From: Rhodothermales bacterium
Lineage (GTDB): Bacteria > Bacteroidota > Rhodothermia > Rhodothermales > Bin80
Length of the DNA stretch: 64,000 bases
Reading direction: 5' to 3'
Assembly (NCBI GenBank): GCA_022821385.1
Contig: JAJEDR010000025.1
Coordinates: forward strand, 1 to 64,000
In this document: piece after piece, positions 1 through 64,000 of the stretch
Position numbering within the stretch: the stretch's first letter is position 1
Layout of the letters: each line of letters opens with the position of its first letter
The notes under the pieces: generated by a model
Told to the model about the DNA's origin: nothing
Seen by the model: only the letters and a program-made list of their open reading frames with translations
Databases searched by the model: none
Program-made: the position numbers and the translations under genes

Positions 1-1
1 T

Positions 2-529
2 GTGACAACCAATGGGACGGACACCATAGTCTTGGCTCCTTTCGTGTACGGTGGGTACATTTACCGATACACACGGTCAAATGACAAGTGGGTCATGGAG
101 AAGCTAAAAGGGGGGCCTGTCCCCACGAGGACATTCATACCCGTCAGCAAGAAAGATAGGGAGGAGAACCAAGACATTAGAAAGGCTTATATTTCAACCT
201 CAGGCCCCACTGGGACGTACCGTGCGAGGATTCTCAGCCGGAGTAACGGTGTGGCTGTCTTGAGCACAGGTGAGATCCTTCATTTCCCTCGTCGGATGCC
301 ACTGAAACAGGATTTTGAGCCACGAGCGGAACTATTTAATCAGAATGGGGACTTGGTCGGCTATGGCCAGTTGCAATTCGACAACCCTGAGTTAAACGGA
401 AACGCTCGCGTAATGGAGTCCATCAGCATCCAGTGGATTGACACGGCTGATCGTCTATACCTTGCCCGGAAGAACGGTGAAGGCTTCTTTGTGCTCAGTG
501 TGGCGAATCTAGAAATCGGTTCAAAATGA
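2..529 (+). CDS. C-terminal part of a beta-propeller-like exported protein (5' end outside the window)
   Basis: The frame is open to the left edge. The first in-window start candidate is a GTG at base 2, so the gene most likely begins upstream. The visible 175 residues have short beta-strand-like blocks, Gly/Asp turns and phrases such as RILYxF- and GEIL-type repeats, resembling the C-terminal blades of the 6-bladed propeller proteins at 51-55.5 kb. No catalytic motif is visible. It ends 11 bases before a ferritin fragment. Assignment to the propeller class is inference from sequence texture, not from a diagnostic motif. Confidence 0.45.
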   Translation: MTTNGTDTIVLAPFVYGGYIYRYTRSNDKWVMEKLKGGPVPTRTFIPVSKKDREENQDIRKAYISTSGPTGTYRARILSRSNGVAVLSTGEILHFPRRMPLKQDFEPRAELFNQNGDLVGYGQLQFDNPELNGNARVMESISIQWIDTADRLYLARKNGEGFFVLSVANLEIGSK

Positions 530-539
530 GTCGCGAGTA

Positions 540-782
540 TTGCTGCAACACGAACAGTATATCACAGCACGGATCCATGAACTGTATGCGCTGTCTCTAG
601 AAGAGAAAGATTACGCCTCTAAGACATTGCTGCAATGGTTCGTGGATGAGCAGGTAGAGGAGGAGGAATCCGCCCGGGAGATCATGGAAAACCTGCGCTT
701 GGTCGGTGAAGGGGGGGCCGCGTTGTTTCTTCTGGATCGTGAACTCAGCCAACGTCTGGAAGTCAGTGCAGAGGGTGAATAA
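540..782 (+). pseudogene. Ferritin C-terminal fragment (N-terminal half missing)
   Basis: The 80 residues match the C-terminal half of bacterial non-haem ferritins: the HEQYITARIHELYAL segment, LEEKDYAS, LQWFVDEQVEEE and the closing LLLDRELSQR-like helix. A full bacterial ferritin is about 165 residues. Here the first helices, which carry the ferroxidase ligands Glu17, Glu50 and His53 (E. coli FtnA numbering), are absent. The upstream DNA encodes the end of an unrelated gene, so the 5' half has been lost by deletion or recombination. The only start in frame is a TTG at 540 with no clear ribosome-binding site. It is unlikely to make a functional iron store. The family assignment is firm; pseudogene status is inferred from the missing half. 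Confidence 0.8.
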
Positions 783-827
783 TCCAACGGCCTTCCTTGG
801 AACAACGAAGTTAGACTACACCGGATA

Positions 828-1709
828 ATGTCCGTACTCAACTTTCTAGCTCCCGGGGCAATCCCTCAGGAGGAGTTTGATGCAATTAAAATTGAGATTC
901 ACGAGGCCGCTCCAGGCGTCCTGATGTTGGTTGGACAGGGTGGCAACATCGGGATATCTTACGGAGAGGATTCGGTTTTTATGGTTGACACGCAATTCGG
1001 GCAACTCACCGAAAAGATACTGGCAGCTATAAGGACGCGAACAGACAAGCCTGTACAGGTTGTACTGAACACACACTGGCATGGGGATCATGTGGGTGGC
1101 AACGGCAATTTTAGCGCGAGGGGGGCCCTTATAGTGGCCCACGAAAGAGCGCATGCACGCCTGAGTATTGATCAGTTCGTTGGTGCATTCGGACAAAAAA
1201 TACCAGCTGCTCCAGAGGAAGCCCTTCCTGTGATCACGTTTAAGGAGAACATCTCATTTAACTGGAATCGGGATATCATAGAAGTCTTTCATGCCCCCGA
1301 GGCCCATACAGATGGAGATGCCATTGTGCATTTCCATAAAGCTAATGTCATCCACATGGGGGATACCTATTTCAATGGGATGTATCCGTTTATAGATGTG
1401 GATACCGGTGGATCAGTTGACGGGATGATTGCCGTTGCAGACGCCGTGCTTGCTCGTTGTGACAAAAACACAAAGGTCATCCCTGGACATGGACCGCTGT
1501 CCAATCAGTCTGAACTACAGGCGTATCGGGAAATGATGGCCACTGTTCGTGGGGCCGTAACGAGATTGATAGGTGTGGGTAGGTCGAGAGAGGAATTCAT
1601 TGCAGCAAAACCCACGGCCGCTCTGGATGCTGTCTGGGATGGAGGTGTACTTGACCCAGATACATATGTGGGTCATATCTACGACTCGCTCACAAAAACT
1701 AGTGAATAG
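828..1709 (+). CDS. MBL-fold metallo-hydrolase
   Basis: This is a zinc-dependent metallo-beta-lactamase-fold hydrolase of 293 residues. The canonical motif THWHGDHVGG (His83, His85, Asp87, His88) is intact. Later ligands are also present: the HTDGDAIVHF segment supplies the third-shell His/Asp and IPGHGP the final His. The variant with NIGISYGEDSVFMVD near the N terminus belongs to a common proteobacterial/Bacteroidota group whose members are annotated as MBL-fold or quinoprotein-relay-associated hydrolases. The substrate is unknown. No secretion signal is evident, so it is probably cytoplasmic, although relatives are sometimes exported. The ATG at 828 is taken as start. It stands alone between ferritin debris and a convergent gene. 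Confidence 0.85.
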   Translation: MSVLNFLAPGAIPQEEFDAIKIEIHEAAPGVLMLVGQGGNIGISYGEDSVFMVDTQFGQLTEKILAAIRTRTDKPVQVVLNTHWHGDHVGGNGNFSARGALIVAHERAHARLSIDQFVGAFGQKIPAAPEEALPVITFKENISFNWNRDIIEVFHAPEAHTDGDAIVHFHKANVIHMGDTYFNGMYPFIDVDTGGSVDGMIAVADAVLARCDKNTKVIPGHGPLSNQSELQAYREMMATVRGAVTRLIGVGRSREEFIAAKPTAALDAVWDGGVLDPDTYVGHIYDSLTKTSE

Positions 1710-1947
1710 TTTCGTTAATTTTTACCAGTAAGCCAGTGGTTCCACAGATCAGGCCTTGGAACTCGTCAACAACGACAGTACAAGGATTAATGATGCACCA
1801 CCCTAGTGGGAAGTCAATCCCAGAAATCATGGAGCTGTTCTCAGAAATCTTTTGTTGACCGCGACAAAAACAGTTGTAAACCGAGAGGATCTTGCGAGCA
1901 ATATTCGTTTTTGCCTCGGCCGGTGTCTATTCAAACAAAGCGCTTCA

Positions 1948-2805
1948 TTAACGATCCTGGCGGTCCACATGATCTTCCAAGATAGCCTTGGCCGCTGATT
2001 GCAACCTTGTAGGCGGTACGTCAAATCCACAATTCTTCCATGCGTGTTGATCACCGTCAGCCAGGAGAGTTGTGGCCGCAGTCAATTCTTCAGACTCAAG
2101 CGCCCCGGCGAGTCTCAGTACCCAAGCTAAGGGCCAGCTTCCTCTGCCAGGAACACGCTTATTTCGGTATGCATCATCCTGACACGTCAGGTGCCTCAGA
2201 GCTGCACGCGTAATCCGATCATAGGTCTCCTCATCCAATTCATTAGGCCAACGGTTGACAACCTCATGAAGAATCCCCAAACATCCTGCAGCTTCCGGTA
2301 AGCTGATACCAAAGTGGTTGACGCAGTCAATGGCCTCATCCATGATTTGGGGACCAAAGTTAAGGAGAGCATTCCTGACGCCCCAGCCTGTGTGGGTATT
2401 ACGCAACAGAGAGGGAATGGTCCGCGGATCATTCAGTGCCATTACGGTATGAAGAATACTGAGGTTCATTTCGCCTGGCATGATCTCGTAAGGCTCGCCA
2501 CTAACCATACGGGCATACTGGTCCGTTTCCTGCTCAAGTAGCTCAATCAGTGCTTCCACCAATGGGGAATTCGCCGTGAATCCTGACTCAAGAATCCAGG
2601 TAGGTCTACGCCCTGGATCATAATCAAGAGGTATTTCACCCAGTGCCGCATCTACTCTACGATAGTCGCCGCTGAGCAAGTCTGCCGCAAGGTCCACTTG
2701 GCTACGCTCAACGTTTTGCGACACACTCGTATGAGTCAATAGTAGCAACCCAACTCCCGAAATCAGCAAAGCATTCCGAATCCACCGATACGGTTGAATA
2801 TTCAT
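1948..2805 (-). CDS. Exported HEAT-like repeat protein, function unknown
   Basis: The 285-residue protein starts with a signal peptide or N-terminal anchor (RWIRNALLISGVGLLLLTH, then SVSQ as a likely cleavage region). The rest is alpha-helical, with paired helices such as LVEALIELLEQETDQY and NDPRTIPSLLRNTHTG that resemble HEAT/armadillo-type repeats. No catalytic residues are visible. The small HEAT-like protein at 20238-20759 has a similar composition but is not clearly homologous. The gene is convergent with the MBL hydrolase, with 238 bases between them in which no gene was found. The role is probably a binding scaffold in the periplasm, by inference from fold only. Confidence 0.6.
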   Translation of the reverse strand: MNIQPYRWIRNALLISGVGLLLLTHTSVSQNVERSQVDLAADLLSGDYRRVDAALGEIPLDYDPGRRPTWILESGFTANSPLVEALIELLEQETDQYARMVSGEPYEIMPGEMNLSILHTVMALNDPRTIPSLLRNTHTGWGVRNALLNFGPQIMDEAIDCVNHFGISLPEAAGCLGILHEVVNRWPNELDEETYDRITRAALRHLTCQDDAYRNKRVPGRGSWPLAWVLRLAGALESEELTAATTLLADGDQHAWKNCGFDVPPTRLQSAAKAILEDHVDRQDR

Positions 2806-2914
2806 GTGTTATAGGTGCGTTTGACTAATGAGGACAACATTTACTCCCACACTAGCTTGAATTTCCAACAGACACCTTAAAGCGACGCCATGGGGGCATT
2901 TGGAAATTCAAGAA

Positions 2915-3697
2915 CTAGCGCTGAATAAGCCCGATCGCAAGTGCGGCCTTATAAAGAAGTTGGCGATCGGCAGAATTCATGGGCACAACATCGAGGTCAA
3001 TCAGCAGATCTCCCGGCCGCGTTTTGTTCGATCGGACCCCACACCCCTTGAGTCGAATCCGTATCCCTGGTGTAGAATTCGGCGGAATATCAATCGTAAG
3101 CACATCCCCGTATGGATCGGTTATCGTTTTAGCACAGCCGAGCAAAGCATCCAGTGCGGTGACAGACAGCCGCATCAGCAGGTTGTTTCTTTTTCGGGTA
3201 AAGACGGGGTGGGGGAGAATTCTGAACGTAAAGGCGCGAGCGCCGGGCTCGTCTGAAGCACGGATACGAAACTTGTTTTTAATGCCGGGGGGCAATACAA
3301 TCCGGGTGAGCGAACCATCCTTTCCCCGAATCATAACGGGGCCTCCTTGGAGCGCCCGTTCAAATGAGATGTGCACGACATTGCCACCGCTACCAAAAAT
3401 TTCTTCAAAGAATTCGCCGATACTGGAGAACAAATCATCCATAACAGCCGGAATCGGCTCGGGATTGCTGATTGCTCGAAGCTGGTCATACCTCACCCGC
3501 CGTTCCGGATCCGAAAGAATGCTGTAGGCTTGTTGGAGTTGCTTGAAGCGTTCCTCTGCCTGATCATCACCCGGATTACGATCCGGATGATGTTGCTGAG
3601 CGAGCCGTCTATAAGCGATCTTAATATCTTCCGCAGATGCAGAGCTTTCGATTCCCATCACGGCGTAAAGATCATCTGCAGTAGTTAAACGGGACAT
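2915..3697 (-). CDS. DnaJ-family co-chaperone (CbpA/DnaJ-like, no zinc finger)
   Basis: An N-terminal J domain is clear: DLYAVMGIESSASAEDIKIA, then RRLAQQHHPDRNPGDD containing the HPD tripeptide that stimulates DnaK ATPase, then AYSILSDPERRVRYD. A short linker (about residues 80-110) leads into two beta-sandwich substrate-binding domains ending in IPPNSTPGIRIRLKGCGV and GDLLIDLDV. The DnaJ Cys-rich zinc fingers are absent, so this is a type II (CbpA-like) protein. The ATG at 3697 is preferred over an upstream TTG at 3718 because the J domain begins right after it. It is divergent from accC with about 60 bases between. Confidence 0.85.
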   Translation of the reverse strand: MSRLTTADDLYAVMGIESSASAEDIKIAYRRLAQQHHPDRNPGDDQAEERFKQLQQAYSILSDPERRVRYDQLRAISNPEPIPAVMDDLFSSIGEFFEEIFGSGGNVVHISFERALQGGPVMIRGKDGSLTRIVLPPGIKNKFRIRASDEPGARAFTFRILPHPVFTRKRNNLLMRLSVTALDALLGCAKTITDPYGDVLTIDIPPNSTPGIRIRLKGCGVRSNKTRPGDLLIDLDVVPMNSADRQLLYKAALAIGLIQR

Positions 3698-3757
3698 GAG
3701 AGAATACGTTATTATCAAAACATACGGGAATACCCGCTGAAAGGTACGGACAAGCTA

Positions 3758-5266
3758 ATGGGACGAATCTCCAAAATACTTATTGCCAACCGAGGCGAGA
3801 TTGCACTGCGTATTATGCGCACCTGCAGAGTACTCAAAATTCCCTCTGTGGCAATTTACAGTGTGGCTGATCGAGGAAGTGCGCATGTAGCCTACGCAGA
3901 TGAAGCTTATTGTATTGGCCCCGCACGATCCGTGGATTCTTACCTGAATCTGGATCGCATTATGGCTGCCATTCACGAAAGTGGAGCGGATGCGGTTCAT
4001 CCGGGGTATGGTTTTTTATCTGAGCGGGCGGAGTTTGCTCAAGCCTGTACCGAGCGGGGTGTAATTTTCATTGGTCCATCCGCCGCCGCGATTGGCGCCA
4101 TGGGTGACAAAATGCTGGCCCGTCAGCTCATGCAGACACATAATGTGCCCGTTGTTCCGGGAACGGATGGAGCGGTTACTGACCTCGATGAAGCCCTTGA
4201 GATTGCTGACCGGATAGGCTATCCTGTGCTTGCAAAAGCGGCTGCAGGGGGCGGCGGTAAGGGGATGCGCAAGGTACATAGTGCACAGGAGATGGAGCAA
4301 GCCCTGAATCGGGCGCAGGGTGAGGCGGGCTCGGCCTTTGGCGATGCCCGCATCTTCATTGAGAAGTACTTGGAAACACCTCGACATGTGGAATTTCAAG
4401 TACTCGCTGATGCACATGGATCATGTGTACATCTGTTTGAGCGCGAGTGCTCAATTCAACGCCGTCACCAGAAATTGATTGAAGAAGCACCTGCCGCATG
4501 CATGACAGAGGAATTGAGAGCGCGAATGGGCGCTGCGGCCGTGCGTGCAGCGCAGGCCTGTAACTATGTAGGCGCGGGCACCATTGAATTCCTGGTTGAT
4601 AAAGCGGGCAATTTCTATTTCATGGAAATGAACACGCGCCTCCAGGTTGAGCATCCGGTGACCGAGTACATCACGGGCCTGGATCTGGTAGCCGAGCAGA
4701 TCAGAATAGCGGAAGGGAAGGCTATCCCATTTACACAGGACGCACTTACAATTAATGGACATGCGATTGAGTGCAGGATATATGCAGAAGATCCGGCCAC
4801 CAACTTTATCCCGAGCCCGGGCACGGTGACATTTCATCAGGTGCCTGTGGGAGTGGGTGTTCGAGTTGATGCCGGACTACAGACTGAGGGAGATATCCCG
4901 ATCCATTACGATCCAATGATTTCGAAGGTGATCACCTGGGGGCTTACACGTGAGGAAGCAACTCAGCGGATGATCTTTGCATTGGAGGACTATCATATTG
5001 CGGGCGTAAAGACGACGCGAGGATTTTGCCGTCGGGTCATGGAATGTGCAGCCTGGCAGGAAGCTCGCCTAAGCACGCATTTCGTTGATGAACACCCGGA
5101 GCTTCTGGCAGAGGAATTTGCGCTTCCCACCGAGGCGGCAGCTATGGCAGCAGTCCTGTTGCAGGAGCAAAGAACAGCAAGCCCCCTGACAGGTGGGTCT
5201 GCCTGGCGATCCCGACGGCGCAAGGGAGGAATTCTACCGGGAAATGACTTCGCGACGGACGTATAA
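3758..5266 (+). CDS. accC: Biotin carboxylase subunit of acetyl-/acyl-CoA carboxylase
   Basis: This is the ATP-grasp biotin carboxylase that carboxylates biotin on its carrier protein, the first step of malonyl-CoA or other acyl-CoA carboxylation. The N-terminal KILIANRGEIALRI motif, the glycine-rich ATP loop AAAGGGGKGMR (about residues 161-171), the RHVEFQVLAD segment, and the catalytic EMNTRLQVEHPVTE motif are all intact. At 502 residues it is about 50 longer than E. coli AccC. The extra C-terminal tail is Ala/Gln/Arg rich and carries no biotinyl-Lys motif (AMKM), so it is not fused to a carrier. No accB or carboxyltransferase gene is nearby. It could serve a propionyl- or methylcrotonyl-type carboxylase rather than ACC. 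Confidence 0.88.
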   Translation: MGRISKILIANRGEIALRIMRTCRVLKIPSVAIYSVADRGSAHVAYADEAYCIGPARSVDSYLNLDRIMAAIHESGADAVHPGYGFLSERAEFAQACTERGVIFIGPSAAAIGAMGDKMLARQLMQTHNVPVVPGTDGAVTDLDEALEIADRIGYPVLAKAAAGGGGKGMRKVHSAQEMEQALNRAQGEAGSAFGDARIFIEKYLETPRHVEFQVLADAHGSCVHLFERECSIQRRHQKLIEEAPAACMTEELRARMGAAAVRAAQACNYVGAGTIEFLVDKAGNFYFMEMNTRLQVEHPVTEYITGLDLVAEQIRIAEGKAIPFTQDALTINGHAIECRIYAEDPATNFIPSPGTVTFHQVPVGVGVRVDAGLQTEGDIPIHYDPMISKVITWGLTREEATQRMIFALEDYHIAGVKTTRGFCRRVMECAAWQEARLSTHFVDEHPELLAEEFALPTEAAAMAAVLLQEQRTASPLTGGSAWRSRRRKGGILPGNDFATDV

Positions 5267-5371
5267 GCTCAGACAGCAGGTCTTACAGTCTGACGGTCAC
5301 GATTGACGTGTTTTTGTTCAACGACGACTATTTTGACGCTGGACAGCCTTGGACTCAACCCCGTCTACGGA

Positions 5372-8300
5372 TCAATTCGACTGCTTTTTCAAGCTGCGAC
5401 TCTTCCACAGATAGTAAATAGCCGGAATAACGGCGAGCGTCAATACCGTGGAAGAAATCATTCCCCCCACCATCGGGGTAACAATCGGTTTCATGACTTC
5501 TGATCCGGTACCATGGCTCCACAAGATCGGCAATAAACCAGCCACGATAGCCAGCACCGTCATCATTTTCGGGCGCACACGATCAACAGCTCCCACGATG
5601 ATTGCCTCGTAGAGGTCCCTGGGAGAGGTCATCCTTCCTTCCATAAGCCTTTTGTTGTAGGCCTGATCAAGGTAGAGCATCATAATGACCCCCGTTTCCG
5701 CAGCAACACCTGCCAGAGCAATAAAGCCGACTCCGGCTGCAATGCTGAGGTTGTAACCAAACATGTACATCAACCAGATTCCCCCAACCAGTGAAAAGGG
5801 CAGCGATAACATCACGATCAAACTCTCTGTGACATTCTTAAAATTCAAATACAGAAGCAAGAAGATGATCAAAAGCGTGAGGGGTAACACAACCTGGAGG
5901 CGCCGGCGGGCGCGTTCCATGTATTCGTGTTGCCCACTCCAAATCATGCTATAACCCTCGGGAAAGGTGATCTGCTCATTCAGCGATGCCCGGGCAGTCT
6001 CGACATAGGTGCCGATGTCTACGTTCTGGAGGTCAATATAAATCCAGGAGGTCTTTCGAGCATTTTCGCTTTTGATGACCGTGGGACCCTTAACAATACT
6101 GAAATCAGCTACATAACTGAGCGGAATTTGAGTTCCTGTAGGGGTAGGAATCAGGACGCGCTCAATTGCGGGCAGGTTATCACGCAGTTCACGGCTATAG
6201 CGTACGTTGACGGGATAGCGCTCCAAGCCCTCAACAGTCTGCGTGACATTCATCCCTCCGATGGCGGACATAATTACATCCTGTACATCACCGATGGTCA
6301 ACCCATACCGGGCCGCCTCCCTGCGGTCAATCTGGTAATCCAGAAAATTTCCCCCAACGGTTTTGTCGGACAATGCGCTCTGGGTGCCAGGTAGAAGCTG
6401 TAATACCGCAGCGATCTGTTCCCCCAGATCCGAAAGCACGGTTAAGTCCGGCCCCATCAGTTTAATGCCTAAGGGGGTTTTGATTCCAGTTGCCAGCATG
6501 TCAATCCGTGTCCTTATGGGCATAGTCCAGGCATTGGTTAGGCCGGGGAAGTTGATCGCATTGTCAAGTTCACTGATCAGTTTTTCCATGGTCATTCCAT
6601 CGCGCCATTCTTCTTCCGGCTTGAGTGTAATGGTTGTCTCCAACATGGATAGCGGTGCCGGATCGGTCGCAGTGTCAGCGCGCCCAGCTTTGCCGAGAAC
6701 ATGCTCTACCTCGGGGAAACTCTTGATGATTTTGTCTGTCTGTTGCAAGAGCTCCTTCACTTTTGTAATACTTATGCCGGGATCTGTCGTGGGCATGTAC
6801 AGCAAATCGCCTTCATTCAAGGGAGGCATATATTCAGTGCCAAGCTTCCTTAGAGGATAGATGGTTACCGCAAGGATTAAGAGAGAAGCAATAATAGTGG
6901 CCCACCTGAATTGAAGGACGCGATGAATTACGGGCTGATAGCATCGGATGAGTAGCCGATTTATGGGGTTTTTCTTTTCTGGTAGAATTTTACCGCGAAC
7001 TAGATATCCTATCAAGACAGGGACCGTAGTGATCGCCAAAAGCGCTGATGCGGCCATCGCATAGGTTTTTGTAAAAGCTAGTGGCTTGAACAAGCGCCCC
7101 TCCTGCGCCTGCAGGGTGAAGATGGGCAGGAATGAAAGTGTAATGATCAGCAGCGAGTAGAAGAGAGCGGGCCCCACTTCCTTACATGCATCAACAATGA
7201 TTTGCCAGCGGTCTTTCTTCCCCGCATGACGCTCAAGGTGTTTGTGTGTGTTTTCAACCATTACGATGGCTGCGTCAACCATAGACCCGATTGCGATAGC
7301 AATCCCGCTGAGTGACATGATATTGGCATTGAGGCCTTGTGCATTCATCACCCAAAACGCAATTAAAATCCCCAGCGGAATCGTGAAGATGGCGACCAAG
7401 GCACTACGGAAGTGTACCAGGAACAGAATCGTCACCAGTGCAACGATCAGGCTTTCTTCAAGAAGCTTGATTCTCAGGTTGCTGATTGCCCGTTTGATCA
7501 GGCTACTACGGTCATACGCAATTTCAATCTGCACACCTTCCGGCAGGCCTTTTTCCAGTTCTGCCAACTTTGTCCTTACAGCATCAATAGTCTTAAGTGC
7601 ATTTTCACCGTAGCGCATGACCACAATACCGCCTACAACTTCTCCTTCGCCGTCCCAGTCAGTGAGTCCTCGTCGAAGTTCTGGTCCCAGATGTACGTTC
7701 GCAACGTTGCGGATAAGGATGGGAGTGCCATTTTCATCCACACCAACCGGCGTATTCTGAATATCTGTAATGGATTGGATGTACCCGAGGCCGCGAACCA
7801 TGAATTCGGTTTCTCCCATTTCAATCAGCTTCCCTCCCACATCGTTATTGCTCCGCTGTAAAGCGACACGAACACTTGATAGGGGCACACCATGGGCCAG
7901 GAGTTTATTTGGATCCACCTCGACCTGGTACTGCTTGACGTAGCCACCGATAGAAGCTACTTCTGCGACTCCCGGCACACTCATTAATTCGTAGCGGAGA
8001 AACCAGTCCTGAATTGAGCGTAACTGGTGGAGATCGTAACGATCCCCTCCATCAAGGACATATTCAAAAACCCATCCCACTCCCGTCGCATCGGGTCCCA
8101 GCGTGGGTGTCACGCTCTCGGGCAGACGATCACCGACATAATTGAGATATTCCAGCACACGGCTGCGTGCCCAGTAGATATCCGTGCCATCCTCGAAAAT
8201 GATATAGACAAAGGAGTGTCCAAACGATGAATAACCACGTACGGCCTTGGCAAAGGGAACCGACATCATAGCCGTGGTTAAGGGGTACGTCACCTGATCT

Positions 8301-8485
8301 TCCACGACCTGAGGGGCCTGCCCAGGGAATTCGGTGAATAAAATGACCTGTACATCGCTTAAGTCAGGGATGGCGTCCACCGGTGTGCGAAGCATTGCGT
8401 AGATCCCGGCGCCTGCAACTGCAAACGTGAAGAGGATCACGAAAACCCGATTCTTAACAGAGCTCTCTATAATCTTCTCGAGCAT
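5372..8485 (-). CDS. cusA: Heavy-metal efflux RND pump, CusA/CzcA family
   Basis: This 1037-residue inner-membrane proton antiporter extrudes metal cations, probably Cu(I)/Ag(I), through a CusB-CusC conduit. It shows the usual RND plan: one TM helix at the start (RVFVILFTFAVAGAGIYAML), a large periplasmic loop, TM2-6 with SGIAIAIGSMVDAAIVMVEN (the TM4 Asp of the proton relay), a second loop, and TM8-12. The segment RTRIDMLATGIKTP matches the CusA loop holding one of the metal-binding methionines of the periplasmic cleft, which favours the monovalent-metal (Cus) subgroup. It is the last gene of a leftward operon with adaptor, outer-membrane factor and a His/Cys-rich exported protein. The ATG at 8485 agrees with the family start (MLEKIIE). 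Confidence 0.92.
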   Translation of the reverse strand: MLEKIIESSVKNRVFVILFTFAVAGAGIYAMLRTPVDAIPDLSDVQVILFTEFPGQAPQVVEDQVTYPLTTAMMSVPFAKAVRGYSSFGHSFVYIIFEDGTDIYWARSRVLEYLNYVGDRLPESVTPTLGPDATGVGWVFEYVLDGGDRYDLHQLRSIQDWFLRYELMSVPGVAEVASIGGYVKQYQVEVDPNKLLAHGVPLSSVRVALQRSNNDVGGKLIEMGETEFMVRGLGYIQSITDIQNTPVGVDENGTPILIRNVANVHLGPELRRGLTDWDGEGEVVGGIVVMRYGENALKTIDAVRTKLAELEKGLPEGVQIEIAYDRSSLIKRAISNLRIKLLEESLIVALVTILFLVHFRSALVAIFTIPLGILIAFWVMNAQGLNANIMSLSGIAIAIGSMVDAAIVMVENTHKHLERHAGKKDRWQIIVDACKEVGPALFYSLLIITLSFLPIFTLQAQEGRLFKPLAFTKTYAMAASALLAITTVPVLIGYLVRGKILPEKKNPINRLLIRCYQPVIHRVLQFRWATIIASLLILAVTIYPLRKLGTEYMPPLNEGDLLYMPTTDPGISITKVKELLQQTDKIIKSFPEVEHVLGKAGRADTATDPAPLSMLETTITLKPEEEWRDGMTMEKLISELDNAINFPGLTNAWTMPIRTRIDMLATGIKTPLGIKLMGPDLTVLSDLGEQIAAVLQLLPGTQSALSDKTVGGNFLDYQIDRREAARYGLTIGDVQDVIMSAIGGMNVTQTVEGLERYPVNVRYSRELRDNLPAIERVLIPTPTGTQIPLSYVADFSIVKGPTVIKSENARKTSWIYIDLQNVDIGTYVETARASLNEQITFPEGYSMIWSGQHEYMERARRRLQVVLPLTLLIIFLLLYLNFKNVTESLIVMLSLPFSLVGGIWLMYMFGYNLSIAAGVGFIALAGVAAETGVIMMLYLDQAYNKRLMEGRMTSPRDLYEAIIVGAVDRVRPKMMTVLAIVAGLLPILWSHGTGSEVMKPIVTPMVGGMISSTVLTLAVIPAIYYLWKSRSLKKQSN

Positions 8486-8526
8486 GGTTTCGGGGATAGT
8501 TTCTGGTTGAACAAAAGGCCTAATTT

Positions 8527-9906
8527 TTAATGATTGTGTTGATGCTCCATCGGTGCTGTTTCATCGGTAGCAGAGCGGCTCATCAACGTATCCATATCCG
8601 TCATCTGAGTCTCCGAATCTGTTGGCGAGGAGAGCATTTTGCGAAGAGTCTCCTGGAGTTGACTCTCGCTGTCTAGCATAAACTGGGCGGAGGAGACAAC
8701 CTGTTCATGTCCAGACAGACCAGCGAGGATGCGGACATACTGGTTATCTGGCCCGCCCTCCTCGCCAATTAAAACTTCACGAGGTTCAAATCGACCATTT
8801 CCATGTGCAATGAATACGATAGTGCGTGTTCCAGAGCGCACGACTGATTCGGAATGAACGACCAGTGCATCGGGGATTATATGTCCCTGCAATTCCACAT
8901 TGGCATACATACCTGGCTTCAGGTCCAGGTCAGGGTTTGAGAAAATCAGGCGGACATGGACATCACGTGCTTTTTCCCGCAGGTAGGGATATATGTAGGA
9001 CACCCGGCCGGTATAGGTCTTGCCCGGTAAATATGACAGCTCCATTTTTACCGGCTGCCCATCGCTGATCCACGGGACTTCATTGTCATAAAAACTGGCG
9101 TGTACCCACACCATATTCAGATCAGCGATCTCAAAGAGATCCTGGCCTGCCTCAATATAGGCTCCCTCAATTGCGTTTCTTTTGACAACAATGCCCGTAG
9201 CAGGGGCAACCAGAAGGATGGTTTTCCGAATCTCCCCGAACTGGGTCAGCCGATCAATTTCTGCTGGAGGAATATCCCAGTTCTCCAAACGATTCCGGGC
9301 GGAGACCAGGAGCCTTTCGGCATCTTCCTGTATGGACGGAAGACTACTTTTTGCAAGTTGCCGGTAGTTTTTGAGGGCGAGTAAATACTCCTGCTGTGTG
9401 GAAACCAGTTCGGGTGAATAGATCTCCAATAATGAATCCCCCTGCTGTACTTGGTCGCCAACAAAATGAACATGGAGATTCTGAATCCAGCCGGAAACTT
9501 TCGTGTTCACCAGAAAAAGATTCTCTTCGTCGTACTGAACTTCACCGACCGTGTGAATCGTGCGGGAGAAATCCAGCTGCTGAACCGGTTCTGTTCGAAC
9601 TCCCATATTCTGGACCGTGACAGGGTCAATCAACACTGCATTGTCTGATTGCATCTCGGCATTCTCTTCGTAGACGGGGATCAGATCCATGCCCATTTTT
9701 GATTTGCCAGGTTGGTCATAGATTTCTGTCGGATCCATTGGGGCGCGCCAGTAAAGGATGGTTTGCTCATCCGTCAAATCTGTCTCTTGAGATTGCATCC
9801 CTTCCGGTTCACTGGTCAAGCGTCCGAAAAAAAAGCTCGCAACCACGACAATCATCAGGAGCAGAATCCCGCCCGCTATTTTGATTTGTTTTTGAGTAGT
9901 CATCAT
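8527..9906 (-). CDS. cusB: RND periplasmic adaptor, CusB-like, with degenerate heavy-metal-binding domain
   Basis: This membrane-fusion protein links the CusA-type pump to the TolC-like channel. It has an N-terminal anchor (GGILLLMIVVVASFFFG), then at about residues 51-80 a heavy-metal-binding domain resembling YTCPMHP...CPxCGMDL, here written as YWRAPMDPTEIYDQ and SKMGMDLIPVYE. The Cys residues are gone but Met residues remain. Barrel-sandwich, alpha-hairpin and beta-barrel domains follow (VQQGDSLLEIYSPELVSTQQ, GIVVKRNAIEGAYIEAGQ). The C terminus ends in HQHNH, a possible metal ligand. The ATG at 9906 is preferred to the TTG at 9918, which overlaps tolC by four bases. It is translated just upstream of cusA. 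Confidence 0.88.
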   Translation of the reverse strand: MMTTQKQIKIAGGILLLMIVVVASFFFGRLTSEPEGMQSQETDLTDEQTILYWRAPMDPTEIYDQPGKSKMGMDLIPVYEENAEMQSDNAVLIDPVTVQNMGVRTEPVQQLDFSRTIHTVGEVQYDEENLFLVNTKVSGWIQNLHVHFVGDQVQQGDSLLEIYSPELVSTQQEYLLALKNYRQLAKSSLPSIQEDAERLLVSARNRLENWDIPPAEIDRLTQFGEIRKTILLVAPATGIVVKRNAIEGAYIEAGQDLFEIADLNMVWVHASFYDNEVPWISDGQPVKMELSYLPGKTYTGRVSYIYPYLREKARDVHVRLIFSNPDLDLKPGMYANVELQGHIIPDALVVHSESVVRSGTRTIVFIAHGNGRFEPREVLIGEEGGPDNQYVRILAGLSGHEQVVSSAQFMLDSESQLQETLRKMLSSPTDSETQMTDMDTLMSRSATDETAPMEHQHNH

Positions 9907-9914
9907 GCTCTTGG

Positions 9915-11243
9915 TCAACGAAGTGATGGAAATATGTCAAGATCGGCGAGGGAGTCAATGCCGAGTACCTGCTCCAGGAGGGCCGTAATCTGCAGGTAGC
10001 GGGCGAACGTGTCTTCATAGTCCGTGTTGAGCGTGAACAGCATCCGCTCCGCATCCAATAGATCCAGGTAATCTGTATCTCCTGTGGTGTAGGAGTTGAG
10101 TGTGGCTTCTAGTACCGTCTCTGCCTGTGGAATAAGGCCCTCTCGAAATAACAAGATTTGTCTGGTCACTTCCTCTAGCTGATGAACGAGGCCAGTGATC
10201 TCCGTCTTGAATGAAGTTTCAAGCGACTCTCGGAGCGCGTTAATTTCGCTGCGATATACACGGGCTTCCTCCAGCTGAGCTCGCAGCCGAGTTCGTTGAA
10301 GCGGTACCTTCATGAGTACTCCAATAGCGATGGCATCTCGGCCCGAAGCGGTTGCTGGTACATCCGCACCACCAATATCAAAGTAGGTGATGTTCAGGCC
10401 GAAGTCTGGTTTGAATTGTTTTCGGGCCAGCAATATTTCTGCATCTATGCGCCGCGCAGTTGCACGAAGGGCATCAATTTCAGGGCGTTCGCGCAGAGCA
10501 ACATCCAGTAGCGCTCCGGTATCAAACTCAATGAAGGGCAGTGACTCCACCTGGATGGAGTCAAGGGGTAAGCTTGTCGTGGATTGATTCAAAAGGTATG
10601 CTAGCGTTTTGACAGCGACGTGTCGCTGTTCTGCGAGCTTGAACTGCAGACGAGATAGAGCATTTCTCTCCAGTTGTGTTTTCGAGATCGCCTGTTGGAC
10701 GTCCAAGCCTACCTCGTAACGGGTTGCCGCAGTTTGTTCAAAACTTTCCAGCCGATTTCGGAAAGCAGAAATATGCCGCTCCTGTTGTTGAATGCGATAG
10801 AGTTCGTAGTAGGCCTGCTTGACTTCAAGGAAAAGGGTCTTTTCGAACGCTTGTGACTCGAAATTCTTGGTTTTGGCGTTCAGATTGGCAATGGCTCCCC
10901 GTAGTTGTAGTTTCCCAGGGTAGGGAAAGGTTTGTTCAATGCTCCACTGACTCCGCTGCGTGCCGAGCGCGGTAAGGAGTGAGTAGGGTTGGTAGGTGAT
11001 TCTCACCGTTGGGTCTGGAAGTGCGGAGACCTGATCTCTTCTAAAGGTCAATGCTCTTGCCTTCAGACGAGATGCCAGCAGCGACGGGTTGTTGCTGCGG
11101 ACTTCTTCAAGAAGATCATTGAGGTTCAATAAAGCATTTACCGTCGTATCAGGCTGATGCTGACCATCAGCAGCGGTCGGGCGCAGTGATAATGCTAGAA
11201 ATACGACGGCGAAGGTCGCACCAACGAGAAAGCGTTGTTTCAT
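9915..11243 (-). CDS. TolC-family outer-membrane efflux protein (CusC-like)
   Basis: The 442-residue outer-membrane factor has a signal peptide (RFLVGATFAVVFLALSLRP) followed by the two long OEP repeats of coiled-coil helices typical of TolC (for example NNPSLLASRLKARAL near residue 57 and the second repeat near LREGLIPQAETVLEA). It forms the trimeric channel of the tripartite efflux system encoded by the next two genes. The end overlaps the possible TTG start of the adaptor, which suggests translational coupling. No Cys-lipobox is seen, unlike E. coli CusC, so it is probably not a lipoprotein. Family assignment rests on helical pattern and operon position. Confidence 0.85.
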   Translation of the reverse strand: MKQRFLVGATFAVVFLALSLRPTAADGQHQPDTTVNALLNLNDLLEEVRSNNPSLLASRLKARALTFRRDQVSALPDPTVRITYQPYSLLTALGTQRSQWSIEQTFPYPGKLQLRGAIANLNAKTKNFESQAFEKTLFLEVKQAYYELYRIQQQERHISAFRNRLESFEQTAATRYEVGLDVQQAISKTQLERNALSRLQFKLAEQRHVAVKTLAYLLNQSTTSLPLDSIQVESLPFIEFDTGALLDVALRERPEIDALRATARRIDAEILLARKQFKPDFGLNITYFDIGGADVPATASGRDAIAIGVLMKVPLQRTRLRAQLEEARVYRSEINALRESLETSFKTEITGLVHQLEEVTRQILLFREGLIPQAETVLEATLNSYTTGDTDYLDLLDAERMLFTLNTDYEDTFARYLQITALLEQVLGIDSLADLDIFPSLR

Positions 11244-11326
11244 CAGTTCTGATCAAATAGAGTAATCCGTTGCAATACATCGAAGTACAGTAAGTCTGCA
11301 CTTCGGTACTGGAATCACACTATTTC

Positions 11327-11779
11327 TCAGATCAGAAAGATGAGCAGCAGGGCCTGCCTGTCTACAGCAGGAAGTGGAGGGATGGTTTTTTGGGAATGCC
11401 TTTGATTGAAGTCTCTGAGCACTTCCTTTTCGAAGGGTGTGTGCGTGCGAGAATCAGAGAGCGGCTGCAAGTCATTCCGGCAATGGTTTAGAAACAGAGC
11501 CTCTTCAACTGCCAGTGTTGCTTCAAGTGTACAACATTGCAGGGTATCCGAAGAAGGGCAGGGCAGGTTTGTAGCATGCGTCATGCCCCCGTTTTCATGG
11601 ATGCAGGGAGGGGTCCTATCGGAAGAATGGATTGGTTCCGATGTAGCATGATGGCTCCCGTGCCCGTCCATTTGACTCATTGCGCATATGGGTTGCAGGA
11701 GCGGCCCCGCTGCACTCAACAGTAGTCCCATACTAAGCAGGAGAGGGAGAAGCGTGTGTTTTCTTAGTGCAGAGAGCAT
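11327..11779 (-). CDS. His/Cys-rich exported protein of the metal-efflux operon
   Basis: From the ATG at 11779 the protein has about 150 residues. A signal peptide or N-terminal anchor (LRKHTLLPLLLSMGLLLSAA) is followed by a short segment rich in His, Met and Cys: CAMSQMDGHGSHHAT, then CIHENGGMTHATNLPC and LQCCTLEA. This spacing suggests metal binding in the periplasm. It is not recognisably CusF, CopZ or a mercury protein. It is the first gene of the efflux operon, 83 bases before tolC, so it may buffer or deliver Cu/Ag. The longer frame starting at 11848 adds a poor N terminus and is not preferred. Confidence 0.65.
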   Translation of the reverse strand: MLSALRKHTLLPLLLSMGLLLSAAGPLLQPICAMSQMDGHGSHHATSEPIHSSDRTPPCIHENGGMTHATNLPCPSSDTLQCCTLEATLAVEEALFLNHCRNDLQPLSDSRTHTPFEKEVLRDFNQRHSQKTIPPLPAVDRQALLLIFLI

Positions 11780-12361
11780 GAAAAGGAGCCTACTTCCATA
11801 GGCCGCGGCGGATCCAAGACAAACCTGTATTAATACTACCGATGTCATTAGATTAGGTTCGATTTAGCCCGAGTGCCGAGTAAATTTGGTAAATGGTACA
11901 TAATAATCCCCTGTCGCCGTCTTGAAACTCTGTGAACACACGATGTTGTTCTCCTCTTCTTATGCCAGGAAACAAAATGGACTCCCAAAGTCTTACGGTG
12001 ACAGCAAAATCTTCTACATTGTGAGACTGCATGATTGCTCCAATGGCACGAAACCAAGAGGACACGATCTTTCCAGAATACTATTCTCCATCGACTTCTT
12101 ATTGAGAACGTTATAGATCGGTTTGTGGGAAGGACCTATGTACAGGCAGACTGCCTGCGAGACTGCCTATTAGGAAGGAGCTGTATAAAAGCTCTTGAAC
12201 TATCTCTGGTTCGTGTGTTCGGGCTATAAACACCAAGTCCTACCATCCCCCAAACGCCTCTTTTCGATTACTACGTCCCTCCGTCCCCCTCGAAATGGGA
12301 ACATACAGTTAACAACGGGCGAACCAGGGACGGATAAACTAAATCCTACCGCTCAGCAGAA
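11780..12361. other. Long intergenic region between the efflux operon and the helicase gene
   Basis: About 580 bases separate the two divergent units. Short open frames exist on both strands (for example 11853-12065 minus) but none has a convincing ribosome-binding site, conserved motif or usual codon texture. The region must hold the promoters for both units. I could not pick out a CueR/CsoR-type palindrome with confidence. Confidence 0.5.
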
Positions 12362-15300
12362 ATGCCAAAGAAACTGGTTCCTGGCCTATATGACAAGGTG
12401 TTTACGGAAGGAAATCATCATGTCGTCGAAAAGGATCCATCACTGCAGGCGCACACCGAGACGCTGCAGAGTCACACTGGAATCCGACTGCTGTCGCAGC
12501 ATCTGAACAAACTTATTGAGCGCGCACTCACGAAGAAGTCCAAAGAAAACTGGGTTGAACTGGCCAACGACCTGATTCGGGTCATCGAGAAAAATACACA
12601 TGGGGGCGTAGTACAGCAATCTGATCTTGTGACAAATACCCGGTTGATAGAGCTTGCACAAGGCGTTCAAGCTCAAATAGATACGCAAACCAGACGACCG
12701 GGGATACCGCTTTCGTATTCAGAGTTGTTAACGAATTCTTCAAACGATTACCGTATTGGATATGAACTGAAACGGGAAATTGAGTCTGCCGATCGGATTG
12801 ATATTCTGGTAGCATTTGTCAAGTGGTCCGGGCTTCGCCTTGTACGCGATGCATTGCAGGACTTTGTCGCAAGAGGAGGAAAGCTGCGGGTGATCACGAC
12901 GACCTATATGAAGGCGACCGAGCGGCAGGCCATTGATGAACTGATCCAGATTGGCGCCAAGATTAAAATCTCGTATGACACTCGCCGGACACGACTCCAT
13001 GCAAAAGCATGGTTGCTTCATCGCGAAACGGGTTTTTCAACTGCATTCGTTGGTTCTTCAAACCTAAGCGCTGCGGCACAGCTTGATGGACTTGAATGGA
13101 ATGTCCGGCTGTCTAAGGTGGATGCCGGGCGAATCATTGATAAAATTGAGGCCGCTTTCAGCAGTTATTGGGAAGACGTTGAGTTCGAAAGCTATGATAG
13201 CAACCCGAAATGCCGAGAACGATTTGATACAGCTGTAAAGGAAGAGCCTCCGCCTGGACGCATTACGAGCCTGGAGGTCCATCCTTATCCGTTCCAGCAG
13301 GAAATCCTGGATAAGCTGGATGTGGAACGCACGGTCCATGGTCGAACGCGCAATCTTGTTGTTGCAGCTACCGGTACAGGTAAAACCGTCATGGCCGCAT
13401 TGGATTATCGTCGACTGGCTCGCCTCATAAACCCTCTACGCCTCCTGTTCGTTGCCCATAGAGCGGAAATTCTGCAGCAGGCGCGCACGACTTTTCGAGA
13501 TGTCCTAAAGCACAACACCTTTGGGGAAGACTATGTGGGCGGGTCACAGCCCCAGAAATGGGACCATGTATTTGCTTCCGTCCAGTCTCTTGCAAACTTT
13601 GATCTCGATAAGATCAATCCAAAGCATTTCGGGATGATCATTATTGACGAATTTCATCATGCTGCTGCCAAAACTTATCAGAGGCTTCTTGAGCATTTTC
13701 AACCCCACTATCTACTGGGGCTCACTGCGACCCCCGAACGTGCGGACGGAAAGGATATTCTTTCCTGGTTCGGAGGCCGCGTTGCTGCAGAGCTGAGAGT
13801 CTGGGATGCCATTGATCGTGGTCTACTGGTTCCATTCCATTACTTCGGGCGGCATGACGGTGGAGATTTGTCTTCTGTGCGATGGGTTCGTGGCAAATAT
13901 GATGACGCTGAATTGACTCGTCTCTTTACCGCTGATGATATTCGTGTACTGAAGATCCTGAAAGTGGTCCGAGAGCACATTGCCGATCCTCTGAAGATGC
14001 GTGCATTAGGGTTCTGCGTCAGTGTGTCTCATGCTGAATTCATGACGCGAAAATTCAATAATGCGGGCATTCCTGCCGCCTGCATTACGGGGAAGACTCC
14101 CAGAGAAGAACGAAAAAGTGCACAAAACCGGCTGAGAGCGTGCAAGGTGAACATACTCTTCTCCGTGGATGTACTCGGAGAAGGGGTGGACATTCCTCCG
14201 GTGGATACCATCCTGATGTTGAGACCAACCAACAGTGCTACTGTGTTCATCCAGCAGTTGGGGCGTGGACTCCGTTTCGCTGAGGGTAAAACCTGTCTAA
14301 CCGTCTTGGACTTCATCAGCAACAGTGCGAGAAAGTTTCGGTTCGACTACGCCCTTGGCGCCATGCTTGGGAGGGTTGCTCGTAAATCCGTCAAAAAGGC
14401 GGTTGAGAAGGACTTTCCTGCTCTGCCATCAGGATGCTCGCTCCAGTTGGATCGGGAGAGCAAGGAAGTCGTTCTGAACAATCTGAAGGCGCAACTTCGT
14501 TACAGGTCGAGAGAACTGGTGAACTTGCTTCGTGACCTGGGAGACCGGGCAACTTTGAAGACTTTCCTGGATGCAGCGGAGTTGTCAATTGAAGATTTCT
14601 ACGACAAGAGAAAAAACAGTTTCGCGTTATTGCGGCGAACAGCTGGTCTCTCCATGGCCAACGAGGGACCTGAAGAGGCCAAGATCGGAAAGAGGTTAAG
14701 ACTGTTGGTCCATGCAGATGACGCTCTCCGGCTTGACTTCATACGCCGGGCTGCCACAGGCAGTCTGAACGTGAGCGAGTTATCCGAATGGGATCGGCGC
14801 CGCCTCCTCATGTTGGTGTGCGTGTTGTTGGGTAGGGGGGCTGCAAACGATATAAGCGAAGGCTACAACAAAATCCTTGCTCATCCCGCTATCTGCGAGG
14901 AACTCATTTCACTGACAGATTTATTGAAAGAGAACATCGCTCATGCACCTTCTCAGTATGCAATCGCCCCCGAGGTCCCGCTGGATTTACATACCAGATA
15001 TTCAATGCTAGAAATTGCCTCTGCGTTCAATTTGGTAGGAAAAGGGGAATTGATGCGCCTAAAGGAGGGGGTCCGCTTTGACAAAGTAACAAACTGCAAT
15101 ATGATCTTCATAACCATAAATAAAGATGAAAAGCAGTATGCCAGCACTGCTATGTACCGGGATTACGCGATCAACGCTCATCTCTTTCATTGGCAATCCC
15201 AAAACAACACCAAATCAGGCAGCATGTCGGGCCGTCGCCATACACATCATGAAACTCTTGGGATAACCCCTCTGCTCTTTGTGCGTACCGCCAAGGAGAC

Positions 15301-15445
15301 CGAGTATGGGCTGACAATGCCGTACCAATTCTTGGGACCGGCATCATACCAGTCGCATAAAGGAGAACAGCCGATGAGTATTACCTGGGAAATGAAGTAC
15401 CCGGTTCCAGCCGACATTATCCGTAACATGCGTCGTGCCGCGTAG
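12362..15445 (+). CDS. PLD-nuclease / SF2 helicase / DUF3427 protein
   Basis: This 1027-residue multidomain enzyme has a family N-terminal helical segment (MPKKLVPGLYDKVF). A phospholipase-D-type nuclease domain follows with one HxK motif (RLHAKAWLLH, about residues 211-220) and GSSNLS at 231-236. The superfamily 2 helicase core has Walker A ATGTGKT (336-342), motif II IIIDEFHHA (429-432 DEFH), motif III TAT (455-457), and motif VI QQLGRGLRF near 631. The C-terminal 350 residues match the DUF3427 module, whose closing part resembles a nucleic-acid-binding fold. Family members are often found in defence islands, but the role is not established. The gene is alone, not in an operon, with a long 5' gap. 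No truncation is seen. Confidence 0.87.
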   Translation: MPKKLVPGLYDKVFTEGNHHVVEKDPSLQAHTETLQSHTGIRLLSQHLNKLIERALTKKSKENWVELANDLIRVIEKNTHGGVVQQSDLVTNTRLIELAQGVQAQIDTQTRRPGIPLSYSELLTNSSNDYRIGYELKREIESADRIDILVAFVKWSGLRLVRDALQDFVARGGKLRVITTTYMKATERQAIDELIQIGAKIKISYDTRRTRLHAKAWLLHRETGFSTAFVGSSNLSAAAQLDGLEWNVRLSKVDAGRIIDKIEAAFSSYWEDVEFESYDSNPKCRERFDTAVKEEPPPGRITSLEVHPYPFQQEILDKLDVERTVHGRTRNLVVAATGTGKTVMAALDYRRLARLINPLRLLFVAHRAEILQQARTTFRDVLKHNTFGEDYVGGSQPQKWDHVFASVQSLANFDLDKINPKHFGMIIIDEFHHAAAKTYQRLLEHFQPHYLLGLTATPERADGKDILSWFGGRVAAELRVWDAIDRGLLVPFHYFGRHDGGDLSSVRWVRGKYDDAELTRLFTADDIRVLKILKVVREHIADPLKMRALGFCVSVSHAEFMTRKFNNAGIPAACITGKTPREERKSAQNRLRACKVNILFSVDVLGEGVDIPPVDTILMLRPTNSATVFIQQLGRGLRFAEGKTCLTVLDFISNSARKFRFDYALGAMLGRVARKSVKKAVEKDFPALPSGCSLQLDRESKEVVLNNLKAQLRYRSRELVNLLRDLGDRATLKTFLDAAELSIEDFYDKRKNSFALLRRTAGLSMANEGPEEAKIGKRLRLLVHADDALRLDFIRRAATGSLNVSELSEWDRRRLLMLVCVLLGRGAANDISEGYNKILAHPAICEELISLTDLLKENIAHAPSQYAIAPEVPLDLHTRYSMLEIASAFNLVGKGELMRLKEGVRFDKVTNCNMIFITINKDEKQYASTAMYRDYAINAHLFHWQSQNNTKSGSMSGRRHTHHETLGITPLLFVRTAKETEYGLTMPYQFLGPASYQSHKGEQPMSITWEMKYPVPADIIRNMRRAA

Positions 15446-15591
15446 CGGTTGGATTCCATTGGGTACTTGAATACTGGGTTAACTGAGGTCAGGATTTTCT
15501 GGAGGGATCAGGGAGACCATGGCGATTGACGGTCTTGCATGCTCTCCAGATTAATCATCAGGCCGGAGGATCAGGATACTCCTGCAAAAAT

Positions 15592-16551
15592 TCAATAGTA
15601 AGTGCCGCAGAGGGTAAGTCCCCGTTGGGTCAGCCAGTGACAGACAGCCCGTACGGCTTCGCTACTACCACGCGTTGCGAGCGGCTTGCCCAGATTCATG
15701 ACGCTCAGTAACAGATCTGCCTGAGCTCGTCTTGCGGGGCGGAGCTGAATGAAAAGCTCCTGCTCCAGCTCTGGTTCGTGTGATCGCACTATAAACACTA
15801 GGCCCTCCTGACCAATCATGCGCATCACATCAAGCACAACGAGGTGACCGTCCGCAAAATGATGAATCACCTTGTCGAATTCTGTGACTGCCGGAATTGA
15901 ACCGTTCAATAGTGCGTGATGCATGCCGAGTTCTTTGCGAATTTGAGGTGGGATTTGTGAAGGATGTCCAGCGTGTTTTTGAGCCGCCGCGTGATAAAAA
16001 TTGCGTCCCGCTGCAGACCACTTGGTTGCATATTTTGTTCGAAGCGCAGCTGACGGGGGTGTGGTTTCTGTTACCCTGTAGTATCCAGAGCTGTGTGCCA
16101 AGATTAGGGCTTGTCTAAAGTAAGGTTCACTGTCTGTGGTAAGGAGCAGTTTACCGCCGAGTTCAAGGCGTGCGGAGAGTAATTCAAAAAATGAGGCCTG
16201 CAGTAACCGACGTGACGCATGCCGTTTCTTGTACCAGGGATCCGGGAAATTCACGTAAACTCGATAAAGACTTCCGTCGCAAAACAGGTTCCTCAGAAGA
16301 AACAAGCCGCTGCCGTGGTAGAGACGAACATTGGATAATCCTGCACGGCGTACACGCTTGAATGCTCGGGCGGCCGATGCGTGGGCTACGTCCGCTCCGA
16401 TAAAATTCCATTCAGGATGTGCCTGGGCAACAGAGGTCAAGAATCCGCCGTCCCCGAACCCGACTTCCAATACCAGTGGTGCTTCTCGCTGAAAAACCGC
16501 TACGTTCGCCGCCGGGAAAGACAGGCTCTGCAGGTCAAGCAGTATTGGCAT
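15592..16551 (-). CDS. trmB: tRNA (guanine-N7)-methyltransferase
   Basis: This SAM-dependent enzyme methylates G46 in the variable loop of tRNA. The SAM loop VLEVGFGDGGFL (about residues 28-38), IGADVAHASAARA, and the TrmB signature VNFPDPWYKKRH (100-111) are intact. At 319 residues it is longer than E. coli TrmB (239). The extra C-terminal domain of about 110 residues resembles the extension found in some thermophile and Bacteroidota-type homologues. It is followed closely upstream by the asparaginase-family gene (10-base gap), which suggests a shared transcript with asparaginase-ruvA. A start at the MPILLD ATG fits the family. Confidence 0.9.
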   Translation of the reverse strand: MPILLDLQSLSFPAANVAVFQREAPLVLEVGFGDGGFLTSVAQAHPEWNFIGADVAHASAARAFKRVRRAGLSNVRLYHGSGLFLLRNLFCDGSLYRVYVNFPDPWYKKRHASRRLLQASFFELLSARLELGGKLLLTTDSEPYFRQALILAHSSGYYRVTETTPPSAALRTKYATKWSAAGRNFYHAAAQKHAGHPSQIPPQIRKELGMHHALLNGSIPAVTEFDKVIHHFADGHLVVLDVMRMIGQEGLVFIVRSHEPELEQELFIQLRPARRAQADLLLSVMNLGKPLATRGSSEAVRAVCHWLTQRGLTLCGTYY

Positions 16552-16561
16552 ACAAAGAATA

Positions 16562-17599
16562 TCAGGCGTACAGGTACGCCATGTCTATGTGTCTGGCCGC
16601 GTTTGCGTCTGCGACCGCCATTCGTCCTTTCCCTCGAATACGTGCTCCCGCCACTTCACCGGCTTTATTGAGCGCATAGAACGATACATTGAAGGCGGGT
16701 TCGCCCGCTTCATTTTGCAGTCGGGCCAGGTGCGTGTGCTGTGCAATGCGCTCACATGCGTACAGGCACGCTTGCTCGGGACTGTCTCCCATACGCATAC
16801 GCTCTACAATCAGAAAGCTACAGCAGTTTTCCAGATTTGCCTCCCCGCGTCCGGTGGAGCCTGCTGCTCCAACTTCGTTATCGCAGTAGAGACCGGCGCC
16901 TATAATGGGAGAATCGCCTACGCGCCCAGGGATTTTGAAAGCCAGTCCGCTGGTTGTAGTGACGCTGCTGATATTGCCCTGCAGGTCAATCGCGGAGCAA
17001 TGGATGGTTCCCCAGTGGTCATAGTTGCGTCGCATTGCTTCTCCCAGATCACGGTCCTCTGGGCCGTGCGGCGGCAGGTAGTCATCCCGGTTGGAGAGAT
17101 TTTCTCGCCAGCGGACCCAGATTTCACGGGCACGCTCAGTGAGCAGGTTTTCAATCGGAAACCCGTGCATACGCGCGAATTCCTGTGCCCCTTTGGCCAC
17201 GAGCAGTACATGATCGGTACGTTGAAGAACTTGCTGTGCGACCTTGGACGGATATTTAATTCCCTGGATTGAGGCGACGGCTCCGGCACGACCAGTAGGA
17301 CCGTGCATGACGGCAGAGTCCAACTCAACGATTCCGTCTGCATTGGGGAGGCCACCGTAGCCCACAGACGTGTCGTTTGGATCTTCCTCTACCAGATTAA
17401 CCCCCGCAATGATGGCGTCGAGAGCGTCTGCTCCGGAGTTGATTTCCTCAACCGCACGTGCCACGGCCGCAAGACCATTACCGCTTGCAATAGCGACGGG
17501 GCCCGCGAAGGTGAGAATTTTTGGTCGGAGGACTGCCGCTGCACTGGCTGCTGAACCGGTACGGATAAAATCACGTCGGGTTATGGGGCTGTTCGTCAT
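16562..17599 (-). CDS. N-terminal-nucleophile asparaginase / glycosylasparaginase-type hydrolase, TAT-exported
   Basis: The 345-residue protein belongs to the Ntn-hydrolase family of glycosylasparaginases and isoaspartyl peptidases. It begins with a twin-arginine signal (ITRRDFIRTGSAASAAAV), so it is probably exported folded. The autocleavage site lies before Thr198 in HWGTIHCSAID. Substrate-loop motifs TTTSGLAFKIPGRVGDSP and GAGLYCDNEVGAAGSTGRGE follow in the beta chain. It would hydrolyse the amide of Asn or of N-glycosyl-asparagine in exported peptides. Family members use the sequence HDT; here it is HWGT. Gap to ruvA is 43 bases. Confidence 0.88.
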   Translation of the reverse strand: MTNSPITRRDFIRTGSAASAAAVLRPKILTFAGPVAIASGNGLAAVARAVEEINSGADALDAIIAGVNLVEEDPNDTSVGYGGLPNADGIVELDSAVMHGPTGRAGAVASIQGIKYPSKVAQQVLQRTDHVLLVAKGAQEFARMHGFPIENLLTERAREIWVRWRENLSNRDDYLPPHGPEDRDLGEAMRRNYDHWGTIHCSAIDLQGNISSVTTTSGLAFKIPGRVGDSPIIGAGLYCDNEVGAAGSTGRGEANLENCCSFLIVERMRMGDSPEQACLYACERIAQHTHLARLQNEAGEPAFNVSFYALNKAGEVAGARIRGKGRMAVADANAARHIDMAYLYA

Positions 17600-17642
17600 G
17601 GGAGAAATAGGTGAGTCTGACCAGTTAAGTTACCCAAAGTAG

Positions 17643-18224
17643 TTATAGACTGAGTGCAAGTTGAACAAAATCTTCAGCTTTGTCGACTTCGGGGTGGGCG
17701 CGCATGACCCTGCGCAGTAGTAATTCGGCTTTGTGACGCGAAAGCCCTAGCGTCTCGAGAGCGGTGCACGCATCTGCCCGGGCGGTTGCAACTCCGGCCG
17801 TATCTGTTCCTGCCAGATCCAGCTCGCTCATGCGATCAACCAGCTCAACTACGAGTCGTTCGGCAGTCTTGCGGCCGACGCCATTGATTCGCTGCAGCAT
17901 AGGAGGCTCCCTCAAAGTAATATGTTGCACCAGTTCCGCTGGTGTCATAGTTGAAAGTGCCGCAATGGCAATCCGCGGTCCCACTCCAGATACACTAATG
18001 AATAACCTGAAAATCGCCCGTTCTCCCGAAGAAAAGAAACCATATAATTGTTCAATGTCTTCCCGGACATGGTGATATGTGAGCAGTTGTACCTTATTGC
18101 CGGTATCAGGTAGTCGTTCGAAGGTGGACATGGGTATAAAAACCCGGTATCCTATCCCGTTCACATCAATGATTGCATGGGTTGGTCCTTTGCGACTTAG
18201 TGTACCTTTAATGTATTCAATCAT
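17643..18224 (-). CDS. ruvA: Holliday junction branch-migration protein RuvA
   Basis: The 193-residue protein has the N-terminal OB fold (MIEYIKGTLSRKGPTHAIID, GIGYRVFIPMSTFERL), two helix-hairpin-helix motifs (SGVGPRIAIAALSTM and INGVGRKTAERLVVEL) and the mobile C-terminal RuvB-binding helical domain (about residues 145-193). It binds four-way junctions as tetramers and loads RuvB rings. In many genomes ruvA and ruvB adjoin; here ruvB is about 39 kb away and carries an intein. The gene is divergent from murJ with 53 bases between. Confidence 0.94.
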   Translation of the reverse strand: MIEYIKGTLSRKGPTHAIIDVNGIGYRVFIPMSTFERLPDTGNKVQLLTYHHVREDIEQLYGFFSSGERAIFRLFISVSGVGPRIAIAALSTMTPAELVQHITLREPPMLQRINGVGRKTAERLVVELVDRMSELDLAGTDTAGVATARADACTALETLGLSRHKAELLLRRVMRAHPEVDKAEDFVQLALSL

Positions 18225-18277
18225 GATCCCCGAAGCATACGACCAAGATACGACAGCTTCCTTTACTCGATTATATC

Positions 18278-19951
18278 ATGGATAATCTGGAGACGGACGC
18301 ACGAAGCAATCGGGCGATCGTGGTAGCGCTGGGTATTATGGCAAGCCGGGTGTTGGGCCTGGTTCGATGGAGCCTTACCGCGCGTTATTTCGGCAGCGGG
18401 GCCCACGCAGATGTCCTGAGAGCGGCGTTTCAAGCACCGAACGCGCTGCAAAACCTGCTTGGTGAAGGCACAATGTCGGCAGCGTTTATTCCGGTCTATA
18501 GCAAAATGCTCGAGGAGGGTAGACCGGAAGCAGCAGGTCGGTTCGCCGGCAGTATTCTGGGTTTATTGACCGCCGTGGTTTGTACAGGGGTGCTTCTCGG
18601 GATATGGTTAGCCCATCCGATCTGCTCTATACTTATGCCGGGTTATGTGGCGGACGCAGCCGAGATAGCGCAAGGGCGGCGGGAGGTGGATCGGTTGCTG
18701 TTGGCTGTGGATATGATTCGCCTGGCTTTTCCTATGGCGGGAATATTAGTGTTATCGTCATGGGCACTGGGTGTACTCAATAGCCATCGGCGGTTTTTTA
18801 TGCCTTATTTCGCCCCGGTGCTGTGGAATGTGGCCATTATCGGGACTTTACTTGGTGTGGGTAGCCTGATCGGCCTGACTCCGGGGGATCTCGGCGGGGA
18901 AACAGAGACTTCCATCTTGCCGGAGGAACTCACGCGATTACTCACGGCGGTTTTTGTTGGCGGCTTGGTTGGAGGACTGCTCCAGTTTCTTGTACAGATC
19001 CCATCCGTTGTTTTGGTGCTGAAGGGATTCCGCTTCAGTCTGTCCACGCGTGTAGACGGTGTTCGCCGGGCACTGAACGCGGTAGTGCCCGCGCTGGCCG
19101 GTCGTGGAGTCGCGCAGATTTCAGCATATCTGGACATATTGCTAGCAACGTATCTGGTGGGGGGGGCCGTAGCGAGCCTTGGTTACGCGCAGGTACTTTA
19201 TATTCTGCCGATTTCCCTCTTCGGTCTCTCCGTTGCCGCTGCTGAGCTGCCCGAACTTTCCAGGATAGGGTCTAACAGCCTTCCGCGCACAGCGCAGCGC
19301 ATTAATGCAGGGTTGCGCCAGGGTCTGTTCCTAGCGATACCTACGGCACTGGGGTATATAGCACTGGGGTACGTAATTATCGGCGCTATCTATCGCGGGG
19401 GTTTGTTTGATGTGGACGACAACTGGCTTGCGTATGTCATTTTGGCCACCTACAGTTTGGGGCTCTTGGCAACCATTAGCAGTCGGTTATTACAGAATGG
19501 TTTTTGGGCACTCGGCGACACACGCACGCCAGCCCGCATGGCCATGATCCGTGCAGCGATTGCGTTGACGGTTGCAATACCGGTAATGTTTGCACTTGAT
19601 AGATTGTCGGTGTCACTCATTACGGGACCTGGGACGTCAGAGCTTTATTTCGGTGCAGTTGGGTTGGCCTTTGGCAGTGCGGTGGCCTCATGGGTTGAGT
19701 GGTGGTTGCTTGGACGTGTACTGAAGCGCCGTTTGGACACCACGTTCACACCTTGGCGGGCTGCGGGAACAATGGCATCGTTCGTCATAGCAGCGCTTAT
19801 TCCTTCTGGAATCCTGTGGTATTTCGTACAAAGTTGGTCGCCAGTCTGGCTAGGCGTCACGGTTACTTTTGTTTTTGCTGCTACCTACCTGCTACTGGCT
19901 CGTCTGTCTAGGCGCCCAGAGCTATCGGCATGGATCGGACGTCTTAGGTAG
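18278..19951 (+). CDS. murJ: Lipid II flippase MurJ
   Basis: This 557-residue MOP-superfamily transporter has about 14 predicted TM helices. It moves lipid II across the inner membrane for peptidoglycan synthesis. Conserved MurJ features include the N-terminal ASRVLGLVRWSLTARYFG, FQAPNALQNLLGEGTMSAA (family motif FRxPNxLRxLxxEGAxxxAFIPV), SAAFIPVYSKML, and several helix-breaking Gly/Pro turns. No fusion to kinase domains is seen. The ATG at 18278 gives the usual short cytoplasmic head. It stands alone on the plus strand and has no obvious terminator. Confidence 0.92.
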   Translation: MDNLETDARSNRAIVVALGIMASRVLGLVRWSLTARYFGSGAHADVLRAAFQAPNALQNLLGEGTMSAAFIPVYSKMLEEGRPEAAGRFAGSILGLLTAVVCTGVLLGIWLAHPICSILMPGYVADAAEIAQGRREVDRLLLAVDMIRLAFPMAGILVLSSWALGVLNSHRRFFMPYFAPVLWNVAIIGTLLGVGSLIGLTPGDLGGETETSILPEELTRLLTAVFVGGLVGGLLQFLVQIPSVVLVLKGFRFSLSTRVDGVRRALNAVVPALAGRGVAQISAYLDILLATYLVGGAVASLGYAQVLYILPISLFGLSVAAAELPELSRIGSNSLPRTAQRINAGLRQGLFLAIPTALGYIALGYVIIGAIYRGGLFDVDDNWLAYVILATYSLGLLATISSRLLQNGFWALGDTRTPARMAMIRAAIALTVAIPVMFALDRLSVSLITGPGTSELYFGAVGLAFGSAVASWVEWWLLGRVLKRRLDTTFTPWRAAGTMASFVIAALIPSGILWYFVQSWSPVWLGVTVTFVFAATYLLLARLSRRPELSAWIGRLR

Positions 19952-20237
19952 GGGCTTGATTGAATAAGCAAGCTGGTGGGGTGATCGCGCATTTTCCGCT
20001 ATGCATCAAGTGATGACTCACCAGGATGCGAAGGAATGAGAAAATTTGGCTGGCTATGGATCGAGTTCCTGTTTGTTGAAAGTCGAGATAATTATGTTAT
20101 GGCTCCGGCGCCAATTTCGCGATATTCTACCGGAACTGTTGTGGATAGGGATCCCGGCCACCGAGATCCTCCTTCAGACATCCATTACTTTCGCTCCTAT
20201 TTAGTCCGTGAGATTATCCGCGCCAAAAATACTCTCT

Positions 20238-20759
20238 CTATCCCAAGTCCTCAATGACATCTTGCATGTAACTTTGAAGCCACGGTAATGGCTCGGTTCG
20301 CAGCCAAGTTGTGAGTATATCTCGTATACCTGCGTCACCCCAAAACTCCGCTGCTTGCAATGCTGCATCTCGTATCTCTACATCGTTCATTGTCATTGCT
20401 CTCTGTACAAGCCTAGTACGCCAATACTCTGTTCCGGGACATATTTGCCGTCCAAGACACCGCAACACCGAAGCAGAGAAGGCGGGGTGCTCGGCATCAA
20501 TGCAAGCTGTGTAAAGCCACTCAAACACGCGGTCGGAACCTACGGATCGTATTACTTTGCCAATAATATCCTCGGCTGGATGATCTATGCCGTCTTCAAG
20601 TGGTCTAGCCTCAAACGAGGCATACAACAAGTCCCTTAAACGCAACAGCCCTTGGTCCGCCATTACATATCCACATTGGAATTTCTGTCCAATAACCTCA
20701 CGTTCTTTCTGTAACTCAACGATGTCCGGCGAAGTCGCAAGTGACATGTCTTGGGCCAA
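20238..20759 (-). CDS. Small HEAT-like helical protein, function unknown
   Basis: The 173-residue protein begins near MAQDMSLAT and is almost wholly alpha-helical. Its repeats, such as VEIRDAALQAAEFWGDAGIR and LQSYMQDVIEDLG, have the even-length helical pairs of HEAT-like repeats. It has no signal peptide, no metal site, and no catalytic motif, so it probably binds another protein. It lies in a region of broken genes; 286 bases separate it from murJ and the next upstream sequence (20784 onward) is degenerate. Confidence 0.5.
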   Translation of the reverse strand: MAQDMSLATSPDIVELQKEREVIGQKFQCGYVMADQGLLRLRDLLYASFEARPLEDGIDHPAEDIIGKVIRSVGSDRVFEWLYTACIDAEHPAFSASVLRCLGRQICPGTEYWRTRLVQRAMTMNDVEIRDAALQAAEFWGDAGIRDILTTWLRTEPLPWLQSYMQDVIEDLG

Positions 20760-20783
20760 TGAATCACATGGATCATCTGATAT

Positions 20784-21596
20784 CTAAGACCGGCTATCCA
20801 ACACTGTGGAGTTCAGCACAAAAACCGGGTCTGTTGGCCGCATGGTTGTCTGATATTCACGTTGAATAGCTTTGAACCCCATAAGTTCGAACGCTCGGCC
20901 CAAAAACATGGTGCGTTGGAAAGCAGTAAGATAATGCCATGTCGTTAAGACTTCGAACGAAAGCTTCGGTTTTGCGGAGGATTATGGATCACGGACTATT
21001 GGTTCTACGCTTCCGCAGGCACAAAATCGTTTAGATAGAGGAAAGCTGGAATCTGGGGACGGGGTAACTAGCAGTATAGAGCGCGTATCATCTGCGCCAA
21101 CGTATCTCGCTGATGTTTCTTGCACAGCCTGATGAATCTGGCGGGTTGTCCGACGGTATACACTTGCAGATTTTGCACGCGGAAGATGGCTTACCGTTTG
21201 GTTTGCCGGACTTGATATTAGGAGCGAAGACGGAGTAATTACCGTTGATTGCAAAATGCCAACGGATTCAGGTACGGACAAGAAAACAGTATTTGCCAGA
21301 TGTCTTGGTGATTGATCAACATCTGCGAGGGGGTGGGTGTACATAATGATGAGGGTACCGGGACCACTGCTGCGGAAGGGTACAATGTCGTGTATGACGA
21401 TGAGGGCGGCCTGTAGGCCGAACATCCTGCGACTTCCTGCCAGACCATCCTCGGGCTGATAACTAATATCTCGGGAGGGATGCACCTTCCCCCTCCTTCC
21501 CCTATGGCCAACATGCAACAAGGGCATAATTGGGGCTTGGGGTGGATCAGAATAACGCTCAGCCTTGGACGAGATGCGGAATAGTTGGTATATCAC
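20784..21596 (-). pseudogene. Unrecognised, apparently broken coding sequence with an in-frame stop
   Basis: One reading frame runs from about 21596 to 20784 and is interrupted only by a TAA at 20982-20984. The part after the stop reads like a real protein C-terminus (VLTTWHYLTAFQRTMFLG, FELMGFKAIQREYQTTM, DPVFVLNSTVLD). The part before the stop has poorer composition and the opposite strand is also partly open, so the 5' section may be frameshifted. I do not recognise the family. It could be one decayed gene or two unrelated fragments. Confidence 0.3.
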
Positions 21597-21751
21597 AAGT
21601 ATCGTTTTGGGGTACTATTTCATCATCTCATCATCAGGCCTCGCGGGTGGTTCAGTGACATGATTGCTATCACACTCAGATGTTCGCCATGGTGGAAAGG
21701 GAACAAGGAATTCAATAACCCGTTTCGGACGAGTAGGACTGTTTGAGTAAT

Positions 21752-22072
21752 ATGTCCGACATTAAACCTGACACCACACGTCTTTTTTCTCTGCTTCGCA
21801 GGTTGACGAAGGGAGGGAAGTTGTCACCAGACGAAACCCATGAACTTTCAGAACTCATTCATACCATGGCAGGAGCAAATGTAATTGCCGAAATCGCATC
21901 TTTCAAGGAAGCGATGCTTTCGAGAATAGACTCAAAGTTTGATACGCTCTCCGCAAGGCTGGATGCACAGGACAGCAAGCTTAAATTCATGGCTTGGCTG
22001 ATCGGAATCATTGGTGGGATTTTTGGAATAATTGGGATCATCGTTGCCTACGGTACATTCCTAGCGGGCTGA
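21752..22072 (+). CDS. Small coiled-coil protein with a C-terminal membrane helix
   Basis: The 106-residue product (ATG at 21752) has a short helical head (FSLLRRLTKGGKLSPDETHEL), a heptad-like coiled coil around FKEAMLSRIDSKFDTLSARL and DAQDSKLK, and a single hydrophobic C-terminal segment (FMAWLIGIIGGIFGIIGII). This layout resembles the DUF1640/Bdr-type small tail-anchored proteins common in bacteria with unknown roles. The TTG at 21743 is an alternative start. It is flanked by degenerate sequences on both sides but is itself intact. Confidence 0.6.
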   Translation: MSDIKPDTTRLFSLLRRLTKGGKLSPDETHELSELIHTMAGANVIAEIASFKEAMLSRIDSKFDTLSARLDAQDSKLKFMAWLIGIIGGIFGIIGIIVAYGTFLAG

Positions 22073-22132
22073 TCCAGTGCCCTTTTTGCTCTGGTAGAAG
22101 CAGACGCCGTTCCTGTACTAAACTTTTGGAAA

Positions 22133-22480
22133 TTAGTGTTTCGTATTCGGAGTAAATTCAAAGTCAATCTTTGTGGTCCAGTCAACAATTTTCGAATACC
22201 ACGACTGATTATACCTGATGAATCCGTCATCACTCTCATAGTCGGACGAATGAGTACCCGAGAAGAAGCGATATTGGGTAACTCCAAAGAGGGCAGTGGC
22301 AAACATTTGGTCTCCTATTCGGCTGTTCCACCGAAGAGATGCTAAACGATTGTGCCAGTCCAGATCGTAGCGGATGCGATCATTTCCGCCCGGAATCGGT
22401 CTTTCTTCGTAGGAAAACCTGTCCTCGCCCGCATAGCCGCTAAGATATACGATCTCGTTGCGATAAGATATAGTTCGCCT
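22133..22480 (-). pseudogene. TonB-dependent receptor beta-barrel fragment
   Basis: The frame is open between stops for about 115 codons with no start codon. It reads as TBDR barrel strands: NEIVYLSGYAGEDRFSYEE, then RYDLDWHNRLASLRWNSRI, GDQMFATALFGVTQYRFF, and VDWTTKIDFEFTPNTKH. The alternating aromatic pattern and the words LSGYxGxDxF, DWxNxxASLRWN and KIDFxFTPNxxH are typical of the middle of SusC-like or carboxypeptidase-regulatory-domain TBDRs. The plug, TonB box and most of the barrel are missing. It lies directly downstream of the shortened nucleotidyltransferase gene. Confidence 0.6.
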
Positions 22481-22646
22481 TCATGTTTATGTCATAAAAG
22501 GCAGCTCCGATCTAGTGATTTTTTCGGGGTTGGATTGTCGGGATGCCCGCGGGAGGGTTTTATCGTTATGGGTATGGTGCAGGTAAGAATCGAAGATGTA
22601 GCCGCTCACAGTACGGAGTTCAAGTACTAAAGCAACTAGATACTCC

Positions 22647-23048
22647 CTAATTGTTTGGCACAAAAACCCTATTATTGCCAGCCATGCCGTACTCAGCAGC
22701 AACGAAATCCACCTGTACAACCACGGGATCCGGAGTTCCTCCATCGTTCAGCTCCACATCTCGATGGAAGATAAAAGCTCGCTTGCCATCAGGGTAGTAG
22801 GCTGATTGTTCAAGGAGCTTCCGGATCGGGCCAAGGGGCGCTCCCTGAATCGCTTTATGATCAATCGCCAGATCCACATCGATTGAGCCAATGTGCCTGG
22901 AGTGTGGCATGAGGAGGGGAGGCACCCAGCCCCCGACTATAGCGGTGTGTTCTTCGTACTGATCGAGCACCTGCGTGAGCTCGATGAGTACTCTATGGGC
23001 CGCTTTCACAGCGCGGCTTCCGTAGTCGTTAGCCGTGTATTGTTTCAT
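22647..23048 (-). CDS. AbiEii-like nucleotidyltransferase, shortened
   Basis: The product has 133 residues from the ATG at 23048, which overlaps the stop of the preceding gene by four bases (ATGA). The nucleotidyltransferase signature is present: HTAIVGGWVPPLL followed by HIGSIDVDLAID, the GG...DxD metal site. VVVQVDFVAAEYGMAG follows. Family members of this AbiEii/AbiGii-like group run to about 270-300 residues. Here the frame stops right after the first half of the fold and TonB-receptor debris follows, so the protein is probably truncated and may be inactive. It is the second gene of an AbiE-like type IV toxin-antitoxin pair. A longer start at 23081 is possible. Confidence 0.65.
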   Translation of the reverse strand: MKQYTANDYGSRAVKAAHRVLIELTQVLDQYEEHTAIVGGWVPPLLMPHSRHIGSIDVDLAIDHKAIQGAPLGPIRKLLEQSAYYPDGKRAFIFHRDVELNDGGTPDPVVVQVDFVAAEYGMAGNNRVFVPNN

Positions 23049-24166
23049 GGAGTCTTTTCCCTGTTTAGAGCTGTCTCCCATAGGGGCTTGATAATTTGGC
23101 TATGCAGGAATGCTGCGGATTCGTCCCCTCGAGCTCTCGTCTGCTTGAGATCGATGAAGAGCTGAAAAGGATGGGCTATCCATATTCCCCCTATCTTCTC
23201 CTTACCATGAAATACGCCGTCGTCGTAAGCATCGAAGATCTGGACATTTGCGCCCCTGCTGACTTCCCGAAAGCCCGCATGGCGAGCAACCCGTTTGATC
23301 TGTTTAGACTCCACGTAAGCCGTCGCACGGTGATACGAAATATGCGGAGCAAAGCGTTCAGCACCAGAACACCCAGCCAGCGCATAGCGGGCGCCTAATG
23401 TCTCGGCTGCTTCAGCCAGACGGCGCTCTGTTTCCTGCCTATTTTCGAGGCTGTAGTAATTATGGATCTGGTTGCGCCTCCGCCTAAAAGTTGTTGCCCA
23501 ACAGTCAAGAGCGTCATTGGGTCTTACCAATGCCAAGCCCCGTGCTGTTTTTTGAGCCCATTCTCTGTCCAGGAGGAGCGGTTTCGCCTTTGCTACAAGA
23601 CCATAGCTGATATCTGCTTCCTTGGCTAGGGCGGTCATGCGCCACGGCTTATAAGGGTGCCTGAGGAGGACCCGGAGGACACGAGAAGCCTTGGGTGCGA
23701 ACAGCGACCGAAGCTCAGAACGCTCCGAAAAGGGATTGGACTGGCCCGTCCTCTCTACATAAATACCCCTTACGGCGAGTTGCCCGTTACCCGCAAGGTC
23801 AAGATAGCCGTGGCCATGCTCTTGTAATATAGCGGCGGATGTTTCGGATACATAGGGAGCAACAAAAATGCCGTAGGCCCGCGGGCCCCCCCTAGCATGC
23901 GCCCGTTGGACGTAACGGGTAAGCTGGACGGCTGCTATTCTTGCCCAACGAGGTTGTCCGTTCGATTTCACCTCAAAAATGAGGGCGTAAGGGACAGTTT
24001 TGCTGCCTTTTGACGGACCTTCAATTTCTACTTCGGCAAGAAAGTCTGGGCGTGCGTTGTCAATAGGTTTCTGATAGCTGATCCGCAGATCAGATACGGC
24101 AGGAATGGCCCGGAGCATTTGCTCTATGATAGGACCCGCATGAGTACGAATTTCTCTTTCTGTCAT
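23045..24166 (-). CDS. AbiEi-like antitoxin/regulator with N-terminal nuclease-like domain
   Basis: The 373-residue protein (ATG at 24166) has an N-terminal alpha/beta region with ALIFEVKSNGQPRWARIAAV, a pattern like the E-x-K core of PD-(D/E)xK-type domains. A winged-helix region follows near FAPKASRVLRVLLRHPYKPW and ALAKEADISYGLVAKAKPLL. The C-terminal part (residues about 230-370) looks like the AbiEi-type effector domain. In type IV systems the AbiEi protein neutralises the nucleotidyltransferase and represses its own promoter. The ATGA coupling to the downstream nucleotidyltransferase gene and the palindrome just upstream support that role. The function is inferred from architecture. Confidence 0.65.
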   Translation of the reverse strand: MTEREIRTHAGPIIEQMLRAIPAVSDLRISYQKPIDNARPDFLAEVEIEGPSKGSKTVPYALIFEVKSNGQPRWARIAAVQLTRYVQRAHARGGPRAYGIFVAPYVSETSAAILQEHGHGYLDLAGNGQLAVRGIYVERTGQSNPFSERSELRSLFAPKASRVLRVLLRHPYKPWRMTALAKEADISYGLVAKAKPLLLDREWAQKTARGLALVRPNDALDCWATTFRRRRNQIHNYYSLENRQETERRLAEAAETLGARYALAGCSGAERFAPHISYHRATAYVESKQIKRVARHAGFREVSRGANVQIFDAYDDGVFHGKEKIGGIWIAHPFQLFIDLKQTRARGDESAAFLHSQIIKPLWETALNREKTP

Positions 24167-24176
24167 TGAATTTGAT

Positions 24177-24198
24177 ATTATTACCGTATGGTGATAAT
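24177..24198. promoter_or_regulatory. Candidate operator palindrome upstream of the AbiEi-like gene
   Basis: The arms ATTATTACC and GGTGATAAT are separated by four bases and match except at one position. The site ends about 11 bases upstream of the ATG at 24166. A second copy of GTGATAAT lies at 24209-24216, 18 bases (about two turns) from the first at 24191-24198. AbiEi proteins are known to bind repeats in their own promoters, so this is a plausible autoregulatory site. Confidence 0.4.
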
Positions 24199-24403
24199 AC
24201 CTTTTATAGTGATAATGTGTTTCATAGCCAAGTGCAGTGGCTAGTGCAGAGCAACTCCGAAAGCTGCCGGGATACACCGCATCGTTTCTTTCCGGTTTCT
24301 GACCTTGTGCCAGGTTTACTGTCCAGTATCAGCGCAAAGGAGAGGTGGTTGCTGCCATCATAGTGCGCGGTGACTCAGAGCCGGCTCAAGCTGCGGTTGT
24401 ACT

Positions 24404-24595
24404 ATGCGTTTTCGGGACGGCCGGTCTGAGTCACGCGAATCGTCTCCGATGGAAGCGTCGTTTGCCCAAGGTGCTCCACCGATCACTCTCATTGATGGGG
24501 ACAAGCTTGTCGACCCGCTCATAGAGTACGGGATCGGCATCCGCAAGCGCGCAATAGAGATCCTTACTATTGATCTGGATAGTTATCGCACGTAG
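24404..24595 (+). pseudogene. C-terminal fragment of an Mrr-type restriction endonuclease
   Basis: The last part of the 63-codon frame reads APPITLIDGDKLVDPLIEYG followed by IGIRKRAIEILTIDLDSY. This is the typical C-terminus of Mrr-family (PD-(D/E)xK) type IV restriction enzymes, where the LIDGxxLxxLLIExGIGV block closes the nuclease domain. The catalytic core (D-x-n-QxK) and DNA-binding domain are not present upstream in any frame. The piece is a remnant. Confidence 0.6.
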
Positions 24596-24608
24596 AGAAT
24601 ACGGAAGA

Positions 24609-24665
24609 CGAGTGAGCGAACAAGAACGTCGCACTGCCACGATGGTAGTAGTGAACGCTCACTCG
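24609..24665. repeat. Inverted repeat, 10-bp perfect arms
   Basis: CGAGTGAGCG at 24609-24618 pairs with CGCTCACTCG at 24656-24665. The 37-base loop and lack of a T run argue against a terminator. It lies between an Mrr fragment and an IS1595-like fragment and might be an element end or a leftover of one. Confidence 0.35.
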
Positions 24666-24741
24666 GCGGTCTGGTCGTGATGTCTACGACCGACCCAAGC
24701 TGCATTCTTTGACCAGACACAGCTGGCAACCTTTCCGAATC

Positions 24742-25005
24742 CTAAATTCGACGGTACCTTAACGGAGAGGTGCCAGTAAACTCCTTTTGGAGGCCATTTC
24801 AGGGCAATATGCTAAAGTACTTCCGGCAGTCACGGTAGCAAAACAGCATTTCTTTATGCCTGCAACGGTTCAGTTTCGCACTCCCGCAGCGTAGTTAGAA
24901 GTGTTCGCCGTTTGGCCATTGCACCGCGTTGAACCACTTGCGGGCTGCTGTATCGCCCGGTATCCGTTCCGGCGGTGCACAAACTGTAATCCCCTTTCTG
25001 CGTGA
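24742..25005 (-). mobile_element. IS1595-family transposase, N-terminal zinc-ribbon remnant
   Basis: Reading leftward from 25005, the frame gives PPERIPGDTAARKWFNAVQW and PNGEHF, a stop at 24895, LRCGSAK, HKEMLFCYRDCRKYFSI, and a second stop at 24799. This matches the N-terminal module of IS1595/ISXO2-like transposases, in which F-P-D-E-x-A-A-x-x-W-F, WPNG-x-x-CPxCGS and CxxCRxYFS follow each other. One zinc Cys has been lost and two stops interrupt it. No inverted terminal repeat was identified. A different, C-terminal IS1595-family piece lies at 46647-46967. Confidence 0.55.
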
Positions 25006-25493
25006 GCGCCTTGGTTTAGCCGTGCTTTTTTGGTTATCCCGGATACAGCGCCAGATGTCAAAGATTTCAAGTATCCTATGTAATCCCTTTTTTAAGTTCC
25101 AGGCTCGTGCAAATCTATCTGTATCCCCATAGTGCAAATCCACTGGCACTGTAATGTGGATCTGGACAAGCGGGAACAGCTGAGTTTCCTGTGCAATGAA
25201 ACTCAAGTTGTAGACGTAGTAGAACCAGACTGTTTACAGTAGAATCGGGGCATGATCGATGTGTGGGATGAACGAGTTTACCGGAAATGGGTGAAAGCTC
25301 TTCGCAATGACTGGCGTTGGAGTAAATGGGCCACGGAGCCCTCATAAAATCAACGCACGGGGAGTGCGGAATGAAGTATGGGGTGTCACGGTAGGCTATT
25401 TGCGCATTTCAGCAGGATAAATGTTGTAACAATTATCTGGAATCCAAATCGTTGGGGCGAAGCTTTGAAGGCGCTTCTAGGGAATTCCAAAGC
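25006..25493. other. Intergenic stretch without recognisable gene
   Basis: About 490 bases. Only short frames are present, including a 31-codon plus-strand frame at 25253-25348 rich in Trp/Arg/Lys that I cannot identify. It probably contains decayed accessory DNA and the promoter of the YqgE gene. Confidence 0.4.
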
Positions 25494-26057
25494 ATGACTA
25501 CAAATAGTTTTTCTTCCATAGGACCTGGCGATTTACTGGTTGCACCACCGAACCAGATATCTCCACCATTTGATCGTACACTTGTTGTGATTTGTATGCA
25601 CGATTCGGAGGGTAGCCTAGGCTTCGTGATAAATCGCAAACACCGCTTTGATTTGGGTAGCTTGATTGCGTGTGATTTTCCACATCAGGGGGTTTATTTT
25701 GGCGGTCCAGTTGAGGAAAATTCGTTGGCCTGTCTACATCAACATGGTTCCTCCGTGCAGGGGGCACTACCTTTCACGGATGAGCTGTCATTCAACTTGG
25801 ATGTAGGGGCTGTATTGGGGGCGCTTGGAGACGAGATTCTTCAGCCGTGGCAGGTTCGGTTTTTTGTGGGATACTCTGGCTGGGCACCTGGACAACTTGA
25901 GGCAGAGATCAAGGCAGGTGCGTGGTTCGTAACGCGCGGAAATGAAGAACTGGTACTCAACTCCAAACCCAACACCCTGTGGCGTACCGTTCTGCTAAAA
26001 ATGGGTGGAGAGTACGCTCTTGTAGCCAACTTTCCTGAGGATCCGATGCTGAACTGA
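25494..26057 (+). CDS. YqgE/AlgH family protein (UPF0301)
   Basis: The 187-residue protein (ATG at 25494, chosen over TTG at 25452) shows the UPF0301 pattern: GDLLVAPP near the start, PPFDRTLVVICMHDSEGSLG, FVINR, VYFGGPVEENSLACLHQHG, VRFFVGYSGWAPGQLEAEI, and WRTVLLKMGGEYA. The family fold is known from structures but its molecular function is not settled; AlgH was linked to alginate regulation in Pseudomonas. It is convergent with folE, eight bases apart. Confidence 0.88.
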   Translation: MTTNSFSSIGPGDLLVAPPNQISPPFDRTLVVICMHDSEGSLGFVINRKHRFDLGSLIACDFPHQGVYFGGPVEENSLACLHQHGSSVQGALPFTDELSFNLDVGAVLGALGDEILQPWQVRFFVGYSGWAPGQLEAEIKAGAWFVTRGNEELVLNSKPNTLWRTVLLKMGGEYALVANFPEDPMLN

Positions 26058-26065
26058 TCCCGGAG

Positions 26066-26683
26066 CTATTCGCTCTTCACCAGCCGCATGAACTCTGCGC
26101 GTGCTGTGCCCCGTGACAGGAAGATGCCACTCATTGCGCTTGTAGCAGTAACCGCATTCTGTTTCTGTACTCCGCGCATGGCCATGCAGAGGTGAGTGGC
26201 TTCAATTACGACAGCGGTTCCGATTGGATTAAGCACCTCATCAATGACATCCCTGATCTGGACCGTCAGGCGTTCCTGTACTTGTAGCCGACGCGCAAAA
26301 GCATCAACGACCCGCGGGATCTTGCTTAGGCCGACAATGTGATTCTGGGCGATGTAGGCGATGTGAGCTTTGCCAAAGAAAGGAAGCATATGGTGCTCAC
26401 AAAGGCTGAATACATCTATGTCACGAACAAGGATCATCTCGTTGTATTCTTCCTCAAAGATTGCGGATTCCAGAATGGCTTTTGCATCAATGTTATATCC
26501 TTGTGTGAGGAATGAGAGCGAACGTGCGACACGTTCAGGCGTCTTCAGTAGTCCCTCGCGCCCAGGATCTTCGCCAAGCAGGTGCAAAATTTCTGAGGCA
26601 TGCCCGCTAAGGGCTTCAATAGGGGATTCAGTTTCTGCAGACACTTCTGCATAGGTACGTTCAGAAAGGACTGCACTATTCAT
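26066..26683 (-). CDS. folE: GTP cyclohydrolase I
   Basis: This enzyme converts GTP to dihydroneopterin triphosphate, the entry to folate and queuosine/tetrahydropterin pathways. The zinc and active-site motif SLCEHHMLPFFGKAHIAYI is intact, as are GLSKIPRVVDAFARRLQVQE and HLCMAMRGVQK with the second zinc Cys. From the ATG at 26683 the protein has about 205 residues, the usual size. This start overlaps the end of queD by 8 bases, so translation is probably coupled. An upstream ATG at 26722 would overlap more. Confidence 0.93.
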   Translation of the reverse strand: MNSAVLSERTYAEVSAETESPIEALSGHASEILHLLGEDPGREGLLKTPERVARSLSFLTQGYNIDAKAILESAIFEEEYNEMILVRDIDVFSLCEHHMLPFFGKAHIAYIAQNHIVGLSKIPRVVDAFARRLQVQERLTVQIRDVIDEVLNPIGTAVVIEATHLCMAMRGVQKQNAVTATSAMSGIFLSRGTARAEFMRLVKSE

Positions 26684-27095
26684 CGGGGCCAAAGTATTCG
26701 GCGGAGTTTTTTGGTGTTTCATAGAGTCGGACACGATAAAGCCTACCCGCTGGCAAAGCCTCTGCCAGTCGGTCCCAAATTGCAATGACAAGATTTTCGG
26801 TAGATGGCAGGACCCCCCTTAGGAAGGGGACATCTAGGTTCAGGTTTTTGTGATCCAGATGACGGATGACGTGTTCATCTACAATGTGCCTCAATTCTGC
26901 CAGATCAATCACGTAACCCGTATCCGGGTTTGGTTTACCAGCGACGGTAACGGTCAGTTCATAATTGTGTCCGTGCCAGTTGGGATTGTTGCAGGGACCA
27001 AAGGTTGAACGATTCCATTCGTCTGGTTTCTCGGGATTATGCAGCCGGTGAGCGGCGTTGAAGTGGGCCTTGCGGGTAACGTAAACCGTTGGCAT
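26676..27095 (-). CDS. queD: 6-carboxytetrahydropterin synthase / PTPS-family protein
   Basis: The 139-residue product (ATG at 27095) carries the PTPS zinc site: AHFNAAHRLHN for the first His and NWHGHNYELTV for the other two. CNNPNWHGHN has the catalytic-region Cys. GYVIDLAELRHIVDEHVIRH and LDHKNLN supply the His-Asp catalytic pair, and PSTENLVIAIWDRL the substrate Glu. It acts on the product of folE, which overlaps it downstream; the pairing suggests queuosine or tetrahydrobiopterin synthesis. PTPS and QueD cannot be told apart with certainty. A longer frame from 27218 lacks family support. Confidence 0.88.
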   Translation of the reverse strand: MPTVYVTRKAHFNAAHRLHNPEKPDEWNRSTFGPCNNPNWHGHNYELTVTVAGKPNPDTGYVIDLAELRHIVDEHVIRHLDHKNLNLDVPFLRGVLPSTENLVIAIWDRLAEALPAGRLYRVRLYETPKNSAEYFGPDE

Positions 27096-27195
27096 TTCAG
27101 GATGCAGTAGTAGGGTGATCAAGTGCTGCTGCACACGGCGGCAAGGAACGAAGCGGACTAAGGATTGTTCAGCGAAGACAACTGGTCGAGGTCCT

Positions 27196-27528
27196 ATGCC
27201 AACGTTATTTGAGCGCATAATCTCCGGGGAGATCCCCTCGGACCGCGTGTATGAGGATGAAGTATGTGTTGCATTTCGGGATATTGCACCCCAGGCGCCG
27301 GTTCATGTACTGGTGGTTCCACGTAAGCCGGTACCTGCCTTGAATGGGGGGCTTGATGCGGCACTAGCGGGACACCTCTTGATGGTCGCTAGCAAAGTAG
27401 CCCAACAGGAGGGGCTTATGGAAGGTTATCGCGTGGTCATCAATTGTGGACATGATGGCGGGCAAACAGTTGATCATCTTCACATCCATGTCCTTGGCGG
27501 ACGTTCACTTTCATGGCCGCCGGGCTAG
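27196..27528 (+). CDS. HIT-family nucleotide hydrolase (HinT-like)
   Basis: The 110-residue protein begins at the ATG at 27196 with MPTLFERIISGEIPSDRVYE, the classical HinT/PKCI-like start. It continues through AFRDIAPQAPVHVLVVPRKP, GYRVVINCGHDGGQTVDHLH and the histidine triad HLHIHVLGG. It would hydrolyse purine nucleoside phosphoramidates. It is divergent from queD (about 100 bases) and its 3' end overlaps an alternative start of the next gene. Confidence 0.93.
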   Translation: MPTLFERIISGEIPSDRVYEDEVCVAFRDIAPQAPVHVLVVPRKPVPALNGGLDAALAGHLLMVASKVAQQEGLMEGYRVVINCGHDGGQTVDHLHIHVLGGRSLSWPPG

Positions 27529-27542
27529 CACGGTATGGACCA

Positions 27543-29537
27543 ATGCGGTGGGCCCCTTGTTGTCGGTGGCTTGTGATCGTGTGGGCATTGGTATTGGCAC
27601 TCTCGAGCGGCAACGCTGAGGCGCAGGGTTCGTTGCAGAAGACCACCGAATTTGCCAGAGAATTAAACCAGTATCGCTGGAATTCAGCAATAGCATGGAG
27701 CGCAGAAGTTGCTCGCTGGCAGCTTGATTTGACCAATCGGTTTCTGTCAGATGCGTACATCCAATTCGACAACCGCTTGCGCTTCCGGGACGAAAACCGA
27801 TTGCAGTTCAGAGCTTTTCGTCCCTTGGGGAGCCGCTACGGCACCAGTATTCGTGGTGATCTGGACTGGTTTGGTTCTGGGCGCGCATCTTCTCAGGTTC
27901 TTTTGGGCGGAGCACAGATAAGGCCCGTTCCCACATTAACGATCGAACCGGCGGTGGGTGTGGCTTCTGATCGCCGGCCTGGGGTCATTCAGACAGAAGG
28001 TGTGGCACCCTTGCGGATTGATACGGGGCCGGCAGGTTCGATTGCAATTGACTTGGCCTCGCAAGAGCTTCAAGGCTATCGTATTTCGTTTAATTCCAGT
28101 GCTGCATGGCAGCGCATTGCGCCGCGTCGCGCCGGGGATTTGACTGTGGCAGGCGATGCAGCGCGTTCGTTTGGGGCAGCCAGGCTGGAATCAAGCGCAC
28201 GCTTTGTCAGTCGTCGACGGGACGCCTATCAGGCGGTATCATTCCTGAATCGGGGGCAGGCACGGGACCCGGAATCAATTGAATCAACGACCAGCGACAC
28301 GCTTGACGCGAACCTGTTGGTCTGGATTCCGATCGCGCGCGGCCTGCGGGTAATTGCACAAACGAACATCCGCTCGAATCAAAGACGTATTCGCACACCA
28401 AGGTCTCCCGAAGAATCGGTCACCTTCGAGACCAACTTTGCCCGTCAGGCATTCACGGGACAGGTTGGGTTTAATTATGAGCGGAACCGCATTGACGCCC
28501 AACTGCGCGCAGAGTATGGGGTGGTAAATGAACGCCGGGTGCTCAGCAACAGAGATGAACTGCCGGTTTCGGAAGCTGTCCAAAAGACAACGCTCTTGCA
28601 TCAGGCAGATTATGACGAAGGGGTATTATCCCTCAGCGGGAATGTTCGGGCCGATGTTCTATCAACGCTTTCAGTTCTATTTACGGGGAGTTCCCGTATT
28701 GTCCGGCATGATACCCCAATCGTTAACCTTGATGACCGGGACGAAGTTTACCACACAAGCATGATTGGACTCAGATACCGCCGCAGCCGGTATTTGTCAA
28801 CTGAGGTGAGATTGTTTGCCTCTTACCATCACACCGTTTTCCTGAATGCTGAGCGCTCGGCGGAAAACAATATCCAGCGCACACTTCGATTGCGCCCAGC
28901 GATAAACTGGACGCCCTCGCTGGGGACACGCATAAGGTTGGCAAGTGAAGTGCGGGCCACGTATACGACAGATGACTTTGTGCTGCCTGGCCGTAGATCT
29001 GCTGATCAGTCTGCGCGGGAGATGCGGTTGGAGTCAGAGATAGAGAAAAACATCTTTGCTGATACGGACTTGAGGTTATCTGCCAGTTTCGCAGACTTAC
29101 GTCTGGGGCGCCTGCAATGGGAAAATTTTGCTGAAGTACCATTTGATACGCTCAGAACTTACAGTGCATGGTTGCGCGTACAGACAGGACGCCGGCTTCG
29201 TGGTGAGGTTGGCTGGCGTGCATTCCTGCGGAGTGACTACGACAGAGCAATTTCCGTGCGATATCAGTTTCTTAATGAACAGGGCGGAACAGCTCACGGG
29301 AGCATCACCAGACCAGGTAGACGCTGGATAATACAAACCGGGCCGTCCAGTGCGCTTTATTGGACGCGCTCCCAGAGCACTTTGCGTCTGGAGGCCTGGG
29401 CTAGCTGGCAGCAGTTGCGGTATTGGCTATATGGTCAATTGCCGCCTGCAAATGAGGATATAATTCGACGAACGGCGCGCAGCGGGACACGAAGGCTGTT
29501 TCCATTGGTCTCCTTGAGTATGACGTGGCGGCTGTAG
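27543..29537 (+). CDS. Large outer-membrane beta-barrel-like protein, unknown function
   Basis: The 664-residue protein starts with a signal peptide (CCRWLVIVWALVLALSSGNAEA) cleaved before QGSLQK. The remainder is rich in amphipathic beta strands with alternating Arg/aromatic residues (for example RLRFRDENRLQFRAFRPLG and YLSTEVRLFASYHHTVFL) and ends in a TWRL-type C-terminal strand, as in outer-membrane barrels. No plug domain, TonB box or enzymatic motif is visible. The ATG at 27513 overlapping the HIT gene is an alternative start. It is tightly coupled with HIT and coaE genes. Homologues in related genomes would decide the family. Confidence 0.65.
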   Translation: MRWAPCCRWLVIVWALVLALSSGNAEAQGSLQKTTEFARELNQYRWNSAIAWSAEVARWQLDLTNRFLSDAYIQFDNRLRFRDENRLQFRAFRPLGSRYGTSIRGDLDWFGSGRASSQVLLGGAQIRPVPTLTIEPAVGVASDRRPGVIQTEGVAPLRIDTGPAGSIAIDLASQELQGYRISFNSSAAWQRIAPRRAGDLTVAGDAARSFGAARLESSARFVSRRRDAYQAVSFLNRGQARDPESIESTTSDTLDANLLVWIPIARGLRVIAQTNIRSNQRRIRTPRSPEESVTFETNFARQAFTGQVGFNYERNRIDAQLRAEYGVVNERRVLSNRDELPVSEAVQKTTLLHQADYDEGVLSLSGNVRADVLSTLSVLFTGSSRIVRHDTPIVNLDDRDEVYHTSMIGLRYRRSRYLSTEVRLFASYHHTVFLNAERSAENNIQRTLRLRPAINWTPSLGTRIRLASEVRATYTTDDFVLPGRRSADQSAREMRLESEIEKNIFADTDLRLSASFADLRLGRLQWENFAEVPFDTLRTYSAWLRVQTGRRLRGEVGWRAFLRSDYDRAISVRYQFLNEQGGTAHGSITRPGRRWIIQTGPSSALYWTRSQSTLRLEAWASWQQLRYWLYGQLPPANEDIIRRTARSGTRRLFPLVSLSMTWRL

Positions 29538-29561
29538 CACATGAATGTTGGAAATAGATCA

Positions 29562-30200
29562 ATGAAAAGTACTCGGATTCTTGGCGTTACCGGCGGAATT
29601 GGATGCGGTAAATCTGTCGTGTGCGCATATTTGGCGCGCCTAGGGGCTGAAATATTCGACGCGGATTTGATTGCGCGGAATCTTATGGAATCCGACGAGG
29701 AGGTACGCCAAGAAGTAACCCGGGCATTTGGGAAAGAAAGTTATCGGGCGGATGGATCATTAGACCGGAAATGGTTGGCAGGTCAAGTATTTGCTGACGA
29801 TACCCGTCTGGCGGAACTGAACGGGATCGTACATCCGAAAGTAGCCCAGGCTTTTCGTATCCTCAGAAATCGCCTTCAGGGGGGGCTACTCGTCCATGAG
29901 GCCGCACTCACATATGAAGCCGGGTCGGAAAACAGTCTAGATGCGATCTGTGTAGTAACGGCTCCGAGAAAGGTGAGGATTGCGCGGGTGATGGCCCGGG
30001 ATCTTGTGAACGCAGAGAAAGTGCTTGCGAGAATGCGCAGGCAACTGCCCCAGGAAGAGAAAGCACGCCGCGCTGATGTTGTGCTTGTTAACGATAGTGA
30101 CATGGCGGCAGCCCGCCGCAAATCCCGAAGATTGTATGATTTGGCAATGAGTGGCGAAAGGCTCAGTTCTGAAAACTTCCGGTTCACGCGTCAGCTGTAG
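29562..30200 (+). CDS. coaE: Dephospho-CoA kinase
   Basis: This enzyme phosphorylates the 3' hydroxyl of dephospho-CoA, the last step of CoA synthesis. The P-loop GVTGGIGCGKS, AEIFDADLIARNLM (substrate Asp), ELNGIVHPKVAQAFR and LLVHEAALTYEAG match the family, and the lid segment VMARDLVNAEKVLARMRRQ is present. At 212 residues from the ATG at 29562 it is normal in size; the ATG at 29541 would add seven residues. It is four bases downstream of the outer-membrane gene and its 3' end overlaps the convergent sensor-kinase gene by 17 bases. Confidence 0.92.
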   Translation: MKSTRILGVTGGIGCGKSVVCAYLARLGAEIFDADLIARNLMESDEEVRQEVTRAFGKESYRADGSLDRKWLAGQVFADDTRLAELNGIVHPKVAQAFRILRNRLQGGLLVHEAALTYEAGSENSLDAICVVTAPRKVRIARVMARDLVNAEKVLARMRRQLPQEEKARRADVVLVNDSDMAAARRKSRRLYDLAMSGERLSSENFRFTRQL

Positions 30201-31233
30201 GCAGAGTAAATCCAAAAGTGGATCCACTTCCGAGGAGGCTTTCAATCATGAGTTGGCTGTCGTGCGCCCCAAGAATATGCTTCACGATAGCTAATCCCAG
30301 TCCAGTACCGCCAAGTTTGGAGGAACGGCTAGGCTCTACCCGAAAAAAGCGTTCAGTGAGGCGCGGGATATGTTCGGGAGCAATTCCAATTCCATCATCA
30401 ACGATAGATATTTTTACCGATCCTTCAGGTAGAGTCCGTGCAGTTATCTCAACCTGCCCGCCTTCTCGGCCATACTTGATGCCGTTGTCAATCAAATTGC
30501 TGAGTACTTGACTTATCCGACTTCGATCTGCCATAATTGGGGGCAAGTCAGACGGCACTGCAGACCGTATCGCGACACTTCTGTCCGCGGCCAGCGATTC
30601 AAGCGATTCAATGACTTCTTCGATAAGCTCGTTCAGGTTGAATGGTTTCAGCACCATGGAAAACTCTCCCATCTCTATCCGAGCAACGGAGGCGAGATCT
30701 TCTGCCAGGTTACCTAGACGGGTTGCGTTCCGGAGCACCTTTTTTACAAAAGCCCGCCGTACGCGCTCGTCCTCCAATGCTCCATCCAACAAAGTTTCTG
30801 CAAACCCTAGAATCGCAAAGATCGGTGTTTTGAGTTCGTGCGATACGTTGCCAAGGAATTCGCGCCGATAATGTTCGACACGTTCCCGTTCCTGAATTTG
30901 GTACAGAATGCGCTGATTTGCTTCAAGCGCAAGCTCGTTCAGTTCATCAAGCTCATCTCGCAGTGGAGCAGGGGTGTTGGTGATGGGCGTGGGATCGTCC
31001 TCACCGATTTTGGCTAGCGTTGTTTGTAATCGGGCGATACGCCGCGCTACAATCCAGCGTATAAACAGGAATGTGCCGGCGCCAACGAGAGTACTGATGC
31101 ACAGAACCACCCACAAAGGTAGACGAAACCCGATCAGGGCGGTCAGGAACAAGGTTATCAGAACAAGTAAGCTGACACGCCAGGAGAGTCGGAGGGCTAA
31201 ATTTCCATGGTTAGGGCGGAGAACATGCCTCAT
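30184..31233 (-). CDS. PhoR-like sensor histidine kinase
   Basis: The 349-residue kinase has two N-terminal TM helices (LVLITLFLTALIGFRLPLWVV and LVGAGTFLFI), a HAMP-like linker, the dimerisation helix with the phospho-acceptor His in VSHELKTPIFAILGFAETLL, and HATPase_c motifs SQVLSNLIDNGIKYG (N), VDDGIGIAPEHIPRL (G1), RFFRVEP and GGTGLGLAIVKHI (G2). It lacks a PAS domain and a sizeable periplasmic sensor. It lies 16 bases after the response-regulator gene, forming a PhoB/PhoR-type pair. Ligand and targets are unknown; no pst genes are nearby. Confidence 0.9.
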   Translation of the reverse strand: MRHVLRPNHGNLALRLSWRVSLLVLITLFLTALIGFRLPLWVVLCISTLVGAGTFLFIRWIVARRIARLQTTLAKIGEDDPTPITNTPAPLRDELDELNELALEANQRILYQIQERERVEHYRREFLGNVSHELKTPIFAILGFAETLLDGALEDERVRRAFVKKVLRNATRLGNLAEDLASVARIEMGEFSMVLKPFNLNELIEEVIESLESLAADRSVAIRSAVPSDLPPIMADRSRISQVLSNLIDNGIKYGREGGQVEITARTLPEGSVKISIVDDGIGIAPEHIPRLTERFFRVEPSRSSKLGGTGLGLAIVKHILGAHDSQLMIESLLGSGSTFGFTLPTADA

Positions 31234-31249
31234 GCGAGAAGATCCGGGT

Positions 31250-31981
31250 TCATTCTACTTCAAGAAAGCGGTAACCTACTCCCGAGACGGATACGATATA
31301 ATCGTTGCCTTGGTACTTACCCAACTTTTTATTGACCCTGCTCACATGCACGTCAACGGTACGCTTTCCGACTTTTGAATTCTTACCCCAAATTTTTCGT
31401 ATCAGTGTTTTCCGTTTGAACACCCGTCCAGAAGTACTGGCAAGGAAGTACAGAAGTTTGAATTCTTTGCGAGCAAAACGAAGTTCGGCCCGTTCCTTCT
31501 GACCATTACGGAAGACGCGAAAGCGCTCGGGATCGATTACCAGGTCGAGTACGGTCACCGTTAAACCGTTGTCATGGATACGCTTCGTTCCGCGCAGGAG
31601 CGCTTTAATCTGGGAGACAATCACACCAATTCCAAAAGATTTGGGCAGATAGCTGTCGGCGCCGGCATCTAAGCCCCGGATGTGATCTTCTTCCTCAGAG
31701 CGTGCGGTAAGAAATAAAATGGGAATTGATTTGAACTTGGAATCACTTCTAATACGGCGGCAAACTTCCATGCCGTCAATATGCGGCATCATAATATCAA
31801 GCACCACCAGATCAATTGATTCAGTCTCAATGGCAGAGAGGGCTTCTGCTCCGTCTTTGGCCGCAATAACCCGCATTTCTTCTTTTTCAAGATTGTATCG
31901 CAAGAGATCAAGAATGTCGTCCTCGTCATCGACAATCAGGATTGTACACGAGTCTTGGGCAGTGGCGGTGGAAGAAGTCAT
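31250..31981 (-). CDS. PhoB/OmpR-family response regulator
   Basis: The product has 243 residues from the ATG at 31981 (31987 also possible). The receiver domain shows ILIVDDEDDILDLL with the acidic pair, the phospho-acceptor Asp in DLVVLDIMMPHIDGMEVC, the Thr/Ser switch FLTARSEEEDHI, and the Lys in YLPKSFGI. The winged-helix DNA-binding domain follows (RFARKEFKLLYFLASTSGRV, IRKIWGKNSKVGKRTVDVHV, GVGYRFLE). It acts with the downstream sensor kinase. The 640-base upstream gap would hold the promoter. Confidence 0.92.
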   Translation of the reverse strand: MTSSTATAQDSCTILIVDDEDDILDLLRYNLEKEEMRVIAAKDGAEALSAIETESIDLVVLDIMMPHIDGMEVCRRIRSDSKFKSIPILFLTARSEEEDHIRGLDAGADSYLPKSFGIGVIVSQIKALLRGTKRIHDNGLTVTVLDLVIDPERFRVFRNGQKERAELRFARKEFKLLYFLASTSGRVFKRKTLIRKIWGKNSKVGKRTVDVHVSRVNKKLGKYQGNDYIVSVSGVGYRFLEVE

Positions 31982-32623
31982 CGGCATTGTGAGTGCAAGG
32001 TCGTTTAGACGGAAAATCAGACAGTCTGGCAGGTGCAATAAAAATTTGCACGATCAGGCATGTTTCAGTGAAAGTTAAGAGAATGTCACGTAGCCAGAGG
32101 GTGAAATTCGTTTCGGCTATTCGGCTCTCCCAAAGTTAAGCAGTGCTGCAATTCCGTTGTTCGAAATCCACCTCTTTTGTACCTACGAGCAGACGATTTT
32201 GGCACAGTAGTCAAATTCTTATTATTCACGATACTGTCCACCCACAGGACACTCAATTCCGGGTTGGGATGCAGGCAGCACAATATGAAATTAGGCATTC
32301 TTGAGTTGGGATGGCGAAGAGAAATATTCGGAAATTACAACCAATATATTTGGTTGCCGACTAAGCATTTTGTCGGGCAGAGAGTGATCTATCTGAACCA
32401 CGGTCAAGTGGGACTCTATAGATAATTGCGTAAATTAGCGAAGGAGCACAAAACGTCGTTCTGGGGGCCGGATCCGGTAGGTACGTTATGGTAGGAAGCC
32501 TTATTCATCCAGAAGGGTACTGTACAGTCTGGGCCGAATACTAAGCAGCAATTGTCCCTTATTGGGTCATTGTAGCGGCCAGTCGCCCAAGAAGTTGCTC
32601 GCTAATCTGATCTCAGGTGGTTG
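31982..32623. other. Intergenic region between two-component genes and the SLC12-like transporter
   Basis: About 640 bases between divergent genes. A plus-strand frame near 32285-32425 ends with YNQYIWLPTKHFVGQRVIYL and could be a tiny remnant, but lacks a clear start site. An AGGTGG sequence just before the ATG at 32624 is the likely ribosome-binding site of the transporter. Confidence 0.4.
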
Positions 32624-34843
32624 ATGACAGAACGTGGTTACGGGTTTGGCACGCTGCCTGTGTTCCTCGCGGGGATCAGCACGATCCTCGGGGCGATCAT
32701 GTTTTTGCGGTTCGGCTATGCCGTAGCCCACACGGGCTTGCTGGGTATAGTCGGAATCATCCTCCTGGGTCACCTTGTAACCATTCCGACGGCTTTGGCC
32801 CTTGCAGAGATTGCGACCAATCGCAAGGTGGAGGGGGGAGGAGAATATTTCATTATTTCCCGATCGTTTGGGCCGACAATTGGCGGGGTGATTGGGATAT
32901 GCCTTTACTTGTCCCAGGCGATATCCGTTGCTTTTTATATGATCGCCTTTGCCGAGGCTTTCACCTGGTTGGAGCCGGTGCTGGCGGACCAGTTTGGCAT
33001 CGCATTTGATCCGCGTTTTATCTCAATTCCTGCCTTGATCTTGCTCCTGGGTCTAGTGATACTGAGGGGAGCAGACCTAGGCGTCAAGGTATTGTACGTC
33101 GTTGCGGCGACGCTCCTGGGATCACTGATCATATTCTTTTTGGGTTCACCTCTGGAGGGTTTTGATCCCGGTTCAATCAGTTTGATGGACAAGATTGAAC
33201 GGCCGGATTCATTTATTGTCGTGTTTGCTATTGTCTTTCCTGCGTTCACAGGCATGACAGCCGGCGTGGGATTGTCAGGAGATTTGCGTAATCCACGTAA
33301 ATCCTTGCCACGAGGAACGCTGTGGGCTACGATTGCAGGGATGGTGGTTTATGTGGCGATTGTCTTTAAGCTTCACATCAGCGCTTCGCCTGAAGTTATG
33401 GCGGAGGATCAATTGATTATGGCGCAGATTGCTGTGTGGGGTCCAGCAATCCTGATAGGTTTGTGCTGTGCGACTTTGAGCAGCGCAATTGGATCGGTGC
33501 TGGTGGCTCCCAGGACACTACAGGCACTCGGTGCTGATAATACATTGCCAGGGAAGCGGGGCAATACATGGGTGTCGCATGGCGAGGGGGCTGCCAATGA
33601 TCCTCGTCGTGCAACAATAGTCACAGGTATCCTGGCATTGATCATTGTGATCGTAGGCAATGTGAATCTTGTTGCAACGCTGATTTCGATGTTTTTCATG
33701 GTGACCTACGGGTCACTTTGCGCGATAAGTTTTCTGGAGCATTTTGCTGCACGTCCCAGTTATCGTCCCAGTTTTCGATCGCGTTGGTACATCAGTTTAC
33801 TGGGAGCAATCATGTGCTTCCTGTTGATGTTCCAGATTAGCTTTGCGTTTGCAGTGCTTGCTATTCTGGTGCTTGTAGCGTTGTATCAGGGATTGCGCAT
33901 AGCGAAGGGGGGCGAAGGAGATCTTGCCTCGCTCTTTCATGACGTGATTACCCAGGCAACGCGTTACATGCAGATTCGATTGCAGCAGCGCCGTGTAGAT
34001 CAGCCCCCCGATGAATGGCGTCCCAGTGTGATCATGGTGAACGACCGCACGTTCGATCGGCGTAGCCCATTGACCATGCTGCGATGGCTCTGCCATCGAT
34101 ATGGTTTTGGAACCTACGTGCACTTCATCAAGGACAAGCTCACAGAGACCACCTTTTCTGAGAGCAATGCTGTGAGGTCTCGACTGTTAGAACTGGCCAG
34201 GAGGCAGCACAGTACGGTATATATGGATACTGTCGTGAGTCCGTCAATTACATCAGCTTTGGCACAAACGCTACAGGTTCCGGGAGTATCCGGGATGTCG
34301 AATAATTCTATCCTGTTTGAATTTGCACAGCGGGATTCCCTGGATGTAGTTGAGAGTGTCGTTGATCAATGTAAATTTGCAGCCGGTACAGATATGACAT
34401 TAATGGTGCTTCGTCACAGTGAAACCCACTTTGGCGGTAGAGAATCCATTCATGTCTGGTTGACTTGGAATGATAAAGCCAATGCGAATACCATGATTCT
34501 GCTCAGCTATATTCTTTTGGGACATCCAGATTGGGAACATGCACAGGTTCAGGTTTTTGCTGCCCTGCCAGAGACGGAAGTCGAAGGGACACGGCAGGAA
34601 TTTGCACAGTTGATCAAGGAGGAGAGGCTACCGATTTCCGAGAAGAATATCCAGTATATCGCAACCGAAACTGCTGAGACATTTAGAAAACTGGTCATTG
34701 AAAAGTCTTTTGACGCCGACTTGACGGTTATTGGTTTTGATATGCATGGACTCGAAACACGCGGGGCGGAGGTATTCACAAATCATGGTCAACTTCATGA
34801 TGTGTTGTTCGTGCGTGCTCCGAGACAGATAAAAATTGATTGA
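32624..34843 (+). CDS. APC-superfamily cation-chloride cotransporter-like (SLC12-type) permease
   Basis: The 739-residue protein has about 12 TM helices in the first 430 residues. Features of the SLC12/CCC group are evident: GTLPVFLAGISTILGAIMFL, RFGYAVAHTGLLGI, GGGEYFIISRSFGPTIGGVI and VFPAFTGMTAGVGLSGDLRN. A cytoplasmic C-terminal domain of about 300 residues follows with a structure like the CCC regulatory domain (VIMVNDRTFDRRSPLTMLRW, TDMTLMVLRHSE). Bacterial members are poorly studied and may carry amino acids or K+/Cl-. AGGTGG precedes the ATG. A glycogen synthase gene follows nine bases later. Confidence 0.8.
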   Translation: MTERGYGFGTLPVFLAGISTILGAIMFLRFGYAVAHTGLLGIVGIILLGHLVTIPTALALAEIATNRKVEGGGEYFIISRSFGPTIGGVIGICLYLSQAISVAFYMIAFAEAFTWLEPVLADQFGIAFDPRFISIPALILLLGLVILRGADLGVKVLYVVAATLLGSLIIFFLGSPLEGFDPGSISLMDKIERPDSFIVVFAIVFPAFTGMTAGVGLSGDLRNPRKSLPRGTLWATIAGMVVYVAIVFKLHISASPEVMAEDQLIMAQIAVWGPAILIGLCCATLSSAIGSVLVAPRTLQALGADNTLPGKRGNTWVSHGEGAANDPRRATIVTGILALIIVIVGNVNLVATLISMFFMVTYGSLCAISFLEHFAARPSYRPSFRSRWYISLLGAIMCFLLMFQISFAFAVLAILVLVALYQGLRIAKGGEGDLASLFHDVITQATRYMQIRLQQRRVDQPPDEWRPSVIMVNDRTFDRRSPLTMLRWLCHRYGFGTYVHFIKDKLTETTFSESNAVRSRLLELARRQHSTVYMDTVVSPSITSALAQTLQVPGVSGMSNNSILFEFAQRDSLDVVESVVDQCKFAAGTDMTLMVLRHSETHFGGRESIHVWLTWNDKANANTMILLSYILLGHPDWEHAQVQVFAALPETEVEGTRQEFAQLIKEERLPISEKNIQYIATETAETFRKLVIEKSFDADLTVIGFDMHGLETRGAEVFTNHGQLHDVLFVRAPRQIKID

Positions 34844-34852
34844 GGATACAGA

Positions 34853-36037
34853 GTGAATATCACCATTTTGACGAATGAGTACCCGCCGAATATTTACGGC
34901 GGTGCAGGTGTGCATGTTAAGTATCTCGTACGTGAACTGGCACGTTACAATCCGGTGCAGGTCTATGCATTTGGAGAACAGGACCAGGTTACGGAATCCC
35001 TAAAGGTTCAGGGTGTGTCGGATGCAGGGGCGCCAGAGGGTAAGGATCCTCGCTTTAACAAGTTTTTTGGTACGTTGCAGCGAAATCTGGCGATGGCCGC
35101 GGCAGCGGAAACCACAGATATTGTTCACTGTCACACATGGTATACTCACTGGGCCGGCTGTCTGATCAAACAGCTCACAGGTGCAAAGCTATTGTTGACC
35201 ACACACAGCCTGGAGCCGCACAGACCTTGGAAGGTGGAGCAATTGGGGCGTGCATACCACGGAAGTTCCTGGATTGAAAAAACGGCTTATCAAGCGGCAG
35301 ATGCTGTGATTGCTGTGTCCCCCCAGATGAAGGAGGACGTAGTCTCTCTTTATGGTATTAATCCAGATTTAGTGCACGTGATTCCTAATGGAATAGACTT
35401 GGACGAGTACCGACCAACATTCGATGATGCTGTGCTGCGCAGGTATGGCGTGGATCCCGACCAACCATATGCTTTATTTGTTGGGAGAATTACCCGGCAA
35501 AAGGGAATAATTCACCTGTTACATGCTATCGCCCACCTTTGCCCAGGCACGCAGGTGGTTCTGGCGGCAGGCGCGCCGGATACGCCGGAGATTGAAGCGG
35601 AAATGATCCAGAAAGTCACTGAACTGAAGAACACAGGGCGCCACAATGTGGTCTGGATCCGTGAAATGATGCCACCCCCCGAATTGGTGGTGTTGTATTC
35701 CCACGCCCAAGTGTTTGTCTGCCCTTCGGTATATGAGCCATTTGGAATCATCAACCTAGAAGCGATGGCTTGTGAGACGGCCGTTGTAGCCTCAGATGTG
35801 GGAGGTATTCCAATGGTGGTGACAGAAGGAGAGACTGGACACTTGGTAGAGCTTGAGGGCAAAGGCTTTGCACGGCGGTTGGCGGCCAAAATTGATTTAT
35901 TGATGCAGGACGCTGACCGATGTTGTACAATGGGACGCCGGGGACGCGAACGTGTAGAGGCGAATTTCAGCTGGAGAGCTGTTGCAAAGCAAACGACAGC
36001 GCTCTACCAGTCACTCCAAACAACTCAGGATACCTGA
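34853..36037 (+). CDS. glgA: Glycogen synthase, GT4 family (actinobacterial type)
   Basis: The 394-residue glycosyltransferase matches the glgA_Coryne group: an N-terminal NEYPPNIYGGAGVHVKYLV (the GGAG donor-binding loop), VHCHTWYTHWAGCLIK, TTHSLEPHRPWKVEQLG, and the GT4 signature VIPNGIDLDEYRP, FVGRITRQKGIIHLLHAI, and PSVYEPFGIINLEAMACETA (E-x7-E). It elongates alpha-1,4-glucan or makes maltose-1-phosphate (GlgM-like activity is an alternative). The start is a GTG at 34853, preceded by GAGGA. No other glycogen genes are in the window. Confidence 0.88.
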   Translation: MNITILTNEYPPNIYGGAGVHVKYLVRELARYNPVQVYAFGEQDQVTESLKVQGVSDAGAPEGKDPRFNKFFGTLQRNLAMAAAAETTDIVHCHTWYTHWAGCLIKQLTGAKLLLTTHSLEPHRPWKVEQLGRAYHGSSWIEKTAYQAADAVIAVSPQMKEDVVSLYGINPDLVHVIPNGIDLDEYRPTFDDAVLRRYGVDPDQPYALFVGRITRQKGIIHLLHAIAHLCPGTQVVLAAGAPDTPEIEAEMIQKVTELKNTGRHNVVWIREMMPPPELVVLYSHAQVFVCPSVYEPFGIINLEAMACETAVVASDVGGIPMVVTEGETGHLVELEGKGFARRLAAKIDLLMQDADRCCTMGRRGRERVEANFSWRAVAKQTTALYQSLQTTQDT

Positions 36038-36153
36038 TGTCGGATCTGGTAGTGGCCCATAAGATACCCCAGGATTTTTTGTTATGTAGTCGCTTGATCA
36101 AGTTTGATGAGCGCAACTGACCAGCCCTCGTGATTGAGATCTAATCGGGGGAA

Positions 36154-37608
36154 TTACATTGCCGTCGCTTGCCAAAATCTGATTCCGACCAGTATTGCAT
36201 CTTCCAACCAGTCTTTAAATCTGGTCCGAGCAGCTTCAGGAGATTCCTTGTAGTTAACCTGGAACATGCTATCCGATGCTGATTTAATTAAACGGACTTC
36301 CCTCTTTCCGTCCTCTGTCTCTACGCGCTGGAACCACGCTGCGGAACATGCCAGGATTCCACGGAATGTGAAACCAAGGCCATGAAAAGAGATCAGTAGT
36401 TCAGAGGTATTTGTGCCGGGCATGACCAAGCGAACCCATGCCCGGTATGTTTGCGTATTTGCATAGTACTCCAGCTCGCGTGCTGTCTGGATAATTTGGT
36501 AGCGCCAGTAGCCACTTCGCTCGTCTTCGGCCGCTGCACCGTCCGCAAAAAAATTGCAGTTATCCAGTACGCCAATCATTTCACGTTGCAAATCATTTGC
36601 AACTTCCTTCAGCCGACTTTCGGCATAGCTTCTGAGCATATCAGCGGTGTCCTTAACAGATTCCCATTCCGCTATAAGTGTATCCCTGCGAAGAGAAAGT
36701 TGTCTGCCTGCATGCTCTATGGCATCCTTAACCTTGCGTGACTTTATTACATCGTCAGCAATGCTGATGGCATCAATAAGTTTACGCCGTTGCTGTCGGG
36801 CAAACAAATTAATCAATGGTTTTAAATTACCGGCGTCCGCATCTTCCAGAGCCTTGATGTATTCTGCTCGATCTCGGTCTCTGATAACAAGTGGGAGCAA
36901 TCCCGCTTTTATAAAAACCAATGTGGCTAATGTGCGCGCAACACGCCCATTACCGTCTTGGAATGGATGTATCTGGGTGAATCGGTGATGGAGCCAAGCC
37001 GCTTCCACCTCAGGTGCAACCTCAGCATGGGAGTGGTGCATCTCGAGCAGACAATCCATTTCCGAGGCGACATGCTCAGGTGGGCAGTATTCGTGCACGG
37101 AACCGTCCGGGCGACGAGGATTATTGGGCAACTTTTTGTACTCTCCGTGGAGAAGCGGATACCTTCTTTTAATGCCCAACGTATCAATGCCTTCTACATG
37201 GGTCTGGGTTTTTGTTATTAACCCGTGAAGTTCCTTGATATAACTTGTTGATAAGGAGCGTTCGTCTTTTACGAACGAAAATACAGATTCAACAGCGCTC
37301 TTATGATCCGAGACCATAGCAATTGTGGTTTCTGGATTCGACCCATTGGTGTTCGGAATTAGATGGGAACGTAAACCATGCTCAATAAGCAACTGCGTAA
37401 TCCCCCGGTCTAACGCATAAAGGCGTTCGATTAGGCCAGTTTCGATTGACCATTCCCGCAGGAGTTTTTCTTCAAAATCACGATAGCTCTGTCTCTCAAT
37501 CAGTCGTTCGCGCTGCTCGATCCACACCTGAGCCAGTGCGCTTAACTCGTCGTGTGCGAGCACATCACCTGAGCGGTAGTCTTCTATATGCGTCCAGGTA
37601 TGGGCCAT
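36154..37608 (-). CDS. Fic-domain protein (predicted AMP-transferase)
   Basis: The 484-residue protein has the Fic motif IHPFQDGNGRVART (HPFQDGNGR at residues 214-222) with the catalytic His and the Mg/ATP-binding Asp/Gly/Arg, preceded by a helical domain. Upstream, EWSIETGLIERLYALD holds a likely class II inhibitory helix: the TxxxE part (Thr57, Glu61) remains but the usual following Gly/Asn is Arg. The C-terminal half (residues 260-484) is helical and lacks a recognisable domain. Fic proteins AMPylate or otherwise modify target hydroxyls. The gene lies 12 bases after a decayed DNA methyltransferase frame, which suggests it was part of a restriction/defence cluster. Substrate unknown. Confidence 0.88.
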   Translation of the reverse strand: MAHTWTHIEDYRSGDVLAHDELSALAQVWIEQRERLIERQSYRDFEEKLLREWSIETGLIERLYALDRGITQLLIEHGLRSHLIPNTNGSNPETTIAMVSDHKSAVESVFSFVKDERSLSTSYIKELHGLITKTQTHVEGIDTLGIKRRYPLLHGEYKKLPNNPRRPDGSVHEYCPPEHVASEMDCLLEMHHSHAEVAPEVEAAWLHHRFTQIHPFQDGNGRVARTLATLVFIKAGLLPLVIRDRDRAEYIKALEDADAGNLKPLINLFARQQRRKLIDAISIADDVIKSRKVKDAIEHAGRQLSLRRDTLIAEWESVKDTADMLRSYAESRLKEVANDLQREMIGVLDNCNFFADGAAAEDERSGYWRYQIIQTARELEYYANTQTYRAWVRLVMPGTNTSELLISFHGLGFTFRGILACSAAWFQRVETEDGKREVRLIKSASDSMFQVNYKESPEAARTRFKDWLEDAILVGIRFWQATAM

Positions 37609-37620
37609 AATTCATAGGGA

Positions 37621-37935
37621 CTATCTACTTGACTGTAACACTTGAGTAGCGAGGCTCTGGATTTGCCTTTGATGTAGTCCGCAGATCGCATAGTGCGCCT
37701 TCTTTCCAACTGCGTTTTCGTACGAAGACAGTCTGTCTGCTGCTTCACCCCATACCCAGGAATTGCTAAATGCACCCCCTGAACTGCGCAACCCCGCATC
37801 CATTTTAGTGGCATGATTGGTTGTGGGCTGCCTTAGAGTTGAATGGGGGTCAAGGTATATTAGATCTGCCGACTGATCATCCAATTGTCGCATCCAGTCC
37901 ATACAATCTCCATAGTACGACGCGTTCGGTCTCAT
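37621..37935 (-). pseudogene. Site-specific DNA methyltransferase, frameshifted N-terminal remnant
   Basis: The frame begins YYGDCMDWMRQLDDQSADLI and YLDP, the normal start of a beta-class DNA (adenine/cytosine-N4) methyltransferase up to the DPP(Y/F) catalytic motif. There a base has been lost: the next codons read HSTLRQ, whereas one frame over the sequence reads DPPFNSKAAHNQ. Normal text returns with SNSWVWGEAADRLSSYENAV and GKKAHYAICGL and then ends. The SAM-binding and target-recognition parts are absent. It is therefore inactive. Confidence 0.65.
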
Positions 37936-38232
37936 CCTTGGTACCCGCAGTTAAAAATGTGATGATTCTTGAATGTAATGTCTCAGATATTGAGAATTTA
38001 CACGAGGTTACAGCTAAGTATGTAATCTCCAAACTCATCAAACCAATGTCCGCTTCATAATACCCGATCGGTCGACTGAGCGAATGACTACGTTTGGCCC
38101 GCAGCACCCAATAGACAGGTTGGCCTTCGGTGTCATCGCTAGTCATACATTGATTTCGCATCTGGAGCGTTGCTCAATAGCATTTCCTTCAGTGTCCGTC
38201 AGGCCGGTACCACAGCATTCAAGCTACGCCGG

Positions 38233-39558
38233 TCATTCGTTGTCTTTGGATAGCGACAAAGCAGCCAAATTCGCAAAATTACGGGTCAGGTACATGGTCA
38301 AGGCCAAGAGCAAGAACAGACCGATACTGCCTGCCAGGAGTGCATAATCCTGCAACTGGAGGAGCAGGAAAATGAAGGTGTAAAGGAGTACAAGAATTCC
38401 AGCCGTTAGCATGCCAATATTGCGCGAGCGGTAAATCGTACCCGCATAAAGAGCAGCAAGTCCTATCGTAGCGACTCCGGATAGGATGTAAGCACTGTTG
38501 AAGGGCAGGTGTTCGCCAAGCGAGAGGAGCATCAGGAAGAACAGACAAAGATCAAGCCCCATCAAGATGTATTGGAACGGATGCGCACGTAGCCCCATTC
38601 GCAGCTCAATCAGAAAGAATGCCAGCAGGGTCAGCCCCACCAACAAGAATCCATAACGAGTGGATCTTTGTGTCTTGCGGTATTGATCAACCGGGGGATA
38701 CAGCGAGAGCCCGAAAGCCGAGTCTAACAAGTGCACTTCTTCGTCGCGCCATGACTGCCCGAAAGGGCGGTTCAGATCCAGAACCTGCCAATTGGCGGAA
38801 AATCCATCGTCGGTAACTGTTCGTTCGTCCGGGAGGAAAGCACCGCTGAAGCTGGGAGCATCCCATGAAGAAGTAAGCTCAACCTGTGTTGTCTTTCCCA
38901 CAGGGACAAACAGAAGCTCATCATTGCCGTCGAGTCTAAGGTTAAAGCTGAACTCGCTTTGCGTATCTGCAGCAATCCGGGAGCTGATTCCGGCAGGTAC
39001 CAGTCGACCTGCTTCCCGCATGCCGGAACTGAAAGCCAGGGTGGTGTCGGACCAGTTAAGCAGGACTTCGTCTTTGATTCCCCGCATATCCGTGATGCCA
39101 AAAGCTATGAAGGCCTCCTGCCACCTTATCGCATCCTCTTCAACAGACCATGTACTAAAATCAGCACCCGGGAAGGTCCCGCTGATGGTTAGATCTGCGG
39201 TGTACAGGATCGTTTGGTAGATGCCCCTGTAGCGGATTTCAGGTTCGATCGTCCCCGTTATGTTCAGCGTTTCGGGCAGGAAGAATGCGTGTCTCAGCAT
39301 CGTACGGCGCTCCGGGTCATCGCTACTCACATACTCGGAGCTCAAGAAGGGGACGACAACTACGGGCCCTAAGAGTGTTTGCTGTCCACTCCATTCATTT
39401 CCGATATCGTGGACAGTATCGTCATGCCTGATGCTGCGGTCGTTTACCAGATCACTAACTATCGCAAGGGGGATCATAAGGACCAGTGTCAGCATGGCCA
39501 TAGTGGCCAGCCGCAATCCCACAGATTGACCTAAGCGTTCAAGAAACTCGTTTGCCAT
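38233..39558 (-). CDS. creD: CreD-family inner-membrane protein
   Basis: The 441-residue protein begins with a TM helix (LATMALMLTLVLMIPLAIVS-like), has a large periplasmic beta-rich region with GPVVVVPF and the repeated GTIEPEIRYRGIYQTILYTA block, and ends in a bundle of about five TM helices after FLLVGLTLLAFFLIELRMGL. It matches CreD, the envelope-integrity protein linked to beta-lactam response in enterobacteria; its biochemical role is not known. CreBC is not adjacent. It lies three bases downstream of gcvP, so the two may be cotranscribed. Confidence 0.88.
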   Translation of the reverse strand: MANEFLERLGQSVGLRLATMAMLTLVLMIPLAIVSDLVNDRSIRHDDTVHDIGNEWSGQQTLLGPVVVVPFLSSEYVSSDDPERRTMLRHAFFLPETLNITGTIEPEIRYRGIYQTILYTADLTISGTFPGADFSTWSVEEDAIRWQEAFIAFGITDMRGIKDEVLLNWSDTTLAFSSGMREAGRLVPAGISSRIAADTQSEFSFNLRLDGNDELLFVPVGKTTQVELTSSWDAPSFSGAFLPDERTVTDDGFSANWQVLDLNRPFGQSWRDEEVHLLDSAFGLSLYPPVDQYRKTQRSTRYGFLLVGLTLLAFFLIELRMGLRAHPFQYILMGLDLCLFFLMLLSLGEHLPFNSAYILSGVATIGLAALYAGTIYRSRNIGMLTAGILVLLYTFIFLLLQLQDYALLAGSIGLFLLLALTMYLTRNFANLAALSLSKDNE

Positions 39559-39561
39559 GAG

Positions 39562-42411
39562 TTATGTATGGTATTCTTCTATCGGCGGGCACGCGCAGAC
39601 CAGGTTTCTATCGCCATAAGCTTCATCAATCCTGCGAACCGTAGGCCAAAACTTATGGTGGCGGGTCCAGGGTACAGGGAAAGCTGCCTGTCCTCTAGTG
39701 TAAGGAAGATCATAGTCATCCGCGCAGACTAATGCCATAGTATGCGGAGCCTGCTTGAGAATGTTGCGTTTTTTGTCTTGTCGGCCTTCTTCAATTTCCT
39801 TAATCTCACCCCGAATTGCGATCATTGCTTCGCAGAAGCGGTCAAGTTCAGCCTTGGATTCGCTTTCGGTAGGCTCAATCATCATAGTGCCGGTAACGGG
39901 CCATGACATGGTTGGAGCATGGTAGCCGTAATCCATAAGACGTTTGGCGATATCAACCGCCTCGATACCTGTTGTGCGCTTAAGGGGCCGTACATCCAGG
40001 ATAAACTCGTGTGCGACATGGCCTTGTCTACCGCGGAACAGGAGTTCATAGTATTCGGACAGGCGGTGAGCAAGATAGTTGGCGTTAAGGATTGCAATTT
40101 CCGAACAGCGCCTGAGTCCGTTGGGGCCAAGCAGTGCGATGTACGCCCAACTGATGAGCAGTATGCTTGCGCTGCCATACGGTGCAGATGCAACCGGATC
40201 AATCGCCTGTGCTCCGCCTGTTTGAACGAGAGGATGCCCGGGCAGGAAGGGGGCAAGGTGCTCTGCAACACAGATTGGGCCTACGCCCGGACCACCACCA
40301 CCGTGCGGAATCGCAAAGGTCTTATGCAGATTCAGGTGACACACATCGGCACCAAAATGTCCGGGTTTGCAAAGCCCCACTTGTGCATTCATATTGGCCC
40401 CGTCCAGATACACTTGGCCGCCGTGCTTGTGGACTAGATCACAAATATCACGTATTTGCTCCTCAAACACCCCGAATGTCGTCGGGTACGTGATCATAAG
40501 CGCAGCCAGGTCACTGCTATGTCGTGCAGTTTTGTTTTCCAGGTCGTTAAGGTCAATATCTCCGTTACTCAGGGTTTTGACGACCACCACTTTCATCCCG
40601 GCCATGACAGCGCTGGCAGGATTGGTGCCGTGTGCCGAATCGGGCACAAGACACACGTTGCGGTGAGACTCCCCCTTGCTGGCGAGATAGGCACGAATAA
40701 CCAGGAGTCCAGCATATTCACCACTGGCCCCGGCATTGGGTTGCAGCGACACGGCAGAAAAACCTGTTAGTTCACCCAGCCATTTTTCAAGGTCACGGAA
40801 GATTTCGTGGTAGCCGATCGCCTGATCAACGGGCGCAAACGGATGTAGCCCACTGTAATTGGCCCAACTTACGGGTGCCAACTGCACTGCCGCATTCAGC
40901 TTCATGGTGCAGGAGCCGAGTGGGATCATACTAGTCGTAAGCGATAGATCACGAGAGGCGAGGCGATTCAAGTAGCGCATCAACTCTGTTTCGGAGCGAT
41001 ACTGGTTGAATCTCGGATGTGTCAGAAAAGGCGTGTCTCGGGGCAGTATTCCGTCATAAGATGCGGGTATCTGTGCGACCAGGTCAGCCGCACCCGATGT
41101 ATTGGCACCAAAGAGGTTGAGCAGGTTATCCACATCCTTACCGGTTGTGGTCTCGTTCAGCGAGATGCAAATTGCTCCATCGGCCAAGTATCGGAGATTG
41201 ATTTCTTGCGACTCTGCCCGCGCGCGAAGGTCGGCTGGTGGATTCTCTATGCAAATTGTGTCAAAAAACTCCTGGTGACGAAGCTGGTAGTTGTTTTCGA
41301 GCAGTCCTTTTGCTAATGCGCGGGTCCACATATGGACGCACAGGGCGATGTTTCGGAGTCCATTGGGGCCATGAAAGACCGCATAGGCTCCGGCCATTAC
41401 GGCGAGTAGAACCTGAGCCGTGCATATATTGCTGGTCGCGCGTGCGCGCTTGATATGCTGTTCACGCATTTGCAAGGCCATGCGCAGTGCAGGTTTCCCA
41501 TCCATATCCACGGTTACTCCAATCATCCGTCCGGGTACCTGGCGTCTAAAGGCATTCCTGGTTGAGAAGAACGCAGCGTGCGGTCCTCCGTATCCAAGAG
41601 GAACCCCGAATCGCTGGGAGTTACCAATCACTGCATCCGCGCCGAATCGGCCGGGTGCCCGAAGCAGCGCAAGGCTGAGTAGATCAGCAGCTACAGCTAC
41701 GTAAGCGCCCGTTCCATGCGCCTGATTGCAAAGTTCTTCATAGTCATGAATGACGCCGTCCGAGCCAGGGTATTGCACCAGCGAACCAAACACATCGGGG
41801 GTGAACTCGAACGACATATGATCACTAACGACCACCTCAATCCCCAATGGAGCTGCACGACCCTGCACAACACTGATGGTTTGAGGATGACAGTCGGAGG
41901 ACACCAAAAACTTTTTGCGCTTGCGTGTAAGACGAAAGAACATCATCATAGCCTCCGCCGCTGCAGTACCTTCGTCCAGAAGGGAAGCATTGGCAATATC
42001 CATCCCAGTGAGGTCAATGACGGCAGTCTGGAAGTTCAGAAGCGCTTCCAGGCGACCCTGAGAAATTTCGGCCTGGTATGGCGTGTACTGTGTGTACCAC
42101 GATGGATTTTCCAACACTGCCCGCAGGATTGCTCTTGGCGTGATTGTGTCGTGGTACCCCATGCCGATATATGACCGAAAAATTTTGTTGCGACGTCCAA
42201 TGGTTCGGAGATCGGAAAGGACTACATGTTCCGGGCGTGCCTCAGGTACATCAAGTGGACGATCATCAAAGATTGATTCGGGGATGGTATTGCTGATCAA
42301 TTCGTCTAGCGAATGTAGGCCGAGCATCTCTACCATGTTCTGCACATCGTCCTTCGACGGACCTATGTGACGAGCAGCAAAGCGATCTGCGTGCGGTAAG
42401 TACGTGCTCAT
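39562..42411 (-). CDS. gcvP: Glycine dehydrogenase (decarboxylating), P-protein
   Basis: The 949-residue protein (ATG at 42411; family start MSTYLPHADRFAARHIGPS) catalyses the first step of the glycine cleavage system, releasing CO2 and passing aminomethyl to the H-protein. Both halves of the long form are present, with MIPLGSCTMKLNAA and the PLP-lysine region NLHKTFAIPHGGGGPGVG. Length is normal for a single-chain P-protein. gcvT and gcvH are not in the window. It lies 45 bases after rnc. Confidence 0.95.
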   Translation of the reverse strand: MSTYLPHADRFAARHIGPSKDDVQNMVEMLGLHSLDELISNTIPESIFDDRPLDVPEARPEHVVLSDLRTIGRRNKIFRSYIGMGYHDTITPRAILRAVLENPSWYTQYTPYQAEISQGRLEALLNFQTAVIDLTGMDIANASLLDEGTAAAEAMMMFFRLTRKRKKFLVSSDCHPQTISVVQGRAAPLGIEVVVSDHMSFEFTPDVFGSLVQYPGSDGVIHDYEELCNQAHGTGAYVAVAADLLSLALLRAPGRFGADAVIGNSQRFGVPLGYGGPHAAFFSTRNAFRRQVPGRMIGVTVDMDGKPALRMALQMREQHIKRARATSNICTAQVLLAVMAGAYAVFHGPNGLRNIALCVHMWTRALAKGLLENNYQLRHQEFFDTICIENPPADLRARAESQEINLRYLADGAICISLNETTTGKDVDNLLNLFGANTSGAADLVAQIPASYDGILPRDTPFLTHPRFNQYRSETELMRYLNRLASRDLSLTTSMIPLGSCTMKLNAAVQLAPVSWANYSGLHPFAPVDQAIGYHEIFRDLEKWLGELTGFSAVSLQPNAGASGEYAGLLVIRAYLASKGESHRNVCLVPDSAHGTNPASAVMAGMKVVVVKTLSNGDIDLNDLENKTARHSSDLAALMITYPTTFGVFEEQIRDICDLVHKHGGQVYLDGANMNAQVGLCKPGHFGADVCHLNLHKTFAIPHGGGGPGVGPICVAEHLAPFLPGHPLVQTGGAQAIDPVASAPYGSASILLISWAYIALLGPNGLRRCSEIAILNANYLAHRLSEYYELLFRGRQGHVAHEFILDVRPLKRTTGIEAVDIAKRLMDYGYHAPTMSWPVTGTMMIEPTESESKAELDRFCEAMIAIRGEIKEIEEGRQDKKRNILKQAPHTMALVCADDYDLPYTRGQAAFPVPWTRHHKFWPTVRRIDEAYGDRNLVCACPPIEEYHT

Positions 42412-42456
42412 GTGACAATATTGTGTGATTTTGGAGCAAAAACAGGTGAGCAGCAC

Positions 42457-43221
42457 TCAGGCCTCCATATCTCTATCACTCTCCCTAGAAAGGGATTGGA
42501 GCGCCTGATGGGCAGCGCCTTGCTCTGCTTTCTTTTTTGTCCTTGCCTGACCTCGCCCTCGGCGACGCCCTTTGACGTAAACATCAACGGTAAAGATACA
42601 TTTGTTGGGGGGGCCATCCTTTTCTGCAACAACATACACGGGCGGGTCCCATCTATTGGCTTGGGCAAGTTCTTGGAGAAGGCTTTTATAGTTGTCGTCT
42701 CTGTTTGCCAGACTAGGCAGATCTATTCCGCCCAATACATGTGTATGAATAAATTTCCGTGAAGCGCTTATACCGCTGTCCAAGTGGATAGCCCCAATTA
42801 TAGATTCCAGGCAGTTGGCGAGAACGGAATCAATTTTGCGATTGTTTTGCAGGTCTAGGTGCGGACCAAATTCGAGAAAATCAATCAGTCTAAGTTTGCG
42901 GGCAATTTTTGTGCAGGTTTCACGACGTATTATTCTGGATCGCAGAGTGGTCAGAAACCCCTCCATCTGGTCCGGGAATTCCTGGTACAGATATTCGGTA
43001 ACGACTGCACCCAGGATGGCGTCCCCCAGGAATTCAAGACGTTCATAGGAGCCCAGTAATCCAGCGGATTGCTCATTCTCGGCAGAGGGATGGCGTAAGG
43101 CTTTCTCAAACAGTGTGAAGTTGTAAATGCGGACACCGAGAGTTGCTTCAAGTGCAATCCAGCGTGCGTTTCTCCGGCGATACCGCGTCCGGTGAAACGT
43201 TTGAGTCAGGTTCCTGATCAT
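42457..43221 (-). CDS. rnc: Ribonuclease III
   Basis: This 254-residue double-strand-specific endoribonuclease processes rRNA and mRNA. The signature YERLEFLGDAILG with the metal-binding Glu/Asp is intact, as are the second acidic pair in LANCLESIIGAIHLDSG, and the C-terminal dsRNA-binding domain (NYKSLLQELAQANRWDPPVY, then KKKAEQGAAHQALQSL). The N terminus is slightly extended and basic (YRRRNARW). The gene is divergent from two small membrane-protein genes. Confidence 0.93.
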   Translation of the reverse strand: MIRNLTQTFHRTRYRRRNARWIALEATLGVRIYNFTLFEKALRHPSAENEQSAGLLGSYERLEFLGDAILGAVVTEYLYQEFPDQMEGFLTTLRSRIIRRETCTKIARKLRLIDFLEFGPHLDLQNNRKIDSVLANCLESIIGAIHLDSGISASRKFIHTHVLGGIDLPSLANRDDNYKSLLQELAQANRWDPPVYVVAEKDGPPNKCIFTVDVYVKGRRRGRGQARTKKKAEQGAAHQALQSLSRESDRDMEA

Positions 43222-43290
43222 GCAACCATATAATCTGAATTGAGTATTCTGATGGGACGAAATGCTGGATAAAATTTATTGGTTCGCGTC

Positions 43291-43572
43291 ATGATCTGGA
43301 TGATAGTTCCTATTGTTGCTATTGTAGCTCCCTTTGCTTACCTGGCATATAATAAATGGGTAGATCTTCAGAAGGCTAATTTTGGATCATTCCATGCGGA
43401 GGACCATACTGCGCGTCTGATTGAAGCAGAAGATGCACTTGCGGCCGCGCAGCGGCGGATTGAGAATCTGGAAACGATCGTAGTCAATCGGCTATTGGAA
43501 GCCCCATCCTCAAAGGACGGCGTGGTGGAAGCGGATCCGTCTGAGCTCATAGCACAAAGCACCTCAAATTAG
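43291..43572 (+). CDS. Small membrane-anchored coiled-coil protein (PspB-like), first of two
   Basis: The 93-residue product starts at the ATG at 43291 (TTG at 43279 is possible). It has a single N-terminal TM helix (IVPIVAIVAPFAYLAY), then a helical coiled-coil region (LIEAEDALAAAQRRIENLET) and a polar tail. This resembles PspB of the phage-shock response, which is a similar small TM plus coiled-coil protein. The next gene (43578-43847) has the same layout, and both share the R-R-x-E-N-L-E heptad. PspA and PspC are not nearby, so the link is weak. Confidence 0.6.
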   Translation: MIWMIVPIVAIVAPFAYLAYNKWVDLQKANFGSFHAEDHTARLIEAEDALAAAQRRIENLETIVVNRLLEAPSSKDGVVEADPSELIAQSTSN

Positions 43573-43577
43573 ATATA

Positions 43578-43847
43578 ATGGCGATATCCCCTATTATCAT
43601 TCTGGTCGTACTTACAATCGGTGGGATCCTTGTAGTGAGTCTGTCGGTGAGGCTTTGGACATTTCTGGGCCGCAACAACAGTCGCAGCGATGTAGCTGCG
43701 TTGCGGGAGTTTTATGCACGCCTTGAAGCGACAGAGTCGGAACAGGATGCGATCAAGCGCAGGGTCGAAAACCTTGAGGCCATTGCTACAACGAATGGTA
43801 GAAGTTTTGGACCTCGTCGTGGCAGGGAAGAATCGGTTCGCTCATAG
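43578..43847 (+). CDS. Small membrane-anchored coiled-coil protein (PspB-like), second of two
   Basis: The 89-residue protein has an N-terminal TM helix (IIILVVLTIGGILVVSLSV) followed by a coiled coil (YARLEATESEQDAIKRRVEN, then LEAI) and a basic C terminus (GPRRGREESVRS). It starts six bases after the preceding gene and shares the arrangement TM, 25-residue linker, and (K/R)RRxENLE, so the pair probably arose by duplication. It is possibly a membrane-stress protein (PspB-like), by inference. Confidence 0.6.
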   Translation: MAISPIIILVVLTIGGILVVSLSVRLWTFLGRNNSRSDVAALREFYARLEATESEQDAIKRRVENLEAIATTNGRSFGPRRGREESVRS

Positions 43848-43886
43848 TCGGTTTGGGCTTTTTGATCCGAATTAACTGCGGTCATT

Positions 43887-44777
43887 TCAGACTCCTCCGC
43901 GCAGAGAAGCATGCGCCGCTCGTGTGATGGAGGCTCCTAGGGCAGCAGAGTCCTTCTCATCGTCCAACCCCTCAATCAAGATGATCAGCACATATGCCGG
44001 GGCGTTGGGTGGGTATACGATTGAGGCATCGTGGTGAATCCGGGTAATCTGTCCAGTTTTGTGAGCGACGCGTGTGTCTTCTGTCAGTCCAGCCGGGATC
44101 ATTTCATTGAATTTCTGATCCAGGAGTACGTCAACCATTTGGCTATCAGCTATCTCACTCACCGCCCGTCCCTGGCTGATGGCTTCCATGAGGGTTGCGA
44201 GGGCGCGGGCTGTCGTTGAATTACTGAGGCCCAGATCAAATGCTTTAAGGTCCTCGACTCCCCGAAGTACCCGCATGCCGGGAGCATTGAGGGTGTCGAC
44301 TGTTGCCTGAATGGACTCAGCTCCAAGGAAGTCAATCAGGAGGTTAGTGGCGAGATTGGATGACACGGTGATCATTTGATAGACCAGTTCCGAGATCGTC
44401 ATGTATCCTCCCAGCCGTTCATAAATGGCATCGTCGGTATCCTCTTCAATACTGTACAGGGATCCATCAACGATTGAGCGAAAGGAGTTTTGAATCTCGA
44501 GAGTTGAATCCAAGTCGAGGCGGCCTGCCTGGATTCTTTTCCAGACCTCAATCATGACGGGCACCTTCATGGTGCTGGCAGCATGAAAGGAGCGGTCGCT
44601 AAGGATATCCAATGTCGTCTGCGTGCTGGCGTCCCGAACCGCTACGGCAACGGTAGCCCCCGGGTATTCACTGATAATTGATTGCACCTCATCTTCCAAG
44701 GTGGTCGAGGGGTTGCATGCGATCGCAGACCCGCAGATCAGGGCCAGCACCATGAGTTTGGAGGGTGTTTGAGACAC
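43887..44777 (-). CDS. Class A beta-lactamase-fold serine hydrolase
   Basis: The 296-residue exported protein has a signal peptide ending GSAIAC (possible lipobox Cys21). The three active-site motifs of serine beta-lactamases/DD-peptidases are present: STMK (Ser68-Lys71), VSSN (SxN equivalent), and HKTG. The omega-loop Glu of true class A enzymes is not clear in RGVEDLKAFDLG; the ExxxN pattern is absent. It may be a beta-lactamase or a peptidase-type hydrolase. It is seven bases downstream of hisG. Confidence 0.8.
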   Translation of the reverse strand: MSQTPSKLMVLALICGSAIACNPSTTLEDEVQSIISEYPGATVAVAVRDASTQTTLDILSDRSFHAASTMKVPVMIEVWKRIQAGRLDLDSTLEIQNSFRSIVDGSLYSIEEDTDDAIYERLGGYMTISELVYQMITVSSNLATNLLIDFLGAESIQATVDTLNAPGMRVLRGVEDLKAFDLGLSNSTTARALATLMEAISQGRAVSEIADSQMVDVLLDQKFNEMIPAGLTEDTRVAHKTGQITRIHHDASIVYPPNAPAYVLIILIEGLDDEKDSAALGASITRAAHASLRGGV

Positions 44778-44784
44778 GAGCTTG

Positions 44785-45633
44785 TCAAATTCTACAGGTT
44801 CGAATATCGGTAACTATTATGCCTTTTGCACCCAGATCCTCAAGATCGTCCATAATCCGATTGGTATCCTTGCGATGCGCCATTGCTTTGATTGCGACCC
44901 AGTCCGGATTACTTAGTGGAGCTATGGTCGGGGATTCAATACCGGGAGTCACGTCGCACGCTTTCTCAAGTGATGTGCGTGGACAGTCATACTCAACCAT
45001 GACATAGGTTCTGGCGAGAAGTATCCCTTGGAGTCGTCGCACAAAAAGATTCGCAGCGGTCTCAGTTTTAAGAATTCCAGCACGTCCAACCAGAAGTGCT
45101 TCAGTTTCCAGGACAGGTTCGCCAATTACGGACAGTTGTGCTTCCTCCAGCGTGCGTCCTGTCTGAACAAGATCAGCGACGACATCTGCGACACCGAGCT
45201 GAATAGATACTTCGACCGCCCCGTCAAGCGGTACAATTTCTGCCTGAACATTTCTTGCTTCCAGATCAACCGAAACAAGATGCTTGAACGAAGTAGCAAT
45301 GCGCAGCCCCTCGATATCCTCAACGCTAAGGTATTGATGGTGTGGGCCTGCATAGCACAATCGTGCCGCTCCAAAACCCAAAGGTAGAATTTCTTCAAGA
45401 TTGGCCTGCTGTTCAATCATAAAATCTCGGCCCGTGATCCCCAAATCCAGTACACCGTTGCTAACGTAGGTTACAATATCACGTGGTCGCAGGAAGTAGA
45501 ACAGGGTCTCGTTTTCAGCATCCTTAACGCGCAATTCGCGCCCTGATCGCTTACATCGGTAGCCGGCGGTCTTGATGAGCTCTACCGAGTCCTTGGCGAG
45601 GGCGCCCTTATTGGGCAGGGCAATTTGTAGCAT
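44785..45633 (-). CDS. hisG: ATP phosphoribosyltransferase, long form
   Basis: This enzyme starts histidine biosynthesis by joining ATP and PRPP. The 282-residue length and the C-terminal ACT-like regulatory domain (LARTYVMVEYDCPRTSLEKA, VAIKAMAHRKDTNRIMDDL) mark the long form (HisG_L), which is feedback-inhibited by histidine and needs no HisZ. The catalytic part has LQIALPNKGALAKDS, YVSNGVLDLGITGRDFMIEQ, and the PRPP loop GAVEVSIQLGVADVVADLVQ. It lies 17 bases after hisE and seven before the beta-lactamase-fold gene. Confidence 0.94.
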   Translation of the reverse strand: MLQIALPNKGALAKDSVELIKTAGYRCKRSGRELRVKDAENETLFYFLRPRDIVTYVSNGVLDLGITGRDFMIEQQANLEEILPLGFGAARLCYAGPHHQYLSVEDIEGLRIATSFKHLVSVDLEARNVQAEIVPLDGAVEVSIQLGVADVVADLVQTGRTLEEAQLSVIGEPVLETEALLVGRAGILKTETAANLFVRRLQGILLARTYVMVEYDCPRTSLEKACDVTPGIESPTIAPLSNPDWVAIKAMAHRKDTNRIMDDLEDLGAKGIIVTDIRTCRI

Positions 45634-45650
45634 TGGGACAATGTATGATC

Positions 45651-45914
45651 TTAAAGATGGCGATAAACATCCTCCAACGACAGGTCGCAGGCAAGCATCA
45701 TGACTTGAATGTGATACAGCAGTTGGGAGATTTCCTCGGCGGTGCGTTCACGGGTCTCGTGGCTTGCTGCCATCCACACTTCGCCTGCTTCCTCAAGAAT
45801 TTTTTTGCCAATCTCATGCGTGCCTGTATTGACTGCCTGTACAGTGCCGGACATCGGATCCTGTTGTTGTACCTTGTCCTCAAGTTCCTGGAAAAGATCT
45901 TCAAACCGCTTCAT
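45651..45914 (-). CDS. hisE: Phosphoribosyl-ATP pyrophosphatase
   Basis: The 87-residue protein is a stand-alone HisE, the second step of histidine synthesis. The MazG-like fold with metal-binding residues shows in [17 protein letters not shown] (ExxE) and [19 protein letters not shown] (E/D). It is not fused to HisI, unlike in many bacteria. It is probably translated from the same mRNA as hisG. The start codon is the ATG at 45914. Confidence 0.9.
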
Positions 45915-46008
45915 TTCAAAAATTATTGGACTGATTTGCTCTGCCTGGGGATCTTACTAGCGACGCTTGCAGAGCTTCTGACTAAGGGGTGTTTTTTACT
46001 AATGGGAG

Positions 46009-46596
46009 CTAACTGGAAGAATCAATGGAATCCAAGTTGTCGGGGAGCCATGGGTGCCTAGGTGGGAAGTTGCACTCCGTGCGCCCGATCTCGTTGCCCT
46101 CGCTGTCGTAGGTTCTGTTGTACCCTTCCGCAACGATCATTCCCGTTTCCTCGTTGTTGTGCCCGTCCGCACCGTCGCACACCCCAATCAGGTCGTCTAT
46201 GCACTTGCCGAACTCCGTCTTCTTTAAAATATTGGCTTTAGTTCTTACTTCGCAGTCAATTGTCCGCGTATTCGTCTTGTACTGAATGTGCCAACCCGCA
46301 AAGCCAATTCCAAACGCATCCTCGTCCGTTATGGAGCGCCAGCGAATGCCGCCGGGCAAAACTCCGCTGTCACCCTCTTCAAAGGAAGGCAACAAAGCGT
46401 CATGGTGCCTTGAAAGCTGGATCATGCCGTCCGGTGGCAATTGATCAATCAGTTCAGCTATTTCGTCGCTCGAAGCTTGGCTTTCCGTATGTTCAACCGA
46501 GTTGGAACAGCCAACGGCAATTAAGGCCATTAAGACCGGGGGCGCAAGGAAGGAAAAACGCTTCACGTGTCTGGTATAGGGTTGGGTTGAATGCAT
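46009..46596 (-). CDS. Cys-rich exported lipoprotein, copy A
   Basis: From the ATG at 46596 the product has 195 residues. A hydrophobic signal segment (FLAPPVLMALIAVGC) ends in a Cys that fits a lipobox. The C-terminal part has four Cys: C-x16-C-x7-C-x34-C (DCEVRT, GKCIDDL, GVCDGA, TECNFP). The lipoprotein at 50500-51033 has the same spacing (x16, x7, x33) and similar surrounding residues, so these are paralogues. Two disulfides could form. The family is not recognised. An IS1595 transposase fragment lies just upstream. Confidence 0.65.
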   Translation of the reverse strand: MHSTQPYTRHVKRFSFLAPPVLMALIAVGCSNSVEHTESQASSDEIAELIDQLPPDGMIQLSRHHDALLPSFEEGDSGVLPGGIRWRSITDEDAFGIGFAGWHIQYKTNTRTIDCEVRTKANILKKTEFGKCIDDLIGVCDGADGHNNEETGMIVAEGYNRTYDSEGNEIGRTECNFPPRHPWLPDNLDSIDSSS

Positions 46597-46646
46597 GAAT
46601 TGGTTCCGCTTACTGAAGCGCTTCCACAAAGTTGCTGTCCGACTGG

Positions 46647-46967
46647 CTACAACCTCGTTACAATCCCGTCCACGAACGCGTCAAAGGGAGCCTCATAGTC
46701 ACTATGGTTGTACTTCCAGCAACTCTCCGCTAGAAATAACGGCTTGCGCTTATTGCTGTAGTGGTGGTGCGTGCCGAACCACGCCCGCTTGACCAGCGCC
46801 CAGAAGGACTCAATGTTGTTGACATGCACGTTGCCCTCAACGAATTTGTGCGCGTGGTGGATCACGGAGTGCTTGTAGTCTCTTCCTGCATACTGGTAGG
46901 CGGAGTATTCGTCCGACATTAGGTCCGTGCCACTGGACTCGACGTGGGTGTGTCTGCAGAATATCAC
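46647..46967 (-). mobile_element. IS1595-family (ISXO2-like) transposase, C-terminal fragment
   Basis: The frame reads TDLMSDEYSAYQYAGRDYKH, VIHHAHKFVEGNVHVNNIES, FWALVKRAWFGTHHHYSNK and AESCWKYNHSDYEAPFDAFV. This is the second half of the ISXO2-like DDE domain (motifs DEYxxY, VHxNxIESFWxLxKR, E-x-C-W-x-Y-N). About 100 codons remain, so the zinc ribbon, helix-turn-helix and first Asp are lost. No terminal inverted repeats were identified. It ends 50 bases upstream of the Cys-rich lipoprotein gene. Confidence 0.75.
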
Positions 46968-47143
46968 AGATTGCGACCGAAATTGGCCACGAATACTATG
47001 TCTTCAACAATTGACGGCTATATCTTCGCGTCTCCCCCACAGTCTAATGACTATTTGCCGCCGAATGTCAACTGCCCTTCTGTGACGTTATTTTGCAATC
47101 GTCACAATTCGCAAGTCTGCGATAAATTTCTTCAGAGGTAGGC

Positions 47144-47713
47144 TTATGAATTCCTTCGTTTTTTAGCTAGCTCCTTCATATGTCTAATGAAGTCACCCTG
47201 CTGATTCAAAGGTAATTCTCGATCTAAAGAATTTTTCGTACGCTGGGGGACCAAATCAGCCTCTGATATCTGGATCGTGCGAATTTCTACCAAGGCATCA
47301 TAAACATGCACCTGATAATGATTAAGTGCCTGTTCATCCCACTTTGACGAAGAAAGTGTTAAATCCCCGTAAAAGGTTATGTCATCTTCGCCCAACACGC
47401 CGCCCACGGAAGGAGAATTTTTATCATTTATTGCAAATACTTCACCTGGCGAAGAAATGACTCGGACGGTTGGTCCAGCCAGCGTTACTTTGCGGAGTCC
47501 TCCATCCTCGAAACGTTCAATTAAAACCCCCTTATCCCCAAATACCGTGATTGTGGCTTCCTGTTGAATGAGCGTAGCATTTTCTCCCGAAAGCTCGTCT
47601 AACGTAACTTGAGCAGAAGCTGTAGCGCATACAAATGCAAACAAAAGTAGCGCTATTAATGAACCTCTTGCGAAGCCATTTTTTGAGGTGGAAGTCGAGT
47701 GGATTGCTTGCAT
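47144..47713 (-). CDS. Exported protein of unknown function
   Basis: From the ATG at 47713 the product has 189 residues. The signal peptide (GSLIALLLFAFVCATASAQV) is cleaved before VTLDELSG. The mature part is beta-rich, with alternating hydrophobic residues (ATITVFGDKGVLIERFEDGG, VTLAGPTVRVISSPGEVFAI), and ends in a basic tail (LAKKRRNS). This resembles a small FecR-like or cupin-like surface domain, but no family motif is visible. The region is accessory. Confidence 0.55.
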   Translation of the reverse strand: MQAIHSTSTSKNGFARGSLIALLLFAFVCATASAQVTLDELSGENATLIQQEATITVFGDKGVLIERFEDGGLRKVTLAGPTVRVISSPGEVFAINDKNSPSVGGVLGEDDITFYGDLTLSSSKWDEQALNHYQVHVYDALVEIRTIQISEADLVPQRTKNSLDRELPLNQQGDFIRHMKELAKKRRNS

Positions 47714-47830
47714 GATCTTGGTTACTAGTCTTGGGTTTCGTGGGACCAACGTCGCTAATGGTTCAATGATCCGCAGGAGCCTGTACACCAGCCGCCAATA
47801 TTCGGATCGCGTTGCGGGAGATAAACAAAA

Positions 47831-47855
47831 GGGTCAGATCGAACGATGCTGACCC
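47831..47855 (-). terminator. Rho-independent-like terminator
   Basis: Read on the minus strand the sequence forms a 7-bp stem (GGGTCAG and CTGACCC) with an 11-base loop, followed directly by CTTTTGTTTAT-like T-rich DNA. It lies about 75 bases downstream of the small gene ending at 47929, so it probably ends that transcript. Confidence 0.5.
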
Positions 47856-47928
47856 CTGGAATCAAAAGGCTTGGCATACACATATGGACGTGCAACCCGC
47901 CCGGGTTTTAAAAGAAGCGGTTTCCCGC

Positions 47929-48165
47929 TTACGCCGTCACCGTTTCTACAAGAAGACGGTTGAGGCGAGGCGCCGAGCGGTCGTTTGTGCCCGCAAGAGA
48001 ATCTTCAAAGAATGCAATGAAAGCAGAGCGCTCTAGCGGATTCGACTCGAAAGATTCCAAGGCAGAAATGAATTTTTTCCAGAGTGGTTCTTCAATCTGG
48101 CCAGCCAGATATCGTGCAAAAAGATGCACCATAGGGTTCGTGTTCTTTACTTTCTTGTTTGCCAT
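47929..48165 (-). CDS. Small hypothetical protein
   Basis: The 78-residue protein (ATG at 48165) is helical: NPMVHLFARYLAGQIEEPLW, KKFISALESFESNPLERSAF, IAFFEDSLAG. No motif or family is recognised and no signal or TM segment is present. The clean start, normal codon texture and the following terminator-like hairpin support a real gene. A function cannot be given. Confidence 0.5.
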   Translation of the reverse strand: MANKKVKNTNPMVHLFARYLAGQIEEPLWKKFISALESFESNPLERSAFIAFFEDSLAGTNDRSAPRLNRLLVETVTA

Positions 48166-48296
48166 GTTATCGTTTGGGCTCGGAGTCTGCAGTCTCTACG
48201 GCAAAAATCGGGCCAAAGTTGCGTTTTATGACCAAGAGGTTGACTTACTTACACGAAACAGGCCGGATATACGCAATTAATGAGGTGATGGTATCC

Positions 48297-49226
48297 TCAG
48301 AAGGGAGGTTCAAAACCGGCTTTGCCCTCTTCAAGGGTTAATCCGTAGTCCCCTATACAGAGGGCGAGGGTGTGTCGCCATGCATGGTATCGTCGTAGAT
48401 ATTCGCGTGGCAGCGATGCCAGGTCACAGCCGAGTTTTTGTGCCATGAGGTTGAGAGCGTCATCCCGTGTCATGGCTACAAATCGACCTCTGTTGAAATG
48501 AAAGGCCTGCGATACGAAACGCCCCACCCCGGTAGAGACAAGTTGCTCAGCAAATCTTGTCGGGTTATGCAGCCAAAGTAATGGGGTCAGAGTGATGCAG
48601 GTCGAGATTCCAGACGAGGCCACTTCGGTGATTGCTTCCAGCCGTCGCTGGTTACCGGGGCACTTTGGTTCGAAGGTGTGCCGGACAGATTCATCATCCG
48701 TCGTAACCGTCATGTTGATCTGTGCATTGCCCCCATTTTCAACGATAGTCTGGTAGAGATCCAAATCACGGACTACATCCGGGCCGCGTGTTTGAACCAC
48801 CAGTTTGGGACGCGGCTTGTGGTAGTGAGTCGTTTCTGCCGTTGCAGTCTTGCCCGCCAGTACCTCCAATACTGCACGGGTGAGTCCCAGCTTTCGCTCA
48901 AGAGGTTGATAGGGATCCGTGACACTGCTCATGTAAATCCGTTTTCCGTCCAGGCAGCGACGATTGCGGTGGAGTTTTCGGTTCAGGTTTTCCGCTGCAT
49001 TCTCCTTTACGCGGACCCAGTAACCCCAGTTGTCCCGGTGGTATGGACTTCTGGAAAAGAATGCAGCGTAGCAGTATGTGCAGCCAAAAGCACAACCGGA
49101 GTATGGGTTGAGGGAATAGTCATAGGCTTCTATGAAGCCAGTCGCCCGTGTCAAAATGTTTGATGTTTTGCCATAGGTGATGTCATTCAGTTGCCCTAAG
49201 CGTTGAGGTATGAGGTGGGTGTCCAT
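48297..49226 (-). CDS. Radical SAM protein, PA0069/SplB-like family
   Basis: The 309-residue enzyme binds a 4Fe-4S cluster through the CxxxCxxC motif in SGCAFGCTYCYAAFF (Cys45, Cys49, Cys52). The family signature continues with KRIYMSSVTDPYQPLERKLG and LVVQTRGPDVVRDLDLYQTI. This SPL-like group (PA0069/Rv2578c type) is widespread and of unknown substrate. It starts at the ATG at 49226; TonB-receptor debris lies upstream. No partner gene is seen. Confidence 0.87.
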   Translation of the reverse strand: MDTHLIPQRLGQLNDITYGKTSNILTRATGFIEAYDYSLNPYSGCAFGCTYCYAAFFSRSPYHRDNWGYWVRVKENAAENLNRKLHRNRRCLDGKRIYMSSVTDPYQPLERKLGLTRAVLEVLAGKTATAETTHYHKPRPKLVVQTRGPDVVRDLDLYQTIVENGGNAQINMTVTTDDESVRHTFEPKCPGNQRRLEAITEVASSGISTCITLTPLLWLHNPTRFAEQLVSTGVGRFVSQAFHFNRGRFVAMTRDDALNLMAQKLGCDLASLPREYLRRYHAWRHTLALCIGDYGLTLEEGKAGFEPPF

Positions 49227-49348
49227 CAGAGTGGTTCGTGCCTAGGTGAGCAGGTAGGTGAGAGCAGCCGAGGAATCTAAGTGCCTCCCACTCGGGTAAA
49301 GATATATACACAGCTTACAGCATGTATGAGGAGGAGCGGCAGAGCGAC

Positions 49349-50005
49349 CTAAATTGAATAAGACAGTGTGAAGTAGAAATTACGGCCCGGATTGGGCAGA
49401 TTACTGAAACATAGATGCTCGTGATAGTAAACACGAAACAGGTTGTCTAAGCCGATACTCAGGTCTATCCCGGGTCCAAGCGTTGTTCCTCCTCGAACGT
49501 TGACGACGCAACAACCATCTGTTCCATCCTCATCGGCAAAAATACGGGCTACCCGGTTTTGAGGCATGGCCATCTGAGCTTCCAGATCGCCCCACCATTT
49601 GTTGTACATGGCACGAAGGCTGGTCCAGCCGGTGAGGGGAGGGATCAGATACATCGGTTCATCAAGCTCAAGATTCTGTCCGCATGTCTACGAAGCGGTT
49701 CCAGTCAACTCATGCCATTCCCGAAGAACAAAAACGGCACATGCGTCACCACCGGTGAGGAATGCGGCAGATGAGTTGTAATAGGTTCTGAATCTTGGCG
49801 CGGAAGTGCTTCCGAGCAGATCTGAATCGTTTCGGTCGCCAACGTAATGGAGCACATGATTGGCAAAAATGCTGGCACGAACCCTGATCTTTGAGGTCTA
49901 TTTCTCAATCCCCAATTCGACCTGAGTACTTCTTTCAGGATTTGGGTTAAGGTTGCCGGTATAGAAATAGCCATCAACGTAGTTGTACACATAGTGTCCG
50001 TATTT
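49349..50005 (-). pseudogene. TonB-dependent receptor, C-terminal barrel pseudogene
   Basis: A single frame reads through YVDGYFYTGNLNPNPERSTQ, VELGIEK, a TAG at 49898, RVRASIFANHVLHYVG, FRTYYNSSAAFLTGGD, a second TAG at 49688, GWTSLRAMYNKWWGDLEAQM and the C-terminal LSIGLDNLFRVYYHEHL and GRNFYFTLSYSI. These are the last strands of a TBDR, including the closing aromatic strand (family pattern LDNLFNxxYxxHLxxxxxPxPGRNFxxxxxY). A third stop at 50006 and frameshifted sequence upstream mean the plug and first strands are lost. This is a dead receptor gene, of the iron/B12-type rather than SusC. Confidence 0.7.
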
Positions 50006-50499
50006 CTAAACATGCGTGGGGAGTCGCCGAAAATCTGCCATGGATCAACGCAATCGCCCCCCTGGAACCCGGCTCTTGCGTCAGGCTTAGGCTCACATTT
50101 CCAAGAGAATAGGATTGAGTAAAGTCGCTGAGGTTCCAACGCCATTGCATCGCAGCAATGGCTTCTTGGTGCTGCGCCTCGCAGGGTGAATGATCCAGAT
50201 GGTTCCAAACCGAAGTTGCTCCAGAATGAGGAATGGCTTCCGATCTACAGTAAATTCGGGCTAGGCAGAGATGCAGCTTCTGAACAGGCCTGAACCGGAA
50301 AACCTGCAGGACAATCGCCTTAACGTCAACTTTTTGCAAACGCTGTATCCAAATACGTCGCGACCAAGAAATTCTCCTTCAAATTGGCTCCTCAGATGTA
50401 CGCAATCGTGGCCAAGATGCCTTCAATTCGGTGAGAAAACGTGCTCTAGAGCAGACATGATACACAATGTTGTGCAACAGGTAGACGTGGACTACCCCA
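50006..50499. other. Degenerate stretch next to the receptor pseudogene
   Basis: About 490 bases. Minus-strand frames such as 49974-50339 are open but their products look like shifted receptor sequence rather than an intact protein. I could not align it to TBDR strands with certainty. No gene is called. Confidence 0.4.
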
Positions 50500-51033
50500 T
50501 CAGCGGTATGTTGGATTACAGGGCACTGCCGTAGCCGTGTTGTCGTCGTTGTAGGTTACGTTCATACCGTGAGCCTCGAGCGATTTACCGTCTTCGCTGG
50601 AGGCATATACAGCAGTGTCGCAACTCTCGCTTACGAACTGTATGCAGTCTGCAAAGTCCTCAAAGCCGAGAGAACTAGCCCCCTTTTTCATTGTGCATTC
50701 GGGGGTTGCGAGCGTGCGGTAGGAGTCCTGCCGGTCATGTTTATACGTGGTTTTGATCTGCATTCTTATGAAAGGAACTAGGAAGTCACCAGCATGAGCG
50801 GCTCCCCAATGTCGGCCATCTGAAAGTTGACCTGAATAGTCCCACTCGAACCGAGCGAGGTAGTCAGGAACCGAAGTTATAAGGACGAGGCTGTCTTCTT
50901 CTCCCCAATCGGCTCTTAGTAGTGCCTCTATTTCGGTGGAAGTATCTTGGGGCGCCTCCGTTACAGAGGATTCGCAGGAGGCAAATAGCGCGAGAAAGAT
51001 TGGGACTGCAAGTATGCGAAGTACGTGTTTCAT
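50500..51033 (-). CDS. Cys-rich exported lipoprotein, copy B
   Basis: From the ATG at 51033 the protein has 177 residues. A lipoprotein-type signal (MKHVLRILAVPIFLALFASC) is clear. Four Cys in the C-terminal half follow C-x16-C-x7-C-x33-C (PECTMKK, ADCIQFV, ESCDTA, VPCNPT), the same as in copy A at 46009-46596. Short matches (the CI of the second Cys, CD of the third) also agree. Function unknown; the Cys content and the nearby CPYC thioredoxin-like protein suggest disulfide chemistry at the cell surface. The gene is upstream of a TBDR pseudogene. Confidence 0.7.
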   Translation of the reverse strand: MKHVLRILAVPIFLALFASCESSVTEAPQDTSTEIEALLRADWGEEDSLVLITSVPDYLARFEWDYSGQLSDGRHWGAAHAGDFLVPFIRMQIKTTYKHDRQDSYRTLATPECTMKKGASSLGFEDFADCIQFVSESCDTAVYASSEDGKSLEAHGMNVTYNDDNTATAVPCNPTYR

Positions 51034-51364
51034 TTTGTTGGTCGGTCTCACGCGGCGTAATCACAGCTTCGGCAGCAAGCTTCTGCACAGACACTCGTCA
51101 AAGGTGTTTCCAGTCGTGCGTAGGTCACGTACTGATCACGATCCATTGTCACCCGCTGTCAACTAGGGTTGGCACAATGCCCAAAAGCACGTCGAAACGG
51201 CCCTTATAAAGGTGTTGCTTAAGCCTTGAGTTCTGGCTTACCCTGCGGGACTATCGCCATTACCTGGAATGAAGGTGCCCGCTTCATGAATTTCTTGCGT
51301 CCCAGCACCTCAGAACGCAAAATCACCGGTTATTGCATTCTTCCGCATCCAAACCCACCCACGC
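51034..51364. other. Intergenic region, 331 bases
   Basis: No convincing gene. Short frames on both strands lack motifs. It follows the end of the propeller operon on the minus strand and holds the promoter of lipoprotein B. No terminator hairpin with a T run was found. Confidence 0.4.
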
Positions 51365-52384
51365 TTACCGATACAGCAACCTATACACCACAACGACCGT
51401 ATCGCGAATTTCATATGCTCTCTCGTCAGTCAATAGTGCAAATAAACCATCCGGCAACTTCACTGATTCATTATAATTCCCATTTTCCGCATCATAATAG
51501 TCAGCAATCATCTTCATGCGCGGATCCTTATTATCCCTCACTAACACAATAACTTGATCGTCGTTCACAAACATCGAATAATTCAGCGGAGGTCCGGGCC
51601 ACCTCATGCCATTCTGCTCGACCATCTCCTCAGGCGGCTCAAACCCAACCGCTCCAATAGTCCTACGAGCGTACTTCACTTCTCCGTCACTGTTGTACCT
51701 AATTAGCGCTGGATACAAAGATGGTACGAAAAGCACATCTTCACCGAAAGCACTCAACCTTCCCGGTATTAGATACTTGTTGCGGACATGCAAGTTTTCG
51801 TCCAGCAACCTCCCAAACATTAGTGTATCAACATTCGAAGAGGTCACAAAGAATTCTCTATATCTGTAGTCCGAAGGTATCAACCAATATTTTCGTCCAC
51901 TGTTTGTTACGACCATTCTTTTAAAATGCATTTCGGGTTCCTCCATTGTCAACAAAGAGCCATCTGGCTGAAAATACGTCAGTCGCCGGTTCATGCTATC
52001 GTATATAAAGACTACCGAATCTCCGATTGTTCCTAAATTTCCCATTTGCATTACCTCTCCTGGCGCCCATCCCATGCCCTGCCCGTACGTCGTTGTGTGC
52101 CGCCCCAAATTATCGAATGCTTTCACACTCATGTCTCCGTAATCTCCAACGTACACGTTCTTTCCCGGCCCCTTCAATACACTGCCCGGGGTATAGAGCA
52201 TCATGCTGTCATCAACTGGTAAATAGTGCAATGAATCCAGCGTCACATTACGCCACGCACGACTCGTTGCATCTTGTTCGATCAACGGGATTTGAATTTC
52301 GACTTGTAGCCGACCAGGCTCCCCACATCCCAAAGAACTGATCAACAAAACGCCAACCCCGGCAAGTTTCAAGAATGCACTCAT
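51365..52384 (-). CDS. 6-bladed beta-propeller lipoprotein
   Basis: The 339-residue product has a lipoprotein signal (FLKLAGVGVLLISSLGCGE). The mature chain has the 6-bladed propeller look common in Bacteroidota: KNVYVGDYGDMSVKAFDNLG, MGNLGTIGDSVVFIYDSMNR, RLTYFQPDGSLL, and VVVVYRLLYR at the C-terminus. Its ATG overlaps the stop of the thioredoxin-like gene (ATGA), so the two are translationally coupled. Such propellers are surface binding proteins of unknown ligand. It is similar to the proteins at 52971-54089 and 54471-55511. Confidence 0.8.
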   Translation of the reverse strand: MSAFLKLAGVGVLLISSLGCGEPGRLQVEIQIPLIEQDATSRAWRNVTLDSLHYLPVDDSMMLYTPGSVLKGPGKNVYVGDYGDMSVKAFDNLGRHTTTYGQGMGWAPGEVMQMGNLGTIGDSVVFIYDSMNRRLTYFQPDGSLLTMEEPEMHFKRMVVTNSGRKYWLIPSDYRYREFFVTSSNVDTLMFGRLLDENLHVRNKYLIPGRLSAFGEDVLFVPSLYPALIRYNSDGEVKYARRTIGAVGFEPPEEMVEQNGMRWPGPPLNYSMFVNDDQVIVLVRDNKDPRMKMIADYYDAENGNYNESVKLPDGLFALLTDERAYEIRDTVVVVYRLLYR

Positions 52385-52959
52385 ATCACCACCTTTAACT
52401 TAACCAGGGTGTTATCAATAAGTAATTGCTCGATTTGGCTTTCCTGTTCCGCATCCAGCATGCCAATCCATTTATGCTGTACTCTGCCTTCGCCATCAAC
52501 AATCAAAATGGTTGGTACATACTCAACATTAAGGTCAGACACTGGAATGACCATTAACGTATCTACTCGTACTTGATACTTGGCTAGCATGCGTTCTTGA
52601 AGTCGGCGGGATTGACTAGTATCGATAACTGCCATAAAAGCGAACCGCCTATTCACTTGGCTGCCTTTCAATGTTTTCTGAAGTGTTTTGTAAAATGGCA
52701 TAGACTGAATGCAGTAAGGGCAACTAGGCGTAAGGGCCAGCAACACCGCACCATCATACTTATCCCAGTCTTCAAACAATTTCACTTCTCCTATTTCCTG
52801 TGTGCCAGCAGTAGTATCGAGATCGCTATCGTCTAAGCCGGTAAAAACCGTGAACACAACAAACACAATAATAGCAAGCAACAATGTGCTGTGGGCAATG
52901 ATTTCCAATTTACCCATAGATTTGAGCGTGCGTCTGCAGTACGCGAGTAATGATTTCAT
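52381..52959 (-). CDS. Membrane-anchored thioredoxin-fold protein (TlpA-like)
   Basis: The 192-residue product (ATG at 52959; GTG at 52980 is possible) has one N-terminal TM helix (IAHSTLLLAIIVFVVFTVF) and a periplasmic thioredoxin-like domain. The redox motif CPYC sits in LALTPSCPYCIQSMPFYKTL, and the cis-Pro region is YVPTILIVDGEGRVQHKW. It would reduce or oxidise disulfides in exported proteins. It lies between two propeller lipoprotein genes, coupled to the downstream one by a four-base overlap. Substrates may include the Cys-rich lipoproteins upstream, which is inference. Confidence 0.8.
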   Translation of the reverse strand: MKSLLAYCRRTLKSMGKLEIIAHSTLLLAIIVFVVFTVFTGLDDSDLDTTAGTQEIGEVKLFEDWDKYDGAVLLALTPSCPYCIQSMPFYKTLQKTLKGSQVNRRFAFMAVIDTSQSRRLQERMLAKYQVRVDTLMVIPVSDLNVEYVPTILIVDGEGRVQHKWIGMLDAEQESQIEQLLIDNTLVKLKVVI

Positions 52960-52970
52960 TCTATAATCAA

Positions 52971-54089
52971 TCAAAAACACTTTTGGTGTTTGATAGGCGG
53001 CGTTTCTAAGCGGCTAAACAAATCGTGCCTGTATACTGTTACTGTAGTATCTGTATCAGCGGCGATCCGTTTTGCAGATAAAGTGATACGTCCAATGAAC
53101 GGTATCTTTACTGATCCGATATAGTGTCCGGTCGCGATACTATAGGCATCCATGGCACGCTCACCATTTGGACGAACATTTATTAACAGCCAACCATTAA
53201 CCACATTCGTTCCATAATGTATTATGCTGGATATCGGAGCTATTAATACCTGTGCATCTTTATCCAACATCCGAGTCTCTATTTGTGCTTCTCCGGTTTC
53301 ATAGGCTGTCATGGTACGTTGTGCGTACAGTAGACTGCCGGTTGAATCATACACTGCAAACATTGGATAATATGCGGACGCAAATATCATGCAGTTCCCG
53401 TATGTGTGAATCCATCCCTCATTACCTAGGGCTGTCGCAATGTCACCTTGATTTTCGAAGACCTTGCCAAAGCGTCGCCTGCCCGTATCGGTTATTACTG
53501 TAAATAGCGATTCTGACTCCAAATAGAAATAGTATGAAATACCGGACTCGGTGCGTGCTTGGCGAAGCGGGTTATCGAGTTGTTGCTTTGCCCAAAAGCG
53601 ATTGGTTTGGGTTTCGAAGGTATATTCAAAAAATTCGGCGGTCAGAACTATTAGGGAGTCACCAACAATAATTAAATCGGACACAGGCATACGTATCTGT
53701 CCAGGGGCACTCCCAATTCCGCGCGTGTGTAATGCTGCGAACACCCCCGTTGTATAAAATTCTATTACGTGTCTGTCCACTACATCGTAAACCTATAGTT
53801 GATCTTTTGTGTCAAAACGATTGGCAAAGGGACCGAATACCGGCACAGAGTCGGTGTATGAAATCTGAAACAGCGAATCCGTGGAAAATTGGTTCCATAC
53901 GCGTTCCGTAGAGCGTCTGGGATTTAGTGTTAATGCTATGCCTTCAACCACTTCAGTGTCAGGTTTTTCCGCACACGAAGTGAGCGCGACAGCCAGTATG
54001 ATGGCTACGGCGTAGACTGCTCTAATTGGAATCTTCGATTCTGCAGTCACTGTCGCCCTCGGACTGTCGAGGCTTGGACAATAGGGCAT
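52971..54089 (-). pseudogene. 6-bladed beta-propeller lipoprotein with in-frame TAG
   Basis: The reading frame carries a lipoprotein signal (IRAVYAVAIILAVALTSCAE) and 6-bladed propeller sequence, interrupted by a single TAG at 53793-53795. The text continues in the same frame after the stop: FDTKDQL, stop, VYDVVDRHVIEFYTTGVF, through to TVYRHDLFSRLETPP. Without the stop it would be a protein of about 360 residues, the usual size for this family. The stop could be a real nonsense mutation, a sequencing error or a strain polymorphism. A GTG at 54050 may be the true start. Confidence 0.65.
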
Positions 54090-54470
54090 ATTGCAATCAG
54101 GCAAGCGGACTGAGGCCCCGAAGTGAATTGGACAGCGAGACAAAGGCCTGCTTTAATATGTGCGCCAAACTGCGTCCACCGCGCATGCAACCCGTTTTCT
54201 AGCGATCGCAGTGTGCGTGAAGCATCGGCTAGAATCTCGTGCAGTAAGTCAAGGATTGGGATCACCCAGACATTTTGCAAGGATATAACTGCAGCCGAAG
54301 TCATTGCACACTTTGCTCCGAACATACGAATTCCAGGATCATTAAACAAAATCATGCGAGCAATCCACTGGACCGCCAGCTCTGAAACTGGTTGTGCAAC
54401 AGGTCCACCAATCGTGAGAGGCCGAGAATCCTCGGGGACAGCATGTGCCGCGCATTGGCCTAGACCTTAC

Positions 54471-55511
54471 GTGAGTTGCATTCTTGCAGTCATGCTGTGT
54501 GCTTCTTGCGGCTCCGATCAAGAAGTGAACAATGTCAAATTCGAAGCCCTAAGTGTGAGCCCCATTGTAGGGCAGCAGTCGTACGATCGAATTATGGGTG
54601 AAGTGTCTCTACGCAAGCTGTTCGAACTGCCGGCAATGCCTGACGAGATTGTAATTGCCCCCGCAGGTGTGTTCGCTGATACTATGGGATACATCTATGT
54701 GGCAGACAACTGGGATTATCGGATCCATCGCTTTGATGCTTCCGGGAATTACATTACTTCCTTCGGAGAAGGCCAGGGGGAGGGGCCCGGAGAAAACATG
54801 GGAATCTTGAACTTCGGGGTATTGGGTGACTCAATGGTGTATATGTTTGAGTACATGACTTGGGAGGTCTCTTATTTCGATCTGGACGGATCCTTCCTGC
54901 GGTCTGAGCGCTTGGACGGATCAATACGTGAACATCCAGATCAATACGTGATCACGCGAAAGGGACGAATATATTCTATGTTCTCTCTTCAGGAAAACGT
55001 AGACCAAGAGCTATTCGAATCCCGACTCGGCAACGATGTTGTCAAGTTTGGCCAAATCTATGGCGGGGGTCCATATTCCTCAATGATGGCGGCAGGTAGA
55101 TTGATGACATTCAAGGAGCACATGATCTATGTGTCTCAGTGGTATCCGCTGTTCGTTCAGTATCGTCCAGACGGATCAATGAAGTACGCAAGGACCACAA
55201 TCGACCATGTCTCAATAGAGGAGCCGAAGTTGATTAGGACCCAGAGAGGAGGGTATGTAGACGGGCCACCTCTGATTCGGAGTTTTCCGACGGTGTATCA
55301 TGGGCAGCTATACATTCACGCCTACATTGCCCAGACGATTGACATCTATGACGCCGAGACGGGAGACTACTGGCACTCCATCAGGTTGCCTGAGAACGGA
55401 TTTACACACGCGCTCAACGACCGGATCTACCAGGTTGGAGACAGCACGGTCTCTGTTTGGGCTATTGAGAATAACAGTCCGCGTCCTGAATTATCGACAT
55501 TGTCCGAATGA
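54471..55511 (+). CDS. 6-bladed beta-propeller lipoprotein, divergent copy
   Basis: From the GTG at 54471 the product has 346 residues and a short lipoprotein signal (CILAVMLCASCGSDQ); an ATG at 54354 would add 39 residues. Propeller blades are visible: YIYVADNWDYRIHRFDASGN, FGEGQGEGPGENMGILNFGV, LGDSMVYMFEYMTWEVSYFD, and the final QTIDIYDAETGDYWHSIRLP. It is divergent from the pseudogene copy and shares its domain order. Ligand unknown. Confidence 0.8.
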   Translation: MSCILAVMLCASCGSDQEVNNVKFEALSVSPIVGQQSYDRIMGEVSLRKLFELPAMPDEIVIAPAGVFADTMGYIYVADNWDYRIHRFDASGNYITSFGEGQGEGPGENMGILNFGVLGDSMVYMFEYMTWEVSYFDLDGSFLRSERLDGSIREHPDQYVITRKGRIYSMFSLQENVDQELFESRLGNDVVKFGQIYGGGPYSSMMAAGRLMTFKEHMIYVSQWYPLFVQYRPDGSMKYARTTIDHVSIEEPKLIRTQRGGYVDGPPLIRSFPTVYHGQLYIHAYIAQTIDIYDAETGDYWHSIRLPENGFTHALNDRIYQVGDSTVSVWAIENNSPRPELSTLSE

Positions 55512-55685
55512 ATGTGGGTTCTCGACGCACGGATGTAGTGCTGGAATGGGTCATCCACTGATTCTGATCATGGCCTGCTTGTGTTATTGCAAGAGGCTTC
55601 GGAGGGTATGATGCCTGGTTTTTGACAATGATCGTGCTCGAGGTACCCGTTGCATGATTCCTGCGAGGCAGATTTCAGACTGAAA

Positions 55686-57128
55686 TCAGGATAAAACAAT
55701 CTCCCTGCGCAGCCGGGCCACAGGCAGGCCTAGCTGTACTCGGTATTTCGATACAGTACGTCTGGCTATTCTGTATCCTTTCTCCTTCAGGATAACTGTA
55801 ATTGCCTGGTCCGTCAGTGGATCTGTCTTGTCCTCCCGTTCAATAATACCGGAAATAATAGCTCTGACCTCCTTGTTTGACACATTAACGCCGGACGTTG
55901 TCGCGACCCCCTCGGAGAAAAAGTATTTGAGTTCGTAGACACCAAAATCGCATTGAACATACTTTCCGCTCACAACACGACTGATCGTCGAAATGTCCAT
56001 ATCAATCCGCTGGGCAATATCCTTGAGAATAAGTGGCCGCAGATGCCCCTCCCCCAAGGTAAAGAACGCTTCCTGAAAAGCGACAATCTCACGCATGACT
56101 GAGAGCATGGTTTGGCGGCGTTGCTGGACTGCGTCAATAAACCACCTTGCCGACTCAAGCTTGGAGCGGAGAAATTGCTTCGTTTTCACATCGGATGGCT
56201 TTTTTTGGGCGGTTTGTTGATCAGTGGCCATCTTTTTGATCATCTCCCTGTACGGTTTGGAGACCGTAAGCGTTGGAAAGTTGCCGGAGTTAAGCTGAAT
56301 GACAAACGAGCCGTCAGTATTGCGAACCAGAAAATCAGGAGTCACGTAGTTTTCCTGTGGCGTGAACGTACCCTCGCCGGGTTTGGGATTGCACGATTGG
56401 ATGAGGTCTATGGCAGATTTCAGAACAGCATCATTAATACTCAGGCGTTCTTTGATGCGCTCGTACTGTCTTCGGGCGAAGGGCGTAAACAGATTCCCAA
56501 CCACCTGGAGAGCAATATCTCGACCTGGAACATCTTCCGGGATCAATTCCAGTTGGATCAGCAGACATTCCTGCACGCTGCGAGCTGCAATTCCAGGCGG
56601 ATCGAGACGCTGGATAAGGCGCAACACGCGAATCACATCTTCTTCTGTCAGTTCCTCACGATAGTTGAAGGTGATGTCATCTACGATTGACGAAATTTCT
56701 CTTCGCAAGTAGCCATCCTCGTCAATGGAGCCTATAATTTGCTCTGCGATGAGCGTGTCTCGTCTGTCAAGATTCAAGAACTCTTTTTGTCCGCGCAGAT
56801 GATCAGTCAGAGATTCGCCGGCCGCAAGTGGAATTTCCCGGTCTTCCTGGTTATGGTCCACGCGGGCTTTATATCCGTACAGATCGTTTGCGTCTGGTAA
56901 TAGATCCTCAAGGTCAAATTCTTCGTCATTGGTGTTGTCAGTGGACTCTCCCTCCGGCTCCGGTGATACCTCGTCAGCCGATCCCTCTTCAAGTAGCGGA
57001 TTATCCACCAGCTCCTGCTGAATGCGCTGTTCCAGTGCAAGCGTTGGTAACTGTAGCAGCTGGATATACTGAATCTGCTGCGGGGACAGTTTTTGCTGTA
57101 GCCTTAATTCTTGACTTAGGTTCAGCAT
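55686..57128 (-). CDS. rpoN: RNA polymerase sigma-54 factor
   Basis: The 480-residue sigma factor has the Q-rich activator-interaction region I (LRLQQKLSPQQIQYIQLLQL, PTLALEQRIQQELVDNPLL), the acidic region II, the core-binding domain and the C-terminal helix-turn-helix with the RpoN box IARRTVSKYRVQLGLPVARL. It directs transcription from -24/-12 promoters with AAA+ activators. No such activator is in the window. It is divergent from ruvB with 151 bases between, and 3' to the propeller gene. Confidence 0.95.
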   Translation of the reverse strand: MLNLSQELRLQQKLSPQQIQYIQLLQLPTLALEQRIQQELVDNPLLEEGSADEVSPEPEGESTDNTNDEEFDLEDLLPDANDLYGYKARVDHNQEDREIPLAAGESLTDHLRGQKEFLNLDRRDTLIAEQIIGSIDEDGYLRREISSIVDDITFNYREELTEEDVIRVLRLIQRLDPPGIAARSVQECLLIQLELIPEDVPGRDIALQVVGNLFTPFARRQYERIKERLSINDAVLKSAIDLIQSCNPKPGEGTFTPQENYVTPDFLVRNTDGSFVIQLNSGNFPTLTVSKPYREMIKKMATDQQTAQKKPSDVKTKQFLRSKLESARWFIDAVQQRRQTMLSVMREIVAFQEAFFTLGEGHLRPLILKDIAQRIDMDISTISRVVSGKYVQCDFGVYELKYFFSEGVATTSGVNVSNKEVRAIISGIIEREDKTDPLTDQAITVILKEKGYRIARRTVSKYRVQLGLPVARLRREIVLS

Positions 57129-57279
57129 ATGCCGGGCACGCGTACCTTAGAGTAAGTTTTATCTACCCACTGAAACGTAGCGGGCAGTTACGGGGTTTGC
57201 AGTTGTTAAAGTCCAGTATCTTACGATCTTACGGTGATTCGGTTAATTACCGAAGGTCAACACATGTTGCATCCAGTCA

Positions 57280-58848
57280 ATGATGAAGCGCCAAAGCATT
57301 GCCGCTCCTAACCTTCAAGACAAGGACTTTGAACGTCGGCTGCGCCCGCGTAAACTGGAGGATTTTATCGGACAGGAGAAAATCAAGAGCAATCTCAGAA
57401 TATTTATGCGGGCTGCTCTTGAGCGGGGAGAAAGCCTTGACCATGTACTTTTATCTGGTCCTCCGGGGCTGGGCAAGTGTGTAACGGCAGATACACAAAT
57501 ACAAACTCCTCAGGGTCCCGTGCCTATGGAGCGCCTGATTCCAACCAATCTTAGTCCTGGCGAATGCAGGAACCACACTGTAACAGTCGTTGGAGCATTT
57601 GGCGCAGAGCGCACCTCACACGTGTATGCAAGTGGGTCCGGTCCTACAATTCGTCTATTTACAAGATGCGGAAAATCTGTGGAGGGTACCCCCGCACATC
57701 CTGTACTGGCAGAAAAGCAGGGCTACATGACCTGGCGACCGCTCGGATCACTTGAGCTCGGAGACCGGGTATTGGCATTACAGAAAGAATCTGCGCAGGA
57801 TTCCGCCGAATGCGGAGATTACCAGGATATCCGGTTTACAAAGCAGGACTGGATTGCCTTGGAAGCATCAAGTGAAAACAGACCAAAAGCAACTGGGGGT
57901 TTTAAGTGGAGTACGGTCACGCGACTCGAGCGTGCGGAGGCAGAAACATTCGACTTTGTAGTTCCAGGCTCACATTCGTTCATCGGTAACGGGTTCTGCA
58001 ATCATAACACGACGTTGGGCCACATTATCGCAGAGGAAATGGGGGCTGCCATTACCACCTCTTCTGGTCCAGTACTGGATAAACCCGCAGATCTGGCAGG
58101 CATTTTGACCAAATTGAAGGAAGGGGATGTTCTTTTCATAGACGAAATGCATCGTCTATCGCCACTGGTGGAGGAGTATCTCTATTCAGCCATGGAGGAC
58201 TACTATATCGACATTGTCATTGACAGTGGCCCGAATGCACGAAGCGTGAAGATCCCATTGCCCCGGTTTACAATGGTGGGAGCCACGACACGAAAGGGGT
58301 TGTTGACTGCCCCTCTGCGTAGTCGGTTTGGGATAGATTTTCGGTATGATTATTATAGCGCTAAGTTGCTTCAGGCCATTCTTACACGTTCGGCGGGCAT
58401 TCTGGGTGTTCTGATCGAAGAGGAGGGTGCGTACGAGATTGCCCGTCGTAGCCGCGGGACCCCCCGTATCGCCAATCGCTTACTGCGCCGTGCCCGTGAC
58501 TTTGCGCAGGTGGAGGGAGACGGTTGTATAAGTCTTAAAATGGCCGACCGTGCACTGACAGCACTGGATGTAGACGCCGAAGGGTTGGACAGCATGGATA
58601 CGCGTATACTGCTCAGTCTCATTGACAAGTTCAATGGCGGGCCTGCCGGACTCTCAACACTGTCCGTATCGGTCGGAGAAGAGTCAGGAACAATAGAAGA
58701 GGTATATGAACCTTACCTGATACAAGAGGGATATATGCAACGCACGCCGCGTGGGCGTGTAGCAACCAAACGGGCATACAAACATTTTGGGAGAAAAGCC
58801 CCGGGTGAAATACCAACACTATTTGACACTGGAAACGGAGGAGAATGA
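57280..58848 (+). CDS. ruvB: Holliday junction helicase RuvB, interrupted by an intein
   Basis: The 522-residue precursor would give a 345-residue RuvB after splicing, normal for the family. The first extein (1-66) has [20 protein letters not shown] and ends in the Walker A start LSGPPGLGK. The second extein begins [14 protein letters not shown] and has [19 protein letters not shown], the Walker [11 protein letters not shown], the sensor motif [19 protein letters not shown] and the C-terminal winged helix with [17 protein letters not shown]. RuvB rings drive branch migration with RuvA (17643-18224). The ATP site is split between exteins, so activity needs splicing. ATGs at 57280 and 57283 are both possible. 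Confidence 0.95.
57478..58008 (+). other. Mini-intein in RuvB, 177 residues, inserted in the Walker A motif
   Basis: The intein runs from Cys67 to Asn243, between Lys66 and Thr244 of GPPGLGK|TT. Block A is [13 protein letters not shown], with the nucleophile Cys at position 1. Block B is [10 protein letters not shown] (TxxH, Thr137-His140). Block F is [17 protein letters not shown] (Asp225, His232) and block G is FCNHN, with penultimate His242 and terminal Asn243; the +1 residue is Thr. The W-R-P-L[12 protein letters not shown] segment after block B is also typical. No LAGLIDADG or HNH endonuclease motif lies between blocks B and F, so it cannot home by itself. All residues needed for splicing are present. 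Confidence 0.93.
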
Positions 58849-58987
58849 AAAAAACTTTTGCTGCTTCGTTGATTTGCCCGGGCAAGGCCCACAGGATTGG
58901 CCAAGGGACCGTATGGTTCGGTATACATATCCGATTCTGTGAAGGGCAGGATCTGGAAAATCGTTCACACTGGATCTTGAGTTGTTG

Positions 58988-61924
58988 ATGCCGAGCAACG
59001 ATCGAGCACTGACGGATTTTCTGAATGTGCTGCGTAAGGAAAGTCAGGGGGAGGTTCGAACGGATGATTACAGCCGTGCACTTTACAGCACGGACGCCAG
59101 CATTTACCAGGTAATGCCGCATGGTGTCTTTTTCCCGGCTTCACGGGAGGATGTACATGCTGCGGTTACGCTCTCGGCTGAATTCGGCGTTCCTCTGCTT
59201 CCTCGTACCGGTGGTAGCAGTCTTGCCGGTCAGGCGGTTTCGGAGGCCCTGGTGATGGATTTTACCCGTCACTTGAATCGAATACTGGAGGTCAATGAGG
59301 CTGAAGGTTGGGTACGCGCTGAACCTGGTCTGGTGCTTGACCGGCTAAACAAGAATCTGGAGTCTACCGGGTTACAGTTTGGTCCCGATCCGGCCAGCAG
59401 CAACCGTGCGGCTTTGGGCGGAATTGTGAGCAACAATTCAACCGGAAGTCACTCCATTTGCTACGGAATGACCGCCGATCATGTCCATAGCATGAACGTC
59501 GTGCTGAGTGATGGTACACAGGTACATCTGGGGCCGTTGGAGGCCGAGGCACTTAAGCAGAAATCAAAGCTCAGTGGTCTGGAAGGCAGTCTGTATCGGG
59601 GAATGTTGGAGCTTACGCGATCATCTGATAACCGTAAGACCATCCTTGAAGGGACGCCTCGTCACTGGCGGAGGTGTGGTGGCTACAACCTTGATCGGTT
59701 CATTGGCGAGGGTCCGTCTTTCAAAGTACCCCAGGACGACCGCTTTAATCTGGCAAAACTGGTGTGCGGAGCGGAGGGAGGCTTGGCGGTTATTCAGGAT
59801 GTGACGCTGAACCTAGTCCCCGTCCCTACTGCGCGCGCGTTGGCAATTGTCCAATTTGGCAGCACACCGGAGGCGCTTAGGCGCGTTCCAGACATTCTGG
59901 AGGCCAATCCCAGTGCGGTAGAGTTGCTGGATAACCTGGGTCTGCAGTTGTGCAGGGAGGTGCCCAAGTACGCGCGGCTGCTACAAACTTTTATTGAAGG
60001 GAATCCAGATTGTATTCTGATTACGGAGTTTTACGGAGATAGCAAGGCGGAGCTGCGCTCGAAAATCGAGAATTTGCGCACACTCCTTGTTAGGCGAGGA
60101 CATAAAGGGGGCGTGCAGCCCGTCCTGGACCCGGCCCGACAGGTGAATGTGTGGACGGTCCGCAAGGTAGGGTTGGGTTTGTTGATGAGTATCAAGGGAG
60201 ACCACAAGCCAATCCCCTTTATTGAGGACGCAGCAGTTCCAACCGAACACTTGGCGGAGTACGTACAAAAAGTTGATGACTTTTGTACGAAAAGGGGGAC
60301 ACGTGTGGCCTATTACGCACACGCAAGTGCAGGCTGCATCCATATTCGTCCGTTGATCAATGCAAAAGTGGCCACAGAAGTGGCCAAGATCCCCGAGATC
60401 ATTGATTTTTCGGTGGAGCTATTGCAGGGTTACGGAGGCGCACTTTCCAGTGAGCACGGGGATGGGCGGGCGCGCAGTTGGATAAATGAGCGGTTCTTCG
60501 GGCCGGATCTGTACCGGTTGTATCGGGAGGTGAAGGAGATGTGGGATCCCCGAGGGTTACTGAACCCTGGCGTGGTTGTGGATGCTCCCCTGGCGACCGA
60601 TAATTTGCGCTATGGCGCAAACTACGAGGTGATGCCGCTGGAACTGAACCTGGATTTCAGCGCGGAGCACGGTTTTGATCGGGCCATTGAAATGTGTAAC
60701 GGGGCCGGAATCTGCCGAAAAGACACAACAGGGGTCATGTGCCCCAGCTTCATGGCTACCCGTGAAGAGGAGCACAGTACTCGGGGGCGTGCCAATGCAT
60801 TACGAGCTGCGCTCTCGGGAGTTATGCCTCACGAGGAATTGACCAGTGCACGCATGTATGAGGTCATGGATCTGTGCGTGGAATGCAAAGCATGTAAGTC
60901 GGAGTGTCCCTCGTCCGTGGACATGGCCAAGATCAAGTTCGAGTTTTTAGCGCAGTACCACGCCAAACACGGTACGCCGCTGCGAGCGCGTCTATTTGGA
61001 GATATCGCAAGATTTTCCCGTTTGGCCAGTGGAACTCTCGCGCCTCCGATTAACGGGATTTTGGGCAGCACGCCGGTGCGGTTTGCTCTTGACCGTGGAT
61101 TGGGCATTTCCCGACAGCGCAAATTGCCGGCTTTTGCTCGGAAACCTTTCACCAAGTGGTTCAGACAGCGACCACAGCACACGCAGGCAAGGGAACGTGT
61201 TGTGCTCTTCAATGACACGTTCAACACGTTTAACGAACCGCATGTAGCGATAGCCGCGGTAGAAGTGCTTGAAGCGGCAGGCTTCGAGGTTATACTTCCG
61301 GGACACCGCTGCTGTGGCCGACCACTCATATCGAAGGGTATGGTAAAGAGGGCGCGCGCTGCAGCTAAGGATACGGTAGAGCGACTGGCACCGTATGCAA
61401 GAGCGGGGCTACCGATCATTGGCTTGGAGCCAAGCTGCCTGTTATCAATGCGCGACGAGTACCTGTATCTATTGCCTGATAGCAGGGAAGCACGGGAGGT
61501 TGCGCATCAGGCAGTGCTTTTTGACGAGTTTCTGGCCCGTCTCGCGGAAGAGGGAAGATTGTCACTTTCCTTCACTAGTGCAGCGCGAGAGGTCCTGCTG
61601 CACGGCCATTGCCACCAGCGTGCACTTGCAGGTACGGAATCAACCTTGAAAATCCTGTCACTCCCCGAAAACTACCATGCGCACGAAGTTGACTCCAGTT
61701 GTTGCGGAATGGCAGGCTCCTTTGGTTATGAAAAGGAGCACTATGAAATATCTCGAAAGATGGCTGAGCGCCGGCTGGTGCCTATGATGCGCAACACTAG
61801 TGCCGACGCATTAATTGTAGCGCCAGGCACCAGTTGTCGCCATCAACTGCAGCACTGCGGCATCACGCAGCCCCTACACCCGGCAGAGGTGCTTCGGGAT
61901 GCAATGCTCCAGCGTGCACCCTGA
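58988..61924 (+). CDS. FAD-linked oxidoreductase with C-terminal Fe-S/CCG domains (D-2-hydroxyacid dehydrogenase type)
   Basis: The 978-residue fusion has an FAD-binding PCMH-type N-terminal domain (LPRTGGSSLAGQAVSEALVM, AALGGIVSNNSTGSHSICYG), a FAD-oxidase C-terminal domain (AHASAGCIHIRPLINAKVAT, LSSEHGDGRARSW), a 4Fe-4S section (CVECKACKSECPSSVDM; CNGAGICRK upstream), and two CCG motifs (GHRCCGRPLISKG, DSSCCGMAGSFGYEKEHY). This is the architecture of YdiJ/GlcD-like enzymes that oxidise D-lactate or D-2-hydroxyglutarate and pass electrons to the membrane. The ATG at 58988 is preferred to the TTG at 58982. It follows ruvB by 140 bases. Substrate is not determined. Confidence 0.9.
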   Translation: MPSNDRALTDFLNVLRKESQGEVRTDDYSRALYSTDASIYQVMPHGVFFPASREDVHAAVTLSAEFGVPLLPRTGGSSLAGQAVSEALVMDFTRHLNRILEVNEAEGWVRAEPGLVLDRLNKNLESTGLQFGPDPASSNRAALGGIVSNNSTGSHSICYGMTADHVHSMNVVLSDGTQVHLGPLEAEALKQKSKLSGLEGSLYRGMLELTRSSDNRKTILEGTPRHWRRCGGYNLDRFIGEGPSFKVPQDDRFNLAKLVCGAEGGLAVIQDVTLNLVPVPTARALAIVQFGSTPEALRRVPDILEANPSAVELLDNLGLQLCREVPKYARLLQTFIEGNPDCILITEFYGDSKAELRSKIENLRTLLVRRGHKGGVQPVLDPARQVNVWTVRKVGLGLLMSIKGDHKPIPFIEDAAVPTEHLAEYVQKVDDFCTKRGTRVAYYAHASAGCIHIRPLINAKVATEVAKIPEIIDFSVELLQGYGGALSSEHGDGRARSWINERFFGPDLYRLYREVKEMWDPRGLLNPGVVVDAPLATDNLRYGANYEVMPLELNLDFSAEHGFDRAIEMCNGAGICRKDTTGVMCPSFMATREEEHSTRGRANALRAALSGVMPHEELTSARMYEVMDLCVECKACKSECPSSVDMAKIKFEFLAQYHAKHGTPLRARLFGDIARFSRLASGTLAPPINGILGSTPVRFALDRGLGISRQRKLPAFARKPFTKWFRQRPQHTQARERVVLFNDTFNTFNEPHVAIAAVEVLEAAGFEVILPGHRCCGRPLISKGMVKRARAAAKDTVERLAPYARAGLPIIGLEPSCLLSMRDEYLYLLPDSREAREVAHQAVLFDEFLARLAEEGRLSLSFTSAAREVLLHGHCHQRALAGTESTLKILSLPENYHAHEVDSSCCGMAGSFGYEKEHYEISRKMAERRLVPMMRNTSADALIVAPGTSCRHQLQHCGITQPLHPAEVLRDAMLQRAP

Positions 61925-61941
61925 TTCCTCCTATACCCCGA

Positions 61942-63393
61942 TCAGTGGCTGCCGAGTTTTTCAGCTCTATAGCCGCCAGCACGAAGATCTTTCACGAGCA
62001 GAAATCCAAAGACTACGATCAGTATAATTCCGAAGGGTGCGAGTCTACGGAAGGAGAGTCGGCCGCCCTCATTGTCAGCGGGGTTCAGTTCAGCCTGTGC
62101 CCGTCCTACGATCTCTGATGGGACACCGGATCCGCTGACGGACCTTAGAGCCTGCATTGTGCCACCGCGTGGTAATTCGCCATCGGTTTCGTACGTTGCC
62201 AGCACATTCGCTACAGTGGAGTTGACGGCCATAATGTCAGCTTCCTGTGGTCCGGAATTTTCCGCAATTGCAGGGAATTCCGTATTAACATCCTCAAATA
62301 TCTGGATGACAGTTTCACTGTTGAGTGTGTCATGTCCTCTATCATCGGCTATGTCACCCAGCCAAGGCGTTACAAAGAAGGACGCAAGCATTCCTACGGC
62401 CCCCATGACTCCGAGACCCAGCGCACCACTCTTGGGATTTCGTTCGGAAACATAGCCCAGCATGGTTGGCCAGAAGTAGGCGATTCCGGCTGCCCATATC
62501 GCGGCAGTCAGGAAAGCCATCAAGGTTGTCTCCGCCATGCTGAACAGGAAAAGACCTAATGTGGCTAATACAGCGCTTCCGAACAGGATGCCGGTCGGCG
62601 TGAGGGCCTTGACCACCGGGCCGGCAAGTAAGCGGAGTGTACCCATAATGCCAAACACAAACCCGAACACGAGCAAGCCATTAATTCCTCCTGCCTGAAG
62701 AACAGAGGGGACCCAACTTGAGGGCGGAAGCTCCATAGATGCTGTGAGCAACATCATAGGCATCATGATGAGCATTATAGGAGCGAAGAGAGCTTTGAAT
62801 GACTCACCCACAGATACGCCCGCTGAAACTCCTTCCGTTTGTGGAAAGGGGGCGGTGAACATCATGAGGCCATAGCCCAGTGCAGGTACCAGAACCAGAA
62901 TGAGTTGCGAGCGCCATCCGGCTCCGAGTTGTGCAAAGATGAAGGTCAGAAGGATAGCGGCGATCAGATTTCCGTATGGGAACCACATGTGAAAGTGGTT
63001 CAGTTTGGAGGTTTTGTTATCTGGGTAGAGCGCAGCAACGAGCGGGTTGCACCCAGCCTCAACCAATCCTGCCCCAAGCCCGGCGCAAAGCGAACCGGCT
63101 ACAGCCGGTACGTAGCCCTGGGCTGTCATGATCAGGATAGCGCCGGCCACATGACCAACAAATGCTCCTCGCACGATCCATCGCATTCCGATCACATCGC
63201 AAAGCGGCGAAAAAATAGCTTGGCTCACAGTAAAGCCGATAAAAAACACACCGGTGAAGACACCGAGTTGTGCGTTCGTGAGAATGAATTCTGATTTTAC
63301 GGAGAAAGCAATTCCGGCAATGACTGTGAAAGCGAATGCTGTTGTCAGCAGAGCAAGGCAGCTGCCGTAAAAGAGGCGTTTGCGACTAATCAT
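61942..63393 (-). CDS. MFS transporter
   Basis: The 483-residue protein has twelve predicted TM helices with MFS loops (FTVSQAIFSPLCDVIGMRWI in the 2-3 loop, and the long helix-5 region VAGSLCAGLGAGLVEAGCNP). The N-terminal half resembles sugar/FucP-like MFS proteins. An unusual 100-residue soluble insert lies before the last helix (about residues 350-460, NSETVIQIFEDVNTEFPAIA). The substrate is unknown. It is convergent with the FAD oxidoreductase, 17 bases apart. The start at the ATG at 63393 gives a basic head (MISRKRLF). Confidence 0.85.
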   Translation of the reverse strand: MISRKRLFYGSCLALLTTAFAFTVIAGIAFSVKSEFILTNAQLGVFTGVFFIGFTVSQAIFSPLCDVIGMRWIVRGAFVGHVAGAILIMTAQGYVPAVAGSLCAGLGAGLVEAGCNPLVAALYPDNKTSKLNHFHMWFPYGNLIAAILLTFIFAQLGAGWRSQLILVLVPALGYGLMMFTAPFPQTEGVSAGVSVGESFKALFAPIMLIMMPMMLLTASMELPPSSWVPSVLQAGGINGLLVFGFVFGIMGTLRLLAGPVVKALTPTGILFGSAVLATLGLFLFSMAETTLMAFLTAAIWAAGIAYFWPTMLGYVSERNPKSGALGLGVMGAVGMLASFFVTPWLGDIADDRGHDTLNSETVIQIFEDVNTEFPAIAENSGPQEADIMAVNSTVANVLATYETDGELPRGGTMQALRSVSGSGVPSEIVGRAQAELNPADNEGGRLSFRRLAPFGIILIVVFGFLLVKDLRAGGYRAEKLGSH

Positions 63394-63861
63394 TTAAGCA
63401 GGCGAAGTTTGGTTGGTTCAGGATCAGTTGGTAAAAAGACTTACCGACATAGAATATACAATGGAGAGCTTGCACATGCGCGGGCTGTCAGGATTGCTAA
63501 GGATTTCTGATCTGACAGCGGATCTGCAAACTTGTCCCGGCATTCATAGAGGGGATACAGACCTTTGGGCAATCTTCCGGTTGGATACTTGGTACCCGGT
63601 GAATTTGGATACGCCTGATTGTCGTGGGATCATACTTTACGTCAAGCTTTGGCTAACATTAATTTGGATGGCGGTGGAGGTCTTGTTGCGGTGACAGGGA
63701 GATCCCGTTGCCCGTGATGCTGGTGTCCATGAAATCACACAGGTTGTCAGGTCTAAGTGATAGGGATATCTCATCCGTCCAGGCAGCGAAACCACCGAAG
63801 ACTCTTTGCGTTAGTTGTGGCGTTAATTGTTTTTCTGTTCATCAGCTTATCCGATTCGTCA
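63394..63861. other. Intergenic region upstream of the DUF2911 gene
   Basis: About 470 bases. A 93-codon plus-strand frame (63413-63694, TTG start) is open but has no family motif, ribosome-binding site or coding texture and is not called. The region would hold promoters for the divergent MFS and DUF2911 genes. Confidence 0.4.
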
Positions 63862-64000
63862 TGCATCACTTCAAAACCCTCACGATCTTTTTCGCACTCT
63901 TCCTGATTGGAGCCGATTACGTATTTGCGCAACGTCCGGCTTCTCCACGTGGAGAAGCCTCGACCCAAATTGGGGAGGCTTGGATAGTTATTGACTATGG
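63862..64000 (+). CDS. DUF2911 exported protein, 5' end (runs off the window)
   Basis: The frame starts at an ATG at 63862 with a signal peptide (TLTIFFALFLIGADYVFAQ) and continues RPASPRGEASTQIGEAWIV and IDYG, the typical beginning of DUF2911 proteins (RPSPxGEAxxxIGxxxVxIxYGxP). These are small exported proteins common in Bacteroidota-type genomes, with unknown function. Only 46 codons are visible. Confidence 0.75.

Follow-up and report, generated by a model that had tools for sequence, protein, structure and literature searches.

What is the job of a gene that joins a PLD-type nuclease, an SF2 helicase and a DUF3427 domain in a single chain and stands apart from any operon of its own? The question is raised by positions 12362-15445 (+) of a 64,000-nucleotide stretch of Rhodothermales bacterium DNA (the window), part of contig C49 in a draft genome of 3.39 Mb (96 contigs, 97.6% complete). 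These positions hold one intact open reading frame (ORF) of 1,027 residues, with an ATG start and no stop inside. It is the only frame in its genome (G000) that matches DUF3427, and its two closest named relatives come from Rhodothermaceae MAGs. Taking together Pfam, PADLOC, the alignment to a solved structure and a full-length model, we put the probability at roughly 85% that its product is a member of the SauUSI family: a Type IV (modification-dependent) restriction enzyme that stands alone and depends on ATP.

The fusion described in an earlier note on this DNA is borne out by Pfam, every match exceeding the curated cut-off: PLDc_2 (residues 137-270, 3.4e-10), ResIII (residues 306-460, 2.7e-36), Helicase_C (residues 545-639, 1.7e-16) and DUF3427 (residues 828-1022, 1.4e-23). 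The chain opens with a predicted helical module (residues 1-121; 12362-12724, +) delimited by homologue alignment and model, followed by the PLD-family nuclease domain (residues 137-270; 12770-13171, +; from Pfam), with HxK at 213-215 and GSxN at 231-234. Next comes the SF2 helicase-like ATPase (about residues 306-660; 13277-14341, +), placed by Pfam, alignment and model, and a helical coupler (about residues 661-865; 14342-14956, +), placed by alignment to SauUSI, where the coupler spans 618-805. The target recognition domain (TRD; residues 866-1027; 14957-15442, +) lies inside DUF3427 and has an SRA fold in the model, with a pocket of D934, W944 and F916. The helicase motifs and the HxK had been called intact, and the tabulated residues agree: in 39 long-form homologues, the window protein included, H213 and K215 (HxK), G231, S232 and N234 (GSxN), K341 (Walker A), D429, E430 and H432 (DExH box) and R635 and R638 (motif VI) are invariant, as are E245, G903 and Y932 (39/39 each).

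The best solved sequence is SauUSI of Staphylococcus aureus (7clg, 'Crystal structure of the ATP-dependent restriction endonuclease SauUSI'), found at 2.5e-75 with the window sequence alone and at 6.6e-146 with an 18-sequence profile, aligned from the PLD domain through the TRD. Two PADLOC mREase_IV models also match. PDLC03659, of the same subfamily as the window protein, scores 851 bits over residues 108-1020; residue 108 corresponds to model position 12, and the helical N-terminus is not covered by the match. PDLC03658 (953 positions, the length of SauUSI) describes the same kind of enzyme and scores 251 bits over residues 122-666, only the PLD-SF2 part being aligned; relatives of this type are here called short forms. 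The window gene is an intact and mobile member of the SauUSI class, on its long-form branch.

In its published description (PMC7913695), SauUSI dimerises via the PLD domains; an SF2 motor and a helical coupler follow, and the TRD, of SRA fold, is modelled as flipping 5-methylcytosine (5mC). The enzyme class, its reader domain and its mechanism are already known from the descriptions of SauUSI (PMC7913695) and from reviews (PMC3874153; PMC12707154). Both proteins arrange PLD, SF2 ATPase, helical coupler and SRA TRD in one chain, and both have the HxK, the GSxN and the Asp and Trp modelled for the 5mC pocket, and both lack a linked methyltransferase, an absence given as the rule for Type IV enzymes (PMC12707154). 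They differ at three places. The glutamate of the PLD motif named H(X)K(X)4E in SauUSI (PMC7913695) corresponds to H220 in the window protein, at a position that varies among homologues; the position of Tyr831 holds a valine (V904); and before the aligned PLD stretch the window protein has about 93 extra residues, conserved and predicted to be helical, which SauUSI lacks. Identity to SauUSI is 20-23% in structural alignments, low enough that the base or the sequence context read could differ. A full-length model (pLDDT 75.7; residues 1-47 and 80-131 below 50) aligns to 7clg over 750 residues with Z 26.1 and rmsd 16, and because of this rmsd its placement of the domains is not trusted.

Might the protein serve the host in DNA repair instead? 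A helicase-nuclease of the RadD/XPB kind could lie near ruvA for that very reason: ruvA comes third among the genes on the right, RadD is the best match for the SF2 core taken by itself (Z 29.0), and the NCBIfam RadD model scores 112.6 bits. The equivalog cut-off of that model is 720 bits, however, and the PLD and SRA domains, the different loci occupied in the relatives G001 and G009, the defence-rich neighbourhoods of homologues and the fact that 90 of 99 genomes have no full-length copy all speak against a repair protein, which we consider extremely unlikely. Where the earlier note had left the choice between an antiphage and a repair system, the single-gene antiphage half is supported, albeit in a known SauUSI-type class, and the repair half is not. 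The R subunit of a Type I restriction enzyme (EcoAI type) was also considered and rejected (107.7 bits against an NCBIfam cut-off of 550; no M or S subunits among the flanking genes tested). What RadD and the EcoAI HsdR have in common with the window protein is the SF2 motor core.

The assignment to the SauUSI family leads to the question of what the C-terminal domain reads. Modelled from 13 sequences, residues 866-1027 reach a mean pLDDT of 88.6. The first two Foldseek ranks of this model are SauUSI, the only matches with E below 0.001; at ranks 3-14 (E 2e-3 to 6e-2) come MspJI, AbaSI, SUVH/KRYPTONITE, TagI, ScoMcrA and UHRF1, all SRA-type readers, though only some of the titles name them so. 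Structural alignment gives Z 13.9 against SauUSI 803-953 (rmsd 2.6, 133 residues aligned) and Z 9.6 against the SRA domain of SUVH5 with methylated (5mC) DNA (rmsd 3.0, 120 aligned); rows 1-48 of these alignments are SRA-type readers or assemblies holding UHRF1. As modelled, the C-terminal domain is an SRA-fold reader of modified bases.

In the pocket, D858, W868 and F841 of SauUSI align with D934, W944 and F916. In SauUSI, D858 is proposed to contact and W868 to stack on the flipped 5mC, and Y831 to touch its methyl group (PMC7913695). Among the long-form homologues D934 is kept in 38/39, W944 in 39/39, F916 in 30/39 and Q947 in 38/39; V904, opposite Y831 in a gapped stretch of the alignment, is kept in 32/39. 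The same architecture could also read another modification, for example glucosylated or hypermodified cytosine or phosphorothioate, and so guard against other phages than SauUSI does. The low identity to SauUSI, the replacement of the methyl-contacting Tyr at the aligned place, the incomplete conservation of F916 and fold matches that include the 5hmC-specific AbaSI and PvuRts1I, and ScoMcrA with phosphorothioated DNA, are consistent with such a shift, but the Asp and Trp modelled on the flipped 5mC are precisely the residues kept almost without exception, and we judge a different target to be rather unlikely.

The long-form proteins carry a further part at the other end of the chain. Residue 122 aligns with SauUSI residue 29-30, only 28 residues of SauUSI preceding the aligned stretch, and the module of about 120 residues that fills this space is found in all 39 long-form homologues aligned, with G8 and Y10 kept in 38/39 and N69 in 36/39. 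It is predicted, at low confidence, to be helical, with an uncertain fold (pLDDT mostly below 50). No Pfam family matches the module in more than 2/39 homologues at E up to 0.1, and a PDB profile search gave nothing credible (best E 0.06). A match to HEPN_Swt1 was dismissed as chance, with 18.9 bits against a Pfam gathering threshold of 27.5 and a match in 1/39 homologues at E up to 0.1. That the module serves oligomerisation or control of the nuclease is a guess.

The surroundings of the gene in the window bear on how it travels. It lies between an RND heavy-metal efflux operon on the left and trmB on the right, both on the opposite strand; the flanking genes encode efflux, TrmB (tRNA), asparaginase and RuvA, the identities of ruvA, murJ, trmB and the CusA-type efflux gene having been checked. 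The earlier note was correct that the gene stands alone without a linked methyltransferase, and its upstream gap of 580 bases becomes 513 bp when measured from the minus-strand ORF starting at 11848. Within this gap, a conserved stretch (12277-12361, +) with GGAACA...GCGAACCAGG at 12298-12328 is shared with relatives: 85 bp are common to G004, the last 69 bp to G009 and blocks to G001. It is possibly the promoter or operator of the gene. The pattern GGAACA, 14-24 bases, GCGAACCAGG occurs once each in four genomes, at this gene, and in 0/8 other genomes; it was drawn from those four copies, so that its presence there is by construction and its absence elsewhere is the result. A search for sigma-70 promoters found three, against 3.7 in shuffles, and such a promoter was therefore rejected. 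Further upstream, 65 bp (12177-12241, -) are a relic of trmB, with 92% identity to the trmB of G008, 89% to that of G004, 85% to that of G009 and 80% to the window's own; being closer to the trmB of sister species, the relic is a scar of recombination.

Across 99 genomes searched (own, genus, family and order), a full-length gene is present in nine, its own genome included; the G004 copy has one in-frame stop, and G008 and G022 hold fragments only. Within the genus the gene occupies three different sites. In G004 and G008 it, or its remains, is found at the same place as in the window, beside trmB. The G004 copy lies directly between trmB and a biotin-carboxylase-like gene, and in the window the CusA/CzcA-type efflux operon lies additionally between those two. 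A 220-aa O-methyltransferase gene follows trmB in seven relatives (G002, G003, G005, G006, G007, G009 and G010; 66-82% identical to the G009 protein, on which Pfam was tested); neither the window nor the G004 and G008 stretches compared with it show this gene. The copies of G001 and G009 lie elsewhere, at two loci that share no neighbour among the five nearest ORFs each, and the stretch shared between the G009 site and the window comprises the final 69 bp before the gene and the gene itself, ending at the stop codon. The gene is patchy and mobile within its genus. A consistent location near repair genes, the outcome that the earlier note set against a role in defence, is not what is seen: the window copy is near ruvA and the G004 and G008 copies share its place, but those of G001 and G009 do not.

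Since the gene is interrupted by a stop in G004 and broken in G008, it is dispensable, and these two cases at the same site could mean that it is a decaying remnant in this lineage, no longer acting. The window copy, however, has its tabulated catalytic residues, no stop and the upstream element, and comparison with the G009 copy, to which it is 78% identical, gives a dN/dS of 0.16, which indicates that the protein has been under purifying selection. We regard decay as very unlikely.

Enrichment in defence islands, which the earlier note had proposed to look for, is found among homologues. PADLOC (ORFs of at least 150 aa, E up to 1e-15) matched 78 families among 119 neighbour ORFs at 13 loci of the phylum and 14 among 111 ORFs in control regions of the same contigs, counted as families and not as numbers of proteins matched. 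ORF calling relied on a simple longest-ORF script; the test set was trimmed from 133 to 119 (within 6.5 kb of the gene) and includes G022, where the homologue is broken, and the control set was trimmed from 159 to 127 to 111. The 25 listed of the 78 test-set families include DISARM, BREX, MADS, Mokosh and SoFic proteins and Type II methylases; among the control families are E1-E2, RtcR and subtilase. A further 13 loci (103 ORFs), without a control of their own and with several close kin (L213-L215; L199 and L201 with L200 of the test set), gave 72 families, with BrxL, PglZ and Hhe among the 25 listed. On four Pseudoalteromonas replicons the gene sits in variable stretches near SIR2, AbiEii, ABC-3C, HipA or HNH genes; as for the other four long-form plasmid loci, that of Hymenobacter is near recombinases, that of Peptoclostridium has a metabolic setting and two are unannotated. 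In the sampled phylum as a whole, 29 of 394 genomes match PDLC03659 at 500 bits or more, some of them incompletely.

How would a host live with such an enzyme? Genome G000 has no match to PF00145, the C5-cytosine methylase family, as should be the case in a host that cuts 5mC. The idea of a mutual exclusion between the gene and C5 methylases was considered on this ground and not kept. It is suggestive inside the genus, where these methylases are absent in 3/4 carriers and 0/6 non-carriers (no match in G000, G001 and G004; 2-13 in the six non-carriers, among them G008 with its broken copy), but it is contradicted by G009, with an intact copy and nine PF00145 matches, and disappears over the 99 genomes, where 4/9 carriers and 31/90 non-carriers have at least one match.

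By analogy with SauUSI, the most likely job of the protein would be the ATP-dependent shredding of incoming DNA that contains 5mC or 5-hydroxymethylcytosine (5hmC). The C-terminal SRA domain would find the modified cytosine, flipping the base into the D934/W944 pocket, and the coupler would relay recognition to the SF2 motor, which would hydrolyse ATP and move along the DNA. Two PLD domains would pair, one active site being formed from two HxK motifs, and moving enzymes would pile up, cutting both strands and so shredding DNA with modified sites. Dimerisation, ATP-driven translocation, cutting and 5mC/5hmC specificity are all carried over here from SauUSI. The host itself would escape, since the mark would be missing from its DNA; no C5-cytosine methylase domain was found in its genome.

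The family also raises the matter of partners, which the earlier note had denied; at the window locus this holds, and for the family it does not. Among neighbour ORFs of at least 150 aa, no family recurs at more than 3/26 loci, a search that most Nudix genes escaped because they are mostly about 130 aa long. A Nudix hydrolase gene lies beside 10/39 long-form and 11/15 short-form relatives, and none lies in the window. In the long forms, the Nudix-box ORF (about 130 aa) is directly upstream in 9/39, overlapping the gene by four bases, as called, in 8 of these 9, and downstream of one viral-contig copy. As for the short forms, all eight relatives drawn from the phylum search, two of which are near-copies, have it just upstream, and 3/7 plasmid copies (seven of the twelve matches H9-H20) carry the annotation of a (deoxy)nucleoside triphosphate pyrophosphohydrolase upstream. 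The viral short form L091 has one about 550 bp downstream. Thirteen control regions of 18.6 kb contain no Nudix box. As for the incomplete long-form copies (L247-L253, L089 and L090), a Nudix gene adjoins L253 and L089 and is about 2 kb off at L252; the other six, some on short contigs, have none. On a tree of 54 proteins, made by a quick method with long branches flagged, the Nudix label needs five changes against a shuffle mean of 17.1, and none of the 12 rows in the group of the window protein has a Nudix neighbour.

The best NCBIfam model for 7/9 of these Nudix ORFs is PRK10546 (pyrimidine (deoxy)nucleoside triphosphate diphosphatase), all below cut-off, and a Nudix profile scores 124.3 bits with 5x1x ('Mutator mutT protein'), 92.9 with 2rrk and 57.7 with E. 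coli MutT (1mut). 2RRK is listed as the E. coli 5-methyl-dCTP pyrophosphatase (PMC5389931), and the rate constant of NudG on 5-methyl-dCTP is given as about 100 times that of MutT (PMC3744803). From this comparison comes the idea of self-protection: by degrading 5-methyl-dCTP or 5-hydroxymethyl-dCTP, the Nudix enzyme would keep salvaged modified cytosine out of host DNA, and the host would not shred itself. The hydrolase would then be an antitoxin acting on the nucleotide pool; alternatively, it may deny phages their modified precursors. It is a tentative and somewhat doubtful proposal that SauUSI-type enzymes often form a two-gene module with a NudG-like Nudix hydrolase, in which they are the nuclease half, and that the window copy belongs to a branch that dispenses with the hydrolase, in a host where no C5 methylase is detected. 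For Streptococcus the adjacency was already noted in a figure legend (PMC7641849), and a search of the literature on SauUSI or Type IV restriction with Nudix or MutT gave no paper on the link among the matches listed. A partner acting in trans in G000 was considered and rejected: the sole Nudix match there lies in a 369-aa frame, of a kind present in carriers and non-carriers alike. One Nudix match in a frame of 365-438 aa was found in 12/12 genomes (G001 has a weak second one), and by their length these frames are probably MutY.

What had been a PLD-helicase-DUF3427 protein of unknown role thus becomes a concrete prediction, the ATP-dependent restriction of DNA with modified cytosine, and a structural model presents the C-terminal domain of long-form enzymes as an SRA reader. 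Should the Nudix link prove functional, it would explain, through the cleaning of the nucleotide pool, how some hosts tolerate a nuclease directed at modified cytosine.

In the window, the order of genes is a biotin-carboxylase-like gene, a CusA/CzcA-type efflux operon (5372-11848) and the restriction gene, which encodes a SauUSI-like Type IV enzyme (12362-15445, forward strand); at the same place, G004, another carrier genome of the genus, is without the efflux operon. Positions 12177-12241 hold a relic of a trmB gene, which the window's own trmB resembles less closely than trmB of the sister species does. The conserved stretch that follows (12277-12361) has the pattern GGAACA...GCGAACCAGG, which occurs once per carrier genome in the genus, the pattern having been built from those copies, and has no match in the eight other genomes searched. 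A genome search for C5-cytosine methylases gave 9-13 matches per genome in G002, G003, G005, G009 and G012 (some of them split hits) and none in G000 (the window's own genome), G001 and G004.

A Nudix ORF immediately adjoins the short-form SauUSI-like genes in 8/8 loci of one set (L239-L246) and 3/7 of another (L258-L260). In Lactiplantibacillus (L258:5338-5658), the gene lies between an upstream Nudix gene and a second, downstream 'nucleotide pyrophosphohydrolase'. Among the 39 long-form homologues, 10 have an immediately adjoining Nudix hydrolase ORF, upstream in L199, L200, L201, L203, L204, L207, L213, L214 and L215 and downstream in L086, with a 4-base overlap in eight cases. By profile score, the Nudix ORFs are closer to E. 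coli NudG (2rrk) than to E. coli MutT (1mut).

Follow-up and report, generated by a model that had tools for sequence, protein, structure and literature searches.

A conserved propeller-thioredoxin unit with small cysteine-rich peptides in Rhodothermales, and a probable peptide-less copy beside two four-cysteine lipoproteins

Which of the genes that lie around a membrane thioredoxin in this Rhodothermales genome belong together? In the window (the whole 64,000-nucleotide stretch that was analysed, on contig C49 of a 3.4-Mb draft genome in 96 contigs), two lipoproteins with four spaced cysteines lie near a thioredoxin gene and three propeller genes. The initial annotation had joined all of them into one surface module, a divergent analogue of the NVEALA loci of Bacteroidota with larger lipoprotein partners. 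The features concerned, with position and strand in the window, are as follows.

lipoA, 46009-46629, minus: four-Cys lipoprotein, beside his genes in its own genome, G004 and G008; outside the module
lipoB, 50500-51051, minus: four-Cys lipoprotein, judged a neighbour and not a member of the module
propA, 51365-52384, minus: intact 6-bladed propeller lipoprotein, downstream of trx
trx, 52381-52980, minus: thioredoxin-fold protein with N-terminal anchor and CPYC
propB, 52971-54143, minus: propeller lipoprotein upstream of trx, with an in-frame TAG at 53793-53795
propC, 54354-55511, plus: divergent propeller lipoprotein (PF17170), related to the module propellers
degenerate four-Cys lipoprotein copy, 21113-21407, plus: pieces of the family profile, broken by stops and changes of frame, ~29 kb away from the propellers

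A thioredoxin gene among propeller genes

Gene order and homology bear out the core of the earlier reading: a TM-anchored CPYC thioredoxin sits between two propeller genes, with a third propeller gene divergent. Of the flanking pair, propA is intact, whereas propB is interrupted by its TAG. The three genes run in tandem on one strand, trx overlapping propB by 10 nt and propA by 4 nt, and these overlaps are consistent with a single predicted transcript. The position of the propB TAG is a sense codon in sister genome G004, where the orthologue is intact (window/G004 dN/dS 0.31). Stop-codon readthrough at this TAG was considered and set aside, given the sense codon in G004 and the decay of the region.

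We found propC to score above the PF17170 cut-off (31.6 bits, cut-off 22.9), and its start is probably the ATG at 54354, not 54123. The propA product had no Pfam match and is homologous to propC (E 1e-40); propA and propB are propellers by homology only. The propeller tree was weakly resolved.

The Trx protein carries an N-terminal hydrophobic segment, read from the sequence as an anchor, and the CPYC motif. All of its Pfam and NCBIfam scores fell under cut-off. Among solved structures it comes closest to thiol-disulfide oxidoreductases of the StoA/ResA type, with StoA giving the best profile match (E 7e-6). Three members of its family are without the second active-site Cys (CPYS, CPYT), leaving the first as the only invariant one. 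This suggests that the family is not a uniform dithiol reductase and leaves room for a single-Cys or isomerase role.

Farther along the window, a RuvB gene (57280-58848, plus) is split behind its Walker A region by an intein-like (Hint) element of ~170 residues. G008 has a gene of the same length that is 92% identical to it.

Small cysteine-rich peptides precede propeller and thioredoxin in relatives

Around the relatives of Trx we found a recurring gene order on one strand: pepA, pepB, a propeller lipoprotein and Trx. The full order occurs in families f1 and f5, and pepA-propeller-Trx occurs in f14. All named relatives are metagenome-assembled genomes of Rhodothermales or Rhodothermaceae, and the bacteria that carry the module are probably sponge-associated, judging by isolate names. 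The sets found, by genome, contig and locus, are the following.

Clear set: G010, C35 (L085)
Clear set: G001, C32 (L083), with Trx frameshifted and a second propeller behind Trx
Clear set: G007, C18 (L081)
Clear set: G005, C22 (L082)
Clear set: G004, C5 (L067), with pepB truncated
Clear sets, another family: G057, C22 (L158) and G051, C78 (L159)
Partial or decayed sets: G001, C80 and C106; G009, C29; G004, C85; two places in G011; contig C55 of the window's own genome
Partial or decayed sets, third family: G089 and G087

Several propellers of the module pass the PF17170 cut-off. On contig C5 of G004, a PF15869 (TolB_like) propeller gene (L067 15485-16681, minus) lies between the block syntenic to the window and the full module.

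Both pepA and pepB encode small peptides with about eight Cys each and a hydrophobic, signal-like N-terminal segment. Seven Cys are invariant in pepA (11 sequences); eight are invariant in the five f1 sequences of pepB, and fewer in f5. Neither peptide matched a family in Pfam or NCBIfam. The two are probably related to each other, on a profile comparison that includes the signal region. The structure model of pepA (pLDDT 61) was too poor for a fold search.

We found module Trx in 14 of the 114 genomes of the order. Among 245 genomes of the class, 11 had the pepA gene; among 394 sampled across the phylum, 7 had it, and all of these belong to the same order. All 11 pepA genomes are among the 14 with module Trx (hypergeometric p 6e-13, shared ancestry ignored). 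Propeller and thioredoxin genes form a genuine, conserved unit.

The four-cysteine lipoproteins are a separate family

As the initial annotation had it, lipoA and lipoB are paralogues (E=1.8e-6 in a search of their own genome; profile E ~1e-62 to 1e-70) with spacings of C-x16-C-x7-C-x34-C in lipoA and C-x16-C-x7-C-x33-C in lipoB. The lipobox Cys and all four further Cys are invariant in 15 of 15 aligned members (L077 left out), and over 22 members their conservation is 90% or more. The pattern is therefore not a chance one. In a profile search of the 114 order genomes, 10 of the 16 that share the window's taxonomic family had these lipoproteins and one further genome had a weak match, with ~20 places counted in 11 genomes. 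The window's own genome holds four intact copies and the degenerate one at 21.1-21.4 kb of the window. For lipoB, dN/dS lies within 0.24-0.31. A lipoprotein structure model was usable (pLDDT 75, pTM 0.68); with it, Foldseek gave no match at E<0.001 and VIA-align no Z above 4.8.

We scanned the flanks of the lipoprotein loci (up to ~10 kb per side, less at contig ends) with the propeller, Trx and peptide profiles. Conserved adjacency to module genes was found only for lipoB and its orthologues in G004 and G008 (in G008 next to a contig end), which together are one inherited locus. Elsewhere the lipoproteins mostly stand apart from propeller and TlpA genes, with two unconserved exceptions: in G010 (L076) a four-Cys lipoprotein adjoins a PF17170 propeller, and on contig C24 of the window's own genome (L007) another adjoins a TPR-TlpA protein. 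Similar lipoproteins elsewhere have neither neighbour. Presence does not track the module either: G005 and G007 have full modules without a four-Cys lipoprotein, G003 and G006 have the lipoprotein without module Trx, and co-occurrence of lipoprotein and Trx within the taxonomic family was not significant (p=0.09).

These results bear on the proposal that the four-Cys lipoproteins play the part of NVEALA peptides in a larger form, partnering the propellers and thioredoxin in redox reactions or display. The conserved cysteines, the adjacency of lipoB to propA in three sister genomes and the two exceptions speak for it. Yet propeller, Trx and peptide genes are all missing from the vicinity of most lipoprotein loci, and in relatives the place of the partner is taken by real small peptides. 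We consider the proposal highly improbable and reject it on distribution and neighbourhood; the "larger lipoprotein partners", and a single surface module that includes them, were an interpretation that the distribution does not support. The four-Cys lipoproteins are a separate, dispersed, lineage-specific family and most likely unrelated neighbours of the propeller-thioredoxin genes, and a loose association with propeller or TlpA neighbours may exist.

The window most likely holds a peptide-less, partly decayed copy

The pepA and pepB profiles had no match near 50-56 kb of the window. A propeller-trx-propeller layout without peptides is found in the window and in G001 (C120, L163); at L083 both peptides precede such a layout. 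Since L083 combines this layout with both peptides, the simplest reading is that the window copy lost its peptides. The window most likely carries a peptide-less, partly decayed copy of the module, consisting of the interrupted propB, trx and propA, plus propC.

Decay is seen across the syntenic locus: propB, stopped in the window, is truncated in G008, and trx has stop codons in G004 and G008. Between lipoB and the gene at 48297 lie fragments of a TonB-dependent receptor (49349-50339, minus), and G008 has an intact receptor of 749 aa at the matching place. An IS1595-type transposase remnant (46647-46967, minus) lies between lipoA and the gene at 47144.

The window copy, with no peptides and a broken propeller, may thus be a dying relic. 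In its strongest form, this reading makes the locus non-functional, with every module gene decaying and no function left; the stops and truncations just described agree with it, as do the receptor and transposase remnants nearby. However, propA is intact in the window's own genome, G004 and G008 with dN/dS of ~0.3, a test weakened by the short divergence, and the window trx is intact and keeps the residues that are invariant in its family. A locus wholly without function is distinctly unlikely.

A proposed role in peptide folding, possibly in trans

Contig C55 of the same genome (L042 7366-10812, minus) carries a tandem duplicate of the peptide-propeller unit. The first copy has intact pepA, pepB and propeller genes; the second has a broken pepA and an intact propeller; both Trx genes are present only as fragments. 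No intact module Trx other than that of the window was found in this genome. In G008 the only Trx is broken, and no peptides were found. Because the C55 set is without Trx, and G008, with its broken Trx, is without peptides, we propose that the window Trx may serve the C55 peptides in trans, a prediction that rests on one draft genome.

Under the mechanism that we propose, pepA and pepB, with their eight or so Cys each, would be exported, and the membrane-anchored StoA/ResA/TlpA-type Trx would reduce or isomerise wrong disulfides so that the peptides fold. The propeller lipoprotein would then bind the peptides once they are folded, for display, release or recognition. In the window's own genome, the peptides of C55 would be those served by the window Trx. 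We infer these functional steps from the order of the genes, their signals and their families. What was observed directly is the gene order, the homology, the signal-like N-termini, the conserved cysteines, and the losses and stops. The CPYS and CPYT members of the Trx family count against this explanation, as does a window copy with no peptides and a broken propeller.

Alternatively, Trx could act on another extracytoplasmic substrate, such as a cytochrome or the propeller itself, or serve in disulfide repair at large, with the peptides merely co-transcribed. Its profile is nearest to StoA/ResA-type proteins, which are not peptide-specific, only its first active-site Cys is invariant, and the window and L163 copies have no adjacent peptides. 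Against this stand the fixed gene order, the presence of module Trx in every pepA genome and the many propeller paralogues in the window's own genome that have no adjacent Trx. We regard a different substrate as rather unlikely.

With moderate confidence, we favour the joint reading that the window carries a partly decayed copy of a pepA-pepB-propeller-Trx module with a role in redox folding and propeller binding, that its Trx may act in trans and that the lipoproteins are separate. A second joint reading is held only tentatively: a Rhodothermales module in which disulfide-rich secreted peptides of two related families are made together with their own membrane thiol-disulfide isomerase and a propeller that binds them. 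Such a module would be a counterpart of NVEALA loci, either convergent or very remote, and the window Trx would act in trans.

Comparison with known systems

The analysis replaces a guessed grouping of lipoproteins and propellers with a defined four-gene module that includes two peptide families without a Pfam or NCBIfam match, and it names candidate secreted peptides for probably sponge-associated bacteria. Searches of the literature for NVEALA, DUF5128 and related terms found nothing useful.

Compared with StoA/ResA/TlpA-type oxidoreductases, module Trx shares the membrane-anchored thioredoxin fold and, in most members, a CxxC motif. It differs in that CPYC is not their usual motif and some members have CPYS or CPYT, in its place among propellers and peptides, and in scores that lie under the Pfam and NCBIfam cut-offs. 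Like the 6-bladed propellers of PF17170 (DUF5128), propC and several propellers of the module pass the cut-off of that family; unlike them, propA has diverged beyond what Pfam recognises, and only its homologues connect it to the family.

NVEALA peptides (PF14055) were found in one of 296 sampled genomes, a member of Bacteroidales, where arrays consist of a peptide and then a putative lipoprotein of PF17170, PF15869 or, in one case, PF13970. Nothing scored over the PF14055 cut-off in 21 relatives, and pepA and pepB had no match to it. The relatives resemble NVEALA loci in that a small signal-bearing peptide gene lies directly upstream of a propeller lipoprotein, the peptide-propeller unit is repeated in a genome and the propellers belong to PF17170 or PF15869. 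Unlike NVEALA loci, they have two peptides before each propeller and a membrane Trx that closes the unit, and the window copy has no peptide gene upstream of its propeller. The NVEALA analogy drawn by the initial annotation thus holds for a propeller-Trx unit with small Cys-rich peptides in relatives, but not for the lipoproteins as partner. The module is organised like an NVEALA locus and is not a member by its peptides. Such a second peptide family in a propeller context offers independent evidence that an exported Cys peptide and a propeller, at times with a thioredoxin, form a functional unit in Bacteroidota.
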